Source of the DNA: Microglena sp. YARC
Lineage: Eukaryota; Chlorophyta; Chlorophyceae; Chlamydomonadales; Chlamydomonadaceae
Length of the DNA stretch: 64,000 nt
Direction of reading: 5' to 3'
Assembly: GCA_022414725.1 (NCBI GenBank)
Contig: CM039463.1
Span: 94,167,963 to 94,231,962 of the forward strand
Shown here: one piece after another, positions 1 to 64,000 of the stretch
How the letters are laid out: each line of letters opens with the position of its first letter
Numbering within the stretch: the stretch's first letter is position 1
Position numbers and translations under genes: made by a program
The notes under the pieces: generated by a model
The model's database searches: none
What the model was told of the DNA's origin: nothing
The model's input: the letters and a program-made list of their open reading frames with translations, nothing else

Positions 1-478
1 TTTGTTTGTTTGTTTGTTTGTTCTGTTGGTATTTTATTTGTTTGTTTTGTTTGTTTGTTTGTCTGTGTGTTTGTTTGCTTGCTTGTTTGTTTGTTTGTTT
101 GTTTGTTTATAGTTTGTTTGTTTGTCTGTGTGTTTGTTTGTTTGTTTGTTTGCTTGTGTGTTTGTTTGTTCGTCTGTGTGTTTGTTTGTTTGTCTGTGTG
201 TTTGTTTGTTTGTTTGCTTGTTTGTCTGTGTGTTTGTTTGTTTGTGTTTTTGTTTGTTTGTTTGTTTGTTGGTTGGTTGGTTGGTATGTTTGTTTGTTTG
301 TTTGTTTGTTTTTTGTTTGTTTGTTTGTTTGTTTGTTTGTTTGTTTGTTTGTTTGTTTGTTTGTTTGTCTTTGTTTTGTGTTTTTTTGTTTGTTTGTTTG
401 TTTGTTTGTTTTTGTTTTGTTTGTTTTGTTTGTTTTGTTTTGTTTGTTTGTTTGTTTGTCTGTTTGTTTGTGTCCCCT
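1..478. repeat. (TTTG)n simple-sequence tract
   Basis: Almost pure TTTG tetranucleotide with scattered GTCTG, GCTTG and GGTTGG variants. Several frames stay open across it only because the tract lacks stop codons, giving Cys/Leu/Phe/Val-rich or Thr/Asn/Lys/Gln-rich translations. These are not genes. The tract continues off the left edge. Confidence 0.97.
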
Positions 479-1987
479 GTGTTGATGTTTAATGCATCTA
501 GGATTATATTAGCATCCCTTGGTGCTCCTGGATTGGCATGTAGGGCTGCCAGTGGATGGGAGGGAGGGGACTTGGTTGGACGATGACTGCAGGGGATCAA
601 AGTGGGCAGGTTGGTGGGTGGGTGGCAGAAGAACTGAATGGAGGTATTACACCCAAGAAACTTGTTGTGCCTTTGTTTCCTCTGTGCTGATGTTCAATGC
701 ATCTAGGATTGAATAAGCACCATAGAGGTTCTGTTCAGCTACGAGCAGCAGTTCCTTTGACTGGCTTGTCAGCCTAGCCTAATGCAACCAAGTGCACCTT
801 ACAGCTGACCCGACCAGAATTCCTATTATGCTGGCATCTTGCGGCTTGGAACAGTGGCTGGCTCAGGGAGCTGCATAGAAGCTGCTGCTCCTAGCTGAAA
901 ATAAAAGCTATGATCAGCCTCCAAAGGTGCCCATAGATTAGCCTGGCAGGAGAACTGTTACATTTTTGGTGGATTCCCTCCTTATAGGGAGCGAGATCCC
1001 CCAGATCCACCCCGTTGTCCATCCGTGCAACCGACCGACGACCGAGACGAAGCCTGACACGTCAGCAAACTGTCTCATAACTAACTTGCTTCGGTCAGCT
1101 CCATTCCGCTGCCACCTGTCGTTCCTTTCCACTCTCCGCCAATCTTCCAAGTTGCTTGCGAGGCTGCCTAGGACTTGTTGGGCTACTCATGTCAGCTTCC
1201 CAGCTCCAATAGCCAGCCAATGGGTCAAAACCAATGCTTGAAGCAGCATTGGAATGCTTGTCATACTAGCTTTCAGAGCACTAGCAAGCTTCAGCTTTGG
1301 CTAAAGGACAGGGGAAGGGAACTGCCTAGAAGCTACCACGCGCGTACACAAAAGTGGACAGGAAGGGAGAGCAGAACGAGTCGGTTGGTTTAGTGGCCCA
1401 CGCAGGGTTTTTTTTCTTTTTGCTTTTCATATCAGCTTCTAGGCAGCTCCCTGAGCCGCACGCTTGGCTGTACATAATTGTTTCAGCAGGTCTGGGAAGC
1501 AGATTGTGTCAGCTTCAAGGTGCTCAAGGTTACACCAAGTTTGGCTGAATAGCCAGTCAGGTAGCTGCCTAGAAGCTGCTGCTCATAGCTGAAAAGAAAA
1601 ACACTGGCGAACCTGGGTGGCAGGGTTGTTCAAAGCGACACGACACGAAACAACACGACACAATACGAAACGACACGTTTGACATCTCACCTGCAGATTT
1701 TGGAGGGTCATTTATACATTTTTGTTGCAAAGTTGCTAACATAGATTTTGGCTCATGAGATTTCCAAATAGGGCCCTATATATCTTGCGTATGTTTCTGT
1801 TGCAAAATCGAATCAAAAAGCTGAGTCTCATAGAGTGTATTTTAACTTTTTTTGTTTTTTTATTATTGACGATTGGGTAGACTGAAAAACGTCAAAATGA
1901 AAAATCCACGAAACAAAGGGCCCCATATATTTTCCATTTGAGCTCATGAAATGTTTTTTTTGCTCATAATATGTAGATTATGAAACA
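479..1987. other. Intergenic, short dispersed repeats only
   Basis: No gene is supported. ATGCATCTAGGATT occurs at about 492 and 699 in two related contexts. A block near 860-905 (GCTCAGGGAGCTGC, then AGAAGCTG and TAGCTGAAAA) recurs inverted at about 1413-1465 and directly near 1560-1600; a diverged piece lies near 10,120. This looks like a short dispersed repeat. 1625-1680 is a degenerate ACGACACGAAAC run. 1690-1985 is AT-rich and featureless to my eye. Confidence 0.7.
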
Positions 1988-2475
1988 GGTATGTATGTAT
2001 GTTACAGTCCATGGGTAGGCCAAATAGGCTAAAGGGACTTGCCCAACCGTATAGGAAGGGCTTAAAAAAGAACAAGCACTGATGAACTGAGCCCCAAACA
2101 ATCGTTTAAACGACGGGGGCCCTGAGTTCGTGCTACAGTGATAATTTAATTCTACGATATTAATAAATCATGATCTCAGCTGGGATGATAATTTAATTGT
2201 GCAATTATTATTGCATTTTTTTATAAATTGAATTAAGTATTTCCATCCTCAAAGGAATCAGGATTCATGACCAGCTTCATACTGGAGTTTTTATCCACCA
2301 ATTCAGATTCAATGTTCATTTTCTCAAAACATATTTTTCTATCCTTAGCGTATAACGGACATTCTAATGTGAAATGCATTTCATCTTCGACTACTCTTCT
2401 ACCGTCAACCACCATATCGCAGCACCTGCAAATTCTACCAGAACGAGAGGTATGTTTAAACACATATATGTTTCA
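1988..2475 (-). mobile_element. 5'-truncated LINE (non-LTR retrotransposon) 3' end, copy 1
   Basis: Read on the minus strand this holds the last codons of a LINE ORF (2233-2463), an AT-rich 3' UTR, and a conserved tail ending in TGTAACATACATAC. A homologous copy lies at 12,610-13,140; homology stops at the same point (ACGAGAGGT) in both, so both are 5'-truncated at or near there. The tail alone recurs at about 5098, 10,690, 10,880, 11,905 and 12,683, as expected for a LINE with many short truncated insertions or a SINE that shares its tail. Confidence 0.75.
2233..2463 (-). pseudogene. LINE ORF2 C-terminal fragment (Cys/His motif after the RT)
   Basis: The 76-residue frame contains CRCCDMVVDG, then VEDEMHF and LECPLYAKDR. 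This is the C-x2-C ... VEDExHF ... CPxYxxxR signature found downstream of the reverse transcriptase in many non-LTR retrotransposons (zf-RVT-like end). The RT and endonuclease are absent because the copy is 5'-truncated, so the fragment cannot encode a working retrotransposon protein. The frame opens at a GTG with no real start context. It is followed by an AT-rich 3' UTR on the minus strand. Confidence 0.72.
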
Positions 2476-8881
<6,406 letters not shown>

Positions 8882-8999
8882 CAACAAAGCTGGGGGGCAG
8901 CGCTACGGCAATGGCTCGTTAGCTGGAGGAGATCAGAGGCCAGGCTCGCGAGGGCAGGCCAGTGGGGTTGGCTACAACTCATACCACCTGGGGCCACAA

Positions 9000-9290
9000 G
9001 CGGCACGAAGACGCAACCACTAGAGAAGTATAGTTTGGTTCCTCCTCCCAGCGGTACAAAGACACAACCACCAGAGATGTGCAGTTTGGTTCCTCCTCCC
9101 AGCGGTACAAAGACGCAACCACTTGAGAAGTACAGTTTGGTTCCTCCTCCCAGCGGTACAAAGACGCAACCACTTGAGAAGTACAGTTTGGTTGCTCCTC
9201 CCAACGGTACAAAGACGCAACCACTAGAGAAGTACAGTTTGGTTCCTCCTCCCAGGGGTACTAAGACGCAACCAGTAGGGAAGTACAGTT
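9000..9290 (+). repeat. 51-bp tandem repeat downstream of the kinase gene
   Basis: About five and a half units with period 51 containing TTTGGTTCCTCCTCCCAGCG and ACAAAGACGCAACCACT. The first partial unit (about 9000-9030) overlaps the alternative end of the kinase tail, whose TAG at 9021-9023 lies inside the unit. The period is a multiple of three. Confidence 0.9.
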
Positions 9291-9601
9291 TTGGTTCCTC
9301 AAGGTTGAACCAGCAATTCAGCGGATGGTTTGGATGTGGATATTTGGAAACAGGTCGTACATCATACTTTGTACCTCAGGTTTGGTCTGAAAATTATATA
9401 ATTCTGATCACTATGGAAGAATTGGGCCTGAACAAGTTCTTGGCGCTTTGCAAGCGACGCGGAAAATTGGCAGAGAGTGTTGGCTATCAGAGCGACAGGT
9501 GGCACCAGAATCGAGTGCATCGCACTTCAGCCAGGTTTTACGACAGGGCTAGGGGCCAGTTAGGGCCAGGGTTACTTGCGGACAAACAGACAACGGGGTG
9601 A
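9035..9601 (+). CDS. Uncertain ORF with 17-residue repeats
   Basis: A 188-codon frame: five 17-residue repeats (VPPPSGTKTQPLEKYSL type) and then about 100 non-repetitive residues with a protein-like mix (NQQFSGWFGCGYLE, MEELGLNKFLALCKRRGK). I recognise no family. The repeats can be explained by the 51-bp minisatellite, so only the unique C-terminal part argues for coding. It could also be an extra exon or the eroded 3' end of the kinase gene. Confidence 0.25.
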   Translation: MVPPPSGTKTQPPEMCSLVPPPSGTKTQPLEKYSLVPPPSGTKTQPLEKYSLVAPPNGTKTQPLEKYSLVPPPRGTKTQPVGKYSFGSSRLNQQFSGWFGCGYLETGRTSYFVPQVWSENYIILITMEELGLNKFLALCKRRGKLAESVGYQSDRWHQNRVHRTSARFYDRARGQLGPGLLADKQTTG

Positions 9602-9840
9602 CTCTGGGGGCTCCCACTCCCCAGAAGGGGGGGCTCTGCCAAAACTTTGAGTGGCAATACGTCCTGTCCTCCTGTCAAATCCAAATTATCCCCTGAATTT
9701 CTTTATCATGAACTTGGTCTTGAACTTATTTATATGGCTCAAGCCAACGATTTGGCTCGTCGTCCTGCCCAGCAGTGACATCAACCATTTGCAGTATTGG
9801 TATCCAGCCAGCACTGTCCTGTGCTGTGCCCCCCCCCCCC

Positions 9841-9892
<52 letters not shown>

Positions 9893-9974
9893 ACCTCCAG
9901 CCATCACTGCCCTGTGCTCTGGACGATGCATTCTTCGACGCTATCCAATTCTTCAGGGGTAGAGCATGAGGGTA
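9602..9974. repeat. Intergenic with C run and (CA)n microsatellite
   Basis: No gene is supported. A C run at about 9829-9843 leads into (CA)n to about 9891. The sequences CAGCACTGTCCTGTGCT (about 9809) and CATCACTGCCCTGTGCT (about 9902) flank the microsatellite as a near-duplicate pair. Confidence 0.85.
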
Positions 9975-10074
9975 GGGGGAAGCTAGCCCGGGCGTGGGGG
10001 TTAAGGGTTTAGGGGGGTTAGGGTTTAGGGGTAACCGGTTACCTCGGGCTGGCATACCCCGGGCTAGCTTCCCC
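9975..10074. mobile_element. Palindromic MITE-like element with telomere-like core, copy 1
   Basis: Terminal inverted repeats GGGGAAGCTAGCCCGGG (about 9976-9992) and its complement (about 10,058-10,074) enclose a core of TTAGGGTTTAGGGG type and GGTAACCGGTTACC. The core resembles plant and green-algal TTTAGGG telomere repeats. A related element in the opposite orientation lies at 13,364-13,481. No transposase is present. Confidence 0.6.
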
Positions 10075-10690
10075 TCTGCGGGCATGAGCTCCCCCAGGTT
10101 TTCCTCACTGTGTCTTTTGGGGCTACTCATAGCAGCTTCTAGTTAGCTCTATCTTGCTGCTTGTCCTCTTTTTAGTGACGTTAAGAATGAAAATCAAAGG
10201 AGTTAAGATGGTCGGTATAAACGCTACTGCGTTAAATCTTGAATATAGAATTCAATTGAATTGAATTGATTACATGGCATATGAGCCTTCAGGCTGCTAA
10301 CCGTCTGCATGTGGAGTAAACATAGGTAGTATAAACACTCTGGGCTGCTCACCGTCTTCCAATTCCAAGCCCCCCCGTGCAATACCCACAGAAACCCTCA
10401 TCACTTAGTTGGATTGGATTGGATTGTTTCGTGGTTTTCCTGCCAACTTCGGGCTGCTCACCGTCTTCCAATTCCAAGCCCCTTCCCCCCCCCCCCCCCC
10501 CCCCCCCCGTGCAATACCCACAGTAACCAGGGACATGACTTAGTAGGATTGGATTGTTTCATGGTTTTCCAGCCAACTCAGGGCTGCTCACCATCTTCCA
10601 ATTGCAAGCTCCCCCGTGCAATACCCATGGATACTAGGGGCATCACTTAGGCCACTGACCCGCTCAAAGGACTGGCACCTGTATCATATG
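10075..10690. repeat. Intergenic with three tandem ~130-bp units
   Basis: From about 10,300 to 10,650 the sequence repeats GGGCTGCTCACCRTCTTCCA, a C run, CGTGCAATACCCA and GGATTGGATTGTTTC. A C run of about 24 lies at 10,484-10,508. No gene is supported. Confidence 0.75.
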
Positions 10691-12002
10691 TATACATGTA
10701 TGTATGTTACAGTCCAGGGGTAAGCCAAATAGGCTTAAGGGGCTTGCCCAACCGTGATGGGAAGGGCATAACGAGAAAAAGCATTGATGAACTGAACCCC
10801 AAACAATCCACCTGGCACCTGTTAGTGATTACCATCCCTCAATGAGGCCCCAACTTATGTAGGACACCAGGATGTATGCATGTATGTTATCGTCCAGGGG
10901 TATGCCAAATAGGCTTATGGGACTGGCCCAACCGTGATAGGTACCGTAGGACACCCTTACTACCAAAGGAGGGGGAAGGGGGGGGTCGCCGATCCATGAG
11001 GGTTTGACGTCCACCCAGGCTTTGGGCCCACGCTAATTGCTTACGCCACCTCCGAAACCCATTGTTTGGGGTGGGCAGAGAGGCAGAGTACACCCGATTA
11101 CGATCATACTGTTCAAAGACAGAACTTGACGTTTAACTTGATCTCATGGCTCCAGCCTTTAAGGCTGCTCTCTGTTTTCGACAGTAACATAATCAATTAA
11201 AGTCTAAGCGTATTATCAAAATATGCTTGATCTGATATATTCATGCAACCATTGATAAATAAAGGCAAATTCTCAGTTATCACGACCTTCCACCTGTGGA
11301 TTGCACATGAAACTGTCAGAGTGGTGAACTACAGAGACACGAGTGCTGTATTGGCATCTTGCAACTTCCCACTGTTTTTTTCGTTCGACACATCGCAACT
11401 TGTTTTTGTGCGACGCGCTGCCCCCTGAACCTAGAGAAGGGCGGAGCCCGGGGGGGTCGGGGGGGGGCATTTCTGACTAATGATGGACCCATATGTTGCC
11501 ATGCTGCGACTAAATGGTAGCGCATCGCACAAAAAACAGTTATCCATCCTGGGGTGCAAATCCCCTCATAGCTTCGTGTTGGCACAGGAGTGTAAAGGAA
11601 CAACACTATATGACAGTCTCTTTCCCCTTTGAAGGTGAGCTCGGTAACATAGCTTCAGCCAGCAATTTGGCTGCTCGCCGTCTTCGGCTGTTAAAACAAC
11701 TATGGGCGTGGGTGATTAAGCCACATCTAACTGATGAATAGGTGAAAGAGACTCGCGCTATCTTGAGAAACCAACAATCATTATTGCAATGCTATATTCG
11801 GGGCATACCTTGGATCGATATTGGCCTGTCCGAGGGCCGGCTTAAACAAACAAAAGCAAAGTGTATTCTCGTATTTATTGATCGTGGTAGTATGACCGCA
11901 GTATGTATGTTACAATCCAGGCTAGTCCAGGGGTAAAAAAGGGTAGCCGACTAGGCTAAAGGGGTTCTCCACCAGCGTAAAAAAACGCCTGGGGGGGCTC
12001 AG
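10690..12002. repeat. Intergenic with three LINE tails
   Basis: Minus-orientation LINE tails lie at about 10,690-10,800 (with the adjacent 3' UTR piece AACTGAACCCCAAACAATC), 10,880-10,945 and 11,905-11,965. The remainder, including 11,100-11,900, shows no recognisable gene; small open frames there have no family resemblance. Confidence 0.6.
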
Positions 12003-12235
12003 TGTCAAGGGGACCCTCCCGTACGCCGCAGCTGGGGAAATGTACCATGGCAGACAAAGTAAAGGTCACTCTCCAGGCGTTAGGAACTCCTCCATGTGAC
12101 GTGTGGCAAGAATGCTGGTACAGGAAGCAATTCATTCTCTGTGCTGACGACGACCTGCAACGCCAAGAGCGACCGAGGAGGGAGTCGAACCCCCGACTCT
12201 TCATTCTTTAACGATCTGGTCTGCAGCTTAGACAT
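12003..12235 (-). mobile_element. Candidate tRNA-derived SINE, copy 1
   Basis: On the minus strand a tRNA-like head carries a B box in GGGGGTTCGACTCCCTCC. It is followed by a body with GCGTTGCAGGTCGT and a tail with CGTACGGGAGGGTCCCCTTG. The same head-body-tail order is found at 15,612-15,800, so the two form a family. The head does not fold as a complete tRNA, and the copies are diverged. Confidence 0.6.
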
Positions 12236-12609
12236 GAGTTTGTCTACGTGTTCGCGACAGATCCCTAAGGCGGAGAGATTGGTAATAGTTGAGATGGGTA
12301 TGGTACCAGTGGTACCTATGTTGAATACTAGGTAGTGGACAAGGAATCCTTGCTGTTCAGGGATACGGTGGAGCTCCTTATGCTAAACGCTCTTTCCCTG
12401 GAAATTCTTGTGTTCACCGGCGTAAGAATTTTGAATGTTTACTAAATCCATCATCGAAAGCCGTTCTTCTCATTAATGTCATCGTCAAAGGAGATATGGT
12501 ACCCGTCCTGCAGTGCCAACAACACACGGGGTGAGGATCAGGCTTTTATGAAAGGTGCCACTTGACCACGCCACCCTCTTGTAGCAAATTATGTGCCATG
12601 GTGTTTTCG
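12236..12609. other. Intergenic, nothing recognised
   Basis: I see no gene, tandem repeat or element end in this stretch. GGTACCAGTGGTACC at about 12,301 is a small palindrome. Confidence 0.5.
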
Positions 12610-13140
12610 GGGTATGTTTGTTGTTACAGTCCAGGGGTAGGCCAAATAGGCTAAAGGGACTTGCCCAACCTGGCAAGAGGATTTCACGGTTGGGCAAGTC
12701 CCTTTAGCCTATTTGGCCTACCCCTGGACTGTAACATGCATGCATACAAGAGGGACTAAAACGAAAAGGCACTGATAAACCGAACCCTAAACAATCGTTT
12801 TACTAACGGGGGCCCTGAGTTCGTGCTACAGTGGTAATTTAATTATACACTTATAATTCAATCATCATGCCAAGTGGGATAATAATTTAATTTTACGATT
12901 CTTCTTGTTTTATAAATTGTATAAGATATTTCCATCCTTCAAAGAAATCAGTATTAATGACCAGCACCATGCAATAGTCTTGATCAACCATCTCAGGTTA
13001 AATTTCCATTTTCTAAAAATAAACTATCCTCAGACTATAAAGGACATTCTAACATGGAATGCATTACATCTTCCATCACTCTTCTACCATCAACCACCAT
13101 GTCACAGCACTTGCAATTTCTACTAACGAGAGGTTCTGCT
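12610..13140 (-). mobile_element. LINE 3' end, copy 2, with an internal inverted tail
   Basis: Homologous to the element at 1988-2475 (shared ACGGGGGCCCTGAGTTCGTG, GTGCTACAGTG and the AT-rich UTR), ending at the same ACGAGAGGT point. Near its tail the 55-base sequence at about 12,616-12,670 is repeated inverted at about 12,684-12,738 with 13-17 bases between, forming a strong hairpin. The ORF remnant is more degraded than in copy 1. Confidence 0.7.
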
Positions 13141-13363
13141 ATAAGATTCAACATTCAAATTGTGAGCTCGAAGACGTATTCTTGATATGCATTTAATATC
13201 ATCCGTATTATTTAAAACATTGTTATACTCACCTCACATCCTGGTGCGTCCCGGGATTCATCTCCACAGCAATCCCAAAAGCTGCATGACAACAAGGTTG
13301 GGATACTTCATGGGGCTCGGAGGCCTTTTTAGCAGTAAAAGACAAACACACAGACACAGGAGA

Positions 13364-13481
13364 AGGGAAGCTAGATCGGACTTTTTCAGCCCGGGGGTAA
13401 CCGGTTACCCCTAAACCCTAACCCCCCTAAACCCTAAAACCCCACCCCCAGGCTGTAAAAGTCCGGTCTAACTTCCCCCTA
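13364..13481. mobile_element. Palindromic MITE-like element with telomere-like core, copy 2
   Basis: Inverted ends GGGAAGCTAGATCGGACTTT and AAAGTCCGGTCTAACTTCCC flank GGTAACCGGTTACC and CCCTAAACCCTAACCCCC, the complement orientation of the core at 9975-10,074. Inner ends CAGCC/GGCTG also pair. The two copies share plan and core but differ in arm sequence. Confidence 0.6.
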
Positions 13482-14190
13482 CCACAGACACAGGCCTACC
13501 ACGCACACAGGCTTAACACACCCACACAGGCTTAGCAAACCCACACAGGCTGAACGCACCTACACATGTACAGGCACACCCACACAGGCTTTACAAACCC
13601 ACACAGACACAGGCTCGCACACAGGCACAGGCCTACGCACTCACACAGGCACAGGCACAGGCACACCCAAACAAATGTATATCACAATGCTAGAGATACT
13701 ATCATCATTAATATTAACCAGACTGCTCGCAGGAAAAGCGCTGCAGGCAAAACATGGTTGGGTACGCGGCTGGTTGGTTGGGGCGGGGATAGCTGGTGGT
13801 GGTGGTGGTTAGGGTGGGTGCAAGCAAAACATGGTTGGGTACTTGGCTGGTCGGTTGGTGCGGGGATAGCTGGTGGTAGTGGTGGTGGTTAGGGTGGGTG
13901 CAAGCAAAACATGGTTGGGTACTTGGCTGGTCGGTTGGTGCGGGGATAGCTGGTGGTAGTGGTGGTGGTTAGGGTGGGTGCAAGCAAAACATGGTTGGGT
14001 ACTTGGCTGGTCGGTTGGTGCGGGGATAGCTGGTGGTAGTGGTGGTGGTTAGGGTGGGTGCATGCAAAACATGGTTGGTTACTTGGCTGGTTGGTTGGTG
14101 CGGGGATAGCTTGTGGTAGTGGTGGTGGTCAGGGTGGGTGCAGGCAAAACATGGTTGGGTACTTGGGTGGTTGGACGGTTGGTCCCTGCC
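13482..14190 (+). repeat. CACAGG-rich tract and ~80-bp minisatellite
   Basis: 13,490-13,680 is a degenerate CCCACACAGGCTT-type repeat. From about 13,740 six units of about 80 bases follow, with AAAACATGGTTGGGTACTTG, GCGGGGATAGCTGGTGG and GGTTAGGGTGGGTGCA. A further partial unit lies at about 14,440-14,520. Open frames here are artefacts. Confidence 0.88.
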
Positions 14191-15611
14191 ACTCAACTCA
14201 TCAGTGTTTCTTTTTTCGATGACGCGTCGCCATTCCGTCGCCATTCCATTGAATGCTGCAACCCCACCCCCCCTGATATCGGGACTAGCTGCCCCCCGAC
14301 TCTCACATGCAATGGCTGCGCAACTATCCTGAAATCAGGGTTGAGTAGCCCAAGTAGCTACTCAACCTAGACTACACAAATCTGAAATAAAAAACACTGC
14401 CACTCACCTCATCAGAGCAGTCCTTCCCTTCACAGCATCTAGCTGGTGCTAGTGGTGGTGGTGGATAGGGTGGGTGCAGGCAAAACATGGTTGGGTACTT
14501 GGGTGGTTGGGTACTTGGCTGGTTGGGTGGTTGGAAGGTTGGTCCCTGCCACCCACCTCATCAGACCAGCCCTTCCCTTCACAGCAGCTAGCTGGTGCTC
14601 CCTAAACCCTGATACACACCTCCTGCTCTACTTTCACAGTGCCCCCTACACTAGCGGCTTGACCTTGTCATCATCAACCCTGGGGTTGACCAAGTTAAAA
14701 CAATAAACCTCCACCCTAAACTCACCTCATCAGACCAGTCCTTCCCTTCACAGCAGCTAGCTGGTGCTCAGGTGCTTCAGACTCGCGAAGGAACCCCAAT
14801 GCCTTTGACACCTCTCCTCCTGACCACATGGCTGGGTGGTGCCTACATGAGCAGGTGTGGGTGTGGGAGTGGGTGTGGGAGTGGGTGTGGGTGTGGGTGT
14901 GGATTCCGTTTTTGGCGCCTGCATCTGCATGTGTTGATATGTTTGAACATATGCATTTTGGTGTCTGGGTGTATGTATGCTTGGTATTGGATGTTTGTGA
15001 TGGGGGCACATGGTTATATTTATATTGGTGCCCTACTGGGCTCCAAATGTGCTGGCATCTAGAGGGTGTCTTTTTCTTTATCTTTACGTATTTATGTCTT
15101 GTCTTTGTCTTTATGTCTTTATGTCTTGGCTTTGTCTTTGTCTTCATGTAGTTACGTCTTGTCTTTGTCTTCATGTCTTTATGTCTTGTCTTTGTCTTTG
15201 TCTTCATGTAGTTATGTCTTGTCTTTGTCTTCATGTCTTTATGTCTTGTCTTTGTCTTTGTCTTCATGTATTTATGCCTTGTCGTTGTCTTTCTGCATTT
15301 ATAAATCTTTCAGCTGTAACATAATTGTTTGTTTGGGTCTAGCCACGCCAAATTGTCAATGACAACAAACCTCATAACCGCGCATTTTCCCAGTGTCCGA
15401 AGGTAAACGGGGCTTAATGATTATAACAGCGAAGCATCCGGCTGCGTCCGTAAAGCTAGTTAAGGCAAAATTATGACCTTACATATGCCCTGGACTAAGC
15501 TGCCTGTGGACATGGAGTGCGATGATATATCGGTTGTTGTTGTTGTTGTTGTTGTTATGAGGCCAAAAGAAGGGTCTCGTTGTGGTTATTTACCTGTGCT
15601 AGTAATGACAA
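14191..15611. repeat. Intergenic with minisatellites
   Basis: The phrase CTCATCAGACCAG..CCTTCCCTTCACAGCAGCTAGCTGGTGCT occurs in three versions (about 14,407, 14,560 and 14,722). 14,856-14,905 is (GTGTGGGA)n. 15,070-15,300 has period about 60 built from TCTTTGTCTTCATG and TTATGTCTTG. 15,533-15,556 is (GTT)n. No gene is supported. Confidence 0.8.
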
Positions 15612-15800
15612 TGCCTGTTGGGGCGTGGTATTAAGGGAACCCGTCGTACGCGTGCAGAGAACGGTCTACCACCTCAACTGGACAAGCTACCATCGTGGTT
15701 GACAACGACCTGCAACGCTCAGAGCAACCGTAGGGGGAATCGAACCCCCGACCCTGCTTCGTTTCAGGGTTTTGGTGTACCACTAGACCAATCTATATCA
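15612..15800 (-). mobile_element. Candidate tRNA-derived SINE, copy 2
   Basis: Minus-strand tRNA-like head at about 15,725-15,799 with an A-box-like GGTCTAGTGGTA and a B box in GGGGGTTCGATTCCCCC. Body contains GCGTTGCAGGTCGTTG and tail CGTACGACGGGTTCCCTTAA, parallel to copy 1 (12,003-12,235). The anticodon arm does not give a normal 7-base loop with T33 and the acceptor ends do not pair, which favours a SINE over a working tRNA gene. Confidence 0.62.
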
Positions 15801-16001
15801 CTTAAACGGGCTCAGTGCTAGTAAAGATTCTGCCCACTGCAGGTTACCAGTTGACGTTGGGTGTGCGAGTGCTCACTTCGTGAATCTATGTGTGCATGCC
15901 GGTGTCTTGGTGTGTGGGTGATTGTGGCGGGCGCACACGTGCATGTAGGCCAATGCGTGTGCATGTGGGTGGACGGGATTGCATGAGCATCAGTGACAGT
16001 A

Positions 16002-16032
<31 letters not shown>

Positions 16033-16519
16033 TCACCTGCAGCTGGATGAGGTATTGTCCTCGATACTAAACGACTTCAGGCACCGTCTGCAGGTGATCC
16101 TGTACGTTGACTCCGACCCAGCCCTGACCGCAAGTCCGCTGCGGCTGCAGGAGGACTGGTTCCTCGATGGTGCTAGACTGACGACTGCTGGCCTCTCCAT
16201 CACACTCACCGCATGCAGGGAAGCATGGGCTGGCCGGGGGAGCACACGCATGCTCAGGGGAAATAAAAGTAAGGAAAATGACGCACTGGTGCGAAGGAAC
16301 GGGACGCGAAGGGATCGCACCAAATAATAATGGTCGCGGACACAACAGGTTCGCGGGATTGGTCGGAGGGCCTTGCACGCGAATAGGAAGTAGCGAGGTC
16401 CTGGACTCTGGTCTTGGAGGTGCAGGCGGGTGCAGGGCGGTGCAGGGGGTCCAGGCGGGTCCAGGCGGTCTCGTCGGGGGCAGAGATGGTCGGGGCGGGT
16501 CGGGGGGTCTTAGGGTGTG
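15801..16519 (+). other. Intergenic, possible orphan exon near 16,045-16,270
   Basis: A C run (16,002-16,028) ends at CACCTGCAG, a plausible splice acceptor. After it a frame reads LDEVLSSILNDFRHRLQV and continues about 75 codons to about 16,270 with protein-like composition, then loses character. No family recognised and no matching donor or neighbouring exon seen. G-rich GGTGCAGG/GGGTCCAGG repeats follow at about 16,420-16,500. Confidence 0.25.
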
Positions 16520-17035
16520 TTTACCGCCCTCAATGTTTATTACCGCCCTCAATGTTTACCGCCCTCAATGTAGGAGAGACTCAAGAGTTACACCGAGTCA
16601 CACAAAGTCAAAAATTGTCAAAAAGGGGGCCGACCAAATAGCGTCACATGAGTGTGATAAAAACGAGAAACCGGGTGAAGAGCCATTTAGCCCTGAAGGG
16701 TTCGCGTAGAAAGAACCATCCTTCACAAGCCAACTGTCCATGCAACATGCAACATTCGCGTTTCCGTCCGACCCTGAGCCATCGCCTGCAAACTCCCATC
16801 GCGGCTGGACCAGCTACTTGCGCGCAACGTGCAAATTGCGCAAATGCTAGCTTCGAACTACGCAATTGAATTGAACTGGTGCTCTTCCAACCTCTGAATC
16901 TGCCAATCTTGCTATTAATAGCATGCCTCAGTACCGATCATTCGTTCTGCAGACCTGCGAAGCTTCAAAATGAATTACTATCCACCCAAGTGGGTAACAC
17001 CACCCTGCGAACCTGTGGAGCTTGGACCAGCGCAG
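16520..17035 (+). mobile_element. Helitron-like array unit, left half (interrupted)
   Basis: Begins with three copies of TTTACCGCCCTCAATG type and continues like the other array units: GAGAGACTCAAGAGTTACAC, AAGGGTTCGCGTAGAAAGAA and CATCGCCTGCAAACTCCC. It stops inside GCGCAGCTT at about 17,035. The unit resumes at about 23,178 (TGAGCTACGTGCTCTG), so the two halves were separated by a later 6.15-kb insertion. Confidence 0.8.
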
Positions 17036-17690
17036 CTTTTCTAGAGAGGGGGTTCGTTACATAAACTCAGCAAATCACTGCCGAGACTGGACAGCAGCAC
17101 AGCCTGCCGACCATCCAATTTTATAACACGGAAGCACGAGGGTTTTGAAGGCACCCCCACAAACCTGAAAACAAACTAGGTCAAGTCTCAAAAAAGGAAA
17201 CAAACTAGAGGCGTAAAGGAGAGCGGAAAGGGGAGGGATGCAAAAGTAAGCAATCCAGAACACCAAGCCCACCAACCACAAGAGAGGAAGGCCAAACGAA
17301 AAGAGCTATATACCACCCAAGGGCATGCGCTATGAGCACCTTAATATGCAGCGATAATGCCCTCAAAGGAAGAAAGCACAAGACAACCCGACACAACCAA
17401 CTTGCAGAAAAGGACCGGAGTGTCAAGGATGATAACCCTAGACACCCCATGAAGGAAAGGGGGAGGCCAGCCGAAAACAGAGAGGCCAGAAACCAACCTA
17501 GCAAGACTCAGAAGGCAAGAGCCGGCCCCCTCCTAGCTTTTAGAGAGGATATAGTTACATACTCAGCAAAAATCAATGCCGAGACTGAACAGCGCCGAGG
17601 CAACTGGACAGTTTTATAACAGTGAGGGTTTGGGCAACATACCATACCCCTCAGAACCTGGTCCAGGAGGTGACCTCCAAAAAAGCGTAC
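17036..17690. other. Part of the 6.15-kb insert, left of the LTR element
   Basis: No gene is supported. The start (about 17,036-17,110, AGAGAGGGGGTTCGTTACAT ... TGCCGAGACTG) recurs diverged at about 17,540-17,630 (AGAGAGGATATAGTTACATA ... TGCCGAGACTG). A related inverted segment is found at 44,925-44,950 inside the virus-like region. Confidence 0.5.
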
Positions 17691-17695
17691 GAAAG

Positions 17696-17923
17696 TGTTA
17701 ATGTAAGATTGTTACAACGGCATAGGCTCGATAGAGGAGAAGATGCTATTAAGCGCAACAGGCGCAATCATATAGAATAGAGATGTGTACTGCAGGGTAC
17801 TGCAGTCACGTGCAGGCCACATCTAGCCTGTGGCCTGGCGGCAGGCAACGCGGTACCAGGAGGGAAAGGTACCGGTGTGCATTATGCCGACTCAGAGACT
17901 GATATATAAATCAGTCAATAACA
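17696..17923 (-). repeat. 3' LTR
   Basis: 228 bp; starts TGTTAATGTAAG, ends CAGTCAATAACA on the plus strand. As the element is coded on the minus strand this is the downstream LTR. Preceded by GAAAG at 17,691. Confidence 0.93.
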
Positions 17924-17935
17924 TCCCCCCCAATT

Positions 17936-18666
17936 CAAGGTATTCTTGAGCTCAAGAATTCCTGGAATTAACTGAGGGGCATAAGAAAATTAAAAATATA
18001 AAAGCTAGGGAGACTTTGGGAATTTCTAGGAGCTGAAAGGGAGGAATCACTTTAGCAGGGGTCTTCAAAGAAATGTCAGTCTCCTGGGGTAGCTGGTTAG
18101 GTAAGGAACACTGCAGGTAGGCTGCAGGCTAAGTAGCAGAAAGGCTGCTGAGAAGGTGCTAGGAAACTGCAGGTAAGCTGCAGGCTAGGTGGCAGAGAGG
18201 CTGCTGGGAAGGTGTAAAGAAACTGCAGATAGGCTGCAGGCTAGAGCAGATAGGCTGCCATGGGGCTGGACTAAGTGCTGCAGATAGGCTGCAGGGAGAC
18301 TGCTGGGAAGCTGGGAAAGGAAAGTCCAGGCTTGGTTAAGGCATGTGGAGATGCCTTGGTTACGAGAAGTGGCATGATTCGAGACTAGAGGATTTGTCTT
18401 TTAGACATGATGTCTGGACTAGTCCCCCCATAATTTGGGTTTGATCCTAAATTAAAGCAAAGACATCAGGGAGAGATTAGAATAATTCTAGATTAAGAAG
18501 AGGTCCTGCCTGTGGAAGTACATGGGGCAGTACAGTAGGCAGGTAATCTTAAAAAAAAAAAAACTAGAGTGTTCAAATCTGTCCAAAAGATGAACTGAAT
18601 TAAGTGTCTGGCCTGTTGGGGAAGCCATCAAGGTCAAGCTGTTTGCAGACTTGTTCAAGGAACTGG
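17936..18666. other. 3' non-coding part of the LTR element
   Basis: Holds a GC-moderate tandem repeat at about 18,100-18,300 (period near 60, with GCTGCAGGCTA and AGGCTGCTGRGAAGGTG) and an A run at 18,551-18,563. No coding signal. Confidence 0.6.
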
Positions 18667-21655
18667 TCAAATGACTTGGGAGCTAGGCTGGGGGGGGGTA
18701 AGAATGTTGATAAAGGTGAAGTCCATGGGGCTCCAGTCCATGCTGAGGTGGTTGACACATAGCACTTTGCCTCCAGGGTATGCACAGCTCCTGGGGTCCA
18801 TGATCATCTTAGGTCTGAATGAGAGGGTGTGAGCATGTGCATTGACCATGGCAGCTTGGAGACAAATGGCCCACTGTAAAGTGGGTCTGGCTGTGGTAGA
18901 AACAGTGGGGTAGGCTTGCACCATTTGCTGGAGTCTGCTGTTGTGCTTGATGATAGGGCTGCAGGCATCAGATGGCTCCTTGTGCATTGACCTGTGTGGG
19001 AACTGTTCCCTTTCAGAAGTCAGTAGGGTAGGGAACATGTTGGTGAATGCTGTGATGAGCTTGGACAGTGGAGGCCTGGGTTTGATGTTGAAAGCTGGTG
19101 AAGCAGGCCTGCTGTTCAGGTGGTGTAGGGTGCATCCAAAACGTGTGAGACTAAGGGTGGAGTTGTTGGAGAAGTGGATGTGGTTGACATTCTGATTAAC
19201 TTCTCCCAGTGGTAGTCCAATGTCTGGTGACCTGTTGACCAGTATCCATTGGTCCCTGGTAGTTGCTGTGTCTAGATCAGATGGCTTGAGTGGCCCATCT
19301 CCATCTATTGGACCATCATATTCCTCATAGTTGGTCTGGATCTAGTCACTGAGGAGTTCCATCTCTGCTCTGGCTCGTTGCAGGCCTAGGTTGTCCAGCT
19401 GTTGTTGGAGGTCTGGAGTGGTTTCAGGAGGGACATCTACTCCTAGTCCAAGGTCATCCTGGGGCTTGTGTACCTCTGGATGAATGAGCTCTGGCATATC
19501 ATTACTGTCAGTATCATCAGAGTCTTCCAGATTGTCTGCATTGGAAGGGGAATGGTACTGGCAGATAAGGGGAGGATGGTCCTGGAGGTCTTGATCTGCC
19601 TCCACATGAGTGGGTGGGTACTGCCCTAGTATCTCATAATCAGTGTGGGGTGCAGATGGGGCAGAGGTAGAGGGAAAGTCCTAGAGGTCTTGATCTGCCT
19701 CCACATGAGTGGGTGGGTACTGCCCTGTCTCAAAATCAGTGTGGGGTGCAGATGGAGCAGAAGTAGAGGGAAAGTCCTGGAGGTCTTGATCTGCCTCCAC
19801 ATGAGTGGGTGGGTACTGCCCTGTCTCAGAATCAATGTGGGGTGCAGATGGATCAGGAGTGGAGGGGTGGCAGTCTTGATCAGCTCTACTGGGGGAGGTC
19901 TCATGAGTGGGTGGGTACTGCCCTGTCTCAGAGTCAGTGTGAGCTGATGGAATGGTGACCATCATGATGTAGGCAATGGTAGGGTCCACAGGGATAGAGG
20001 GATTACTGGCAGGGACTGGTGAGGTTTGGGTAAGATAGAGTCCATGCCTTTTGGGGCATGAGAGTAGCAGTTTGGTACCAGATGGTCTTGGGATGGAGAG
20101 TGTGGCTTGGGTCTTGGACAGGTGAACTTGGAGGTCTGGGCACAGGCTGGTGGCTGCATGAATGCTAATGATGTTGGGCATGTTGCAGTCAGCAAGAAGT
20201 ACATTGTTCAGGATGATCAGAGTCCTGCCATGGCCCTTGATCTTGGCCTTTCCTATCTGCTTGCAGAGGATAGGTGGAGAGTCTTGATCTGCCAGCTGCA
20301 GCCAAATAGGCTGTTGGAGGTCCTGAATGTCATGCAGATGGGAGATGTTACTTGTTGCATGAGAGTGTGCTGCAGTATCTATGATCCATTCTGTCTGCAG
20401 TGCTGCCTGGAAAACTTCTCCATCTTCTATAGTGCATTCATCAGCAGCACTAATTTGTCCAAAGAATGCTGTATCAGCCAGGGGGTCAGGTGGCAAGGCA
20501 AAAGAAACAGACTTGCCTCTGGTTGGTGTAGCAAAAGTCATTGGCTGGAGGTTGTCCTCATCCAGTGCCAGGGACAGGAAGTTGTGTTGTTCACCCTCAC
20601 TGTCAGAGTTGGAGGTGGACTGGTCACCATCAGCAACATGGGCATGGCGTCCCTTGCTTGGGTATCTCCTTTGACGCCTCCTGGCTGGACTGGTCTTCTT
20701 GGGGTCCTTCTTGTCGTCATGGTCCTTGTCATTTCTGTCTTTAGGGGGTGACTTAGATCCATGGTCAGCTTCATCTGAGTCTGCTGGCCTGAAAGCTAGA
20801 TCAGTGTCATCACTGATGCACTCTCTGGAGTTGTGGCCTATTCCCCCACAGTTCCAGCAGTTCATCGTCTTGTGGTTGATGTTCCTGTCTCTGAATGGGA
20901 GGTGCTTGCTGTTGAAAGGCCTCCTGGTCCTGTAGGCTGCAGCTGCCAGCTCAGCTTCTTCGGGAGAAGGTGCAGGGTCAACTTGCTTCACTAAGCACCA
21001 GTTGAAGAGGGCACTTTGGAGCATGGAAAAGGTGGTTATAGCAGTAGGGTTGAACTGATTGATGTAACCATCATATTCAGAGCGGGAGTTCAGTCCTTTG
21101 ACAATGAGGTTCAGGTAGTTGCTGGTGGAGACGATGTGGAGATTTGCTATCTTGGGGATCTGGGAGTATAGGTCAGCCGCCCTGGAGAGGTATGTCTATC
21201 TGCAGGGATTCAGTAGGTGTCATACGTAATCCCATGATGGCAGCCAGGGTGGTATGCTCGAGCCTGCTGCCATCCTCAGAGTACAGGGCATCTAGAAACC
21301 TGAAAGCTCTAGTGGCCATATCTGTTTGGGCATGGATGGCCTGCTGGATCCCATCTGATACATGGTCTATGATGATCTTGAAGGCTTTGTTGTTCTTCCA
21401 GGTCGAGATCCTGTTGGGGACACCAATCCTAGGGGCAGCCGGAACAGCTGGGTCAGCAGCCGCAACAGGAGGGTAACGAATATCATCAGCAGGGTAACCA
21501 TCAGAGTCATCAGGCTCGCCAGCGACGACCGCTTGTTGGCAGTCGAAAGCAACGGCAATGGTATCCCTATCTGATTTGAGGGCAAGGAGGATATTCTGCC
21601 TGGCGCTACGCCAGGTGTAGAGGTTGTTACCGGTGAATATTCTGGGAGGTTGCAT
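18667..21655 (-). pseudogene. gag: gag-protease polyprotein of the LTR element, broken
   Basis: The minus-strand frame opens at 21,655 (MQPPRIFTGNNLYTW, a UBN2-like gag start) and changes frame once near 21,175. It continues through the zinc knuckle CWNCGGIGHNSREC (C-x2-C-x4-H-x4-C, about 20,840) and the protease motif WIIDTAA (about 20,380), then HGLYLTQ. Next come about four repeats of GQYPPTHVEADQDLQ type. In-frame TAG codons interrupt it at 19,681-19,683 and 19,342-19,344; the first replaces a CAG present in the neighbouring repeat. After the second TAG the frame stays open to 18,667 with about 220 protein-like residues that I cannot assign. Expected GAG-pre-integrase, integrase and RT domains are not seen. 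Confidence 0.8.
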
Positions 21656-22162
21656 TGTGAGGTCTTCTGTGTAGGAGTCTTGGCGTTGTAGGTCGGAGTG
21701 TTGGGTAAGGGAGAGTTACGAGGGCGGGGCAGGGGAAGAGGGGAGGGAGTGTGTGTGGGAATCGGCGATCCAAAGGGATCCAGCGGATTACCGGAGGGGT
21801 GAACGTTGCCAAGCGGCAATGTTCGACGACAGAAGCTTCTGGTAAGCTTGAGGCGTAGACAAATTGATCGTCTGAGATCAATACAGCCCTGTGTGGGTCT
21901 CGGTGAGGGCGTCGTCCTATACTCACTTCATAGATTTTGGTGACTTGTGGTCGCTCTTGCTTGCTCCAGTCGTAGGACGCAGTGGCAGATCCAAGGATTC
22001 TTGGTAGGAAGTGGCAGGCGGAGCAGCGGGAAGTAGGATCCGCACAGGGAGTCCAGGTGCTTAGTTAAAACTCGGGCCTTCGACAAGTCAGAGGGGAACT
22101 GAATCCGAACGCGGAAATCAGCGGCTGTTCTTCGTTAGCGTCTAAAGATGGCGCACATAACC

Positions 22163-22390
22163 TGTTAATGTAAGATTGTTACAACGGCATAGGCTCGATA
22201 GAGGAGAAGATGCTATTAAGCGCAACAGGCGCAATCATATAGAATAGAGATGTGTACTGCAGGGTACTGCAGTCACGTGCAGGCCACAGCTAGCCTGTGG
22301 CCTGGCGGCAGGCAACGCGGTACCCGGAGGGAAAGGTACCGGTGTGCATTATGCCGACTCAGAGACTGATATATAAATCAGTCAATAACA
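22163..22390 (-). repeat. 5' LTR
   Basis: 228 bp copy of the 17,696-17,923 LTR with a few substitutions (for example CACAGCTAGC for CACATCTAGC, GGTACCCGG for GGTACCAGG). Followed by the second GAAAG. Internal sequence on the minus strand begins GGTTATGTGCGCC; this is not a textbook initiator-Met primer site. Confidence 0.93.
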
Positions 22391-22395
22391 GAAAG

Positions 22396-23177
22396 AGCAA
22401 ATAAAAGGCTTGACAACAAGCAATGCGAACTACAAAGGCATAGAGAAACTAGCGAATAAAGAGTATATTGTAGAAGGGCTGAGAGTTGCCGAGTCCTAAA
22501 AAGCGAGATTCTACAAGAAGACGTGAAGGACAAAAGGCACAGGAAAATCACCAAACAAACAAGGAGAGAGGCATAGAGCTCTAAAAAGGCGGCCTTAACA
22601 CTCCCTATCTGAAGGCAAACACAAGGCCAAGCCGTCAGCCAAAACGCCACAAGGAAAAGCACAGCTAAGAAAGGACACTTAACAACCTAAGCAGAACTAC
22701 TAACACGATAAAAAGCGTGAGGAAAAGCGAAAGACCAAGACCAGCGGGGAAAAGCTAAGAGAGTCCATAGGCTATCTGTCAAGAAACCATCAAGCTAAAG
22801 GACGGAGAGAGGGCACATGAGAGTAGTCAAACAGGTCAAGAGTCAAACGAAGACTCGAGAAGTGAAAATAGAAGCTACCCCCCATCACCTACACCGCCAG
22901 AAACAAGACGGTTGCTACAAAGGGACAAGAAAAAATCCAAGCTAGTCATCCAGGCTGTCAGGGAGGATTAGGGGAAGAAGCTCATTCTGGGAGAGAAGCA
23001 AATGGTCGGGGGAATGGTCATGGGCCATCGGAGGATCCGCCACTGACGTATGTGGAGGGTTGGGAACTCCCATGTTAACACGGGACCCACCATGGCTGAT
23101 GAAGGGGTGATCATCTCCCACCGTGTCCTCCCACTCAGGAGGGGGCTCTTCTGTAGCGACAAAATCAGCACGTGAGT
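22396..23177. other. Right part of the 6.15-kb insert
   Basis: AG-rich sequence without a supported gene. It continues directly from 17,690 if the LTR element is removed. It ends near 23,177 where the Helitron-like unit resumes. Confidence 0.5.
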
Positions 23178-24145
23178 GTTGAGCTACGTGCTCTGTGGTG
23201 TATCATACGGATATAACCATGAGGTTCTCCAATCGGACAATTCGTTTGCCTCATACACCACATGCTCTGACCTAGGGGCCCATCGCCTGCAACCTGCTGG
23301 ACGTGGTACTTGCGAACGTGTAAATTGAGCATATGCTGACCTTCGAACTGCGGAGTTGATAACTGGTGCACTTCCGACCCCCGTCTCAGCCAAAGTGACT
23401 TGCTATTTATAGCTACCTAAGTACCAATATTTCGTTCTGCGGAGCTGCGAAGCTACACAAGTAAGAACTAACTCGCTACCCAAGAAGGTGACACTACCCT
23501 GAGAAGCTGCAGAGCTTCGACCAACGCAGCTTTCAGATTCGTGCTTCGACCTAGGGGGCAGCGGCGTTGCACAATGGTGGCCACTTATCTCCATTCTCCA
23601 TGGCCAGGCGCAACTCTAGGCCCAGCCATTCCAAATCATGGGCAGAGCGGCTATTGAGACCCTATGCTCACCTATTCTCCCAAAGCACATGCCACATGCG
23701 CTCCCAAACTGCGCTACATTCGTGTCATACCCACACAACGCATAACCACCCGGCCAGCCCAATGCATGCCGACCCACGCTATATCACGCATCCACCCCGA
23801 CACACCCGACCACCCCCCCGCGTTGGGTGCAGCCCAGACCTGAACGGCTCATACTGCCCAGCCCACACATGCAACACCTTGTCAAAAATCCCAAAAATCA
23901 ACCCGACCTCTGATTGGTCTTATTTTTTCTGCATTAAATTCTTACAAATAAAGCCAACCTTCATGTATGCTTTGCATGACAGTATGGCACGTTCAATACT
24001 GCTTAAAAATAGCAACCCTGCAAAATGTCCCTTTTTTGTTTGTTTGTTACTTCGTAAGCAACAAGGCTACAACATAAGTACATAACTGACCGCCCATACA
24101 TAAGCTTATAATTCCAAAAACCAACAGCTCAGTGGGCGGTCAATA
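23178..24145 (+). mobile_element. Helitron-like array unit, right half
   Basis: Resumes at TGAGCTACGTGCTCTG and matches the 3' half of later units: CATCGCCTGCAACCTGCTGG, TATTTATAGCTACCTAAGTA, ATCTCCATTCTCCATGGCCA, GACCACCCCC and the terminal CCAACAGCTCAGTGGGCGGT. The 65-bp MITE at 23,196-23,260 sits inside it. Confidence 0.8.
23196..23260. mobile_element. 65-bp MITE with 8-bp terminal inverted repeats
   Basis: Starts TGGTGTAT and ends ATACACCA. Other array units (e.g. at about 34,313 and 37,101) read straight from GCTACGTGCTCTG into ACCTAGG, so these 65 bases are an insertion. TGCTCTG is present on both sides (23,189-23,195 and 23,263-23,269), or 9 bases with one mismatch, as a target-site duplication. 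Confidence 0.7.
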
Positions 24146-24599
24146 TAGTTACCGCCCTCAATGTAGGAGAGACTCAAGAGTTACACCGAGTCACACAAGT
24201 CAAAAAATTGTTAAGAGGGGGCCGACCAACTAGCGTCACGTGAGTGTAACAAAAACGAGTAACCGGGTGCGGAGCCATTTAGCCCTGAAGGGTTCGCGTA
24301 GAAAGAACCGTCCTTCACAAGCCAACTGTCCATGCAACATGCAAAATGCAACATTCGCGTTTTCGTTCCTAAGTACCACTTGTTCGGGGTCAAAATTGCA
24401 AATCCCGACTCGCGCATATTTGCCTTCACGCGACACTTCAAATGTGTGCGCTTCAAGTTAACCCTTAGTTGACATACTCCGAATATCATAATGTGGAATG
24501 ACTACTTGTTCTGCTGAAGGGTGATCCTACCTCATATCGCCTTCTACTATTCTCCTATGTCCCACCAAACGCTGTAGTACTCATTGCGTTAAGCAAGCA

Positions 24600-24934
24600 G
24601 ACTTCTATTGCCCATTCCACCACGTCCAGCCGTACTTAAAAAGGAAGAAAAATCAACCCCGAACGTCGGACAGAGCAAAGCGCACAGCAGAAGGGTTGCC
24701 GACAAACACAGAGTTCGGTAGCAACAGAGACGTTGGTAGGTCTCATACAGCCAGGACTGACCAGAGAGCCGAAGCCCGCCAGGAAGCAGCACCAGCAGCA
24801 GCGGCAGCAGCAGCAGCGACAGCGGCAACAGCATCGGCAGCAGCAGCAGAACGATTATAATTGGGGAAGGCGGCAACAGCAGCACGATTAGTATTAGAGA
24901 AGGTTGCAGCAGCAGCACGATTAGAATTATCGAA

Positions 24935-24977
<43 letters not shown>

Positions 24978-25033
24978 CGATTAGAATCAAAGAAGGCAGC
25001 AGCAGCAGCACAATTAGAATTATCGAAGGTAGG

Positions 25034-25065
<32 letters not shown>

Positions 25066-25262
25066 CAGCAGAACGATTATAATTCAAGAAGGCAGCAGCA
25101 GCACGATTAGAATTAAAGAAGTCAGCAGCAGCAGAAGCAGCAGCAGCACGATTAGAATCAAAGAAGGCAACAGCAGCAGCACGATTAGAATTAAAGAAGG
25201 CAGCAACAGCAGCACGATTAGAATTAGCGAGGGCAGCGGCAGCAGAAGCAGCGCCCTCCAAC
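24600..25262 (+). repeat. (GCA)n-rich tract upstream of the Helitron Rep frame
   Basis: Alternating (GCA)n and CACGATTAGAATTAAAGAAG blocks, with GAATTATCGAAGG and GAATCAAAGAAGG variants. In the plus frame used by the Rep gene it reads Ala runs separated by ARLELKK and ARLESKK. The frame is open from 25,083 into the Rep exon and is interrupted upstream where GATTAGAA becomes GATTATAA (TAA at 25,080 and near 24,857). Confidence 0.8.
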
Positions 25263-28200
25263 CACGTGTTACCCTTCTTAAAGTCGGTATCGTCCTGGAA
25301 GTTTGTGGGCGGGATGATTAGTCGATTCTCCGACAGACCGACGCAGTTCTTTGGCGCGCTCATTGTATGCGCCATTTGCGGTTCCACGCACTTAGGTGGG
25401 CCCAAGTCGTATCACAAATTTACTCCCAAGCCACCTTCGAGAACCGACGGCCAGGTGCCCCCGCCCTATGGGGTTGCTTATCCCCACATGCATGGCTGCG
25501 TTGAGATGCTTGATGATGACGAAGTTAACCGTTGGGCACTATGTCCCGACTGCAGCCATCAGCCAGCGAAGCATGCTCCACACGTGGTCGTATTCCCAGT
25601 GCCTTACGTAGACGCTCTACTTGACACACCATGTGAAGAACTTCCAAAGCTATCACTTGTAGACGTCAGTGTCTCGTTTCAGAAACATTGGTGTGGGTTT
25701 GCTGAAGGACAGCTACATCCAAAGCCCATTGTCAACGCCCCTCTTGTTTATTGGGGAGAAAACAGACCTGACGGGCTTGAAAAGCTTGAACATCTCCTAG
25801 GGCTCAACCTCGAGCACAACCCTCTGCTCCAATCATACAAGACAGTGTTAGAAATACCAGGTATGCAGTTGGTTTGAATTCACTGATGAGCATGTCATTT
25901 GTTGTAAATACACTATGCATACAATTGTCATTCTTTATGATTGTTGATCATAATCATTATGCTTGCTTACAACTATTTGAAACATCGTCATAATAACGAG
26001 CAAACTGCCATTCATTCATATACTCTCCAAACAATATCTTGCCCTGGTAAGAATCGTATGCTTGCCTACTTGCAATTTAGAATGACATGTGTTGTATGTA
26101 CTTACACATAGGCATCTTCCTCAACAATAAATATAAATGACTTATATATTTGTTTGTCGCATTGAACCGTCAGGTGGTCGTGCTCCACCAAGACTTTCGC
26201 CTGAAGCGGTGAAGCATATTGTTGAACGCAATATCGCTAGGGGCCCAACAGCTCATGAGGTTGCCAAAGCTTTGCCTACAATCATGAGCATGGTTGTAGA
26301 TGTTCAGAATATTGAAGCGGGCAAGCTGAAGAATCTGAGCGTGTATGAAGCTGGCAGTCTCATGTTGCGCAAGATGCTTGTCCCTCAGCCTCTGTTTGTA
26401 CGCCCTAATGGAACACCATTGTTCACATTAAAAGAACATATGGGCCTTGAGGCTTGCCTCATGCCATACATGTTCCCCTATGGCCTTGGATCCTATGTCG
26501 ACTCTGACAATAAATTCTCCTACTCAGAGTACCTTCGATTCAGGATGAAGACTCTCCTGTCTCCATGGACTCTAGTCAAGCCCTACCTACTGTTCAGCTA
26601 CCAAATTCGTCAGGTAAATTGAAAAGCTTACGCACTGCCATTGGCAAGAAATCAAATGTTGTCTCCTTACATATGTCATCGATTGCGTTACTTGAAAAAT
26701 AACTTATTCCTTTTACCTTCTTAAATCATAATATTGAATTCTTATGCAGGCTGCCGTTACTGCTAAAGCCTGTCCTCCTCAGCTACTGAGCAAGGCTATT
26801 GTTGATTTCAAGAAGGAGAATCCTGAGGCATCTGAGCAAGAAATGTACAAATCTTTGATGAAGTACAATGTACCTCACACTCTTCCTGGCTCACCAAAAT
26901 GGCACAAACGTCACTTAAATGACCTTTTGACAATGGTAGACAAGTTTGGGATGCCATCGTTCTGTCTCACACTTACATCTGACGAGGTATCAGAGACTAA
27001 GTGGCCAGAGATTTCTGATTTGGAAGCTCGGCTTCGCGATATTCACAGCTCTTTGGATTGGAAGGTAAGCTTTTGTAAAACATCTGAACACAACGTGTCT
27101 CTATACTTACTTACCATGTGTATACTTTATTCTTAGGCATGTGAATACAATTAAAGCTGTTATTATAATGCGCAAACGACAAAAAGTACATGAACCCAGC
27201 GACTGCAAATGCACATTTGACTATGATCATGTACATTTGCCGACATTGCTATATTGCCAGCCCTTATAAATAGACTAATCATTAAAGACAGCACAATCAT
27301 TTGCTCATTTCCATCATTTCCACCATGTTCAATGCAGGACGCCCCGGTCGAATGTGCTGTCTTGTTCAACGAACGCGTTAAGCTTTTCATGGAGAAGTAC
27401 ATCACTAACAACAAGGGAATCTTGGGGCGTGTCACTCATCACGTCATTCGCTATGAAGTTCAGAATCGTGGTTCCCTACATGCCCACATCATTTTGTGGG
27501 TTGATCCAAAGGACATTGAGAGTTAAGCATCTGAGATTTGTGGCATGGTCCCTGCTGAGGTTGACCCTTCAAACTCAAGTTCTTTCATTGAACCGGAGTG
27601 CCCAGAGCAAGCTAGGCTTCTTCACATGATCTTGAGGAAGAACATGCACACATGCGGCCAGGTATACACAATTTGTTCCCATTGCCATCTCATATTGCTA
27701 GCTACTTAAAGTCTCATTTATTAGTCACTTTAATTGACCGACTGTGAACTTTAGTGTTAGTACTGCAAGTGTATCGTCATGTTCATTGTCAACCTATTTA
27801 CAATCCTTATTTCTACTTACCCAACACAGGTTGGTGACTCCGGATGCAGAGAGAAAGGGAAATGCAAGTACGGGTTCCCCTTGCCCCAACAGCATAATCG
27901 AACTCCAGTCTATGATGCCCCGACCAAGCGCTACCTATACTTCAGGTCATTCATTTGGCCTACCTTGAATCTCACTCATAACTATTTAGACAAAATATGT
28001 ACAACAATGTTCTATCTTTACACACTTGCAGACGGAACCTCTGGGCAAACTGAACCTAGATGTCAACACCGCAAAGAACCTTGGTTTCACCGACTTAGAT
28101 GACGAGCCACTCAAGATCATTAGTGCTATGCAACTATCGAAGCCCGTTTCCCCTTGCGAAGCAGCCTGCGCTTGCTTGGGCATCGATATGATTCGCAAGT

Positions 28201-31200
28201 CTGATACAGTCACATTCATGGAGACATCGCCAATGGCCATGCGTACCACTACCCTCATGTTTTGCACTACTACGTCCACCCCGCCTGTGGACAAGTATTG
28301 TGCTAGGCCTGACTCCCTTGAGCACTGCAAATTGAAGGAGTACTTTGAGCAACATGACCTCCTTCGGGAGGACACAGAGCCACCCAAAGGTTCAACACTC
28401 GTGGGGACAGACATTTTCGGAAACATGGTAAGACTGCACGTAGTACTTCATTAGCAAAAAACATATGCAGCTTATAAAACAAACACATATCATCAAGTTA
28501 TTGTTACAATGCCTCCATGGTTTATAGGTTGCTTCTAGCATATGTACAATGCCTTTGGTGTGTACGATGCCTCATAGGTGAATACGATGCCTCTAGCATG
28601 TGTGAATGCATCCCTAGTGTAAAACATGCCCCTAGCATGTTTGCCACGCCTCCTTGGTGTAAACGATGTCTCCTTGGTGTAAACGATGCCTCCCTCGTAT
28701 AAACAATGCCTCCTTGGTGTATAAAATGCCCCTTACGTAGGAACAATGCATCCCTAGTGTGTACAATGTCTGTTGGTGTATAGGATGTTCTAGCGTGTGT
28801 ACAATGCCTCTCTGATGTGTACAATGCCTCATTAGTGTAAAGGATGCCTGTAGCGTGGGTACGTAGCCTCCTTTGTGTGCACGATGCCTCCATGGTGTAT
28901 AGGATGCCTCAAGAGTGTGTACAATGCCTCCCTAGGGTTCAAGATGCTTCTGGCATGTGTATAATGCTTCCCTCATGTGTATGAAGGCATTCTTGTTCTT
29001 AAATCCAATATTGTTACTTGTAGGTGTACAAGCTGAAGACTCCCAGACTCATCAGAGTCAGTGACTTCCATCCAGCCCATCAGCCACAAGGTTTCTTCTA
29101 CAACCTGTTGATCTCAAAACTGACCTTCCGTGATGAGTCCCACCTCTTAACCCAAGGCAACACTGACTACATGACAGAGTGTGTGCTCCGGGAATTCATC
29201 AAAGATGAAGAGGTAGGCATACGGTTTCCTTGTCCTCCATCATTGTTCATCGAATACATTGCTATATCCTTTTGTCTTAAAGATGCTCGCTTATAATCCT
29301 TAGGATCAATAAAAATCAAATATACTGCATTTAACTGCAGGATCTCCATCGTATCATGGAGGACTACTGCGACTACCATTTGTACCAAGACTCTGACAGG
29401 GGGATACTGCTGGAAGGTCTTTTGCAACAGTACAACACTTGCGATTTGACGTCTCCTGACGACATCCCTAGTGCTGAGGCTTTCACGGCCCTAGGTACAT
29501 CCCCAGAATCAATGGCTCCTCACCTACTTGATGAGTTCGCATGTCTAAGAGATTTCCGCTTGAACATTGAGCAGCAGAAGGTTTATGACATCCTACTGCC
29601 AAAAAAGAACGGTCTCTCAGTCATCTCAGGCATGGGTGGCACAGGCAAGTCTTTGCTGATTGCCAAGCTTACACACGAGTTGCGTGCCCAAGGCAAGAAA
29701 GTTGTTCTTGCAGCTACTACTGGAGCGGCTGCAACTCGACTGTCACAGTATGGAGTTACCGCCCATCACTTGTTTGCCTTGCCAATCAGAGGACAGAGCT
29801 TGCGACCCATGAGTGCCACTCACCCTGCACGTACAATCCTTGACGACGGTGATGTGTTTGTGATTGATGAGCATTCCATGCTGGCGGCTATGGATCTGAA
29901 CTACATAGCTTACCGCCTCATGCAATCCTCAGCCAACTACAACACGCATCTTTAACATTTCACTGGTGACGACACGCCCAACACGAGGACTCAAGACCCT
30001 TTTGCCCACAAGCACATCATCTTAGTTGGCGACTTGCAACAGGTAGGCTAGTGTAATGGATAGATTGTCAATAATGCTGACAACCATAACCTAGGAATCC
30101 TCCTTCGATGCTGGTTCAATGTAGGTTCGATGAAGGTTCATTGCTGGTTTACACTAATCAGAATAACCTAGGAATTCCCTTCGATGTTGGTTCAATGCAG
30201 GTTCAATGTAGGTTCAAAGCAGATTTCCACACTATTCAAAATACCACAAAATGAACAACCAATCAAAGAATCGACCATTTGTCAAAGCCAACGTGTATCA
30301 TGTAACTATTTGTCAAACATGCGTATCACTATACTAATTATGACACAACCTCATGCTTTGCAGCTTCCCCCCGTCTGCAATTGCAAGAAAGACGATAACG
30401 ATCAGCAGTCATGCATACCATGCCACATCACACGATCTGTACACTGGGCCAGAGGTACTATGCATAACCTGACCTTGTCAGTACGTCACGCCAAAGATCC
30501 AAGGTACTCCAAGTTCTTAGAACTTGTCCGAGAAAAGGTTCCCCTACTTGAGCAAATCAAGGAAGTGTTGACAGCTGACATGTACATACCCGCTGACCAA
30601 GTGGTGTATACGGCTTGTGAGGACACCACAATTCTATGCTCTCACCACGAGGAAGTACAGGAGTACAACATGGGCTTGCTCAACAAGTGGTTCCCTACCA
30701 TTAACCCTGAGGACCTACAGACTGTACAACCCCATATTACACCTGAGACTGAAGATGAAGACTTGTTGACATGGGCATTAGACCCGACCTTCCACTCAAT
30801 GGATGAAGTTGGAATTGGTATGCGTGTCCTCATATACACCCCACCCCCACAGCCAACCTCTGTCTTCGAACAACAGCTTCCAGCGCTACGACAGCCGTAC
30901 CAGCTAGGCGATCAGGGCATTGTCATTGCCCTAACACGTGAGGCCGCTGTAGGATGTTCAACAGGAATTATCACCTCCATTTCAGTCAAATTGTTGAAGG
31001 ACGACACTATGTACACCTTCACACGGACTATTCAGTCTACTCGACGCTCTGAGGGACGCACGTACACAAGGTCCACATTCCCATTACGCCTCTGCAAACA
31101 AACAACTGTGCAAATAAAGCACAACTGTGGAAAAAACGATGGACTTGAACGGTTCTTAGAAGAGAAACACTTTCACCACCTCAAGGAGGTTAGCATTGGG

Positions 31201-31623
31201 GCCAAAGTCATGCTGACTAACAACATCAACCTGAAGAAAGGAGCTGCTAATGGCTCTACTGGGATAGTGCTAGACATTGCATTTGATGCAGAGAAAAACG
31301 TGCGAAATTTCACAATCCTCCTACACAGGTCAAACAAAGTCATTAAGGTGTATCGCACTACTTTCAAAACGGTTTACGCGCAAGGTTGTCGCTTCTTTAA
31401 GAGCTCTTTCCCCCTCATGCTAGCTTATGCCATGACTGGCCACAAATCCCAAGGAGCAACCTTGAGTGGACCCACCATTGTGCACATGAAGGAAGCATTC
31501 ACACCAGGGCTCCTATACGTGATGTTATCTCGCGTCACCGAACGCGCTCACCTTCGCATTGTGGGCCAAGCCTTGACCCCAGAGGTATTCCACCCAATGA
31601 GTATGCCCAGCCGCAACCAATAG
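25083..31623 (+). pseudogene. Helitron Rep-PIF1 helicase gene, nine exons, two in-frame stops
   Basis: Exons by GT-AG sites: (25,083 or 25,266)-25,860, 26,174-26,613, 26,750-27,064, 27,338-27,661, 27,830-27,945, 28,032-28,427, 29,024-29,212, 29,341-30,042, 30,364-31,623. Domains in order: Cys-rich N-terminus; Helitron-like N region (RMKTLLSPWTLVKPYLLFSY, LPGSPKWHKRHLNDLL, FGMPSFCLTLTSDE); Rep HUH motif in RGSLHAHIILW; SF1 PIF1 helicase with Walker A GMGGTGKS, Walker B FVIDEHSML, VGDLQQ/LPPV across the last intron, MTGHKSQGATL and YVMLSRV. TAA codons interrupt exon 4 at 27,524-27,526 and exon 8 at 29,953-29,955, both continuing in the same frame with family-like sequence. The exon 5/6 junction phase also does not match as I read it. 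It would catalyse rolling-circle transposition if intact. Confidence 0.88.
28505..28995 (+). repeat. Degenerate ~18-20-bp repeat in a Helitron intron
   Basis: The intron between exons ending at 28,427 and starting at 29,024 is filled with variants of GTGTACAATGCCTCCCTA, GTAAACGATGCCTCC and CTAGCATGTGT. Frames across it are not genes. Confidence 0.85.
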
Positions 31624-32394
31624 TGATCTAAATTCTTGTCTAGTGAAAGATCCAAGTTTGCACATGCAACAACTCTAGCAGACACACTCAGTTTGAATTA
31701 TGCAATGGTGACTAGAAATATATTTCATTGCTTTCAAACAAACACAAGTATACTTCAATTATATCACCCAATTATAGAACACTACTTATGAGGATGAGGT
31801 ATACATGTCTAGCCAAAGGCCACACTTCATAGTAATATTGCAAAATTGCCACGTGAACAATAAGAACATAGGAAGCTATTACATGGGAGTAACTTCACAA
31901 CATCCATGGTTAAGAAGTCCACAACTTGAGAATTATTCAAAGGTTGGCATATGCACAATGTGCCCATGGTTAGCATATGCACAATTTCCCCATTTGCAAT
32001 TAGCACATTTGGCAGGCAGGTTACGTATATAATTGTTGAACCACAATCGGCTGTATGTCACCAACATGGATCATGGTCAAAAAGGCACACATTTTGTGCT
32101 CACCTAATAGCACAAGAGATACCCATCGGGCTACACTTCAAGATTACAGCAATTATGGATAGCGCACTCTGTCACCTACTTGATACACTACTTTGCATTC
32201 CCCTTGCCAAAAAACAAAGTAAAAGGAGGTGACTAGAATCTATTGCTCTTAGCGACTTAGCTAATTTTAGGAATACATGAGTTGTTTAACCGTTATATAT
32301 TGCTTACAATTTGAGAAACAATGCTGCAATATATAAACCTTATAAAACCAAAAGCTTGTAAAACCTTATAAAACCATATAAAACCAAATACCCA
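31624..32394. other. 3' region of the Helitron-like element
   Basis: AT-rich, without a supported gene. Short local repeats: TTGGCATATGCACAATG/TAGCATATGCACAATT near 31,944 and 31,971, and TATAAAACC repeats at 32,340-32,380. Confidence 0.5.
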
Positions 32395-32420
32395 CAGCTT
32401 AGGGGGCGGTCAATATAGTT

Positions 32421-35400
32421 ACCGCCCTCAATGTAGGAGAGACTCAAGAGTTACACTGAGTCACACAAAATCAAAAAATTGTTAAAAATTTGTCAAAAAG
32501 GGGGCCGACCATATAGCGTCACGTGAGTGTAACAAATACGAGTAACCGGGTGCGGAGTCATGGGGAACCTAAAGGGTTCACGTAGAAAGAACCGTCCTTC
32601 ACAAGCCAACTGTCCATGCAACATGCAACATTCGCGTTTCCGTCCGACCCTGAGCCCATCGCCTGCAAACTCCCATCGCGGCTGACCTGCTACTTGCGCG
32701 CAACGTGCAAATTGCGCAAATGCCAACTTCGAACGAACGCAATTAAATTGAACTGGTGCTCTTCCAACCTCTGAATCTGCCAATCTTGCTATTAATAGCA
32801 TGCCTCGGTACTGATCATTCGTTCTGCAGACCTGCGAAGCTTCAAAATTAATTACGGATCTGCCCAAGTGGGTAACACCACCCTGCGGACCTGTGGAGCT
32901 TGGACCAGCGCAGCTTTGAGCTACGTGCTCTGACCTAGGGGCCCATCGCCTGCAACCTGCTTGACGTGCTACTTGCGAACGTGTAAATTGAGCATATGCT
33001 GACCTTCGAACTGCGGAATTGATAACTGGTGCACTTCCGACCCCCGTCTCGGCCAAAGTGACTTGATATTTATAGCTACCTAAGTACCAATCGTTCCTTC
33101 TGCGGAGCTGCGAAGCTACACAAGTAAGAACTAACTCGCCACCCAAGAAGGTGACACTACCCTGAGAAGCTGCAGGCAGAGCTTCGACCAACGCAGCTTT
33201 CAGATTCGTGCTTCGACCTAGGGGGCAGCGGCGTTGCACAATGGTAGCCACTTATCTCCATTCTCCATGGCCAGGCGCAACTCTAGGCCCAGCCATTCCA
33301 AATCATGGACAGAGCGGCTATGCTCACCTATTCTCCCAAAGCACATGCCACATGCGCTCTCAAACTGCGCTACATTCGTGTCATACCCACACAACGCATA
33401 ACCACCCGGCCAGCCCGGGCCAGCCCAATGCATGCCGACCCACGCTACAGGCATCCACCCCGACACACCCGACCACCCCCTCGCGTCGGGTCAGGCCCAG
33501 ACCGGAACGCCTCATACTGCCCAGCCCACACATGCAACACCTTCTCAAAATCCCCTGAAATTAACCCGACGTCTGATTGGTCTCATTTTTTCTGCATCAA
33601 ATTATTACAACTAAAGCCAACCTTCATGTATGCTCTGCGTGACAGTAGAGGCACGTTCAATACTGCATTAAATAGCAACACAGCAAAACGTCCCTTATTT
33701 GTTTGTTTGTTACTTTGTTGTTACTTTGAAAGCAACAAGGCTACAACATAAGTACATAACTGACCGCCCGTACATAAGCTTATAATTCCAAAAACCAACA
33801 GCTCAGGGGGCGGTCAATATAGTTACCGCCCTCAATGTTTACCGCCCTCAATGTAGGAGAGACTCAAGAGTTACACCGAGTCACTCAAACTCAAAAATGG
33901 TCAAAATGGGGCAGACCAACTAGTGTAACAAAAACGAGTAACCGGATGAAGAGCCATTTAGCCCTGAAGGGTTCGCGTTGAAAGAACCATCCTTCACAAG
34001 CCAACTGTCCATGCAACATGCAACATTCGCTTTTTCGTCCGACCCTGAGCCATCGCCTGCAAACTCCCATTGCGGCTGGACCTGCTACTTGCGCTCAACG
34101 TGCTAATTGCGCAAATGCTGACTTCGAACTACGCAATTGAATTGAACTGGTGCTCTTCCAACCTCTGAATCTGCCAATCTTGCTATCAATAGCATGCCTC
34201 GGTACTGATCATTCGTTCTGCAGACCTGCGAAGCTTCATAATTAATTACTATCCACCCAAGTGGGTAACACCACCATGCGAACCTGTGGAGTTTGGACCA
34301 GCGCAGCTTTGAGCTACGTGCTCTGACCTAGGGGCCCATCGCCTGCAACCTGCTTGACGTGCTACTTGCGAACGTGTAAATTGAGCATATGCTGACCTTC
34401 GAACTGCGGAATTGATAACTGGTGCACTTCCGACCCCCGTCTCGGCCAAAGTGACTTGATATTTATAGCTACCTAAGTACCAATCGTTCCTTCTGCGGAG
34501 CTGCGAAGCTACACAAGTAAGAACTAACTCGCCACCCAAGAAGGTGACACTACCCTGAGAAGCTGCAGGCAGAGCTTCGACCAACGCAGCTTTCAGATTC
34601 GTGCTTCGACCTAGGGGCAGCGGCGTTGCACAATGGTAGCCACTTATCTCCATTCTCCATGGCCAGGCGCAACTCTAGGCCCAGCCATTCCAAATCATGG
34701 ACAGAGCGGCTATGCTCACCTATTCTCCCAAAGCACATGCCACATGCGCTCTCAAACTGCGCTACATTCGTGTCATACCCACACAACGCATAACCACCCG
34801 GCCAGCCCGGGCCAGCCCAATGCATGCCGACCCACGCTACAGGCATCCACCCCGACACACCCGACCACCCCCTCGCGTCGGGTCAGGCCCAGACCGGAAC
34901 GCCTCATACTGCCCAGCCCACACATGCAACACCTTCTCAAAATCCCCTGAAATTAACCCGACGTCTGATTGGTCTCATTTTTTTCTGCATCAAATTATTA
35001 CAACTAAAGCCAACCTTCATGTATGCTCTGCGTGACAGTAGAGGCACGTTCAATACTGCATTAAATAGCAACACAGCAAAACGTCCCTTATTTGTTTGTT
35101 TGTTACTTTGTTGTTACTTTGAAAGCAACAAGGCTACAACATAAGTACATAACTGACCGCCCCGTACATAAGCTTATAATTCCAAAAACCAACAGCTCAG
35201 GGGGCGGTCAATATAGTTACCGCCCTCAATGTTTACCGCCCTCAATGTAGGAGAGACTCAAGAGTTACACCGAGTCACTCAAACTCAAAAATGGTCAAAA
35301 TGGGGCAGACCAACTAGTGTAACAAAAACGAGTAACCGGATGAAGAGCCATTTAGCCCTGAAGGGTTCGCGTTGAAAGAACCATCCTTCACAAGCCAACT

Positions 35401-38400
35401 GTCCATGCAACATGCAACATTCGCTTTTTCGTCCGACCCTGAGCCATCGCCTGCAAACTCCCATTGCGGCTGGACCTGCTACTTGCGCTCAACGTGCTAA
35501 TTGCGCAAATGCTGACTTCGAACTACGCAATTGAATTGAACTGGTGCTCTTCCAACCTCTGAATCTGCCAATCTTGCTATCAATAGCATGCCTCGGTACT
35601 GATCATTCGTTCTGCAAGACCTGCGAAGCTTCATAATTAATTACTATCCACCCAAGTGGGTAACACCACCATGCGAACCTGTGGAGTTTGGACCAGCGCA
35701 GCTTTGAGCTACGTGCTCTGACCTAGGGGCCCATCGCCTGCAACCTGCTTGACGTGCTACTTGCGAACGTGTAAATTGAGCATATGCTGACCTTCGAACT
35801 GCGGAATTGATAACTGGTGCACTTCCGACCCCCGTCTCGGCCAAAGTGACTTGATATTTATAGCTACCTAAGTACCAATCGTTCCTTCTGCGGAGCTGCG
35901 AAGCTACACAAGTAAGAACTAACTCGCCACCCAAGAAGGTGACACTACCCTGAGAAGCTGCAGGCAGAGCTTCGACCAACGCAGCTTTCAGATTCGTGCT
36001 TCGACCTAGGGGGCAGCGGCGTTGCACAATGGTAGCCACTTATCTCCATTCTCCATGGCCAGGCGCAACTCTAGGCCCAGCCATTCCAAATCATGGACAG
36101 AGCGGCTATGCTCACCTATTCTCCCAAAGCACATGCCACATGCGCTCTCAAACTGCGCTACATTCGTGTCATACCCACACAACGCATAACCACCCGGCCA
36201 GCCCGGGCCAGCCCAATGCATGCCGACCCACGCTACAGGCATCCACCCCGACACACCCGACCACCCCCTCGCGTCGGGTCAGGCCCAGACCGGAACGCCT
36301 CATACTGCCCAGCCCACACATGCAACACCTTCTCAAAATCCCCTGAAATTAACCCGACGTCTGATTGGTCTCATTTTTTCTGCATCAAATTATTACAACT
36401 AAAGCCAACCTTCATGTATGCTCTGCGTGACAGTAGAGGCACGTTCAATACTGCATTAAATAGCAACACAGCAAAACGTCCCTTATTTGTTTGTTTGTTA
36501 CTTTGTTGTTTCTTTGAAAGCAACAAGGCTACAACATAAGTACATAACTGACCGCCCGTACATAAGCTTATAATTCCAAAAACCAACAGCTCAGGGGGCG
36601 GTCAATATAGTTACCGCCCTCAATGTTTACCGCCCTCAATGTAGGAGAGACTCAAGAGTTACACCGAGTCACTCAAACTCAAAAATGGTCAAAATGGGGC
36701 AGACCAACTAGTGTAACAAAAACGAGTAACCGGATGAAGAGCCATTTAGCCCTGAAGGGTTCGCGTTGAAAGAACCATCCTTCACAAGCCAACTGTCCAT
36801 GCAACATGCAACATTCGCTTTTTCGTCCGACCCTGAGCCATCGCCTGCAAACTCCCATTGCGGCTGGACCTGCTACTTGCGCTCAACGTGCTAATTGCGC
36901 AAATGCTGACTTCGAACTACGCAATTGAATTGAACTGGTGCTCTTCCAACCTCTGAATCTGCCAATCTTGCTATTAATAGCATGCCTCGGTACTGATCAT
37001 TCGTTCTGCAGACCTGCGAAGCTTCATAATTAATTACTATCCACCCAAGTGGGTAGCACCACCATGCGAACCTGTGGAGTTTGGACCAGCGCAGCTTTGA
37101 GCTACGTGCTCTGGCCTAGGGGCTCATCGCCTGCAACCTGCTGGACGTGCTACTTGCGAACGTGGAAATTGAGCATATGCTGACCTTCGACCTGCGGAAT
37201 TAATAACTGGTGCACTTCCGACCTCCGTCTCAGCCAAAGTGACTTGCTATTTATAGCTACCTAAGTACCAATCGTTCGTTCTGCGGAGCTGCGAATCTAC
37301 ACAAGTAAGAACTAACTCGCTACCCAAGAAGGTGACACTACCCTGAGAAGCTGCAGAGCTTCGACCAACGCAGCTTTCAGATTCGTGCTTCGACCTAGGG
37401 GGCAGCGGCGTTGCACAATGGTGGCCACTTATTGCCCTAACATGCAACACCTTCTCAAAATTTCCTTAAATTAACCCGACCTCTGCTTGGTCTCATTTTT
37501 TCTGCATCAAATTCTTTCAACTAAAGCCAACCTTCAATTATGCTCTGCATAACAGTATAGGCACGTTCAATACTGCTTAAAAACAGCAACACTGCAAATA
37601 TCCCTTTTTATTTGTTTGTTACTTAGTAAGCAACAAGGCTACAACATAAGTACATAACCGACCGCCCATGCATAAGCTTATAATTCCAAAAAGCAACAGC
37701 TCAGTGGGCGGTTAATATAGGTACCGCCCTCAATGTAGGAGAGACTCAAGAGTTACACCGAGTCACTCAAACTCAAAAGTGGGCCGACCATAGCGTCACG
37801 TGAGTGTAACAAAAACGAGTAACCGGATGAAGAGCCATGGGGAACCTAAAGGGTTCGCGTCCGCCGCAAGCCAACTGTCCATGCGATATTCGCGTTTCCG
37901 TCCGACCCTGAGCCATCGCCTGCAAACCCTCATCGCGGCTGGACCTGCTACTTGCGCGCAACGTGCAAATTGCGCAAATGCTAACTTTGAACTTTCAACT
38001 ACGCAACGTGCAAGTTCCAACTACGCAACGTGCAAGTTCCAACTACGCAATTCAATTGAACTGGTGCTCTTCCAACCTCTGAATCTGCTAAGGTGACTTG
38101 CTGGTAATAGCCTGCCTCAGTACTTCTCTTTCGTCATGCAGACCTGTGAAGCTTCAAAATTAATCACTATCTACCCAAGTGGGTAACACCCCCCTGCGAA
38201 CCTGTGGAGCTTGGACCAGCGCAGCTTCGACCTTCGTGCTCTGACCTAGGGGGCCATCGCCTGCAACCTGCTGGACGTGCTACTTGCGAACGTGGAAATT
38301 GTGCAAATGCTGACCTTCGAACTGCGCAATTGAATTGAACTGGTGCTCTTCCAACCTCTGAATCTGCCAATCTTGCTATTAATAGCATACCTCAGTACTG

Positions 38401-40571
38401 ATCATTCGTTCTGCAGACCTGCGAAGCTTCAAAATTAATTACGGATCAGCCCAAGTGAGTAACACCACCCTGCAAACCTGTGGAGTTTGGACCAGCGCAG
38501 CTTTGAGCTACGTGCTCTGACCTAGGGGGGCATCGCCTGCAACCTGCTGGACGTGCTACTTGCGAACGTGGAAATTGAGCATATGCCGACCTTCGACCTG
38601 CGGAATTGATAACTGGTGCACTTCCGACCCCCGTCTCAGCCAAAGTGACTTGCTATTTATAGCTATCTAAGTACCAATCGTTCCTTCTGCGGAGCTGCGA
38701 ATCTACACAAGTAAGAACTAACTCGCTACCCAAGAAGTTGACACTACCCTGAGAAGCTGCAGAGCTTCGACCAACGCAGCTTTCAGATTCGTGCTTCGAC
38801 CTAGGGGGCAGCGGCGTTGCACAATGGTAGCCACTTATCTCCATTCTCCATGGCCAGGCGCAAATCTAGGCCCAGCCATTCCAAATCATGGGCAGAGCGG
38901 CTATTGAGACCCTATGCTCACCCACGGTATTCTCCCAAAGCACATGCCACATGCTCCCTAACTGCGCTACTTTCGTGTCATGCCCACACAGCGCATGACC
39001 ACCCGGCCAGCCCAATGCATGCCGACCCATGCTACAGGCATCCACCCCGACACACCCGACCACCCCCCCGCGTCGGGTGCAGCCCAGACCTGAACGGCTC
39101 ATACTGCCCAGCCCACACATGCAACACCTTCTCAAAATCCCCTAAAATTAATCCGACCGTTGATCTCATTTTTCTGCATCGAATTATTGCAACTAAAGCC
39201 AACCTTCATGTATGCTCTGCATGACAGTAAAAGCAAGTTCAATACTGCTTTAAACAGCAACACTGCAAAATGTCCATTGTTTGTTTGTTTGTTACTTTGT
39301 TGTTACTTTGTTACTTTGATTACTTGAAAGCAACAAGGCTACAACATAAGTACAAATCTGACCGCCCGTACATAAGCTTATAATTCCAAAAACCAACAGC
39401 ACAGGGGGCGGTCAATATAGTCACCGCCCTCAATGTAGGAGAGACTCAAGAGTTACACCGAGTCACACCGAGTCACATGAGTGTAACATTACTTGAGTTC
39501 ATAAGTGTAACCGGGCGAGGAGCCATTTAGCCCTGAAGGGTTCGCGTCGAAATAAGGATCCGTGGCAAGCCAATTGTCCATGCAACATGAGCGTTTCCAT
39601 CCGACCCAGAGCCATCGCCTGCAAACTCCCATCGCGGCTGGACATGCTACTTGCGCGCAACGTGCAAATTGCGCAAAAAATTGCGCAAATGATAAGTTCC
39701 AACTACGCAATTGAATTGAACTGGTGCACTTCCGACCTCTGAATCTGCCAAGGTGACTTGCTAGTAATAGCCTGCCTCAGTACTTCGCTTTCGTTATGCA
39801 GACCTGCGAAGCTTCATAATTAATCACTATCTACCCAAGTGGGTAACACCCCCCTGCGAACCTGTGGAGCTTGGACCAGCGCAGCTTCGACCTTCGTGCT
39901 CTGACCTAGGGGCCCATCACCTGCAACCTGCTGGACGTGCTACTTGCGGACGTGCAAATTGCGCAAATGCTAACTTCGAACTACGCAATTGAATTGAACT
40001 GGTGCTCTTCTAACCTCTGAATCTGCCAATCTTGCTACTAATAGCATGCCTCAGTACTGATCATTCGTTCTGCAGACCTGCGAAGCTTCATAATTAATTA
40101 CTATCAGCCCAAGTGGGTAACACCACCCTGCGAACCTGTGGAGTTTGGACCAGCGCAGCTTTGAGCTACGTGCTCTGACCTAGGGGCCCATCGCCTGCAA
40201 CCTGCTGGACGTGCTACTTGCGAACGTGGAAATTGAGCATATGCTGGCCTTCGAACTGCGGAATTGATAACTGGTGCACTTCCGACCCCCGTCTCAGCCA
40301 AAGTGACTTGCTATTTATAGCTACCTAAGTACCAATCGTTCGTTCTGCGGAGCTGCGAAGCTACACAAGTAAGAATTGACTCGCTACCCAAGAAGGTGAG
40401 ACTACCCTGAGAAGCTACAGAGCTTCGACCAACGCAGCTTTCAGATTCGTGCATCGACCTAGGGGGCAGCGGCGTTGCACAATGGTAGTCACTTATCTCC
40501 ATTCTCCATGGCCAGGCGCAACTCTAGGCCCAGCCATTCCAAATCATGGGCAGAGCGGCTATTGAGACCCT
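32421..40571 (+). repeat. Head-to-tail array of Helitron-like units
   Basis: Unit borders are marked by GGGCGGTCAATATAGTTACC at about 32,403, 33,808, 35,201, 36,596, 37,706 (one variant) and 39,403. Units at 33.8-35.2 and 35.2-36.6 kb are nearly identical (about 1.39 kb); the 32.4-kb unit is close to them in its right half; units at 36.6, 37.7 and 39.4 kb are diverged or partly deleted. Within units two related submonomers of about 290 bp alternate, one with CATCGCCTGCAAACTCCC and one with CATCGCCTGCAACCTGCT. Open frames repeated across units (for example near 33,241, 34,633 and 36,029) have no family resemblance and follow the repeat. The array is truncated at 40,571 inside GGCTATTGAGACCCTA. 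Confidence 0.85.
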
Positions 40572-40899
40572 AACACGGTGTGATCGAACGGTGCGATAAA
40601 CGTCCCGGACAAAAACACGGGGTGATAAACACGAGAACGGGGTGATAAACTGGGCCCAGATAGTTAGATAGAATTAATCCAAATATAAACCAAAAATATC
40701 GTATCTACAGATAAAAATAGAATTACATTAATCCGCGGATTAATGTAATTCTATTTTTATCTGTAGATACGATATTTTTGGTTTATATTTGGATTAATTC
40801 TATCTAACTATCTGGGCCCAGTTTATCACCCCGTTCTCGTGTTTATCACCCCGTGTTTTTGTCCGGGACGTTTATCGCACCGTTCGATCACACCGTGTT
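40572..40899. repeat. Perfect 328-bp palindrome at the border of the virus-like region
   Basis: Two 164-base arms meet at ATCCGCGGAT with no spacer (centre 40,735/40,736) and are identical by my base-by-base check. Each arm begins AACACGGTGTGATC and holds three related iterons: CGGTGCGATAAAC, CGGGGTGATAAAC and CGGGGTGATAAAC. The left flank is the cut end of a Helitron-array unit. A related CACGGTGTGATA lies just outside at about 40,950. It may be a foldback transposon, a fused viral terminal repeat, or an assembly artefact of a hairpin. Confidence 0.93.
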
Positions 40900-41737
40900 T
40901 TTTGGCCTGAATTTCTAAAATGTCATCTCACCGCATCGGGTGTCGCGCACGGTGTGATACCGACGCGTATCTAACACAAATCCGATGTACATCTAACACA
41001 AATCTAATTCGGATCTATCCTAAACTGTCTGTACGGGGGCGAATTCTGGTTTGTTAGCGCGCATTGAATGAGTCGCAGTTCGACAGAGAGAGATTCGAGT
41101 TTGTATGGCTGTAATCTGTATGTATTTTGCGTGGTTTACACTCGTTTTTCGAAGCGCACACAAAACACTTGTCGTCGATTAAAGCCGCATTGAGTCTTAC
41201 GCAACCGCATTCACTGTGGTCCGGTACTCAAACGAAAGCCGTGTGTATCAAGCAGGCTTCTGCTTGACAACCCTAGTGAATTTCTGAAGGGAGGAGCGCG
41301 GGCACCGTGTAGCGGTGCAGAGGGATTCAGTTGCTGACTCGCACAGTGAATACGTAGGGTGCCGCCAACATATTCAACGGATTCCTGAAGGCCCTGCGTT
41401 CTCAAGCAGACTTCTGGTTGACAACTCTGTTGGATTTATGAAAGGGAAATCGCGGGCAGTGGAATTGAGCTGCTGACTCACTCACTCAGATTAAAGGGGT
41501 CCTGAAGACCACGTTGTATCAAAACATACTTCTGCTTGACAACTCTATTGGATTTACAAAGGGGAATCGCGGGCCCGCGGAGCAGGGCAGAGGGATTCTG
41601 CTGCAGAAATATCGGCGTCTGTCGCCTTCTTCTCATTGTCCATCTGACTCCACATGCAAACGGCGGAATCATTTCACACACAAGCATTGGAGCGTTTGTA
41701 TGAAGTTCTTCTTCCTCTGCTCATTATATCAAGGGTT
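40900..41737. other. Non-coding, three hairpin cassettes
   Basis: 40,900-41,240 shows GCGTATCTAACACAAATC-type short repeats (about 40,966, 40,991) and no gene. Three cassettes follow at 41,248-41,335, 41,401-41,475 and 41,520-41,600 (described under the cassette entries). Confidence 0.6.
41248..41605 (+). repeat. Double-hairpin cassettes, cluster 1
   Basis: Copy A: TCAAGCAGGCTTCTGCTTGA (41,248-41,267) then GCACCGTGTAGCGGTGC (41,302-41,318) and ATTCAGTTGCTGACTCG. Copy B (from 41,401) keeps the first hairpin (CAAGCAGACTTCTGGTTG) but has lost the second. Copy C (about 41,520-41,600) has a degenerate first hairpin and GGCCCGCGGAGCAGGGC. Confidence 0.8.
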
Positions 41738-42583
41738 ATGGATCTGGCAACAATCAGTAGTTTTAAGCGCATAGGAATGGGCAGCTTCGCAACCGTGTTT
41801 GTTAGTGAAGGTCGCGGAGGGGTGGTGTTGAAGCAAATTCAGGACCCTTGCAAAGATGCAGTGGCAATGTTGATGAAGGAACATGATGACCTCTTGACTT
41901 TGAACAGTGTTTGTGGCGGCTCGTCTCAGTTCTTTCAACTTCCGCGTGCCCATGGCAGCTACACAGACTACTACAGTTTTGCGCAGGAGGTCGGTATTCA
42001 GCGGACAGAAGACATGGGGTTGCCACCGCATGCCTTGTATGTCATGCAACGCATATGGCCTGTTTCACATTGGCTGGCTACCCGTATACGGGACTTGTTC
42101 CTTCCTCAGCCTTTCAGCGACCAGCCCCCCCCTCAGCTTCTGGCAAGACTCTACCTGGGCAATGGGACATCGCGTCAAGGCAGCCGGTTCGTGAACACTG
42201 AGAATTTCCCCTTGTCTGCCGACCGAATTGAGCGCCTTGGACTTCCTGCAGATAAGATAGCTGCTGGCATGGGACAGATGCTGGCTTCGATCAACTTCAA
42301 AGCTGGCCGAGATGGGCGCGACATCGAGTTCGTGTTGTGTGGTCATCCTGAAAATCCCCTGAGTAAGGTGCCGTTCTACGAATGCATCGATTTCAACCAA
42401 ATGCGACCGCATGGGGGGTCTGCGATAGTGATTGTCAGCAGCATGGTCAGCAATGACCCATACTACCCTCGGCCGTGGTCGCCTCAGTGGCAGGCCTTTG
42501 CTGACGCCTATCTCACCACAGCTGCTGAGGCCAACGAGTCCCCCCTGGCACAGGATGTGTTGCAGAAGGTACAGTCTCACTAG
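41738..42583 (+). CDS. DUF3669 (kinase-fold-like) protein
   Basis: Frame opens at 41,654 but MDLATISSFKRIGMGSFATVF at 41,738 is the likelier start (281 codons). Order of motifs matches DUF3669: a kinase-like Gly loop GMGSFATVF with VVLKQ, the central LARLYLGNG, FPLSADRIERLGL, GMGQMLASINF followed by DIEFVLCG, then FYECIDFNQM and NDPYYPRPW. DUF3669 proteins are best known from fungi; biochemical role unknown. The fold resembles an atypical kinase, but a canonical HRD/DFG catalytic set is not evident. It is intronless and lies on the same strand as the next two genes, downstream of hairpin cassettes. Assignment rests on the remembered family consensus. Confidence 0.78.
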   Translation: MDLATISSFKRIGMGSFATVFVSEGRGGVVLKQIQDPCKDAVAMLMKEHDDLLTLNSVCGGSSQFFQLPRAHGSYTDYYSFAQEVGIQRTEDMGLPPHALYVMQRIWPVSHWLATRIRDLFLPQPFSDQPPPQLLARLYLGNGTSRQGSRFVNTENFPLSADRIERLGLPADKIAAGMGQMLASINFKAGRDGRDIEFVLCGHPENPLSKVPFYECIDFNQMRPHGGSAIVIVSSMVSNDPYYPRPWSPQWQAFADAYLTTAAEANESPLAQDVLQKVQSH

Positions 42584-42858
42584 GAGGAAAAAAATTGTCA
42601 TCGCGTACGGCTCTGCTAAGTTTGCCCCAGGTGGGATTTGCAGGGATGCGTGTTGTTGATGGGCTACAAAAAAACATGATGGTGTTCCACTGCAATGTGG
42701 GTTGCTACACCATAAGGTTACACCATAAGGTGTACCGTACACTCCAGAAAGCGGTTTCATTTTAGTATTCCGTCGAGTGTAAGTACAGTCCATCGAAGCT
42801 CGAAGACAACTCTTGCAACATCAACAACATCAACAACAACAACAATACCGTAGCTGTC

Positions 42859-43326
42859 ATGGAAATGACTGATACACCACAGGACATGGCACAGGGCCGC
42901 CTTACGATTGAATTCCGTGGTGAGCGCAAGCAAATGCCGCGTCTACGAGGTTGGTTGAGGCCGGGAGCCGATAGGCTTTGGTGCAACATCTCTAGTATCG
43001 AGCCAAGACTTTGCTTCAAGTACGTGGACCCTGTTACATTCGATGACGATATGTGGGAATGCACCGCAGTATGGTTGCATTGCCTACATTTACCCAACGG
43101 ATCAATTTATACAGCGTTGGTCTTTGAGATGCTGAATGAGGCAGTCAACATTTTGTCACACACACCCGGTGCTGCAAGGTACACACTCCTCGACTCGCAT
43201 GATGATGCGCACCGTTTGGGAGGAGCGCACCTAATTCTCACAAGGGGTTGGTCATTCGTGTTCTACGCCATGACCGGGAGCAGGTTAGGGGGCAAGGTCT
43301 TACTGGCCGTAGCAAGGCCAAAGTAA
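42859..43326 (+). CDS. Hypothetical protein, 155 aa
   Basis: Intronless frame starting MEMTDTPQDMAQGRLTIEF, with a mixed globular composition (FKYVDPVTFDDDMWECTAVW, YTALVFEMLNEAVNIL, LLDSHDDAHRLGGAHL, RGWSFVFYAMTGS). No transmembrane segment, no motif I recognise. It sits 275 bases after the DUF3669 gene on the same strand and ends shortly before a hairpin cassette at about 43,400. Codon use and amino-acid balance look like a real gene. It could be a small enzyme or structural protein, but nothing in the sequence decides. Confidence 0.6.
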   Translation: MEMTDTPQDMAQGRLTIEFRGERKQMPRLRGWLRPGADRLWCNISSIEPRLCFKYVDPVTFDDDMWECTAVWLHCLHLPNGSIYTALVFEMLNEAVNILSHTPGAARYTLLDSHDDAHRLGGAHLILTRGWSFVFYAMTGSRLGGKVLLAVARPK

Positions 43327-43399
43327 GTAGTCCTCGGTGCCCGTCTTAAGCCTGTTTGAGACAACAAGTGGAAAGCTATACTTTATAAACAATCAATCA

Positions 43400-43735
43400 A
43401 TCGCGGGACCCACGGAGTGGGGCAGGGGAATTCAGCTGCGGACTCGCGGAAACACGTGTCGGATCTGACTTGTCCATCGGAGTACACACGCAAACGGCGG
43501 AACACTGTCGAATGTATCGGAGGACACACGCAAACGGCGGAACACTGTCGAATGTATCGGAGTACACACGCAAACGGCGGAACACTGTCGAATGTATCGG
43601 AGGACACAAGAGACCGACCGACCACCGAATGGCACACGCAGGACCCTCATTGACACACGCAAACGGCGGAACACATGTCGACGACCCTCATTGACACACG
43701 CAAACGGCGGAACACATGTCGACGACTCTCTTCAT
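43400..43735 (+). repeat. Hairpin cassette plus tandem CACGCAAACGGCGGAACAC repeats
   Basis: GACCCACGGAGTGGGGC (about 43,407-43,423) and AACACGTGTCGGATCTGACT mark a cassette lacking the first hairpin. Then three units of period 40 (about 43,480-43,600) and two more near 43,650-43,725 each contain CACGCAAACGGCGGAACAC. A single CATGCAAACGGCGGAATC lies at about 41,653, just upstream of the DUF3669 frame. Confidence 0.85.
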
Positions 43736-44099
43736 CGTCCATTACTCACTCACTCACCCCCCCAGGCATGCCCAATCCTTGTGTATTGCTGGAGGTACGA
43801 TCGCCGGGCATCATAAAAGGACCTCCTCGCCCCGAGAATGCATATTTTTCTTTTCTTCTCCTCCTCATCCTCTTCCCTAGCGCGTCCTTCGCACACCACC
43901 CTCCTCCTTTCCTTTCTTCCATCTACAAATAACGCAAAATCCATACAGATTACAGCCATACACACGCGAATATCTCTCTCTCTCTCTCTCTTTCCACACG
44001 CCACACAGACGGCTATGTGAAGCCTTCTTTTGAGATTGGAGTCATAAGAACCATTGCCACATCCACGTATGCGCGAAGAAAAGAGTCTTCATCGACGCG
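43736..44099. other. Non-coding, CT-rich
   Basis: Pyrimidine-rich stretch (CTTCTCCTCCTCATCCTCTT) and (CT)n at 43,973-43,991 upstream of the gene at 44,100. No gene; possibly its 5' region. Confidence 0.5.
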
Positions 44100-44675
44100 A
44101 TGCCGACACAACCTTGTCAGCCCATTTCAAAGCCAGTCCGCCAACTAGGAAGGGCGCTGGACATGGACAGTCTCGACACATCCAAGTTTCTTGATCGCCT
44201 CCACTGCCGGAATGTCAGCCGTCTCAATGCACTGCGGACGTCATCGGCTACTTCCGGCGATCCACGCGTCTTGGAGTATAACGCATTGCGCCACCTAATT
44301 AAACAAAAACACCACACATCCCCATCGTCACGTTTGTTCCTCGTCGCTGTGGAGTACGTCTTCGATGACGGCTGCTTCAAGCGCGCCAACGGGGACGCCC
44401 TTGTATTCTCACATGCTATCAACACACTTTTCGTGGTGGAGACGAAAATCCTCAAAGCCCCTGCCAAAACTGGAAATGCCAAGGTGTTGAAAGCCATACA
44501 GCAGGCCACTATGTGCGCGAGTAGACTTTCGTCCTGGATACCGCATCTCATCAACATTGACATGAAAGACGGAACAACACTTGGATCTGTGACAATTCGT
44601 CGTATGATCGTGACAGCTGTGGATCGCGGTGGACGCGTCTTCAGTCAAGATATCCGCAGCCAGGAAATTGACTAA
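44100..44675 (+). CDS. Possible PD-(D/E)XK-type nuclease, 191 aa
   Basis: Intronless frame. Residues 98-116 read GDALVFSHAINTLFVVETK: a GD, a hydrophobic strand and then E-x-K, the arrangement of the PD-(D/E)XK nuclease core, preceded by a conserved-looking strand LFLVAVEYVFDD. The C-terminal half (KVLKAIQQATMCASRLSSWIP, VTIRRMIVTAVD) is compatible with the helices and strand that follow in this fold. I cannot name a family. Flanked by a CT-rich leader and, 65 bases downstream, by a tRNA-like sequence on the other strand. Alternative: an unrelated hypothetical protein that happens to contain ExK. Confidence 0.55.
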   Translation: MPTQPCQPISKPVRQLGRALDMDSLDTSKFLDRLHCRNVSRLNALRTSSATSGDPRVLEYNALRHLIKQKHHTSPSSRLFLVAVEYVFDDGCFKRANGDALVFSHAINTLFVVETKILKAPAKTGNAKVLKAIQQATMCASRLSSWIPHLINIDMKDGTTLGSVTIRRMIVTAVDRGGRVFSQDIRSQEID

Positions 44676-45065
44676 CTTAGTTAACTTAATTGACTAACTC
44701 AGGTAACTTGATTAACTAAAGGTGGAACTTTGGCAAAACACTGGAGGTACCAAGATTCGAACCCGGATCTTATATATCGCTCAGTGGGCGACATGATCAA
44801 GGAATGAAGAAAATTGACTTAACCTCACGCTCTACCACTGAGCTACAACCCCGTTGACAGATTAGCAACTAAACAATTGTTTTAATAAAAACGAGTGCAA
44901 ACAACTTTGATCCATACAGGTCTCGGCATTGTTTTGCTGAGTATGTAACGTTCCCCCTCTCCCCCAGATGGATGTAACGTTCCCTCTCTCTCTCTCTACA
45001 ATAAACAGCATTGTTTTGCTAAGTGTGTAACTTCTCCTCTCTCTCTTTTTTTATTATAAACAAAA
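44676..45065. other. Non-coding around the tRNA-like sequence
   Basis: Contains the tRNA-like sequence and, at 44,925-44,950, GTCTCGGCATTGTTTTGCTG, which matches the complement of 17,555-17,585 in the 6.15-kb insert. TTGTTTTGCTRAGTRTGTAAC is duplicated at about 44,931 and 45,009, followed by (CT)n. Confidence 0.6.
44742..44852 (-). tRNA. tRNA-like sequence, class II, possible tRNA-Leu with short intron
   Basis: On the minus strand: 5' GGGGTTGTAGCTCAGTGG (A box TAGCTCAGTGG), D arm GCTC...GAGC, T arm with B box GGGTTCGAATCTTGG, and 3' TACCTCCA. The 111-nt length leaves room for a short anticodon-loop intron and a long variable arm (TCGC/GCGA stem). A class II arm would fit Leu or Ser; one alignment gives a TAA anticodon. 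The acceptor stem has mismatches, so it may be a pseudogene or a viral tRNA. Confidence 0.5.
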
Positions 45066-46619
45066 GTGTAGCGCTTGTATCGGTTGTAGCACCTACAGCA
45101 AAAGGCTAATATATGGAACGGAAAGTTGAAATTATTGCTGAGAGCCGTACAAACGATGCAAACGCTACAGGACACCGGATCGTGTCTTAGGGAGCGTCTA
45201 CAAAAGACACCCGCAAGGTTTCAAGCAGGCGCCATGCTCTACAAAACATACATCTTCTCCCTCTCTTTTTTTTATCATAAAAAAAAAAGTGTAGCGCTTG
45301 TATCGGTTGTAGCACCTACAGCAAAAGGCTAATATATGGAACGGAAAGTTGAAACTATTGCTGAGAGCCGTACAAACGATGCAAACGCTACAGGACACCG
45401 GATCGTGTCTTAGGGAGCGTCTACAAAAGACACCCGCAAGGTTTCAAGCAGGCGCCATGCTCTACAAAACATACATCTTCTCTCTCTCTTTTTTTTATTA
45501 TAAAAAAAAGTGTAGCGCTTGTATCGGTTGTAGCACCTACAGCAAAAGGCTAATATATGGAACGGAAAGTTGAAACTATTGCTGAGAGCCGTACAAACGA
45601 TGCAAACGCTACAGGACACCGGATCGTGTCTTAGGGAGCGTCTACAAAAGACACCCGCAAGGTTTCAAGCAGGCGCCATGCTCTACAAAACATACATCTT
45701 CTCTCTCTCTTTTTTTTATTATAAAAAAAAAGTGTAGCGCTTGTATCGGTTGTAGCACCTACAGCAAAAGGCTAATATATGGAACGGAAAGTTGAAATTA
45801 TTGCTGAGAAGCGTACAAACGATGCAAACGCTACAGGACACCGGATCGTGTCTTAGGGAGCGTCTACAAAAGACACCCGCAAGGTTTCAAGCAGGCGCCA
45901 TGCTCTACAAAACATACATCTTCTCTCTCTCTTTTTTTTATTATAAAAAAAAAGTGTAGCGCTTGTATCGGTTGTAGCACCTACAGCAAAAGGCTAATAT
46001 ATGGAACGGAAAGTTGAAACTATTGCTGAGAGCCGTACAAACGATGCAAACGCTACAGGACACCGGATCGTGTCTTAGGGAGCGTCTACAAAAGACACCC
46101 GCAAGGTTTCAAGCAGGCGCCATGCTCTACAAAACATACATCTTCTCTCTCTCTTTTTTTCATTATAAAAAAAAGGGTAGCGCTTGTATCGGTTGTAGCA
46201 CCTACAGCAAAAGGCTAATATATGGAACGAAAAGTTGAAACTATTGCTGAGAAGCGTACAAACGATGCAAACGCTACAGGACACCGGATCGTGTCTTAGG
46301 GAGCGTCTACAAAAGACACCCGCAAGGTTTCAAGCAGGCGCCATGCTCTACAAAACATACATCTTCTCTCTCTCTTTTTTTATTATAATAAAAAAAAAGT
46401 GTAGCGCTTGTATCGGTTGTAGCACCTACAGCAAAAGGCTAATATATGGAACGAAAAGTTGAAACTATTGCTGAGAGCCGTACAAACGATGCAAACGCTA
46501 CAGGACACCGGATCGTGTCTTAGGGAGAGTCTACACAAGAAACCCGCAAGGTTTCAAGCAGGCGCCATGCTATACAAAACATACATCTCCTCTCTCTCTT
46601 TTTTTATTATAAAAAAAAA
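45066..46619 (+). repeat. Seven tandem ~222-bp repeats upstream of the primase gene
   Basis: Units start with GTGTAGCGCTTGTATCGG at about 45,066, 45,289, 45,510, 45,731, 45,953, 46,175 and 46,398 and are >95% alike by eye. Each contains CAGCAAAAGGCTAATATATG, ACACCGGATCGTGTCTTAGG, a (CT)n block and a T run followed by ATTATAAAAAAA. Each unit encodes the same short frame (MKLLLRAVQTMQTL...). The array ends 58 bases before the primase start; the last short frame runs on into it. Confidence 0.95.
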
Positions 46620-46677
46620 GTGTAGCGTTTGTAGCGCACAATTATACAAAGCGTATAAGGATCGTGTGCGGTATGTT

Positions 46678-47385
46678 ATGAACATGGAAATGAGCGACAT
46701 CATTCGCGAAACCTATGATTGGCTCTTGCAATGCGGTCGAGACGTGGTCGGTGACACCGTCCTCATCCCTACCGGAGCGAAGAAACCTATCGTTTGTCAC
46801 AAGGAGCCCGGGCAGTGGTCCATGGAAAAGGCGCATCTTTACATGGTCAAAAACCCTGAGCATGCGCAGTGGGGACTTCTCCAGGATTCGTTGTGCGTTG
46901 TCGACGCCGACTCTGACGATGCGGTGGCAAAGATTGAGGCCCTACAAGACCCTGACGTCGTCGAAGCCCTCTCGGTGTGCCCCATCCAACAGACCAACAA
47001 GGGCCGGCATTATCTGTTCATTCGCCCAGAGTGGGCGGACGCGGAAGGTTACTGGGATGGCGCACGACAGGTCATCGGTTTTGACGCCGATTTGAAGACG
47101 CGTTGTTCCACCGGTACACGCGGCGTCTTGGCGATATGCCCTTCCTTGAACAAGACGTGGGTGCGTGAGCCGTGGGCTGCGGGGACGAAGCTCGTCGATA
47201 TACCTCGGACGTTGATGGAGCTGGTGGCGAAACCAAAACAAAAGAAACAAAAGAAACAAAAGTCAATCAAAGTTGTGGTCAATGCCGATATCGATCACGC
47301 AAGTGGTGCACCCGAGGCGTTTGATGAGGTAGCGGCGCTAGTCGATATCATCGCCGCTTCCCGCGCAAGCTCATACCGCACATAG
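46678..47385 (+). CDS. Primase-polymerase (AEP) domain, N-terminal part of a Prim-Pol/SF3 helicase
   Basis: A 235-codon frame from ATG 46,678, chosen because upstream codons are tandem-repeat sequence. Archaeo-eukaryotic primase signatures: VVDADSD (74-80, metal-binding acidic motif), NKGRHYLF (107-114) and FDADLKT (135-141), with an early TGAKKPIV and a Lys-rich linker at 187-197. AEP primase-polymerases prime and extend DNA during replication of plasmids and DNA viruses, normally fused to a D5-type helicase. The frame ends at TAG 47,383-47,385, directly followed in the same frame by an ATG and the helicase N-terminal region. It is therefore probably the front part of one ancestral protein cut by a nonsense codon, or an abutting gene pair. 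Confidence 0.8.
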   Translation: MNMEMSDIIRETYDWLLQCGRDVVGDTVLIPTGAKKPIVCHKEPGQWSMEKAHLYMVKNPEHAQWGLLQDSLCVVDADSDDAVAKIEALQDPDVVEALSVCPIQQTNKGRHYLFIRPEWADAEGYWDGARQVIGFDADLKTRCSTGTRGVLAICPSLNKTWVREPWAAGTKLVDIPRTLMELVAKPKQKKQKKQKSIKVVVNADIDHASGAPEAFDEVAALVDIIAASRASSYRT

Positions 47386-48360
47386 ATGGAAGTCGGGTGG
47401 TGTCTGCACAACATATCGCCCACCCATCTCCCATTGTGGGAACTCTTCAGCAAAAAGTGCCCGGAGAAGTACACAAAGGGGCAGTGTTGCGAGGTATGGG
47501 GCACAATGAATTCGGATGATCGCGCGGGCTTGCGCTTGCGCTTGCGCCTAGGCTCTTTGCACATGTGGGCCAGACACGACTCCCCGGTTGAGTATTGGGA
47601 CATCGTCAGTCAGCGCGTCATCGAGGACATCCGCACGTGCAACGGGAGCCATAACGAGATCGCGCGCATCGCGAAAAAAATACTTGGCAAACGCATCGCT
47701 TCCGCGAGCACGAACGGCAAGATATGGTACGTATTCGACGGGCGATGGAAGACGGACGTCGCCGCGATCCACGTCAAGCACGAGCTGTCCACCGTTGTTC
47801 TAGAGCACTTCATTATCGCTATGAACAAGGAGAGAGCGTCCCAAAGCGCTTACGACATGCAGAGCAACGCGAGCACAAAGAACGACGCCGACCGGCTAGC
47901 GCACATCACCGCGCGCCTCCAGGACGCGACCTTCAAGAATAACGTCCTGCAAGAGATGCTCGAGAACTTTTACGACCCGGACTTCATGAAGAAACTCGAC
48001 GCCGACCCAAACCTCTTAGGGTTCAACAACGGCGTGTGGGACCTAAAAAACGGCGTCTTCCGTCAAGGGCATCCGGAGGACATGGTCTCCATGTCCGTGG
48101 GATTCGATTACAATGTCGCAGTGTGCGCGGAATCAGCAGACCGCGTGCGGAAATACTGGGACACGATGCACCCCGACGACAACCAACGAGAATACCTCAT
48201 CCACACATTTGCTAGACAGCTGTACGGAGACAGCGGACAAGAGCTCTTTCACATACACGCCGGCGCCAAGTGTCCGCCTCTAACGGGAAGACCAAGTTCT
48301 TCGAAGTCATGGAGATCGCATTGGGCGACTACATCCGGAAATTCGGCGTGGAAATGCTGA
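47386..48360 (+). pseudogene. D5-type helicase N-terminal region, frameshifted before the Walker A motif
   Basis: In frame with the primase, starting immediately after its TAG. It contains a D5_N-like region: NLLGFNNGVWDLKNGVFR (about residues 205-222), a hallmark placed just before the SF3 ATPase domain in D5-type primase-helicases, then PDDNQREYLIHTFARQLYG and ELFHIHAG. At about 48,258-48,270, where the phosphate-binding loop should begin, the reading frame is lost by one base and the last 30 codons are unrelated. The rest of the helicase is in another frame (next entry). Confidence 0.78.
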
Positions 48361-49079
48361 CAAGCAAGCAACGCATCGATCCAGGTCGCCCGATGCCAGA
48401 GTTTGCGACGTGGAAGGGGGTCCGCATTATGTATTGCACAGAGCCAAACCACGACGAAGTCTTAAATTCCGGAGTCCTCAAGGATATGACCGGTGGGGAA
48501 GGCATCACCTACCGCCTCTTGCACTCCAGCGACATCGTACGCTTCCGCCCACAACACAAGATACACATCATGTGCAACGCCCCGCCGATGGTCGACGGTT
48601 CTGACTCGGGAGTCCAACGACGGATACGAAAACTCGACTACATCAGTCGGTTTGTGGACGCGGATGATGCGGACGCCGCCAAATTCCTCTTCCCACGAGA
48701 CGCAGGGCTTGTAGAGTCATTCAAGGCAGACGGCGCGATGCGCATGGAGTTCCTACGCACCCTTCTACACGCGTTTGCATACGAGTACAAGTTCGATATG
48801 CCCGATTCGTTAAAGAAGACCAGTGCGATGTACTTGAACGCGAACGACGCCGTGGCTATGTTCGTCGAAGAGCACGTTGCGGCCAGCCCGGACAGCGCAT
48901 TTCTGCTGAAGGAGGCCAAAGAACACTTCAAGACATGCGAATATTTCAACGGGAAACTCAGCACGATCAAGACGGACCTGGAACGTCACCTAAGCGTCAG
49001 GTGTATAGAGCAAAGCCGCGTCAAAAGCCGCGGAAACGAAAATTTGCGAGGGGTTTTCAAAGGATACAGGCTGGTGTAA
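48270..49079 (+). CDS. SF3 helicase ATPase domain and C-terminus
   Basis: Continues the broken primase-helicase in a +1 frame; the apparent GTG start is an artefact. SF3 motifs: Walker A ASNGKT, motif B GVRIMYCTEPNHDE, motif B' LKDMTGGEGITYR, motif C HKIHIMCNAPP with the downstream arginines VQRRIRK. A C-terminal winged-helix-like end (LSTIKTDLERHLSV ... GVFKGYRLV) resembles the tail of viral D5 helicases. As a hexameric 3'-5' helicase it would unwind the element's origin. All catalytic motifs are intact, which argues for a recent break or a sequencing error rather than long decay. Stop TAA at 49,077. Confidence 0.82.
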   Translation: MSASNGKTKFFEVMEIALGDYIRKFGVEMLTSKQRIDPGRPMPEFATWKGVRIMYCTEPNHDEVLNSGVLKDMTGGEGITYRLLHSSDIVRFRPQHKIHIMCNAPPMVDGSDSGVQRRIRKLDYISRFVDADDADAAKFLFPRDAGLVESFKADGAMRMEFLRTLLHAFAYEYKFDMPDSLKKTSAMYLNANDAVAMFVEEHVAASPDSAFLLKEAKEHFKTCEYFNGKLSTIKTDLERHLSVRCIEQSRVKSRGNENLRGVFKGYRLV

Positions 49080-49144
49080 AGAATCGATTGTTATAAGGTA
49101 GGTCCACCAAGCAGGGGTGGGTTTGCAAAACAATCGCTCTCGTA

Positions 49145-49660
49145 TATCGAAAGGGATTCGCGGGCCCCACTCCGTGGGGCAGTGGAATTGAGCTGCTGAC
49201 TCGTGGGAACACGTGTCGGATATGACTTGTTTACACTCGTGGTTTGAGGGTGCGCGGAAACACGTGTCGTCAAGCAGACTTCTGCTTGACAACTATGTCG
49301 GGATTATGAAGGAGGAATCACGGGACCCACGGAGTGGGGCAGTGGAATTCAGCTGCTGACTCGTGTGAAGCTTCGAGGCGCGCGAAAACACGTGTCAGAG
49401 CTGACCTGTTTACACACGTATTTTCATGGGCGCGAGGAAAACACATGTGTAGTCTCAAGCAGACGTCTGCTTGACAATCTATTTCGGGATCATGAAAGGG
49501 AAATCGCGGGACCCACGGAGTGGGGCAGTGGAATTCAGCTGATGACTCCCAGAAACACGTGTCGGATCTGACATGTTTACACTCGTGGTTAGAGGAGCAT
49601 GGGGAACACGTGTCGTCTCAAGCAGGATTCTGCTTGAGAGCATTCGGTTTTCGCCCGTGT
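49145..49660 (+). repeat. Double-hairpin cassettes, cluster 2 (3-4 copies)
   Basis: Follows the helicase stop. First hairpins at 49,270-49,289 (TCAAGCAGACTTCTGCTTGA), 49,455-49,474 (TCAAGCAGACGTCTGCTTGA, a perfect palindrome) and about 49,618-49,636 (TCAAGCAGGATTCTGCTTGA). Second hairpins at 49,164-49,180 (GCCCCACTCCGTGGGGC, loop reversed), 49,324-49,340 and 49,510-49,526 (both ACCCACGGAGTGGGGC). Between them lie AACACGTGTC palindromes (five here) and TGTTTACACTCGTGGTT. Confidence 0.9.
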
Positions 49661-49976
49661 CAAGCAGACGATGGATCGAGCGATATAGGCTGGAGAGGCA
49701 AGCAAGACACACGACACACATGGCATTGGAAGCAGGCTGCCATGCAGCCAACTTAAGGAGTAAACAACTGTGCATGTAAATGTATGTATTCATTCAGCTT
49801 GATGTGTGGACAGACCCACACACACTCAGGTGCATAATGACCGACCCACATGTACACCCGGATACGTGTCGATATCACACCGCGAGAGACACCCCATGCG
49901 GTGCAATGAGAAAAACTAAATTCAGGCAAAAAAAGGCATAAGGACATCATCAATTACCACCTAAATTTCGCCAGTC
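49661..49976. other. Non-coding spacer
   Basis: No gene or repeat recognised. AT-rich just upstream of the small gene at 49,977. Confidence 0.5.
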
Positions 49977-50321
49977 ATGAATTTTGCAGCAGATAGCTTC
50001 AAGCCAACCATACCTTATTTTGCCTTCACATTTGAGAAAGGAGAGGATTGTTTCTTGATGGTGAAGAGGTACAAGACCGATATTATTGTTACAAGTACAA
50101 AGGACATTTGTATTTGGAGCATAGGATCAGAGTCAACAATTGCTATGTATGTAGCATCCCGCTTGGGAATGGAGGACATGTCGAAAATCATTATGACATC
50201 CAACATGATGCTCCCTGATATCAAACTAAGAGATGATGATGCAACAAGCGTCATACAACGATACTTGGAGTACATGAAGCACATGGTAACTCTCATACTC
50301 CCTACTGCGTTGCCGGCTTGA
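49977..50321 (+). CDS. Hypothetical small protein, 114 aa
   Basis: Starts MNFAADSFKPTIPYFAFTF, with EDCFLMVKRYKTDIIVTSTK, an ESTIAMYVASRLGMEDMSKI helix and a hydrophobic end (MVTLILPTALPA). Balanced composition suggests a real small soluble protein. No family recognised. Its last 20 bases overlap the end of the convergent membrane-protein frame (50,302-50,688), the tight packing typical of viral genomes. Confidence 0.5.
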   Translation: MNFAADSFKPTIPYFAFTFEKGEDCFLMVKRYKTDIIVTSTKDICIWSIGSESTIAMYVASRLGMEDMSKIIMTSNMMLPDIKLRDDDATSVIQRYLEYMKHMVTLILPTALPA

Positions 50322-50688
50322 CACGAAAACTGAGAATCTTATCCAAAGTACTTTTCGTTGCTTTGACAACAGCGAACGTGGACACAACCAATGTGGCCAC
50401 ACTCTCAATTCTAGGGCTTTTGATCAAGGCAGCTACTGCCACAACAGTCCCAGCGACTGCAGTCAAAATCTCTGCTGCGAAAAAAAACCAATCGCAAACT
50501 GAAACTCCCCTTGCGGATGTTGCTGCATCAACCACATTCACCTTGGAGCGACCCATGCTTGTTGGATAAATCACCTCTTGTCGTACAGCGACCGCTCGAT
50601 CATGCAACTCATTGACGTTGGATGTCATCTGCATGCATGTCAGAGACACAAGCGCAACCAGTCTACAACCAATGCAAGATAGGTACAA
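50302..50688 (-). CDS. Hypothetical membrane protein, 128 aa (or 108 aa)
   Basis: Minus-strand frame. One clear membrane segment at residues 67-89 (WFFFAAEILTAVAGTVVAVA) and a second, weaker hydrophobic stretch at 96-109. The frame starts at 50,688; an internal Met at residue 21 (MTSNVNELHD) may be the true start, since residues 1-20 are encoded by a low-confidence region. It ends in a basic tail (FRVKPATQ). Small one- or two-pass membrane proteins are common virion or envelope components, but nothing assigns this one. Convergent with, and overlapping by 20 bases, the 49,977 gene. Confidence 0.5.
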   Translation of the reverse strand: MYLSCIGCRLVALVSLTCMQMTSNVNELHDRAVAVRQEVIYPTSMGRSKVNVVDAATSARGVSVCDWFFFAAEILTAVAGTVVAVAALIKSPRIESVATLVVSTFAVVKATKSTLDKILSFRVKPATQ

Positions 50689-50946
50689 AAAGTGTATACA
50701 TGCATGGCATTGAAGTTGAGCTCATAAAATCTCTAGGGAACTGCATGCATGTCATGCGCTTCATGCAAACAAATGGGTCTGCATGGCAAAAGACTTGTCT
50801 GTTGCACTGGATTGCTTATTCATTTCCCCCTCCTCCATGCATCCCAGGCCCCTCAACATCTCTTCAAGTCGATCGTAACACCCTCATGCATCCCAAGACA
50901 AAAAACTACAGCCAAAAGCAAAACCCAATCAACTGCATCCCCCCCC

Positions 50947-51504
50947 TCAAGTCGATCGCGTTCCAATCTCGCTAGACATGGAAACTACCCACTTGGCAGT
51001 GCAGCACAACGGTGGGGCTGTGACTGTGGATGTATTTCCAGAACCAGGCACATTTGCAGCTAGTTGGAATGCATACGTGGCCTTCAACATCTTCACCCAG
51101 TCAGATCCGTGATGGTCATGATACTGACTGAGTTGTAAGATGGTGTCTCGACCGGCTAGGGGAATGCTGCACGGGTGAGAGACAGATACGATGACGGCAA
51201 GAGCTTTCGACTGCAGGGCATTGTGTAACAATTGGCGGCCTTGTACATTAAAAAGATGGATGTCATCAAATGCTAGCACATTGAAACCGTCAAGTGAAGG
51301 TGATTCTGATTCAGACAGTTTACACAACGTTGCCTCTGGTGTATGTAAAGCATGGTACTCCTTGTTATGTTCTGTCATGACCAATATTAGAGTGGTTGGT
51401 GAATGTTGAGCAATAAGTTGAGTGATAGCGTGACTCTTCCCACTTTCCCTGCGCCCTAAAATGTATATTACTTGTGGCTTACAAGTTGTCTGTGTGATGC
51501 TCAT
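50947..51504 (-). CDS. P-loop ATPase 1, packaging-ATPase type (A32/FtsK-like), 185 aa
   Basis: Starts MSITQTTCKPQVIYILG. Walker A GRRESGKS (17-24), Walker B FNVLAFDDIH (74-83), a sensor-like VIVSVSHPCSIP (105-115) and a C-terminal AFQLAANVPGSGN. Domain order and size resemble compact A32-like genome-packaging ATPases of polinton-like viruses, virophages and large DNA viruses, which drive DNA into capsids. It is paralogous to the gene at 55,114-55,689 over its full length. Other P-loop families (for example small ABC- or AAA-like NTPases) are not excluded because the motif context is short. Its last 166 bases overlap the antisense frame ending at 51,112. A hairpin cassette lies between it and the T5orf172 gene. 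Confidence 0.68.
   Translation of the reverse strand: MSITQTTCKPQVIYILGRRESGKSHAITQLIAQHSPTTLILVMTEHNKEYHALHTPEATLCKLSESESPSLDGFNVLAFDDIHLFNVQGRQLLHNALQSKALAVIVSVSHPCSIPLAGRDTILQLSQYHDHHGSDWVKMLKATYAFQLAANVPGSGNTSTVTAPPLCCTAKWVVSMSSEIGTRST
50978..51112 (+). CDS. Antisense-overlap partner of ATPase 1 (partial)
   Basis: Plus-strand frame METTHLAVQHNGGAVTV, then TFAASWNAYVAFNIF and stop TGA at 51,110. The frame is open back to about 50,879 and is homologous to the C-terminal part of the minus-strand gene at 55,536-55,970 (HNGPVP ... TFAASWNSYLAFNLF). It lies wholly opposite the 3' end of ATPase 1. The upstream half of the longer partner is not recognisable here, so this copy is truncated or has a missed upstream exon. 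Function unknown. Confidence 0.5.
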   Translation: METTHLAVQHNGGAVTVDVFPEPGTFAASWNAYVAFNIFTQSDP

Positions 51505-51761
51505 TTACTCACCTGACTAGGGAATTTGATGCATATAATAAACGCAACCAACCAAGCTACAGTCGGCGTGTCCTGGAAGCCAAGACTAGGCTTGCTATGG
51601 GGTTGTTCCACCATGGATAATAGCAAGTTGGTGAACCGTGACCATTACAGAGGTACGTAGCGCATAATTACAAGCTGGCAGGTTCTTCGGAACGCAGTGT
51701 CGACTCACGTCAAACGGCGACCACTCTCACTGTGGTCAGGGCCTCCAAAGGAGACGCATGT

Positions 51762-51900
51762 TTCAAGCAGGATTCTGCTTGAGAACCCTTTTGGGTTTCT
51801 GAAGGGGGGAGCGCGGGCCCCGCGGAGCGGGGCAGAGGGATTCAGTTGCTGATTTTATTAAACAAGCGGCGGATGAAGGAACACACAATAAAGTTATCGG
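51762..51900 (+). repeat. Double-hairpin cassette, copy between ATPase 1 and the T5orf172 gene
   Basis: TTCAAGCAGGATTCTGCTTG (about 51,762) then GCCCCGCGGAGCGGGGC (51,817-51,833; 7-bp perfect stem) and GATTCAGTTGCTGATTTTAT. The end TTTTATTAAACAAGCGRCGG is shared with the copy at about 54,270. No AACACGTGTC here. Confidence 0.9.
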
Positions 51901-51915
51901 AACGGTGATACAGTG

Positions 51916-53193
51916 TCAAGCCCACATCTTCTCACGCATGTCATTGATGACATCCGTAATGCAGAAAGAGTAAACAGCACCCGTGTTGCAGCGTCGCTTG
52001 GAGGCGCCCCTCAAGCCAAGCTTGGACATCTTGAGACCAAACTTGATCAAGGTGGTTTCATGTTTAGGAGAACCAGGGATCGGGGATAGCCAGTCATTGA
52101 ACATGGAGAACAAGGTGGCCGCCGTGAAGCTCACAGAATCATCGATACGGGGATGCGAGACGCTCTGCTCTTGCATCAGGTGCAAGAGTAATTGGGACTC
52201 AATCAGCAGGATGTCTTCGGGGATAGCTTTTTGCAGGGTGTACCTCGTGTCCAGGTCGCACTCCTGGACGACCTGCGCCAGCTTTACAACGTCAGCAACA
52301 GTCGCCTGTAGCCCCTCCTTTTTGCAGAACGTGACGTAAGCGTGGTACATGCCCGGGGTCGTGGCGATATGCGGTCGCAGATCGCCGGGGTTGGTGGCAA
52401 TGCACCGCTCATCCAGAAAGCGGAGGACATTCTTGTGGCGAGTGAAGTCGGGGAACCGCAGGGCACGACGGGGAAGCAGCAGGCCGTCGAAAATGTGCTG
52501 GATGGGTTGGATGCCCAGATCCTTGAGCGATGATACCACTTTCTTGGCGGTGAAGCTCGACCTGAGGGCGGCAGATAGCTTCGACAGTACCCGATCGACA
52601 AATGCGCCCTGATCCAACACCGCACCAGACAGCTCTGTTGCATTGGCCTCGACAAAGGCGTGCACCGTATCGTAACACTCGATGTTAGCCTGAACGACGT
52701 TGTCGAAAATCACAGTCACCACACGTGAGACGTACGTCTCACGATCCATACGCTCCTGGTCCGTCTCCTTAGATTCAACGGCGGATTCCACGGATCCCTC
52801 AGATTCCACGGATTCATCACGTGGAGTGTCACACTCCTCCTGTTTGCCACCGCAGTCGTCACCATACCATGCGTACTTCGAAGCGGCCGCAAACATACCA
52901 TTGTAAACGGTGGCTTCGCCCACTTCGAAGTACTCGGCACCCACATCTCTTCGTGGCTGGATTCGGGAATCGGAACCAACGCGCATGTACCTGAGCAGTC
53001 TCGCCTCTGCATCCACACACGCTTGTGCATCTCGAACATGGATGGCAAAAATGAGCTGGGATCCATTGGGGTACTGCGCGAGCCTCCTGCAGAACGGCTG
53101 GCTGGTACGACCGACCTTGACGACCAACGGGTACTTGCCCAGGAACTCGCGCTCGACGAGGGCGTACACGACGTGTTGGGTGTGGTGCGCCAT
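51916..53193 (-). CDS. GIY-YIG-like T5orf172-domain protein, 425 aa
   Basis: ATG at 53,193 (MAHHTQHVVYALVER) is preferred over the upstream ATG at 53,367, whose extra 58 codons precede the domain and lack its character. N-terminal domain (about 7-95): VVYALVE (8-14), VVKVGRT (24-30), R36/R37, a central E63 (DAEARLL) and AEYFEV, the T5orf172/MUG113 branch of GIY-YIG endonucleases common in large DNA viruses and phages. An acidic, Ser-rich linker follows at about 115-145. The C-terminal ~80 residues (LFSMFNDWL ... LIKFGLKMSKLGLRGAS ... GAVYSFCITDV) resemble the winged-helix end of viral primase/D5 proteins. A DNA-binding or DNA-cleaving role is inferred. Hairpin cassettes flank it on both sides. 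Confidence 0.72.
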   Translation of the reverse strand: MAHHTQHVVYALVEREFLGKYPLVVKVGRTSQPFCRRLAQYPNGSQLIFAIHVRDAQACVDAEARLLRYMRVGSDSRIQPRRDVGAEYFEVGEATVYNGMFAAASKYAWYGDDCGGKQEECDTPRDESVESEGSVESAVESKETDQERMDRETYVSRVVTVIFDNVVQANIECYDTVHAFVEANATELSGAVLDQGAFVDRVLSKLSAALRSSFTAKKVVSSLKDLGIQPIQHIFDGLLLPRRALRFPDFTRHKNVLRFLDERCIATNPGDLRPHIATTPGMYHAYVTFCKKEGLQATVADVVKLAQVVQECDLDTRYTLQKAIPEDILLIESQLLLHLMQEQSVSHPRIDDSVSFTAATLFSMFNDWLSPIPGSPKHETTLIKFGLKMSKLGLRGASKRRCNTGAVYSFCITDVINDMREKMWA

Positions 53194-53423
53194 GGATGGA
53201 TGATACACAAAGGGAAGGCTTGACTCAACCAAGATGCTTGTCGCGAGCTTTATATCGTGATAATCGAGCGTTTTTACGAGGTCCATGCGAGATCCACCAT
53301 GACACCATGACACCATGACAATATGTGTGTCATGAATGTACGGACGGGGGGCTGCAAAAGCCGCCATGGCATGTGTGTGTGTGCGAATGAATTATGGACG
53401 GGGTCGCAAATGGTGATCACATG

Positions 53424-53510
53424 CCAAGCAGACTCCTGTTCGACAAATCTATTGCATTGTTAAGGGGGAATCGCGGGCCCCACGGAGTGGGGCAGTGGAA
53501 TTCATCTTCA
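53424..53510 (+). repeat. Double-hairpin cassette, degenerate first hairpin
   Basis: CCAAGCAGACTCCTGTTCGA, then GCCCCACGGAGTGGGGC (53,477-53,493) and AGTGGAATTCA. Followed to 53,650 by three CACACRYACCACGGCGGCTT/AGCAGCCCCCC-type repeats. Confidence 0.85.
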
Positions 53511-53649
53511 CACACACCAAGGCGGCTTGCGCAGCCCCCCCGTTCGTCCATTCATTCTCACACATACCACGGCGGCTTTAGCAGCCCCCCGTCAGTCCAT
53601 TCATTCATCTTCACACACGCACGGCGGCTTCGAAAAACGAGTGTAAACG

Positions 53650-54005
53650 GAGGGGGGAACATCCAAAATTGAGAAATCATCCACTTCTTTTGCTTAACAA
53701 ATCTTCATGATCATGATGATATCGAGTCTCGAGTGAAGTGTGTGGCTCACGCCCGACAGATCATTCATGGGGATTGCCCAGACCCAGATGTCTGATAACA
53801 CACTCGAGGTTGGCTTACCTCTCGGATCGATGAGAGTGCTGTCAAGGAAGCCGACCACAGCTTGTGAAGACGAGCAGTTCCTCCTCTAGGGAACCGTTAG
53901 ACTCGCAACTTCAAAAGCTGGGAAAAGCTACCTGGGCACTCTGTACGGTCCTTGAGGGTTCGATGATGATTGATGCATTGGATGCGATTCATTATTCTTC
54001 TTAGT
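53650..54005. other. Non-coding spacer
   Basis: No gene or repeat recognised. Confidence 0.45.
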
Positions 54006-54024
54006 TATGATTCAGTCATCTGAC

Positions 54025-54550
54025 TTGTTTACACTCGTGTTTCGAGGGGGAACACGTGTCGTCTCAGACAGACTTCTGCTTGACAACTATTTAGGGATTA
54101 ATGAAAGAGGAATCGCGGGACCCACGGAGTGGGGCAGTGGAATTGAGCTGCGGACTCGCGGAAACATTGATTGTATTGTATCAATCATACTCCTGCTCGA
54201 CAACTCTGGTGGAACTATGAAGGGGGGATCACGGGCACCGCGGAGCGGGGCAGAGGGATTCAGTTGCTGATTTTATTAAACAAGCGACGGAGCCCCTTTC
54301 ACCTCCCCCCAGCGGAGCGACCGGGGGCGACCGGAGGGGAGCCCCCAATGGAAGTCCGCGAGGAAACGAGCGGGTGGGCGACCGGAGGGGAAATAATAAC
54401 AGTTCAATAATAGACAGACAGATAGGAGCAGATCTCTGTTGGTTTTTATGAAGGGAGTGGAATCACCATGCTAATTGGAACCTGACTCAATAGAAAACGG
54501 TGGTATGATGATGAAATGTGTCAAGCAGACGCCTGGTCGAGGAAAAACTA
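54025..54550 (+). repeat. Double-hairpin cassettes, cluster 3
   Basis: AACACGTGTCGTC at about 54,050, then a first hairpin variant CAGACAGACTTCTGCTTGAC (about 54,065), ACCCACGGAGTGGGGC (to about 54,135), a second copy with ATACTCCTGCTCGACAAC (about 54,190) and GCACCGCGGAGCGGGGC (54,235-54,251), and a partial first hairpin TCAAGCAGACGCCTGGTCGA (about 54,521). Between them GC-rich GCGACCGGAGGGG repeats (54,335-54,395). Confidence 0.85.
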
Positions 54551-55113
54551 TTTGTTTCACTTGTTTCATCAAAAAAGAAAAGTATAAGAAGATCGCCATG
54601 TGGCTCGACTCGACAGGTTCCGCCGTCCTTGATGAGATGAGAGAGGTCGCCGTGTGACTTCAAATAGAGAGAATCATGTCACACACAAACAACCTCTAAA
54701 ACATATGTCTGCATATGCCGACTCTTCAAATTGCCTTTCAAATAGAGAGAATCATGTCACACAGTCTTTTCAGAGGTGTTGTTCATGTGAACACGTTTAA
54801 TATAGGGATTGATGTGAGCCTCCGGCATTATTCTTCAGTATTTATTTTTTGTTGAAATAATTGTTGTTCCCGAGATGGAGAGTCTTTTCAGAGGTGTTCA
54901 TGTGAACACGTTTAAAATAGGGATTGATGTGAGCCTCCGGGATTGATGTGAGCCTACAAAAATAGGGATTGATGTGAGCCTACAGCATGTGGGGAGTTGT
55001 CTATGTGATTACAAAAATACAAGGTTCATGGAAACCGTCGAGTGTAAAGAGAATAAAGCAAATGTATGCAGTTGATGGTTGATTGATAGTTGACTTAATT
55101 TGAAAATAATTGT
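54551..55113. repeat. Short direct repeats upstream of ATPase 2
   Basis: AAATAGAGAGAATCATGTCA at about 54,663 and 54,738; GTCTTTTCAGAGGTGTT and CATGTGAACACGTTTAA at about 54,763 and 54,882; GGGATTGATGTGAGCCT four times between 54,806 and 54,980. No gene is supported; a 60-codon frame at 54,475-54,657 has no family resemblance. These may be promoter-region repeats. Confidence 0.75.
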
Positions 55114-55689
55114 ATGTCTGAGCACGTCATTACATTAAGTGGCATCCACCACCATGCACCATGCACCGACCTTGCCATTCTAGACCACCCTCATGTGATG
55201 TATATTGTTGGGCGTAGGCAGGCTGGAAAGAGCTTCATGATCACAAACGAAATAGGGGATGGTGCATCCACTTTGGTGGTTTGTGAGACAGACCATGACG
55301 TAACTCATCATAAACTGCATTCCCCAATTGCAATTATGAGCATGCGAGACACCCTGGATAGCCTAATCGGGTTTCGGATTATAGTTTTGGACAACGTCAT
55401 TTTCAATTCGACAGACAGGCTACTACAAGATGCTCTATCACTGTCTGTCAAAACTGGAACACGGTTAATTGTAGCAGTTTCACATCCACTCAGTATCCCA
55501 GCTGATGGCGATGGGATAATTATACAACTGAGTGACTACAAAGACTCATGTGGCGTGCAATGCCTAAACAAATTAAAAGCCAAGTATGAATTCCAGCTGG
55601 CCGCAAATGTGCTGGGTATAGGAAACATCTCCAAGGGAACCGGTCCGTTGTGTTCAGCGGATATGCACTCCGCATCCATATCGCAGTAA
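55114..55689 (+). CDS. P-loop ATPase 2, packaging-ATPase type, 191 aa
   Basis: Full-length paralogue of the 50,947-51,504 gene. Walker A GRRQAGKS (33-40), Walker B FRIIVLDN (87-94; Asn where paralogue 1 has a second Asp), sensor-like LIVAVSHPLSIP (118-129), and YEFQLAANVLGIGN. The Asn could lower ATPase activity or mark a specialised partner. Same inferred role as ATPase 1: DNA translocation during packaging or another DNA-associated NTPase function. Opposite orientation to ATPase 1. Its last 154 bases overlap the convergent gene at 55,536-55,970 in the same relative phase as at the other locus. Stop TAA at 55,687. Confidence 0.68.
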   Translation: MSEHVITLSGIHHHAPCTDLAILDHPHVMYIVGRRQAGKSFMITNEIGDGASTLVVCETDHDVTHHKLHSPIAIMSMRDTLDSLIGFRIIVLDNVIFNSTDRLLQDALSLSVKTGTRLIVAVSHPLSIPADGDGIIIQLSDYKDSCGVQCLNKLKAKYEFQLAANVLGIGNISKGTGPLCSADMHSASISQ

Positions 55690-55970
55690 TGCGATAGAGT
55701 GACTCGGGTAAGAGCGTGCGCATCATCCACTGCAGTGATGTGGAAGCTCCATATGCAGTCCATTGGGCTAATGTTCCTAAGCTTGCACAATGTGACTGTG
55801 TAAGATCCGTGCCCACACGGATCCTCTCTAGTCCAGGGGCCGTAAGTCTCACTGGATGCTGAAGGGGCGAACTTATCGATGATGAACTCCCACACATCAT
55901 CATCCTCTTGAATTCGATCTATGCCTGATGTACGAGTGTTGTCAACAATCACCGACTTTACAGAATACAT
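55536..55970 (-). CDS. Antisense-overlap partner of ATPase 2, 144 aa
   Basis: Minus-strand frame MYSVKSVIVDNTRTSGIDRI ... ending NSYLAFNLFRHCTPHESL. Residues 45-90 (YGPWTREDPCGHGSYTVTL, PMDCIWSFHITAVDD) read like a beta-rich globular or virion protein; no family recognised. The C-terminal third is opposite ATPase 2, and its homologue is found opposite ATPase 1 (50,978-51,112). Codon differences between the two copies are mostly third-position and silent in this frame (for example GCA/GCG, GCT/GCC, AGT/AGC, TTC/TTT, AAC/AAT), which favours real coding. Confidence 0.58.
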   Translation of the reverse strand: MYSVKSVIVDNTRTSGIDRIQEDDDVWEFIIDKFAPSASSETYGPWTREDPCGHGSYTVTLCKLRNISPMDCIWSFHITAVDDAHALTRVTLSHYCDMDAECISAEHNGPVPLEMFPIPSTFAASWNSYLAFNLFRHCTPHESL

Positions 55971-56683
55971 CTACAATCAAGGGTGGTGGATATCAATGGA
56001 GTCGAGGATGCTGAACGCACGCGAAAGCTCGATATGTTGTGTGGTAGGCAAGTGCGGTTTCAGAAGACAGGAGTTCGAAGAGAGAGGCGAAGGGACTAGC
56101 CGTGCAGAGTGGCAGAAGTACACGAAGGTCCGGGCGTGGCGTGGACTGGCCTGGCGTGGTACAATTATGTTGGCGTTAGACGCCCAAACTTTGCTGGCTA
56201 TTTGTCATCCATTCCGTACCTCCGACCCCGGACCAGGATTTGCGATTTCGAGGATGGAGATCGCGGAAACGCATTCGGTAGGTGTTTTTTCATTGGAAAC
56301 TCACCGTGAATCGTTCCATTTGGACGCCAATCAAGGAAATTAGGGGCTCTCGAAGTTGGATCTTTCCCTTGCTGCGCAGATTCGCGTTCTCTTCTCGCGA
56401 CGAATTGAGGGACTCCCTCCGAGGATCAGATTGTTGAAGTGAGGGGCATTGCGAACTGAGGTGAGTGAGGGGTCTTGTTGGGCCGGTGTTTAGGAGACAT
56501 GGGCTTTATTCGCATGCATGCATGGGGTTGTCAAGCAGAAGCTCATGGACTGCACCATGCATGGGCTGTCCCCACATTGGCTTACAACTGCGGCTTGCAG
56601 AAACAACTTCAGTTACAGTATTGGCAATATATTGCAAACACCGTACGCCGCTTGCAATTCCATCGATTGCACCATTGCAGGCG
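55971..56683. other. No supported gene
   Basis: Several overlapping frames exist but none looks clearly coding. The stretch from 56,090 to 56,460 and the region 56,465-56,680 give mutually inconsistent frames. A splice-acceptor-like ATTGCAG lies at 56,674-56,680. Confidence 0.4.
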
Positions 56684-57299
56684 ATGCACACATCGGAGCT
56701 GCTGGACAAGTATGGGTCATGTGCAGTGCCTACTGGCAAACTGGTGTGGACGCAGCAGGAGGAGGATTGGCATCCCACAAAGAGAGAGGTTTATACGCTT
56801 CTCGACCCCAAAGTGCCATGTACGGGTGGGCCGCACCTGTTCACCATGCAAGTACAACGGGAATTGAAGCTCGTGGCAAAATTTGATGTGAACATCCGGG
56901 AATGGTGGAGCATTGTATCTGTTGCATGCATTATACAAGGATGTCTTACACGTCCCCTGGTCTTTTGTATCAGATGTTGCCTTCAAGGCAAGCCACAAGG
57001 ATCGGGCTCCTTTGATGGAAGCTCTGGTCAATCTGGGTATTGATGGATGGTTGTTGCCCATTGAGAAATCCATATGGGCCATGGAGGTCTGCATATTTGA
57101 TGGGTCAGGATCCGTAACAGTGATTGATAATGTGCACGAGGATATTATGCGCTTGGACATGATACCAGGGACAGCTGCAAGTAACATGAAGAAGACGACT
57201 TTGCAGGACTTGAAGCGCCTTGATAGGTGGCACAAGGAGCAAGTAAAGTATGACAGCAGGTCATGGACGCCTTTGGATCACCTTAATGTGCGGATGTGA
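56684..57299 (+). pseudogene. Unidentified protein gene with one frameshift
   Basis: From ATG 56,684 (MHTSELLDKYGSCAVPTGK) the frame is protein-like (WTQQEEDWHPTKREVYTLL, GGPHLFTMQVQRELKLVAKF, VNIREWWS) to about 56,911. It then shifts by one base and continues YLLHALYKDVLHVPWSFV ... GIDGWLLPIEKSIWAMEV ... RLDRWHKEQVKYDSRSW to TGA at 57,297. About 200 residues in total. No family recognised. An ATTGCAG acceptor just upstream suggests it may instead be the last exon of a spliced host gene, which would put the right border of the virus-like region before 56.7 kb. Confidence 0.5.
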
Positions 57300-57329
57300 G
57301 GACAAAATGGGCGTTCCTGCTTCCGAACG

Positions 57330-57660
57330 GATTTCCAATCTTACAATCACTTTTTGGGGGTCTTTTGATGCTTTCCAAATGCAATCTTACGATAAAAATC
57401 GTAAGATTGTAGTCAATTTTGACAAAATATGCTTAAAATGAGCTTGAAAGACGGAGAAACGTACAGATTGCGAATGTTACAACGTTGAAATGCCATATTT
57501 TGTAAGAAAAGGTGTTAACATCAATTCGTGTCTTACAATTATAATCGTAAGAAATAAAGGGAAAGCGGACGGTTATAAGTCGGCAGGCAGAATTCAGCTT
57601 TTACATCTTACAATAAAAATCGTAAGTATAATTCATTTAATTTTCCTAATTTAGTAAAAA
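57330..57660. repeat. CTTACGAT palindromes between genes
   Basis: CAATCTTACGAT-AAAA-ATCGTAAGATTG (57,383-57,410) is a perfect 12-bp-arm hairpin. Related CTTACAATTATAATCGTAAG (about 57,532) and CTTACAATAAAAATCGTAAG (about 57,606) follow. AT-rich, no gene. Confidence 0.85.
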
Positions 57661-57680
57661 ACGGCTATGTGTCAAACATC

Positions 57681-60133
57681 TTACTCCTCCTCCTCCCCCC
57701 CCTCCTCGTCCTCCTCTTCCTCCTCCTTCTCCTCCTCCATGTCCCCATCCCCATCTTCCTCCTCCTCCATCTCCTCCTCCTCAGCAATGTCTGCATTGTC
57801 TCCATCCGATTGCACAGCCTCTGCCCTGGTGTCCTTCTCAATGGATTGACAAGCTAGGAGCATGCTTGTGTGGTACTTTCTCTGGATCTTCATACCCTTG
57901 GTGGGTTCGCAGCTAAATTGAAATGCGTCAATGGGAATATCGCCCGTCCATGTTGCTTTTCTCCTAACCCCCACGGTAATAGGCACAAGCTTGTGGTCCA
58001 TCCAATCTTCTGGCCAAGTTGGGTATTGTGTTTCAGTGTACACCAACTTCTGAGCCCCAGAGTACAAGGGCTTTAAATACACACATTCCACTTCTCCATT
58101 CACTGGTAGTGATTTGACCTCCACCACGTCCCATCCTCTCAATCCGCTAGAGTCATCCATTTGTACCTTGACCACAGCGACATGACCAACAACCAAATCA
58201 GTAGTGGGCTCGTAGGCTATTCTTCTATCCGGCTTCGTCCCTTGTGAAGAATATAAGTACAACACATCCTCCTCCTCTGGCCTTTCCATATTAGACTCCA
58301 AAGTGTGTGCGACCTTCATAGTCTTGGCAATCTCGTTACTTGCAGGTAAAAGGTCTGACACATCCATGGACAAGTCATCCAATGATGCTATCAAGCGCTT
58401 GGCCATTGATTTCTCAGACTGTGTCAGAACACGACTGGTTGCTGACAACTCCGATGGGAAGTCGACAAAATGTTGGTCTTCGGGTACTCCCCAGTCACAG
58501 CATCATCTGGTTGAGTGCTCCAATAACTCTTCTCAACGTTGAAGAAATCAGTCCACCACTTATTGCTGGCTTCCCAAGTTTCACGAAGCTTCTCGGCAAT
58601 ATGTTTGAAGGTCTGGGCATGGGATGGGCCATCGGCTGCTGGTTCATCCATCTGCTGCTGGTCATCGGCTTCTGGTTCTAGAAGGTCCTCCGCTGCGTGT
58701 CGTACACGGACATCAGCTACGGGTCCTGCACGGTCGTCACCGGCGGTTTGTACAGGACCATCGGCCATGTGGCCTGCAAGGACGTCACCTCCGGGCTTCT
58801 CGTTATGAATAGTCTTCCAGACAGCCGCCCAGTTTGCCTCGATATTCTCGAGCTCTTCAATCTTGATCTCGGGGGCTTCCTTAAATACTGTTCTGGTGTC
58901 CACCAGTGGGAAGCCTTGGAGGACGTAAATAGGTTCAGCGTCATTGTCCCACTGTCCTCTCCAAGATCCTGACTCGTCATACTCCTTGTAATAGACCCCT
59001 GCAATTGTTGGTGTGCAAACATGTATTGTATATTAGTGAATCATTTAGGACACCCATATTCCTCCCGACTATACTCGGGAGCATCCCTTGGATAATACAT
59101 CCTAGGTCCTAGGTACAACTTCCTTTGTATCATTTAATTTCTATTGAAGACTGTACATGTAAATCAATGAGGACATGGCACACCCATATTCCTCCCGAGC
59201 ATAATCGGGAGCATTGTGCAGACAGTACATACACGCACGGTAGCATTTAATTTGTAAATATCAGTATATCAAGTATTCTTACCGACTCTCCCGTTGGGAC
59301 CTTTCGTTATCTTGAATGCGTGTAAACGGCGATTAACTCCTTTGACGGTGCTAGTGCCATGACCGAACAACTTGTAAACGTTGTCTAGGAGGACAGCGGA
59401 GAAGTCCCCTATAGAGGTCACGACGTCTTGCCTTGTGTAAGGGCCCATTCTCTTGAATAAGTTACCAACAATGCCCATCAGATGGTCCAGGGTGTACACT
59501 TCCATGTTCTTTAACACTTGCGAGATCACAGAGTACTTTTGGTCAAGATTGCTATGTGTGTGTCCGGGAGGGAGGAAATGGACGTACACTTCCTCAAACC
59601 AGTTCATCTCAACCAACAAGGACAAGTATGCGAACATGAAAGCGTTCTTGTTGTCCTTTGCCGCGTTGTCCATTTGCAAGAAGCAATACGGTGGAAGCTG
59701 CCCCTCTTCTTCAAGGACCCGGTTGAAGAAATGTTGGAAGCATGATATAGTCAGATTGATGGACTGCGAGTAGAATGGCAAAGCCCAATAACCAATGAAG
59801 CCTCTTCCCTGGGAGAATAATCCTGAGTTAACATAGAAGGAAACATGAAGTCAGAATATTAGCATTATTTTGTCAAGTAATCATTTCAAGTTTTAAATAC
59901 TGTGTATGCTCCCGATTATGATCGGGAGGACATGTCCTACATGCGCTGTATTTGTACTCACGCATGATGCGTGTCTTTAGAAGTTCACCTCCTGCGGTCT
60001 TCTTTGTATGTGAGAAGTGGCGTGACTGAGGAAGATTAGTCTTCTTGTTGTCCATTGCATCAGCGGATGCGTGCAAGAAGAGCTTTGGATACTGTTCAGA
60101 CAGTTTTTCACGGATGTCATACCTACGCCTTGA
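57681..60133 (-). pseudogene. DUF7869-like gene, three visible exons, 5' end missing, one frameshift
   Basis: Minus-strand exons: 59,962-60,133, 59,283-59,822, and 57,681-58,998, with GT-AG junctions and matching phases. Exon 2 holds LPPYCFLQMDNAAKDNKNAF and the HFLPPGHTHSNLDQKYSVIS block, the DN...KN...GHTHxxxDQxFS signature of DUF7869, whose function is not established; an RNase-H-like, transposon-derived origin is possible. The last exon carries VYYKEYDESGSWRGQWDND and an Ala/Asp-rich linker, then changes frame near 58,455 and continues (SATSRVLTQSEKSMAKRL ... ) into a Glu/Asp-rich end. Upstream exons are absent; 60,140-60,400 shows none. Introns contain the CTCCCGA..TCGGGAG palindromes. 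Confidence 0.65.
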
Positions 60134-60390
60134 CTGGTTTTAGGATTGCTTTCCCCCTACTTTTCTTCTCCACGGGAATATTTGTCTGGCTTACTCCTTA
60201 TGACTTGTGTTGTGGAATCCCAGGAATTCTGGGTACCAGAATACCAGGGATTGGGGGGAATGTAATGATACAGCCTATAGCTGTATCAGTAACGGTGCCG
60301 GGCTTAGGTCCGACACCCACTCTAGCAGCTGGTGACCAGGCATCTGCCTGGCAGCTAGCAGTGTAGTAGGTGACTTCAAGCGAATAGGGT
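60134..60390. other. Spacer before the palindrome array
   Basis: No gene recognised. Short inverted motifs around GAATTCTGGGTACCAGAATACC and a CTAGCAGCTGGTGACCAGG / CTGCCTGGCAGCTAG pair. Confidence 0.4.
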
Positions 60391-61545
60391 CGTTGGGTTT
60401 GTCAATGCTCCCGATTATGATCGGGAGGACTGTGTGTATTCCGAGTTTGGTTTTCTCAATCATTCGCTCGTTGGGTTTGACAATGCTCCCGATTATGATC
60501 GGGAGGACTGTGGGTATTCTGAGCTTGGTTTTTCTCAATCGTTCGTTCGTTGGGTTTGACAATGCTACCGATTATGATCGGGAGGACTATGGGTATGCCG
60601 AGTACAAAAAAAAAAAAAAAAAAAAAAAAGCCGAGTACATGTTTTCTGAATCATTCGCTCGTTGGGTTTGTCAGTGCTCCCGATTATGATCGGGAGGACT
60701 GTGTGTATTCCGAATTTGGTTTTCTCAATCATTCGCTCGTTGGGTTTGACAATGCTCCCGATTATGATCGGGAGGACTCTGTGTATTCCGAATTTGGTTT
60801 TCTCAATCATTCGCTCGTTGGGTTTGTCAATGCTCCCGATTATGATCGGGAGGACTGTGGGTATTCTGAGCTTGGTTTTTCTCAATCATTCGCTCGTTGG
60901 GTTTGACAATGCTACCGATTATGATCGGGAGGACTATGGGTATGCCGAGTACAAAAAAAAAAAAAAAAAAAAAAATGCCGAGTACATGTTTTCTGAATCA
61001 TTCGCTTGTTGGGTTTGACAATGCTCCCGATTATGATCAAGAGGACTGTGGGTATTCTGAGTTTGGTTTTTCTCAATCATTCGTTCGTTGGGTTTGACAA
61101 TGCTCCCAATTATGATCGGGAGGACTATGGGTATGCCGAGTACAAAAAAAAAAAAAAAAAAATGCCGAGTACATGTTTTCTGAATCATTCGCTCGTTGGG
61201 TTTGTCAGTGCTCCCGATTATGATCGGGAGGTCTGTGGGTATTCTGAGTTTGGTTTTTCTCAATCATTCGTTCGTTGGGTTTGACAATGCTCCCGATTAT
61301 GATCGGGAGGACTATCGGTATGCCGAGTACAAAAAAAAAAAAAAAATGCCGAGTACATGTTTTCTGAATCATTCGTTCGTTGGGTTTGTCAGTGCTCCCG
61401 ATTATGATCGGGAGGACTGTGTGTATTCCGAATTTGGTTTTCTCAATCATTCGCTTGTTGGGTTTGAAAATGCTCCCGATTATGATCGGGAGGACTATGG
61501 GTATTCTGAGTTTGGTTTTTCTCTAAATCTGAATCTGATTTTGAA
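60391..61545 (+). repeat. Array of ~79-bp units with a 20-bp palindrome, left arm
   Basis: Thirteen units centred on CTCCCGATTATGATCGGGAG (about 60,407 to 61,474), with TCATTCGCTCGTTGGGTTTG before and GACTGTGTGTATTCCGA after. Most spacings are 78-79; every few units one is 105-110 because of an inserted A run flanked by GCCGAGTAC. One unit has GATCAAGAG and one CCCAATTATG. Long frames here are repeat artefacts. Confidence 0.93.
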
Positions 61546-61885
61546 TCTGAATCTGAATCATTTGCTTTACCAACCTATTTGTCTTCCGCAGGGTCTACAA
61601 TGAAAATACCGTGGAAGTAAAACTCCAATTGGACGGGAAGGATTTGGGATGCGGCGTCATGGACGAATGGACCAAGGAGCGCCAAGTGCCAATGAACATC
61701 GAAGTCGTTGTTGGTGGACCAGACTTCTATGTTACGGCTACGCACGCTCACTGGTTGAGGTTTCGCGGCGAATGCAGGCATATGTGCGGAGCAGATGCAT
61801 TCTGGTTGACACTCACCCTTGCGGAAGTCAAGACAGCCCAGTTGCTTGAAGTCACTAGCATTCGGAGGCCCATGTTAGGAGCCCT
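61546..61885 (+). repeat. Unique-sequence part of the left inverted-repeat arm, possible exon
   Basis: Inverted copy at 62,450-62,800. After TTCCGCAG at 61,585-61,592, a plausible acceptor, a frame reads VEVKLQLDGKDLGCGVMDEW, VPMNIEVVVGGPDFYVTAT and WLRFRGECRHMCG. It is protein-like but unidentified. The right-hand copy carries the same frame on the minus strand with a two-codon deletion, so both copies stay open. Confidence 0.5.
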
Positions 61886-62449
61886 ATCATGGATACCAGT
61901 TCACATTCAGGCTCTTGGGTTGGAGGTTGACAATGCGCAGCAAGCCTGTCAGGGTCGGCGAGGGCGAATTTATTGCCGACAAAGAGCTTGAGGAAACTAG
62001 GGCGTGGGTTGAGACATGCGAAGGAAAGCTCAGGAGCGATTTCGAGGAGTTTGGTCCTAGCGACAGGAGGACGTCACCTCGATGTACACCAAAAGGGCCT
62101 TCACCTGACGCCGGTATGAGAGCAATCGAATGGACTGTACTGCTGCACCGTGGCTCAGGTTAAATTTTCAAATCTGACAGGTACATTTCGAATGTTACGT
62201 ACGCGGTGGGATGTACACCGTTCGAAACAACCATTGTGTGCTGACCGCACTTGCCGCTTTCAATTTCGATAGGATATTGCGTAACTTCTGCACTCTTTAC
62301 ATTTCCTACGGCCTCCGCGAAGAAGTCAGGAAAGGCGCGACGAGGTCAGCTTCCTACAATCAACGAAGAGGACAGATCGCCGACAACTTTGTAAGGTCAT
62401 CGTATTCAAATTGTTATCTCCTTATAGCCCAGCTCCTGACATGGGCCTC
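61886..62449. other. Spacer of the inverted repeat
   Basis: About 560 bases between the arms. Frames such as GEGEFIADKELEETRAWVET (about 61,955) look protein-like but I cannot identify them or join them to exons. Confidence 0.4.
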
Positions 62450-64000
62450 CGAATGCTAGTGACTTCAAGCAACTGGGCTGTCTTGACTTCCGCAAGGGTG
62501 AGTGTCGACCAGAATGCTCCGCACATATGCCTGCATTCGCCGCGAAACCTCAACCAGTGAGCGTGCGTAGCCGTAACATAGAAGTCTGGTCCACCAACAA
62601 CGACTTCGATGTTCATTGGCACTTGGCGCTCCTTGGTCCATTCGTCCATGACGCCGCATCCCAAATCCTTCCCGTCCAATTGGAGTTTTACTTCCACGGT
62701 ACTATCATTGTAGACCCTGCGGAAGACAAATAGGTTGGTAAAGCAAATGATTCAGATTCAGATTCAGATTCAAAATCAGATTCAGATATAGAGAAAAACC
62801 AAACTCAGAATACCAATAGTCCTCCCGATCATAATCGGGAGCATTGTCAAACCCAACGACCGAATGATTGAGAAAACCAAATTCGGAATATACACAGTCC
62901 TCCCGATCATAATCGGGAGCATTGACAAACCCAACGAGCGAATGATTGAGAAAACAAAACTCGGAATACACACAGTCCTTCCGATCATAATCGGGAGCAC
63001 TGACAAACCCAACGAGCGAATGATTCAGAAAACATGTACTCGGCATACCCATAGTCCTCCCGATCATAATCGGGAGCATTGTCAAACACAACGAGCGAAT
63101 GATTGAGAAAACCTAATTCGGAATACACACAGTCCTCCCTATCATAATCGGGAGCACTAACAAACCCAACGAGCGAATCATTCAGAAAACATGTATTTGG
63201 CATTTGTTTTTTTTATTATTTTTTTGTACTCGGCATACCCATAGTCCTCCCGATCATAATCGGGAGCATTGTCAAACCCAACGAGCGAATGATTGAGAAT
63301 AACCAAACTCAGAATACCCACAGTCCTCCCGATCATAATCGGGAGCATTGTCAAACCCAACGAACGAATGATTGAGAAAAACCAAGCTCAGAATACCCAC
63401 AGTCCTCCCGATCATAATCGGGAGCATTGTCAAACCCAACGAGCGAATGATTGTGAAAACCAAATTCGGAATACACACAGTCCTCCCGATCATAATCGGG
63501 AGCACTGACAAACCCAACGAGCGAATGATTCAGAAAACATGTAATCGGCATTTTTTTTTTTTTTTTTTTTTTTTTTGTACTCGGCATACCCATATTCCTC
63601 CAGATCATAATCGGGAGCATAGTCAAACCCAACGAGCGAATGATTGAGAATAATCAAACTCAGAATACCCACAGTCCTCCCGATCATAATCGGGAGCATT
63701 GTCAAACCCAACGAGCGAATGATTGAGAATAACCAAACTCAGAATACCCACAGTCCTCCCGATCATAATCGGGAGCATTGTCAAACCCAACGAGCGAATG
63801 ATTGAGAAAACCAAATTCGGAATACACAGAGTCCTCCCGATCATAATCGGGAGCATTGACAAACCGAACGAGCGAATGATTGAGAAAACCAAATTCGGAA
63901 TACACACAGTCCTCCCGATCATAATCGGGAGCACTGACAAACCCAACGAGCGAATGATTCAGAAAACATGTAATCGTCATTTTTTTTTTTTTTTTTTTGT
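62450..64000 (-). repeat. Right arm of the inverted repeat with ~79-bp palindrome array
   Basis: 62,450-62,800 is the reverse complement of about 61,535-61,880. From 62,820 fourteen units with CTCCCGATCATAATCGGGAG run to the end of the window in the opposite direction to the left arm, again with occasional T-run units (63,208, 63,551, 63,980). The array continues off the right edge. Confidence 0.93.

What the first reader, a model, noticed from the sequence alone, without database searches (positions are those of the whole stretch)
50947..55970. Two paralogous ATPase loci, each with a conserved antisense gene over its 3' end in the same phase
ATPase 1 (minus) and ATPase 2 (plus) are full-length paralogues. 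Opposite the 3' end of each lies a second frame whose products are also homologous (both contain HNG and TFAASWN-x-Y-x-AFN-x-F). The overlap is 166 and 154 bases and the frame phase is the same at both loci: third codon positions of the two strands coincide. Most base differences between the loci are silent in both frames at once. That is what dual coding under selection would look like, and it suggests a gene pair that duplicated as a unit and inverted. I know of no described system with this arrangement.
Basis: partly seen in the sequence, partly recalled or inferred. Interest (0 to 1): 0.86.

Follow-up and report, generated by a model that had tools for sequence, protein, structure and literature searches.

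The report
Two viral genes sharing opposite DNA strands
In what looks like viral DNA inserted into a eukaryote's genome, the tail ends of two real genes, a DNA-packaging-type ATPase and an unknown small protein, are written on opposite strands of the same stretch, so one stretch of DNA has to serve two proteins at once.

Summary
The arrangement is real. The overlaps are 166 and 154 bases, and third codon positions face each other at both loci. At locus 2 both genes are intact. At locus 1 the antisense gene has lost about its first 90-95 residues. The partner is a genuine protein family: nine homologues at E <= 2e-9, conserved outside the overlap, with a predicted eight-stranded fold.

The overlap has two zones. 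ATPase residues 141-166 hold the last helix of a packaging-ATPase-like fold, so both frames probably matter there. Residues 167-191 are predicted disordered and change as a mirror of the partner (position-1/2 change ratio 0.46 against 1.24 outside, permutation p = 1e-4).

'Most differences silent in both frames' fails: 16-23 of 58, and this phase makes double silence common anyway. A local inverted duplication is not supported. Antisense overlaps are known in many DNA viruses; this pair turned up in none of my paper searches.

The parts
55114..55689 (+). ATPase 2, 191 aa; P-loop ATPase, fold like viral packaging ATPase B204
55536..55970 (-). partner 2, intact, 144 aa, orphan family, predicted 8-stranded beta sandwich
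   Evidence: homologues; alignment; model
55536..55611 (.). core of overlap 2 (ATPase residues 141-166): ATPase last helix 145-165 opposite partner residues 121-144
55612..55689 (.). tail of overlap 2 (ATPase residues 167-191 and stop): disordered ATPase tail, changing in the partner's pattern
   Evidence: c1/c2 ratio 0.46 vs 1.24, p 1e-4; pLDDT < 50
50947..51504 (-). ATPase 1, 185 aa; its last 7 residues lie beyond the usual S(M/I)SQ-stop end
   Evidence: ORF; alignment
50951..51112 (+). partner 1 remnant (C-terminal third only), stop TGA at 51110-51112
   Evidence: tblastn P0009 E 1e-17, P0010 E 4e-26; stop codon
46459..49079 (+). neighbouring replication gene, broken into three reading frames (46459-47385, 47386-48360, 48270-49079); PriCT_2 and D5_N in the middle piece; that the outer pieces belong to it is my reading; left as it is
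   Evidence: Pfam; ORFs
51916..53367 (-). 483-aa frame with a sub-threshold T5orf172 (GIY-YIG-like) match, between the two loci
   Evidence: Pfam, E 0.003, 18.4 bits against cut-off 20

Best explanation
A conserved tail-to-tail gene pair from an integrated DNA-virus-like element: a short P-loop ATPase of the genome-packaging kind, and an orphan beta-sandwich protein of about 147 aa. They share about 30-51 codons with third position facing third. SHOWN by sequence and prediction: both frames belong to families conserved outside the overlap, the overlap recurs in at least one other lineage, and its ATPase tail is one-sided. SUPPORTED less firmly: the core is used by both proteins. FOLLOWS FROM THE CODE: in this phase TA faces TA, so a TAA/TAG stop on one strand must face a Tyr (or stop) codon on the other, and a Tyr preceded by a codon ending in T/C forces a stop opposite. 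Hence the partner's stop faces the invariant ATPase Tyr (locus 2, P0003/P0007, P0005/P0009), and the ATPase stop faces partner Tyr95 (locus 2) or a Tyr nearer the partner's end (P0003/P0007). An intact partner with His/Tyr/Asp-Tyr95 caps how far the ATPase can run. INFERRED: the ATPase once ended near residue 166, lost its stop, and now carries a disordered tail whose length is set by the partner's tyrosines. The ATPase pumps the element's genome into a capsid (about 60% likely). The partner is a virion or assembly accessory protein made from the other strand (about 40%).
For: Partner family: 4 of 5 candidates at E <= 0.05 with the single query; 10 of 1530 candidates at E <= 1 with the 5-sequence profile, 9 of them at E <= 2e-9. 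FAASWN is invariant in 10 of 10 aligned. Joint encoding: of 70 ATPase-partner pairings, own pairs reach 53 and 51 codons (they must), P0005/P0009 50, P0003/P0007 30 (whole overlap, both stops), ATP1/P0010 29; four more reach 20-26; the other 61 reach at most 14; the second-best register never exceeds 6. P0003 and P0007 both report a longest contig of 8326 bases. ATPase tail c1/c2 0.46 vs 1.24 outside (p 1e-4, 6 sequences); 0.50 vs 1.23 (p 2e-4, 5); 0.52 vs 1.20 (p 0.001, 4). ATPase core 1.14, 1.22 and 0.96, none distinguishable from outside. Partner opposite the core 0.79 vs 1.14 (p 0.05, 8 sequences). ATPase model folded 26-166 with last helix 145-165, tail pLDDT < 50. STIV2/STIV B204 packaging ATPase aligns through residue 164. 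P0001 and P0002, whose tails have changed, match ATPase 2 through residue 167.
Confidence: 0.7

Rival explanations
1. The antisense frame is only a shadow of the ATPase: no partner gene exists, and its conservation is the automatic mirror of a conserved ATPase end in a low-stop phase.
For: With the ATPase fixed and codons random, the partner read keeps 75-78% identity and is often open; 67-79% of third-position changes silent in one frame are silent in the other. At locus 1 only the part opposite the ATPase survives.
Against: The partner is conserved for ~92 residues outside the overlap in several full-length homologues and folds confidently there. The ATPase tail changes with the partner's pattern, not its own.
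Confidence: 0.04
2. The reverse: the partner is the old gene and everything in the ATPase frame after about residue 140 is a passive read of its opposite strand.
For: Likely true for residues 167-191. With the partner fixed, the ATPase read keeps 67-83% identity by geometry.
Against: The last helix 145-165 is part of the confident model and of the B204 match. The core keeps the ATPase's own c1/c2 pattern. Tyr and Asp of the S-x-Y-x-D motif stay conserved at locus 1, where the partner already ends before them.
Confidence: 0.15
3. A local event: one gene pair duplicated within this region and inverted.
For: Opposite orientation and the same phase at both loci; shared ~100-base intergenic repeats lie around both; ATPase 1 has no sampled relative nearer than ATPase 2.
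Against: Only one significant DNA match, of 61 bases, in the stretches compared; 42% ATPase identity outside the overlap; nearer relatives elsewhere of partner 1 and of ATPase 2.
Confidence: 0.12
4. A host gene pair, not a viral one: the ATPase is a cellular P-loop enzyme and the partner a MATH/TRAF-like adaptor.
Confidence: 0.15

Closest known systems
Antisense (antiparallel, convergent) overlapping genes of dsDNA viruses (surveys PMC7017920 and PMC8903798, passages read)
   Same: Two coding frames on opposite strands, overlap over 50 nt; phase in which a codon of one frame strongly limits the other and opposite stops are rare (passage of PMC8903798; that it is this phase I infer from its remark that two tyrosines in a row force an opposite stop).
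   Different: Those surveys count annotated frames; here both products are supported by conservation outside the overlap, and zones of one-sided and two-sided constraint can be told apart.
Viral genome-packaging ATPases such as STIV2 B204 (PDB 4kfu); that B204 belongs with the FtsK/HerA (A32-like) kind is recalled
   Different: 13-15% identity; shorter (about 140 folded residues); the last helix shares its DNA with another gene; second Walker B acid is Asn in 6 of 7 sequences.
Polinton-like viruses integrated in algal genomes (PMC10675990, passages read)
   Same: Integrated elements with an A32 ATPase in a eukaryotic (green algal) genome.
   Different: No major or minor capsid gene recognised here; the replication gene nearby is D5/PriCT_2 type and broken; the host of this window is not known to me.
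MATH/TRAF-type beta sandwiches (SPOP, PDB 9hgg)
   Same: Beta sandwich, 99 residues aligned at 3.5 A.

Membership tests
Antisense overlapping gene pair | two protein-coding frames on opposite strands sharing more than 50 nt | tested here: met
   154 nt at locus 2, both frames with conserved homologues. Locus 1: 166 nt, but the partner is truncated.
Antisense overlapping gene pair | both frames under purifying selection in the shared DNA | tested here: inconclusive
   Tail follows the partner's pattern, core keeps the ATPase's; partner side borderline (p 0.05, 0.05, 0.17); synonymous test not significant; only two DNA copies available.
A32-like / FtsK-HerA packaging ATPase | Walker A GxxxxGK[ST] | tested here: met
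   G33, G38, K39, S40 invariant in 7 of 7
A32-like / FtsK-HerA packaging ATPase | Walker B with two acidic residues | tested here: inconclusive
   First Asp (D93) invariant in 7 of 7; second is Asn in 6 of 7, Asp only at locus 1
A32-like / FtsK-HerA packaging ATPase | fold of the whole domain including the last helix | tested here: met
A32-like / FtsK-HerA packaging ATPase | recognised by a family profile | tested here: inconclusive
   ATPase 1: AAA_14 below cut-off (24.8 of 27 bits) and weaker hits; ATPase 2: 14.3 bits
A32-like / FtsK-HerA packaging ATPase | DNA translocation into capsids | not testable with these tools
   needs biochemistry
Polinton-like virus / Preplasmiviricota element | double and single jelly-roll capsid genes | tested here: inconclusive
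   none recognised in the 30 of 108 frames of 100+ aa scanned with Pfam; Pfam often misses them (recalled) and the element's ends are unknown
Polinton-like virus / Preplasmiviricota element | own replication gene | tested here: met
   PriCT_2 and D5_N in 47386-48360; gene broken; that it belongs to the same element is inferred
MATH/TRAF domain (partner) | beta-sandwich fold with clear structural match | tested here: inconclusive

The most novel reading that the evidence does not exclude
An undescribed family of virus-like elements keeps a double-strand coding module in which the final helix of the packaging ATPase and the closing strands of a beta-sandwich protein are written on opposite strands, and each gene's stop codon is locked opposite a conserved tyrosine of the other. 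The overlap was kept while the proteins diverged to about 50-60% identity, and ATPase frames that still mirror the partner run past that lock only where the partner is broken (locus 1) or must be altered (P0005).
Probability: 0.45. Interest if true: 0.66.

Novelty: new variant of a known kind. Interest (0 to 1): 0.52.

Why it matters
Long antisense overlaps in which both products are supported outside the shared DNA are useful test cases: here one can begin to tell which codons serve two proteins and which serve one, and a rule of the code (Tyr faces stop) predicts where each gene may end. It also adds an orphan protein family tied to a packaging-type ATPase in what look like eukaryotic virus-like elements.

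Tried and rejected
Six viral-contig scans with the ATPase and partner and one with the helicase piece of the replication gene gave no relative; tblastn of P0007 in phage records gave none. PDB sequence searches with both alignments gave only hits at E 0.44 or weaker. The window's own genome could not be searched: the genome search gave no answer in 21 tries. A synonymous-constraint test between the two loci was not significant. The direct DNA contrast of position 1 and 2 changes (58/39 outside, 10/19 inside, Fisher p 0.02) was replaced by a column permutation on more sequences. Pairwise counts are not independent and are not used as a test. Rows dropped: P0001 from the ATPase counts (near copy of ATPase 2), then P0002 and ATPase 1 in turn; P0012 and P0014, then also P0011 and P0013, from partner counts (all variants reported); P0015 (E 0.1) from the partner alignment; P0012 and P0015 from the joint-encoding pairings. 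Absent from the 50 listed structural matches of the partner: any viral jelly-roll capsid protein; this excludes nothing. Idea of a chance open frame: rejected because of conservation outside the overlap.

Full report
What is there. ATPase 1 (50947-51504, minus) and ATPase 2 (55114-55689, plus) are P-loop proteins of 185 and 191 aa. On the opposite strand of ATPase 2 lies an intact 144-codon frame (55536-55970). Opposite ATPase 1 only the last ~53 codons of the same kind of protein remain, stopping at 51110-51112.

Locus 1 is half a pair. P0010 (150 aa) matches the locus 1 remnant at 84% over 56 aa, and from DMETT to its end differs in one residue; the N-terminal ~95 residues of P0010 have no significant match there. 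ATPase 1 runs 7 residues past the end seen in ATPase 2 (SISQ-stop) and P0004 (SMSQ-stop). I read this as a copy broken at that point.

Does the overlap occur elsewhere? DNA of the homologues was out of reach, so I asked whether one DNA in this phase can encode a given ATPase and a given partner together. Of 70 pairings, the window's own pairs reach 53 and 51 codons, as they must; P0005/P0009 reaches 50 and P0003/P0007 30. The last covers the whole overlap from the partner's stop to the ATPase's stop; both proteins report a longest contig of 8326 bases. ATP1/P0010 reaches 29. Four further pairings of relatives reach 20 (three) or 26 (one); the remaining 61 reach at most 14, and the second-best register never exceeds 6. 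P0004 fits none of the ten partners (at most 7), so its partner, if any, is unsampled. P0005 and P0009 come from contigs of different length (1431 and 638) and part company just after the ATPase's SMSQ, so they are near relatives of one locus, not proven to be one.

What does not count as evidence. With the ATPase protein fixed and codons drawn at random, the partner read stays open in 56% or 35% of draws and keeps 75-78% identity; the reverse gives 19-40% open and 67-83% identity. So similarity of the two antisense products within the overlap, and silence in both frames, are largely geometry. The count itself is 16 to 23 of 58, not most. Identical codons are commoner in the overlap (13 of 24 against 16 of 48) but not significantly (p = 0.13).

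A rule that explains the ends. In this phase TA faces TA. A TAA or TAG stop must face a Tyr codon or another stop, and a Tyr codon preceded by a codon ending in T or C forces a stop opposite. At locus 2 the partner's stop faces ATPase Tyr142 and the ATPase's stop faces partner Tyr95; in P0003/P0007 and P0005/P0009 the partner's stop also faces an ATPase Tyr, and in P0003/P0007 the ATPase's stop faces a Tyr nearer the partner's C-terminus. At locus 1 the partner's stop is TGA and faces a His. Tyr95 is present in 7 of 10 aligned partners, each time after His, Tyr or Asp, whose codons always end in T or C, so an intact partner of this type sets a ceiling on the ATPase frame. The frames that still mirror the partner and run further are locus 1, where the partner is broken, and P0005, whose next residue (Ser) cannot face a Tyr. 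This is deduction from the code plus the alignments; it was not tested on new DNA.

Setting. A broken replication gene with PriCT_2 and D5_N lies about 2 kb from locus 1, and a frame with a sub-threshold T5orf172 match lies between the loci. No capsid gene was recognised in the 30 of 108 frames of 100+ aa that were scanned. A PIF1 helicase frame, a sub-threshold retroelement match (Pol_BBD, 25.5 of 27 bits) and an Rfam tRNA match of 111 nt for a 71-position model suggest a eukaryotic nuclear genome; the species is unknown to me. That the pair belongs to a Polinton-like or related element is an inference from the ATPase and the replication gene.

Literature. Surveys list antisense overlaps of more than 50 nt in 490 dsDNA virus genomes (PMC7017920, passages) and put antisense frames at 6.6% of overlaps, one of them the most constrained with the fewest opposite stops (PMC8903798, passages). 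Overlaps longer than 100 bases, and convergent ones, are also known in prokaryotes (PMC2174442, passages). I found no paper on this pair: terms for Polinton-like viruses with ATPase, overlap and antisense gave two papers, seen only as listings; three other searches gave none. So the arrangement is a new case of a known phenomenon, with an orphan partner and an unusually readable split into double and single coding.

Noticed in passing
window 41244-41607, 43386-43440, 49143-49640, 51759-51873, 53424-53512, 54018-54291: A repeat of about 100-150 bases with two short inverted repeats (TCAAGCAG..CTGCTTGA and CCCACGGAGTGGG) recurs between genes around both loci; folds are strong in two of five copies tested (z -4.1 and -4.5). 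Possibly the element's intergenic signal or a small mobile repeat.
   Followed up: partly
window 44742-44852 (-): Rfam tRNA match 111 nt long for a 71-position model, suggesting an intron; ARAGORN reported none.
   Followed up: no
window 45044-46676: Tandem array of about 222-base units, seven overlapping 300-nt copies listed, next to the broken replication gene.
   Followed up: no
window 40572-40899: Perfect inverted repeat, two 164-base arms with no spacer; could be real or an assembly fold-back.
   Followed up: no
window 44100-44675 (+): 191-aa frame whose spacing of D, E-x-K and Q looks to me like a PD-(D/E)XK nuclease; Pfam gives nothing.
   Followed up: no
window 59269-59781 (-): 170-aa frame with a strong DUF7869 match (E 8.5e-35).
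   Followed up: no
window 54282-54347 and protein P0001: The tail of ATPase relative P0001 contains a peptide (KRRSPFHL..PPAERPGAT) also encoded upstream of ATPase 2, so P0001 may be a copy whose end was replaced by that sequence.
   Followed up: no
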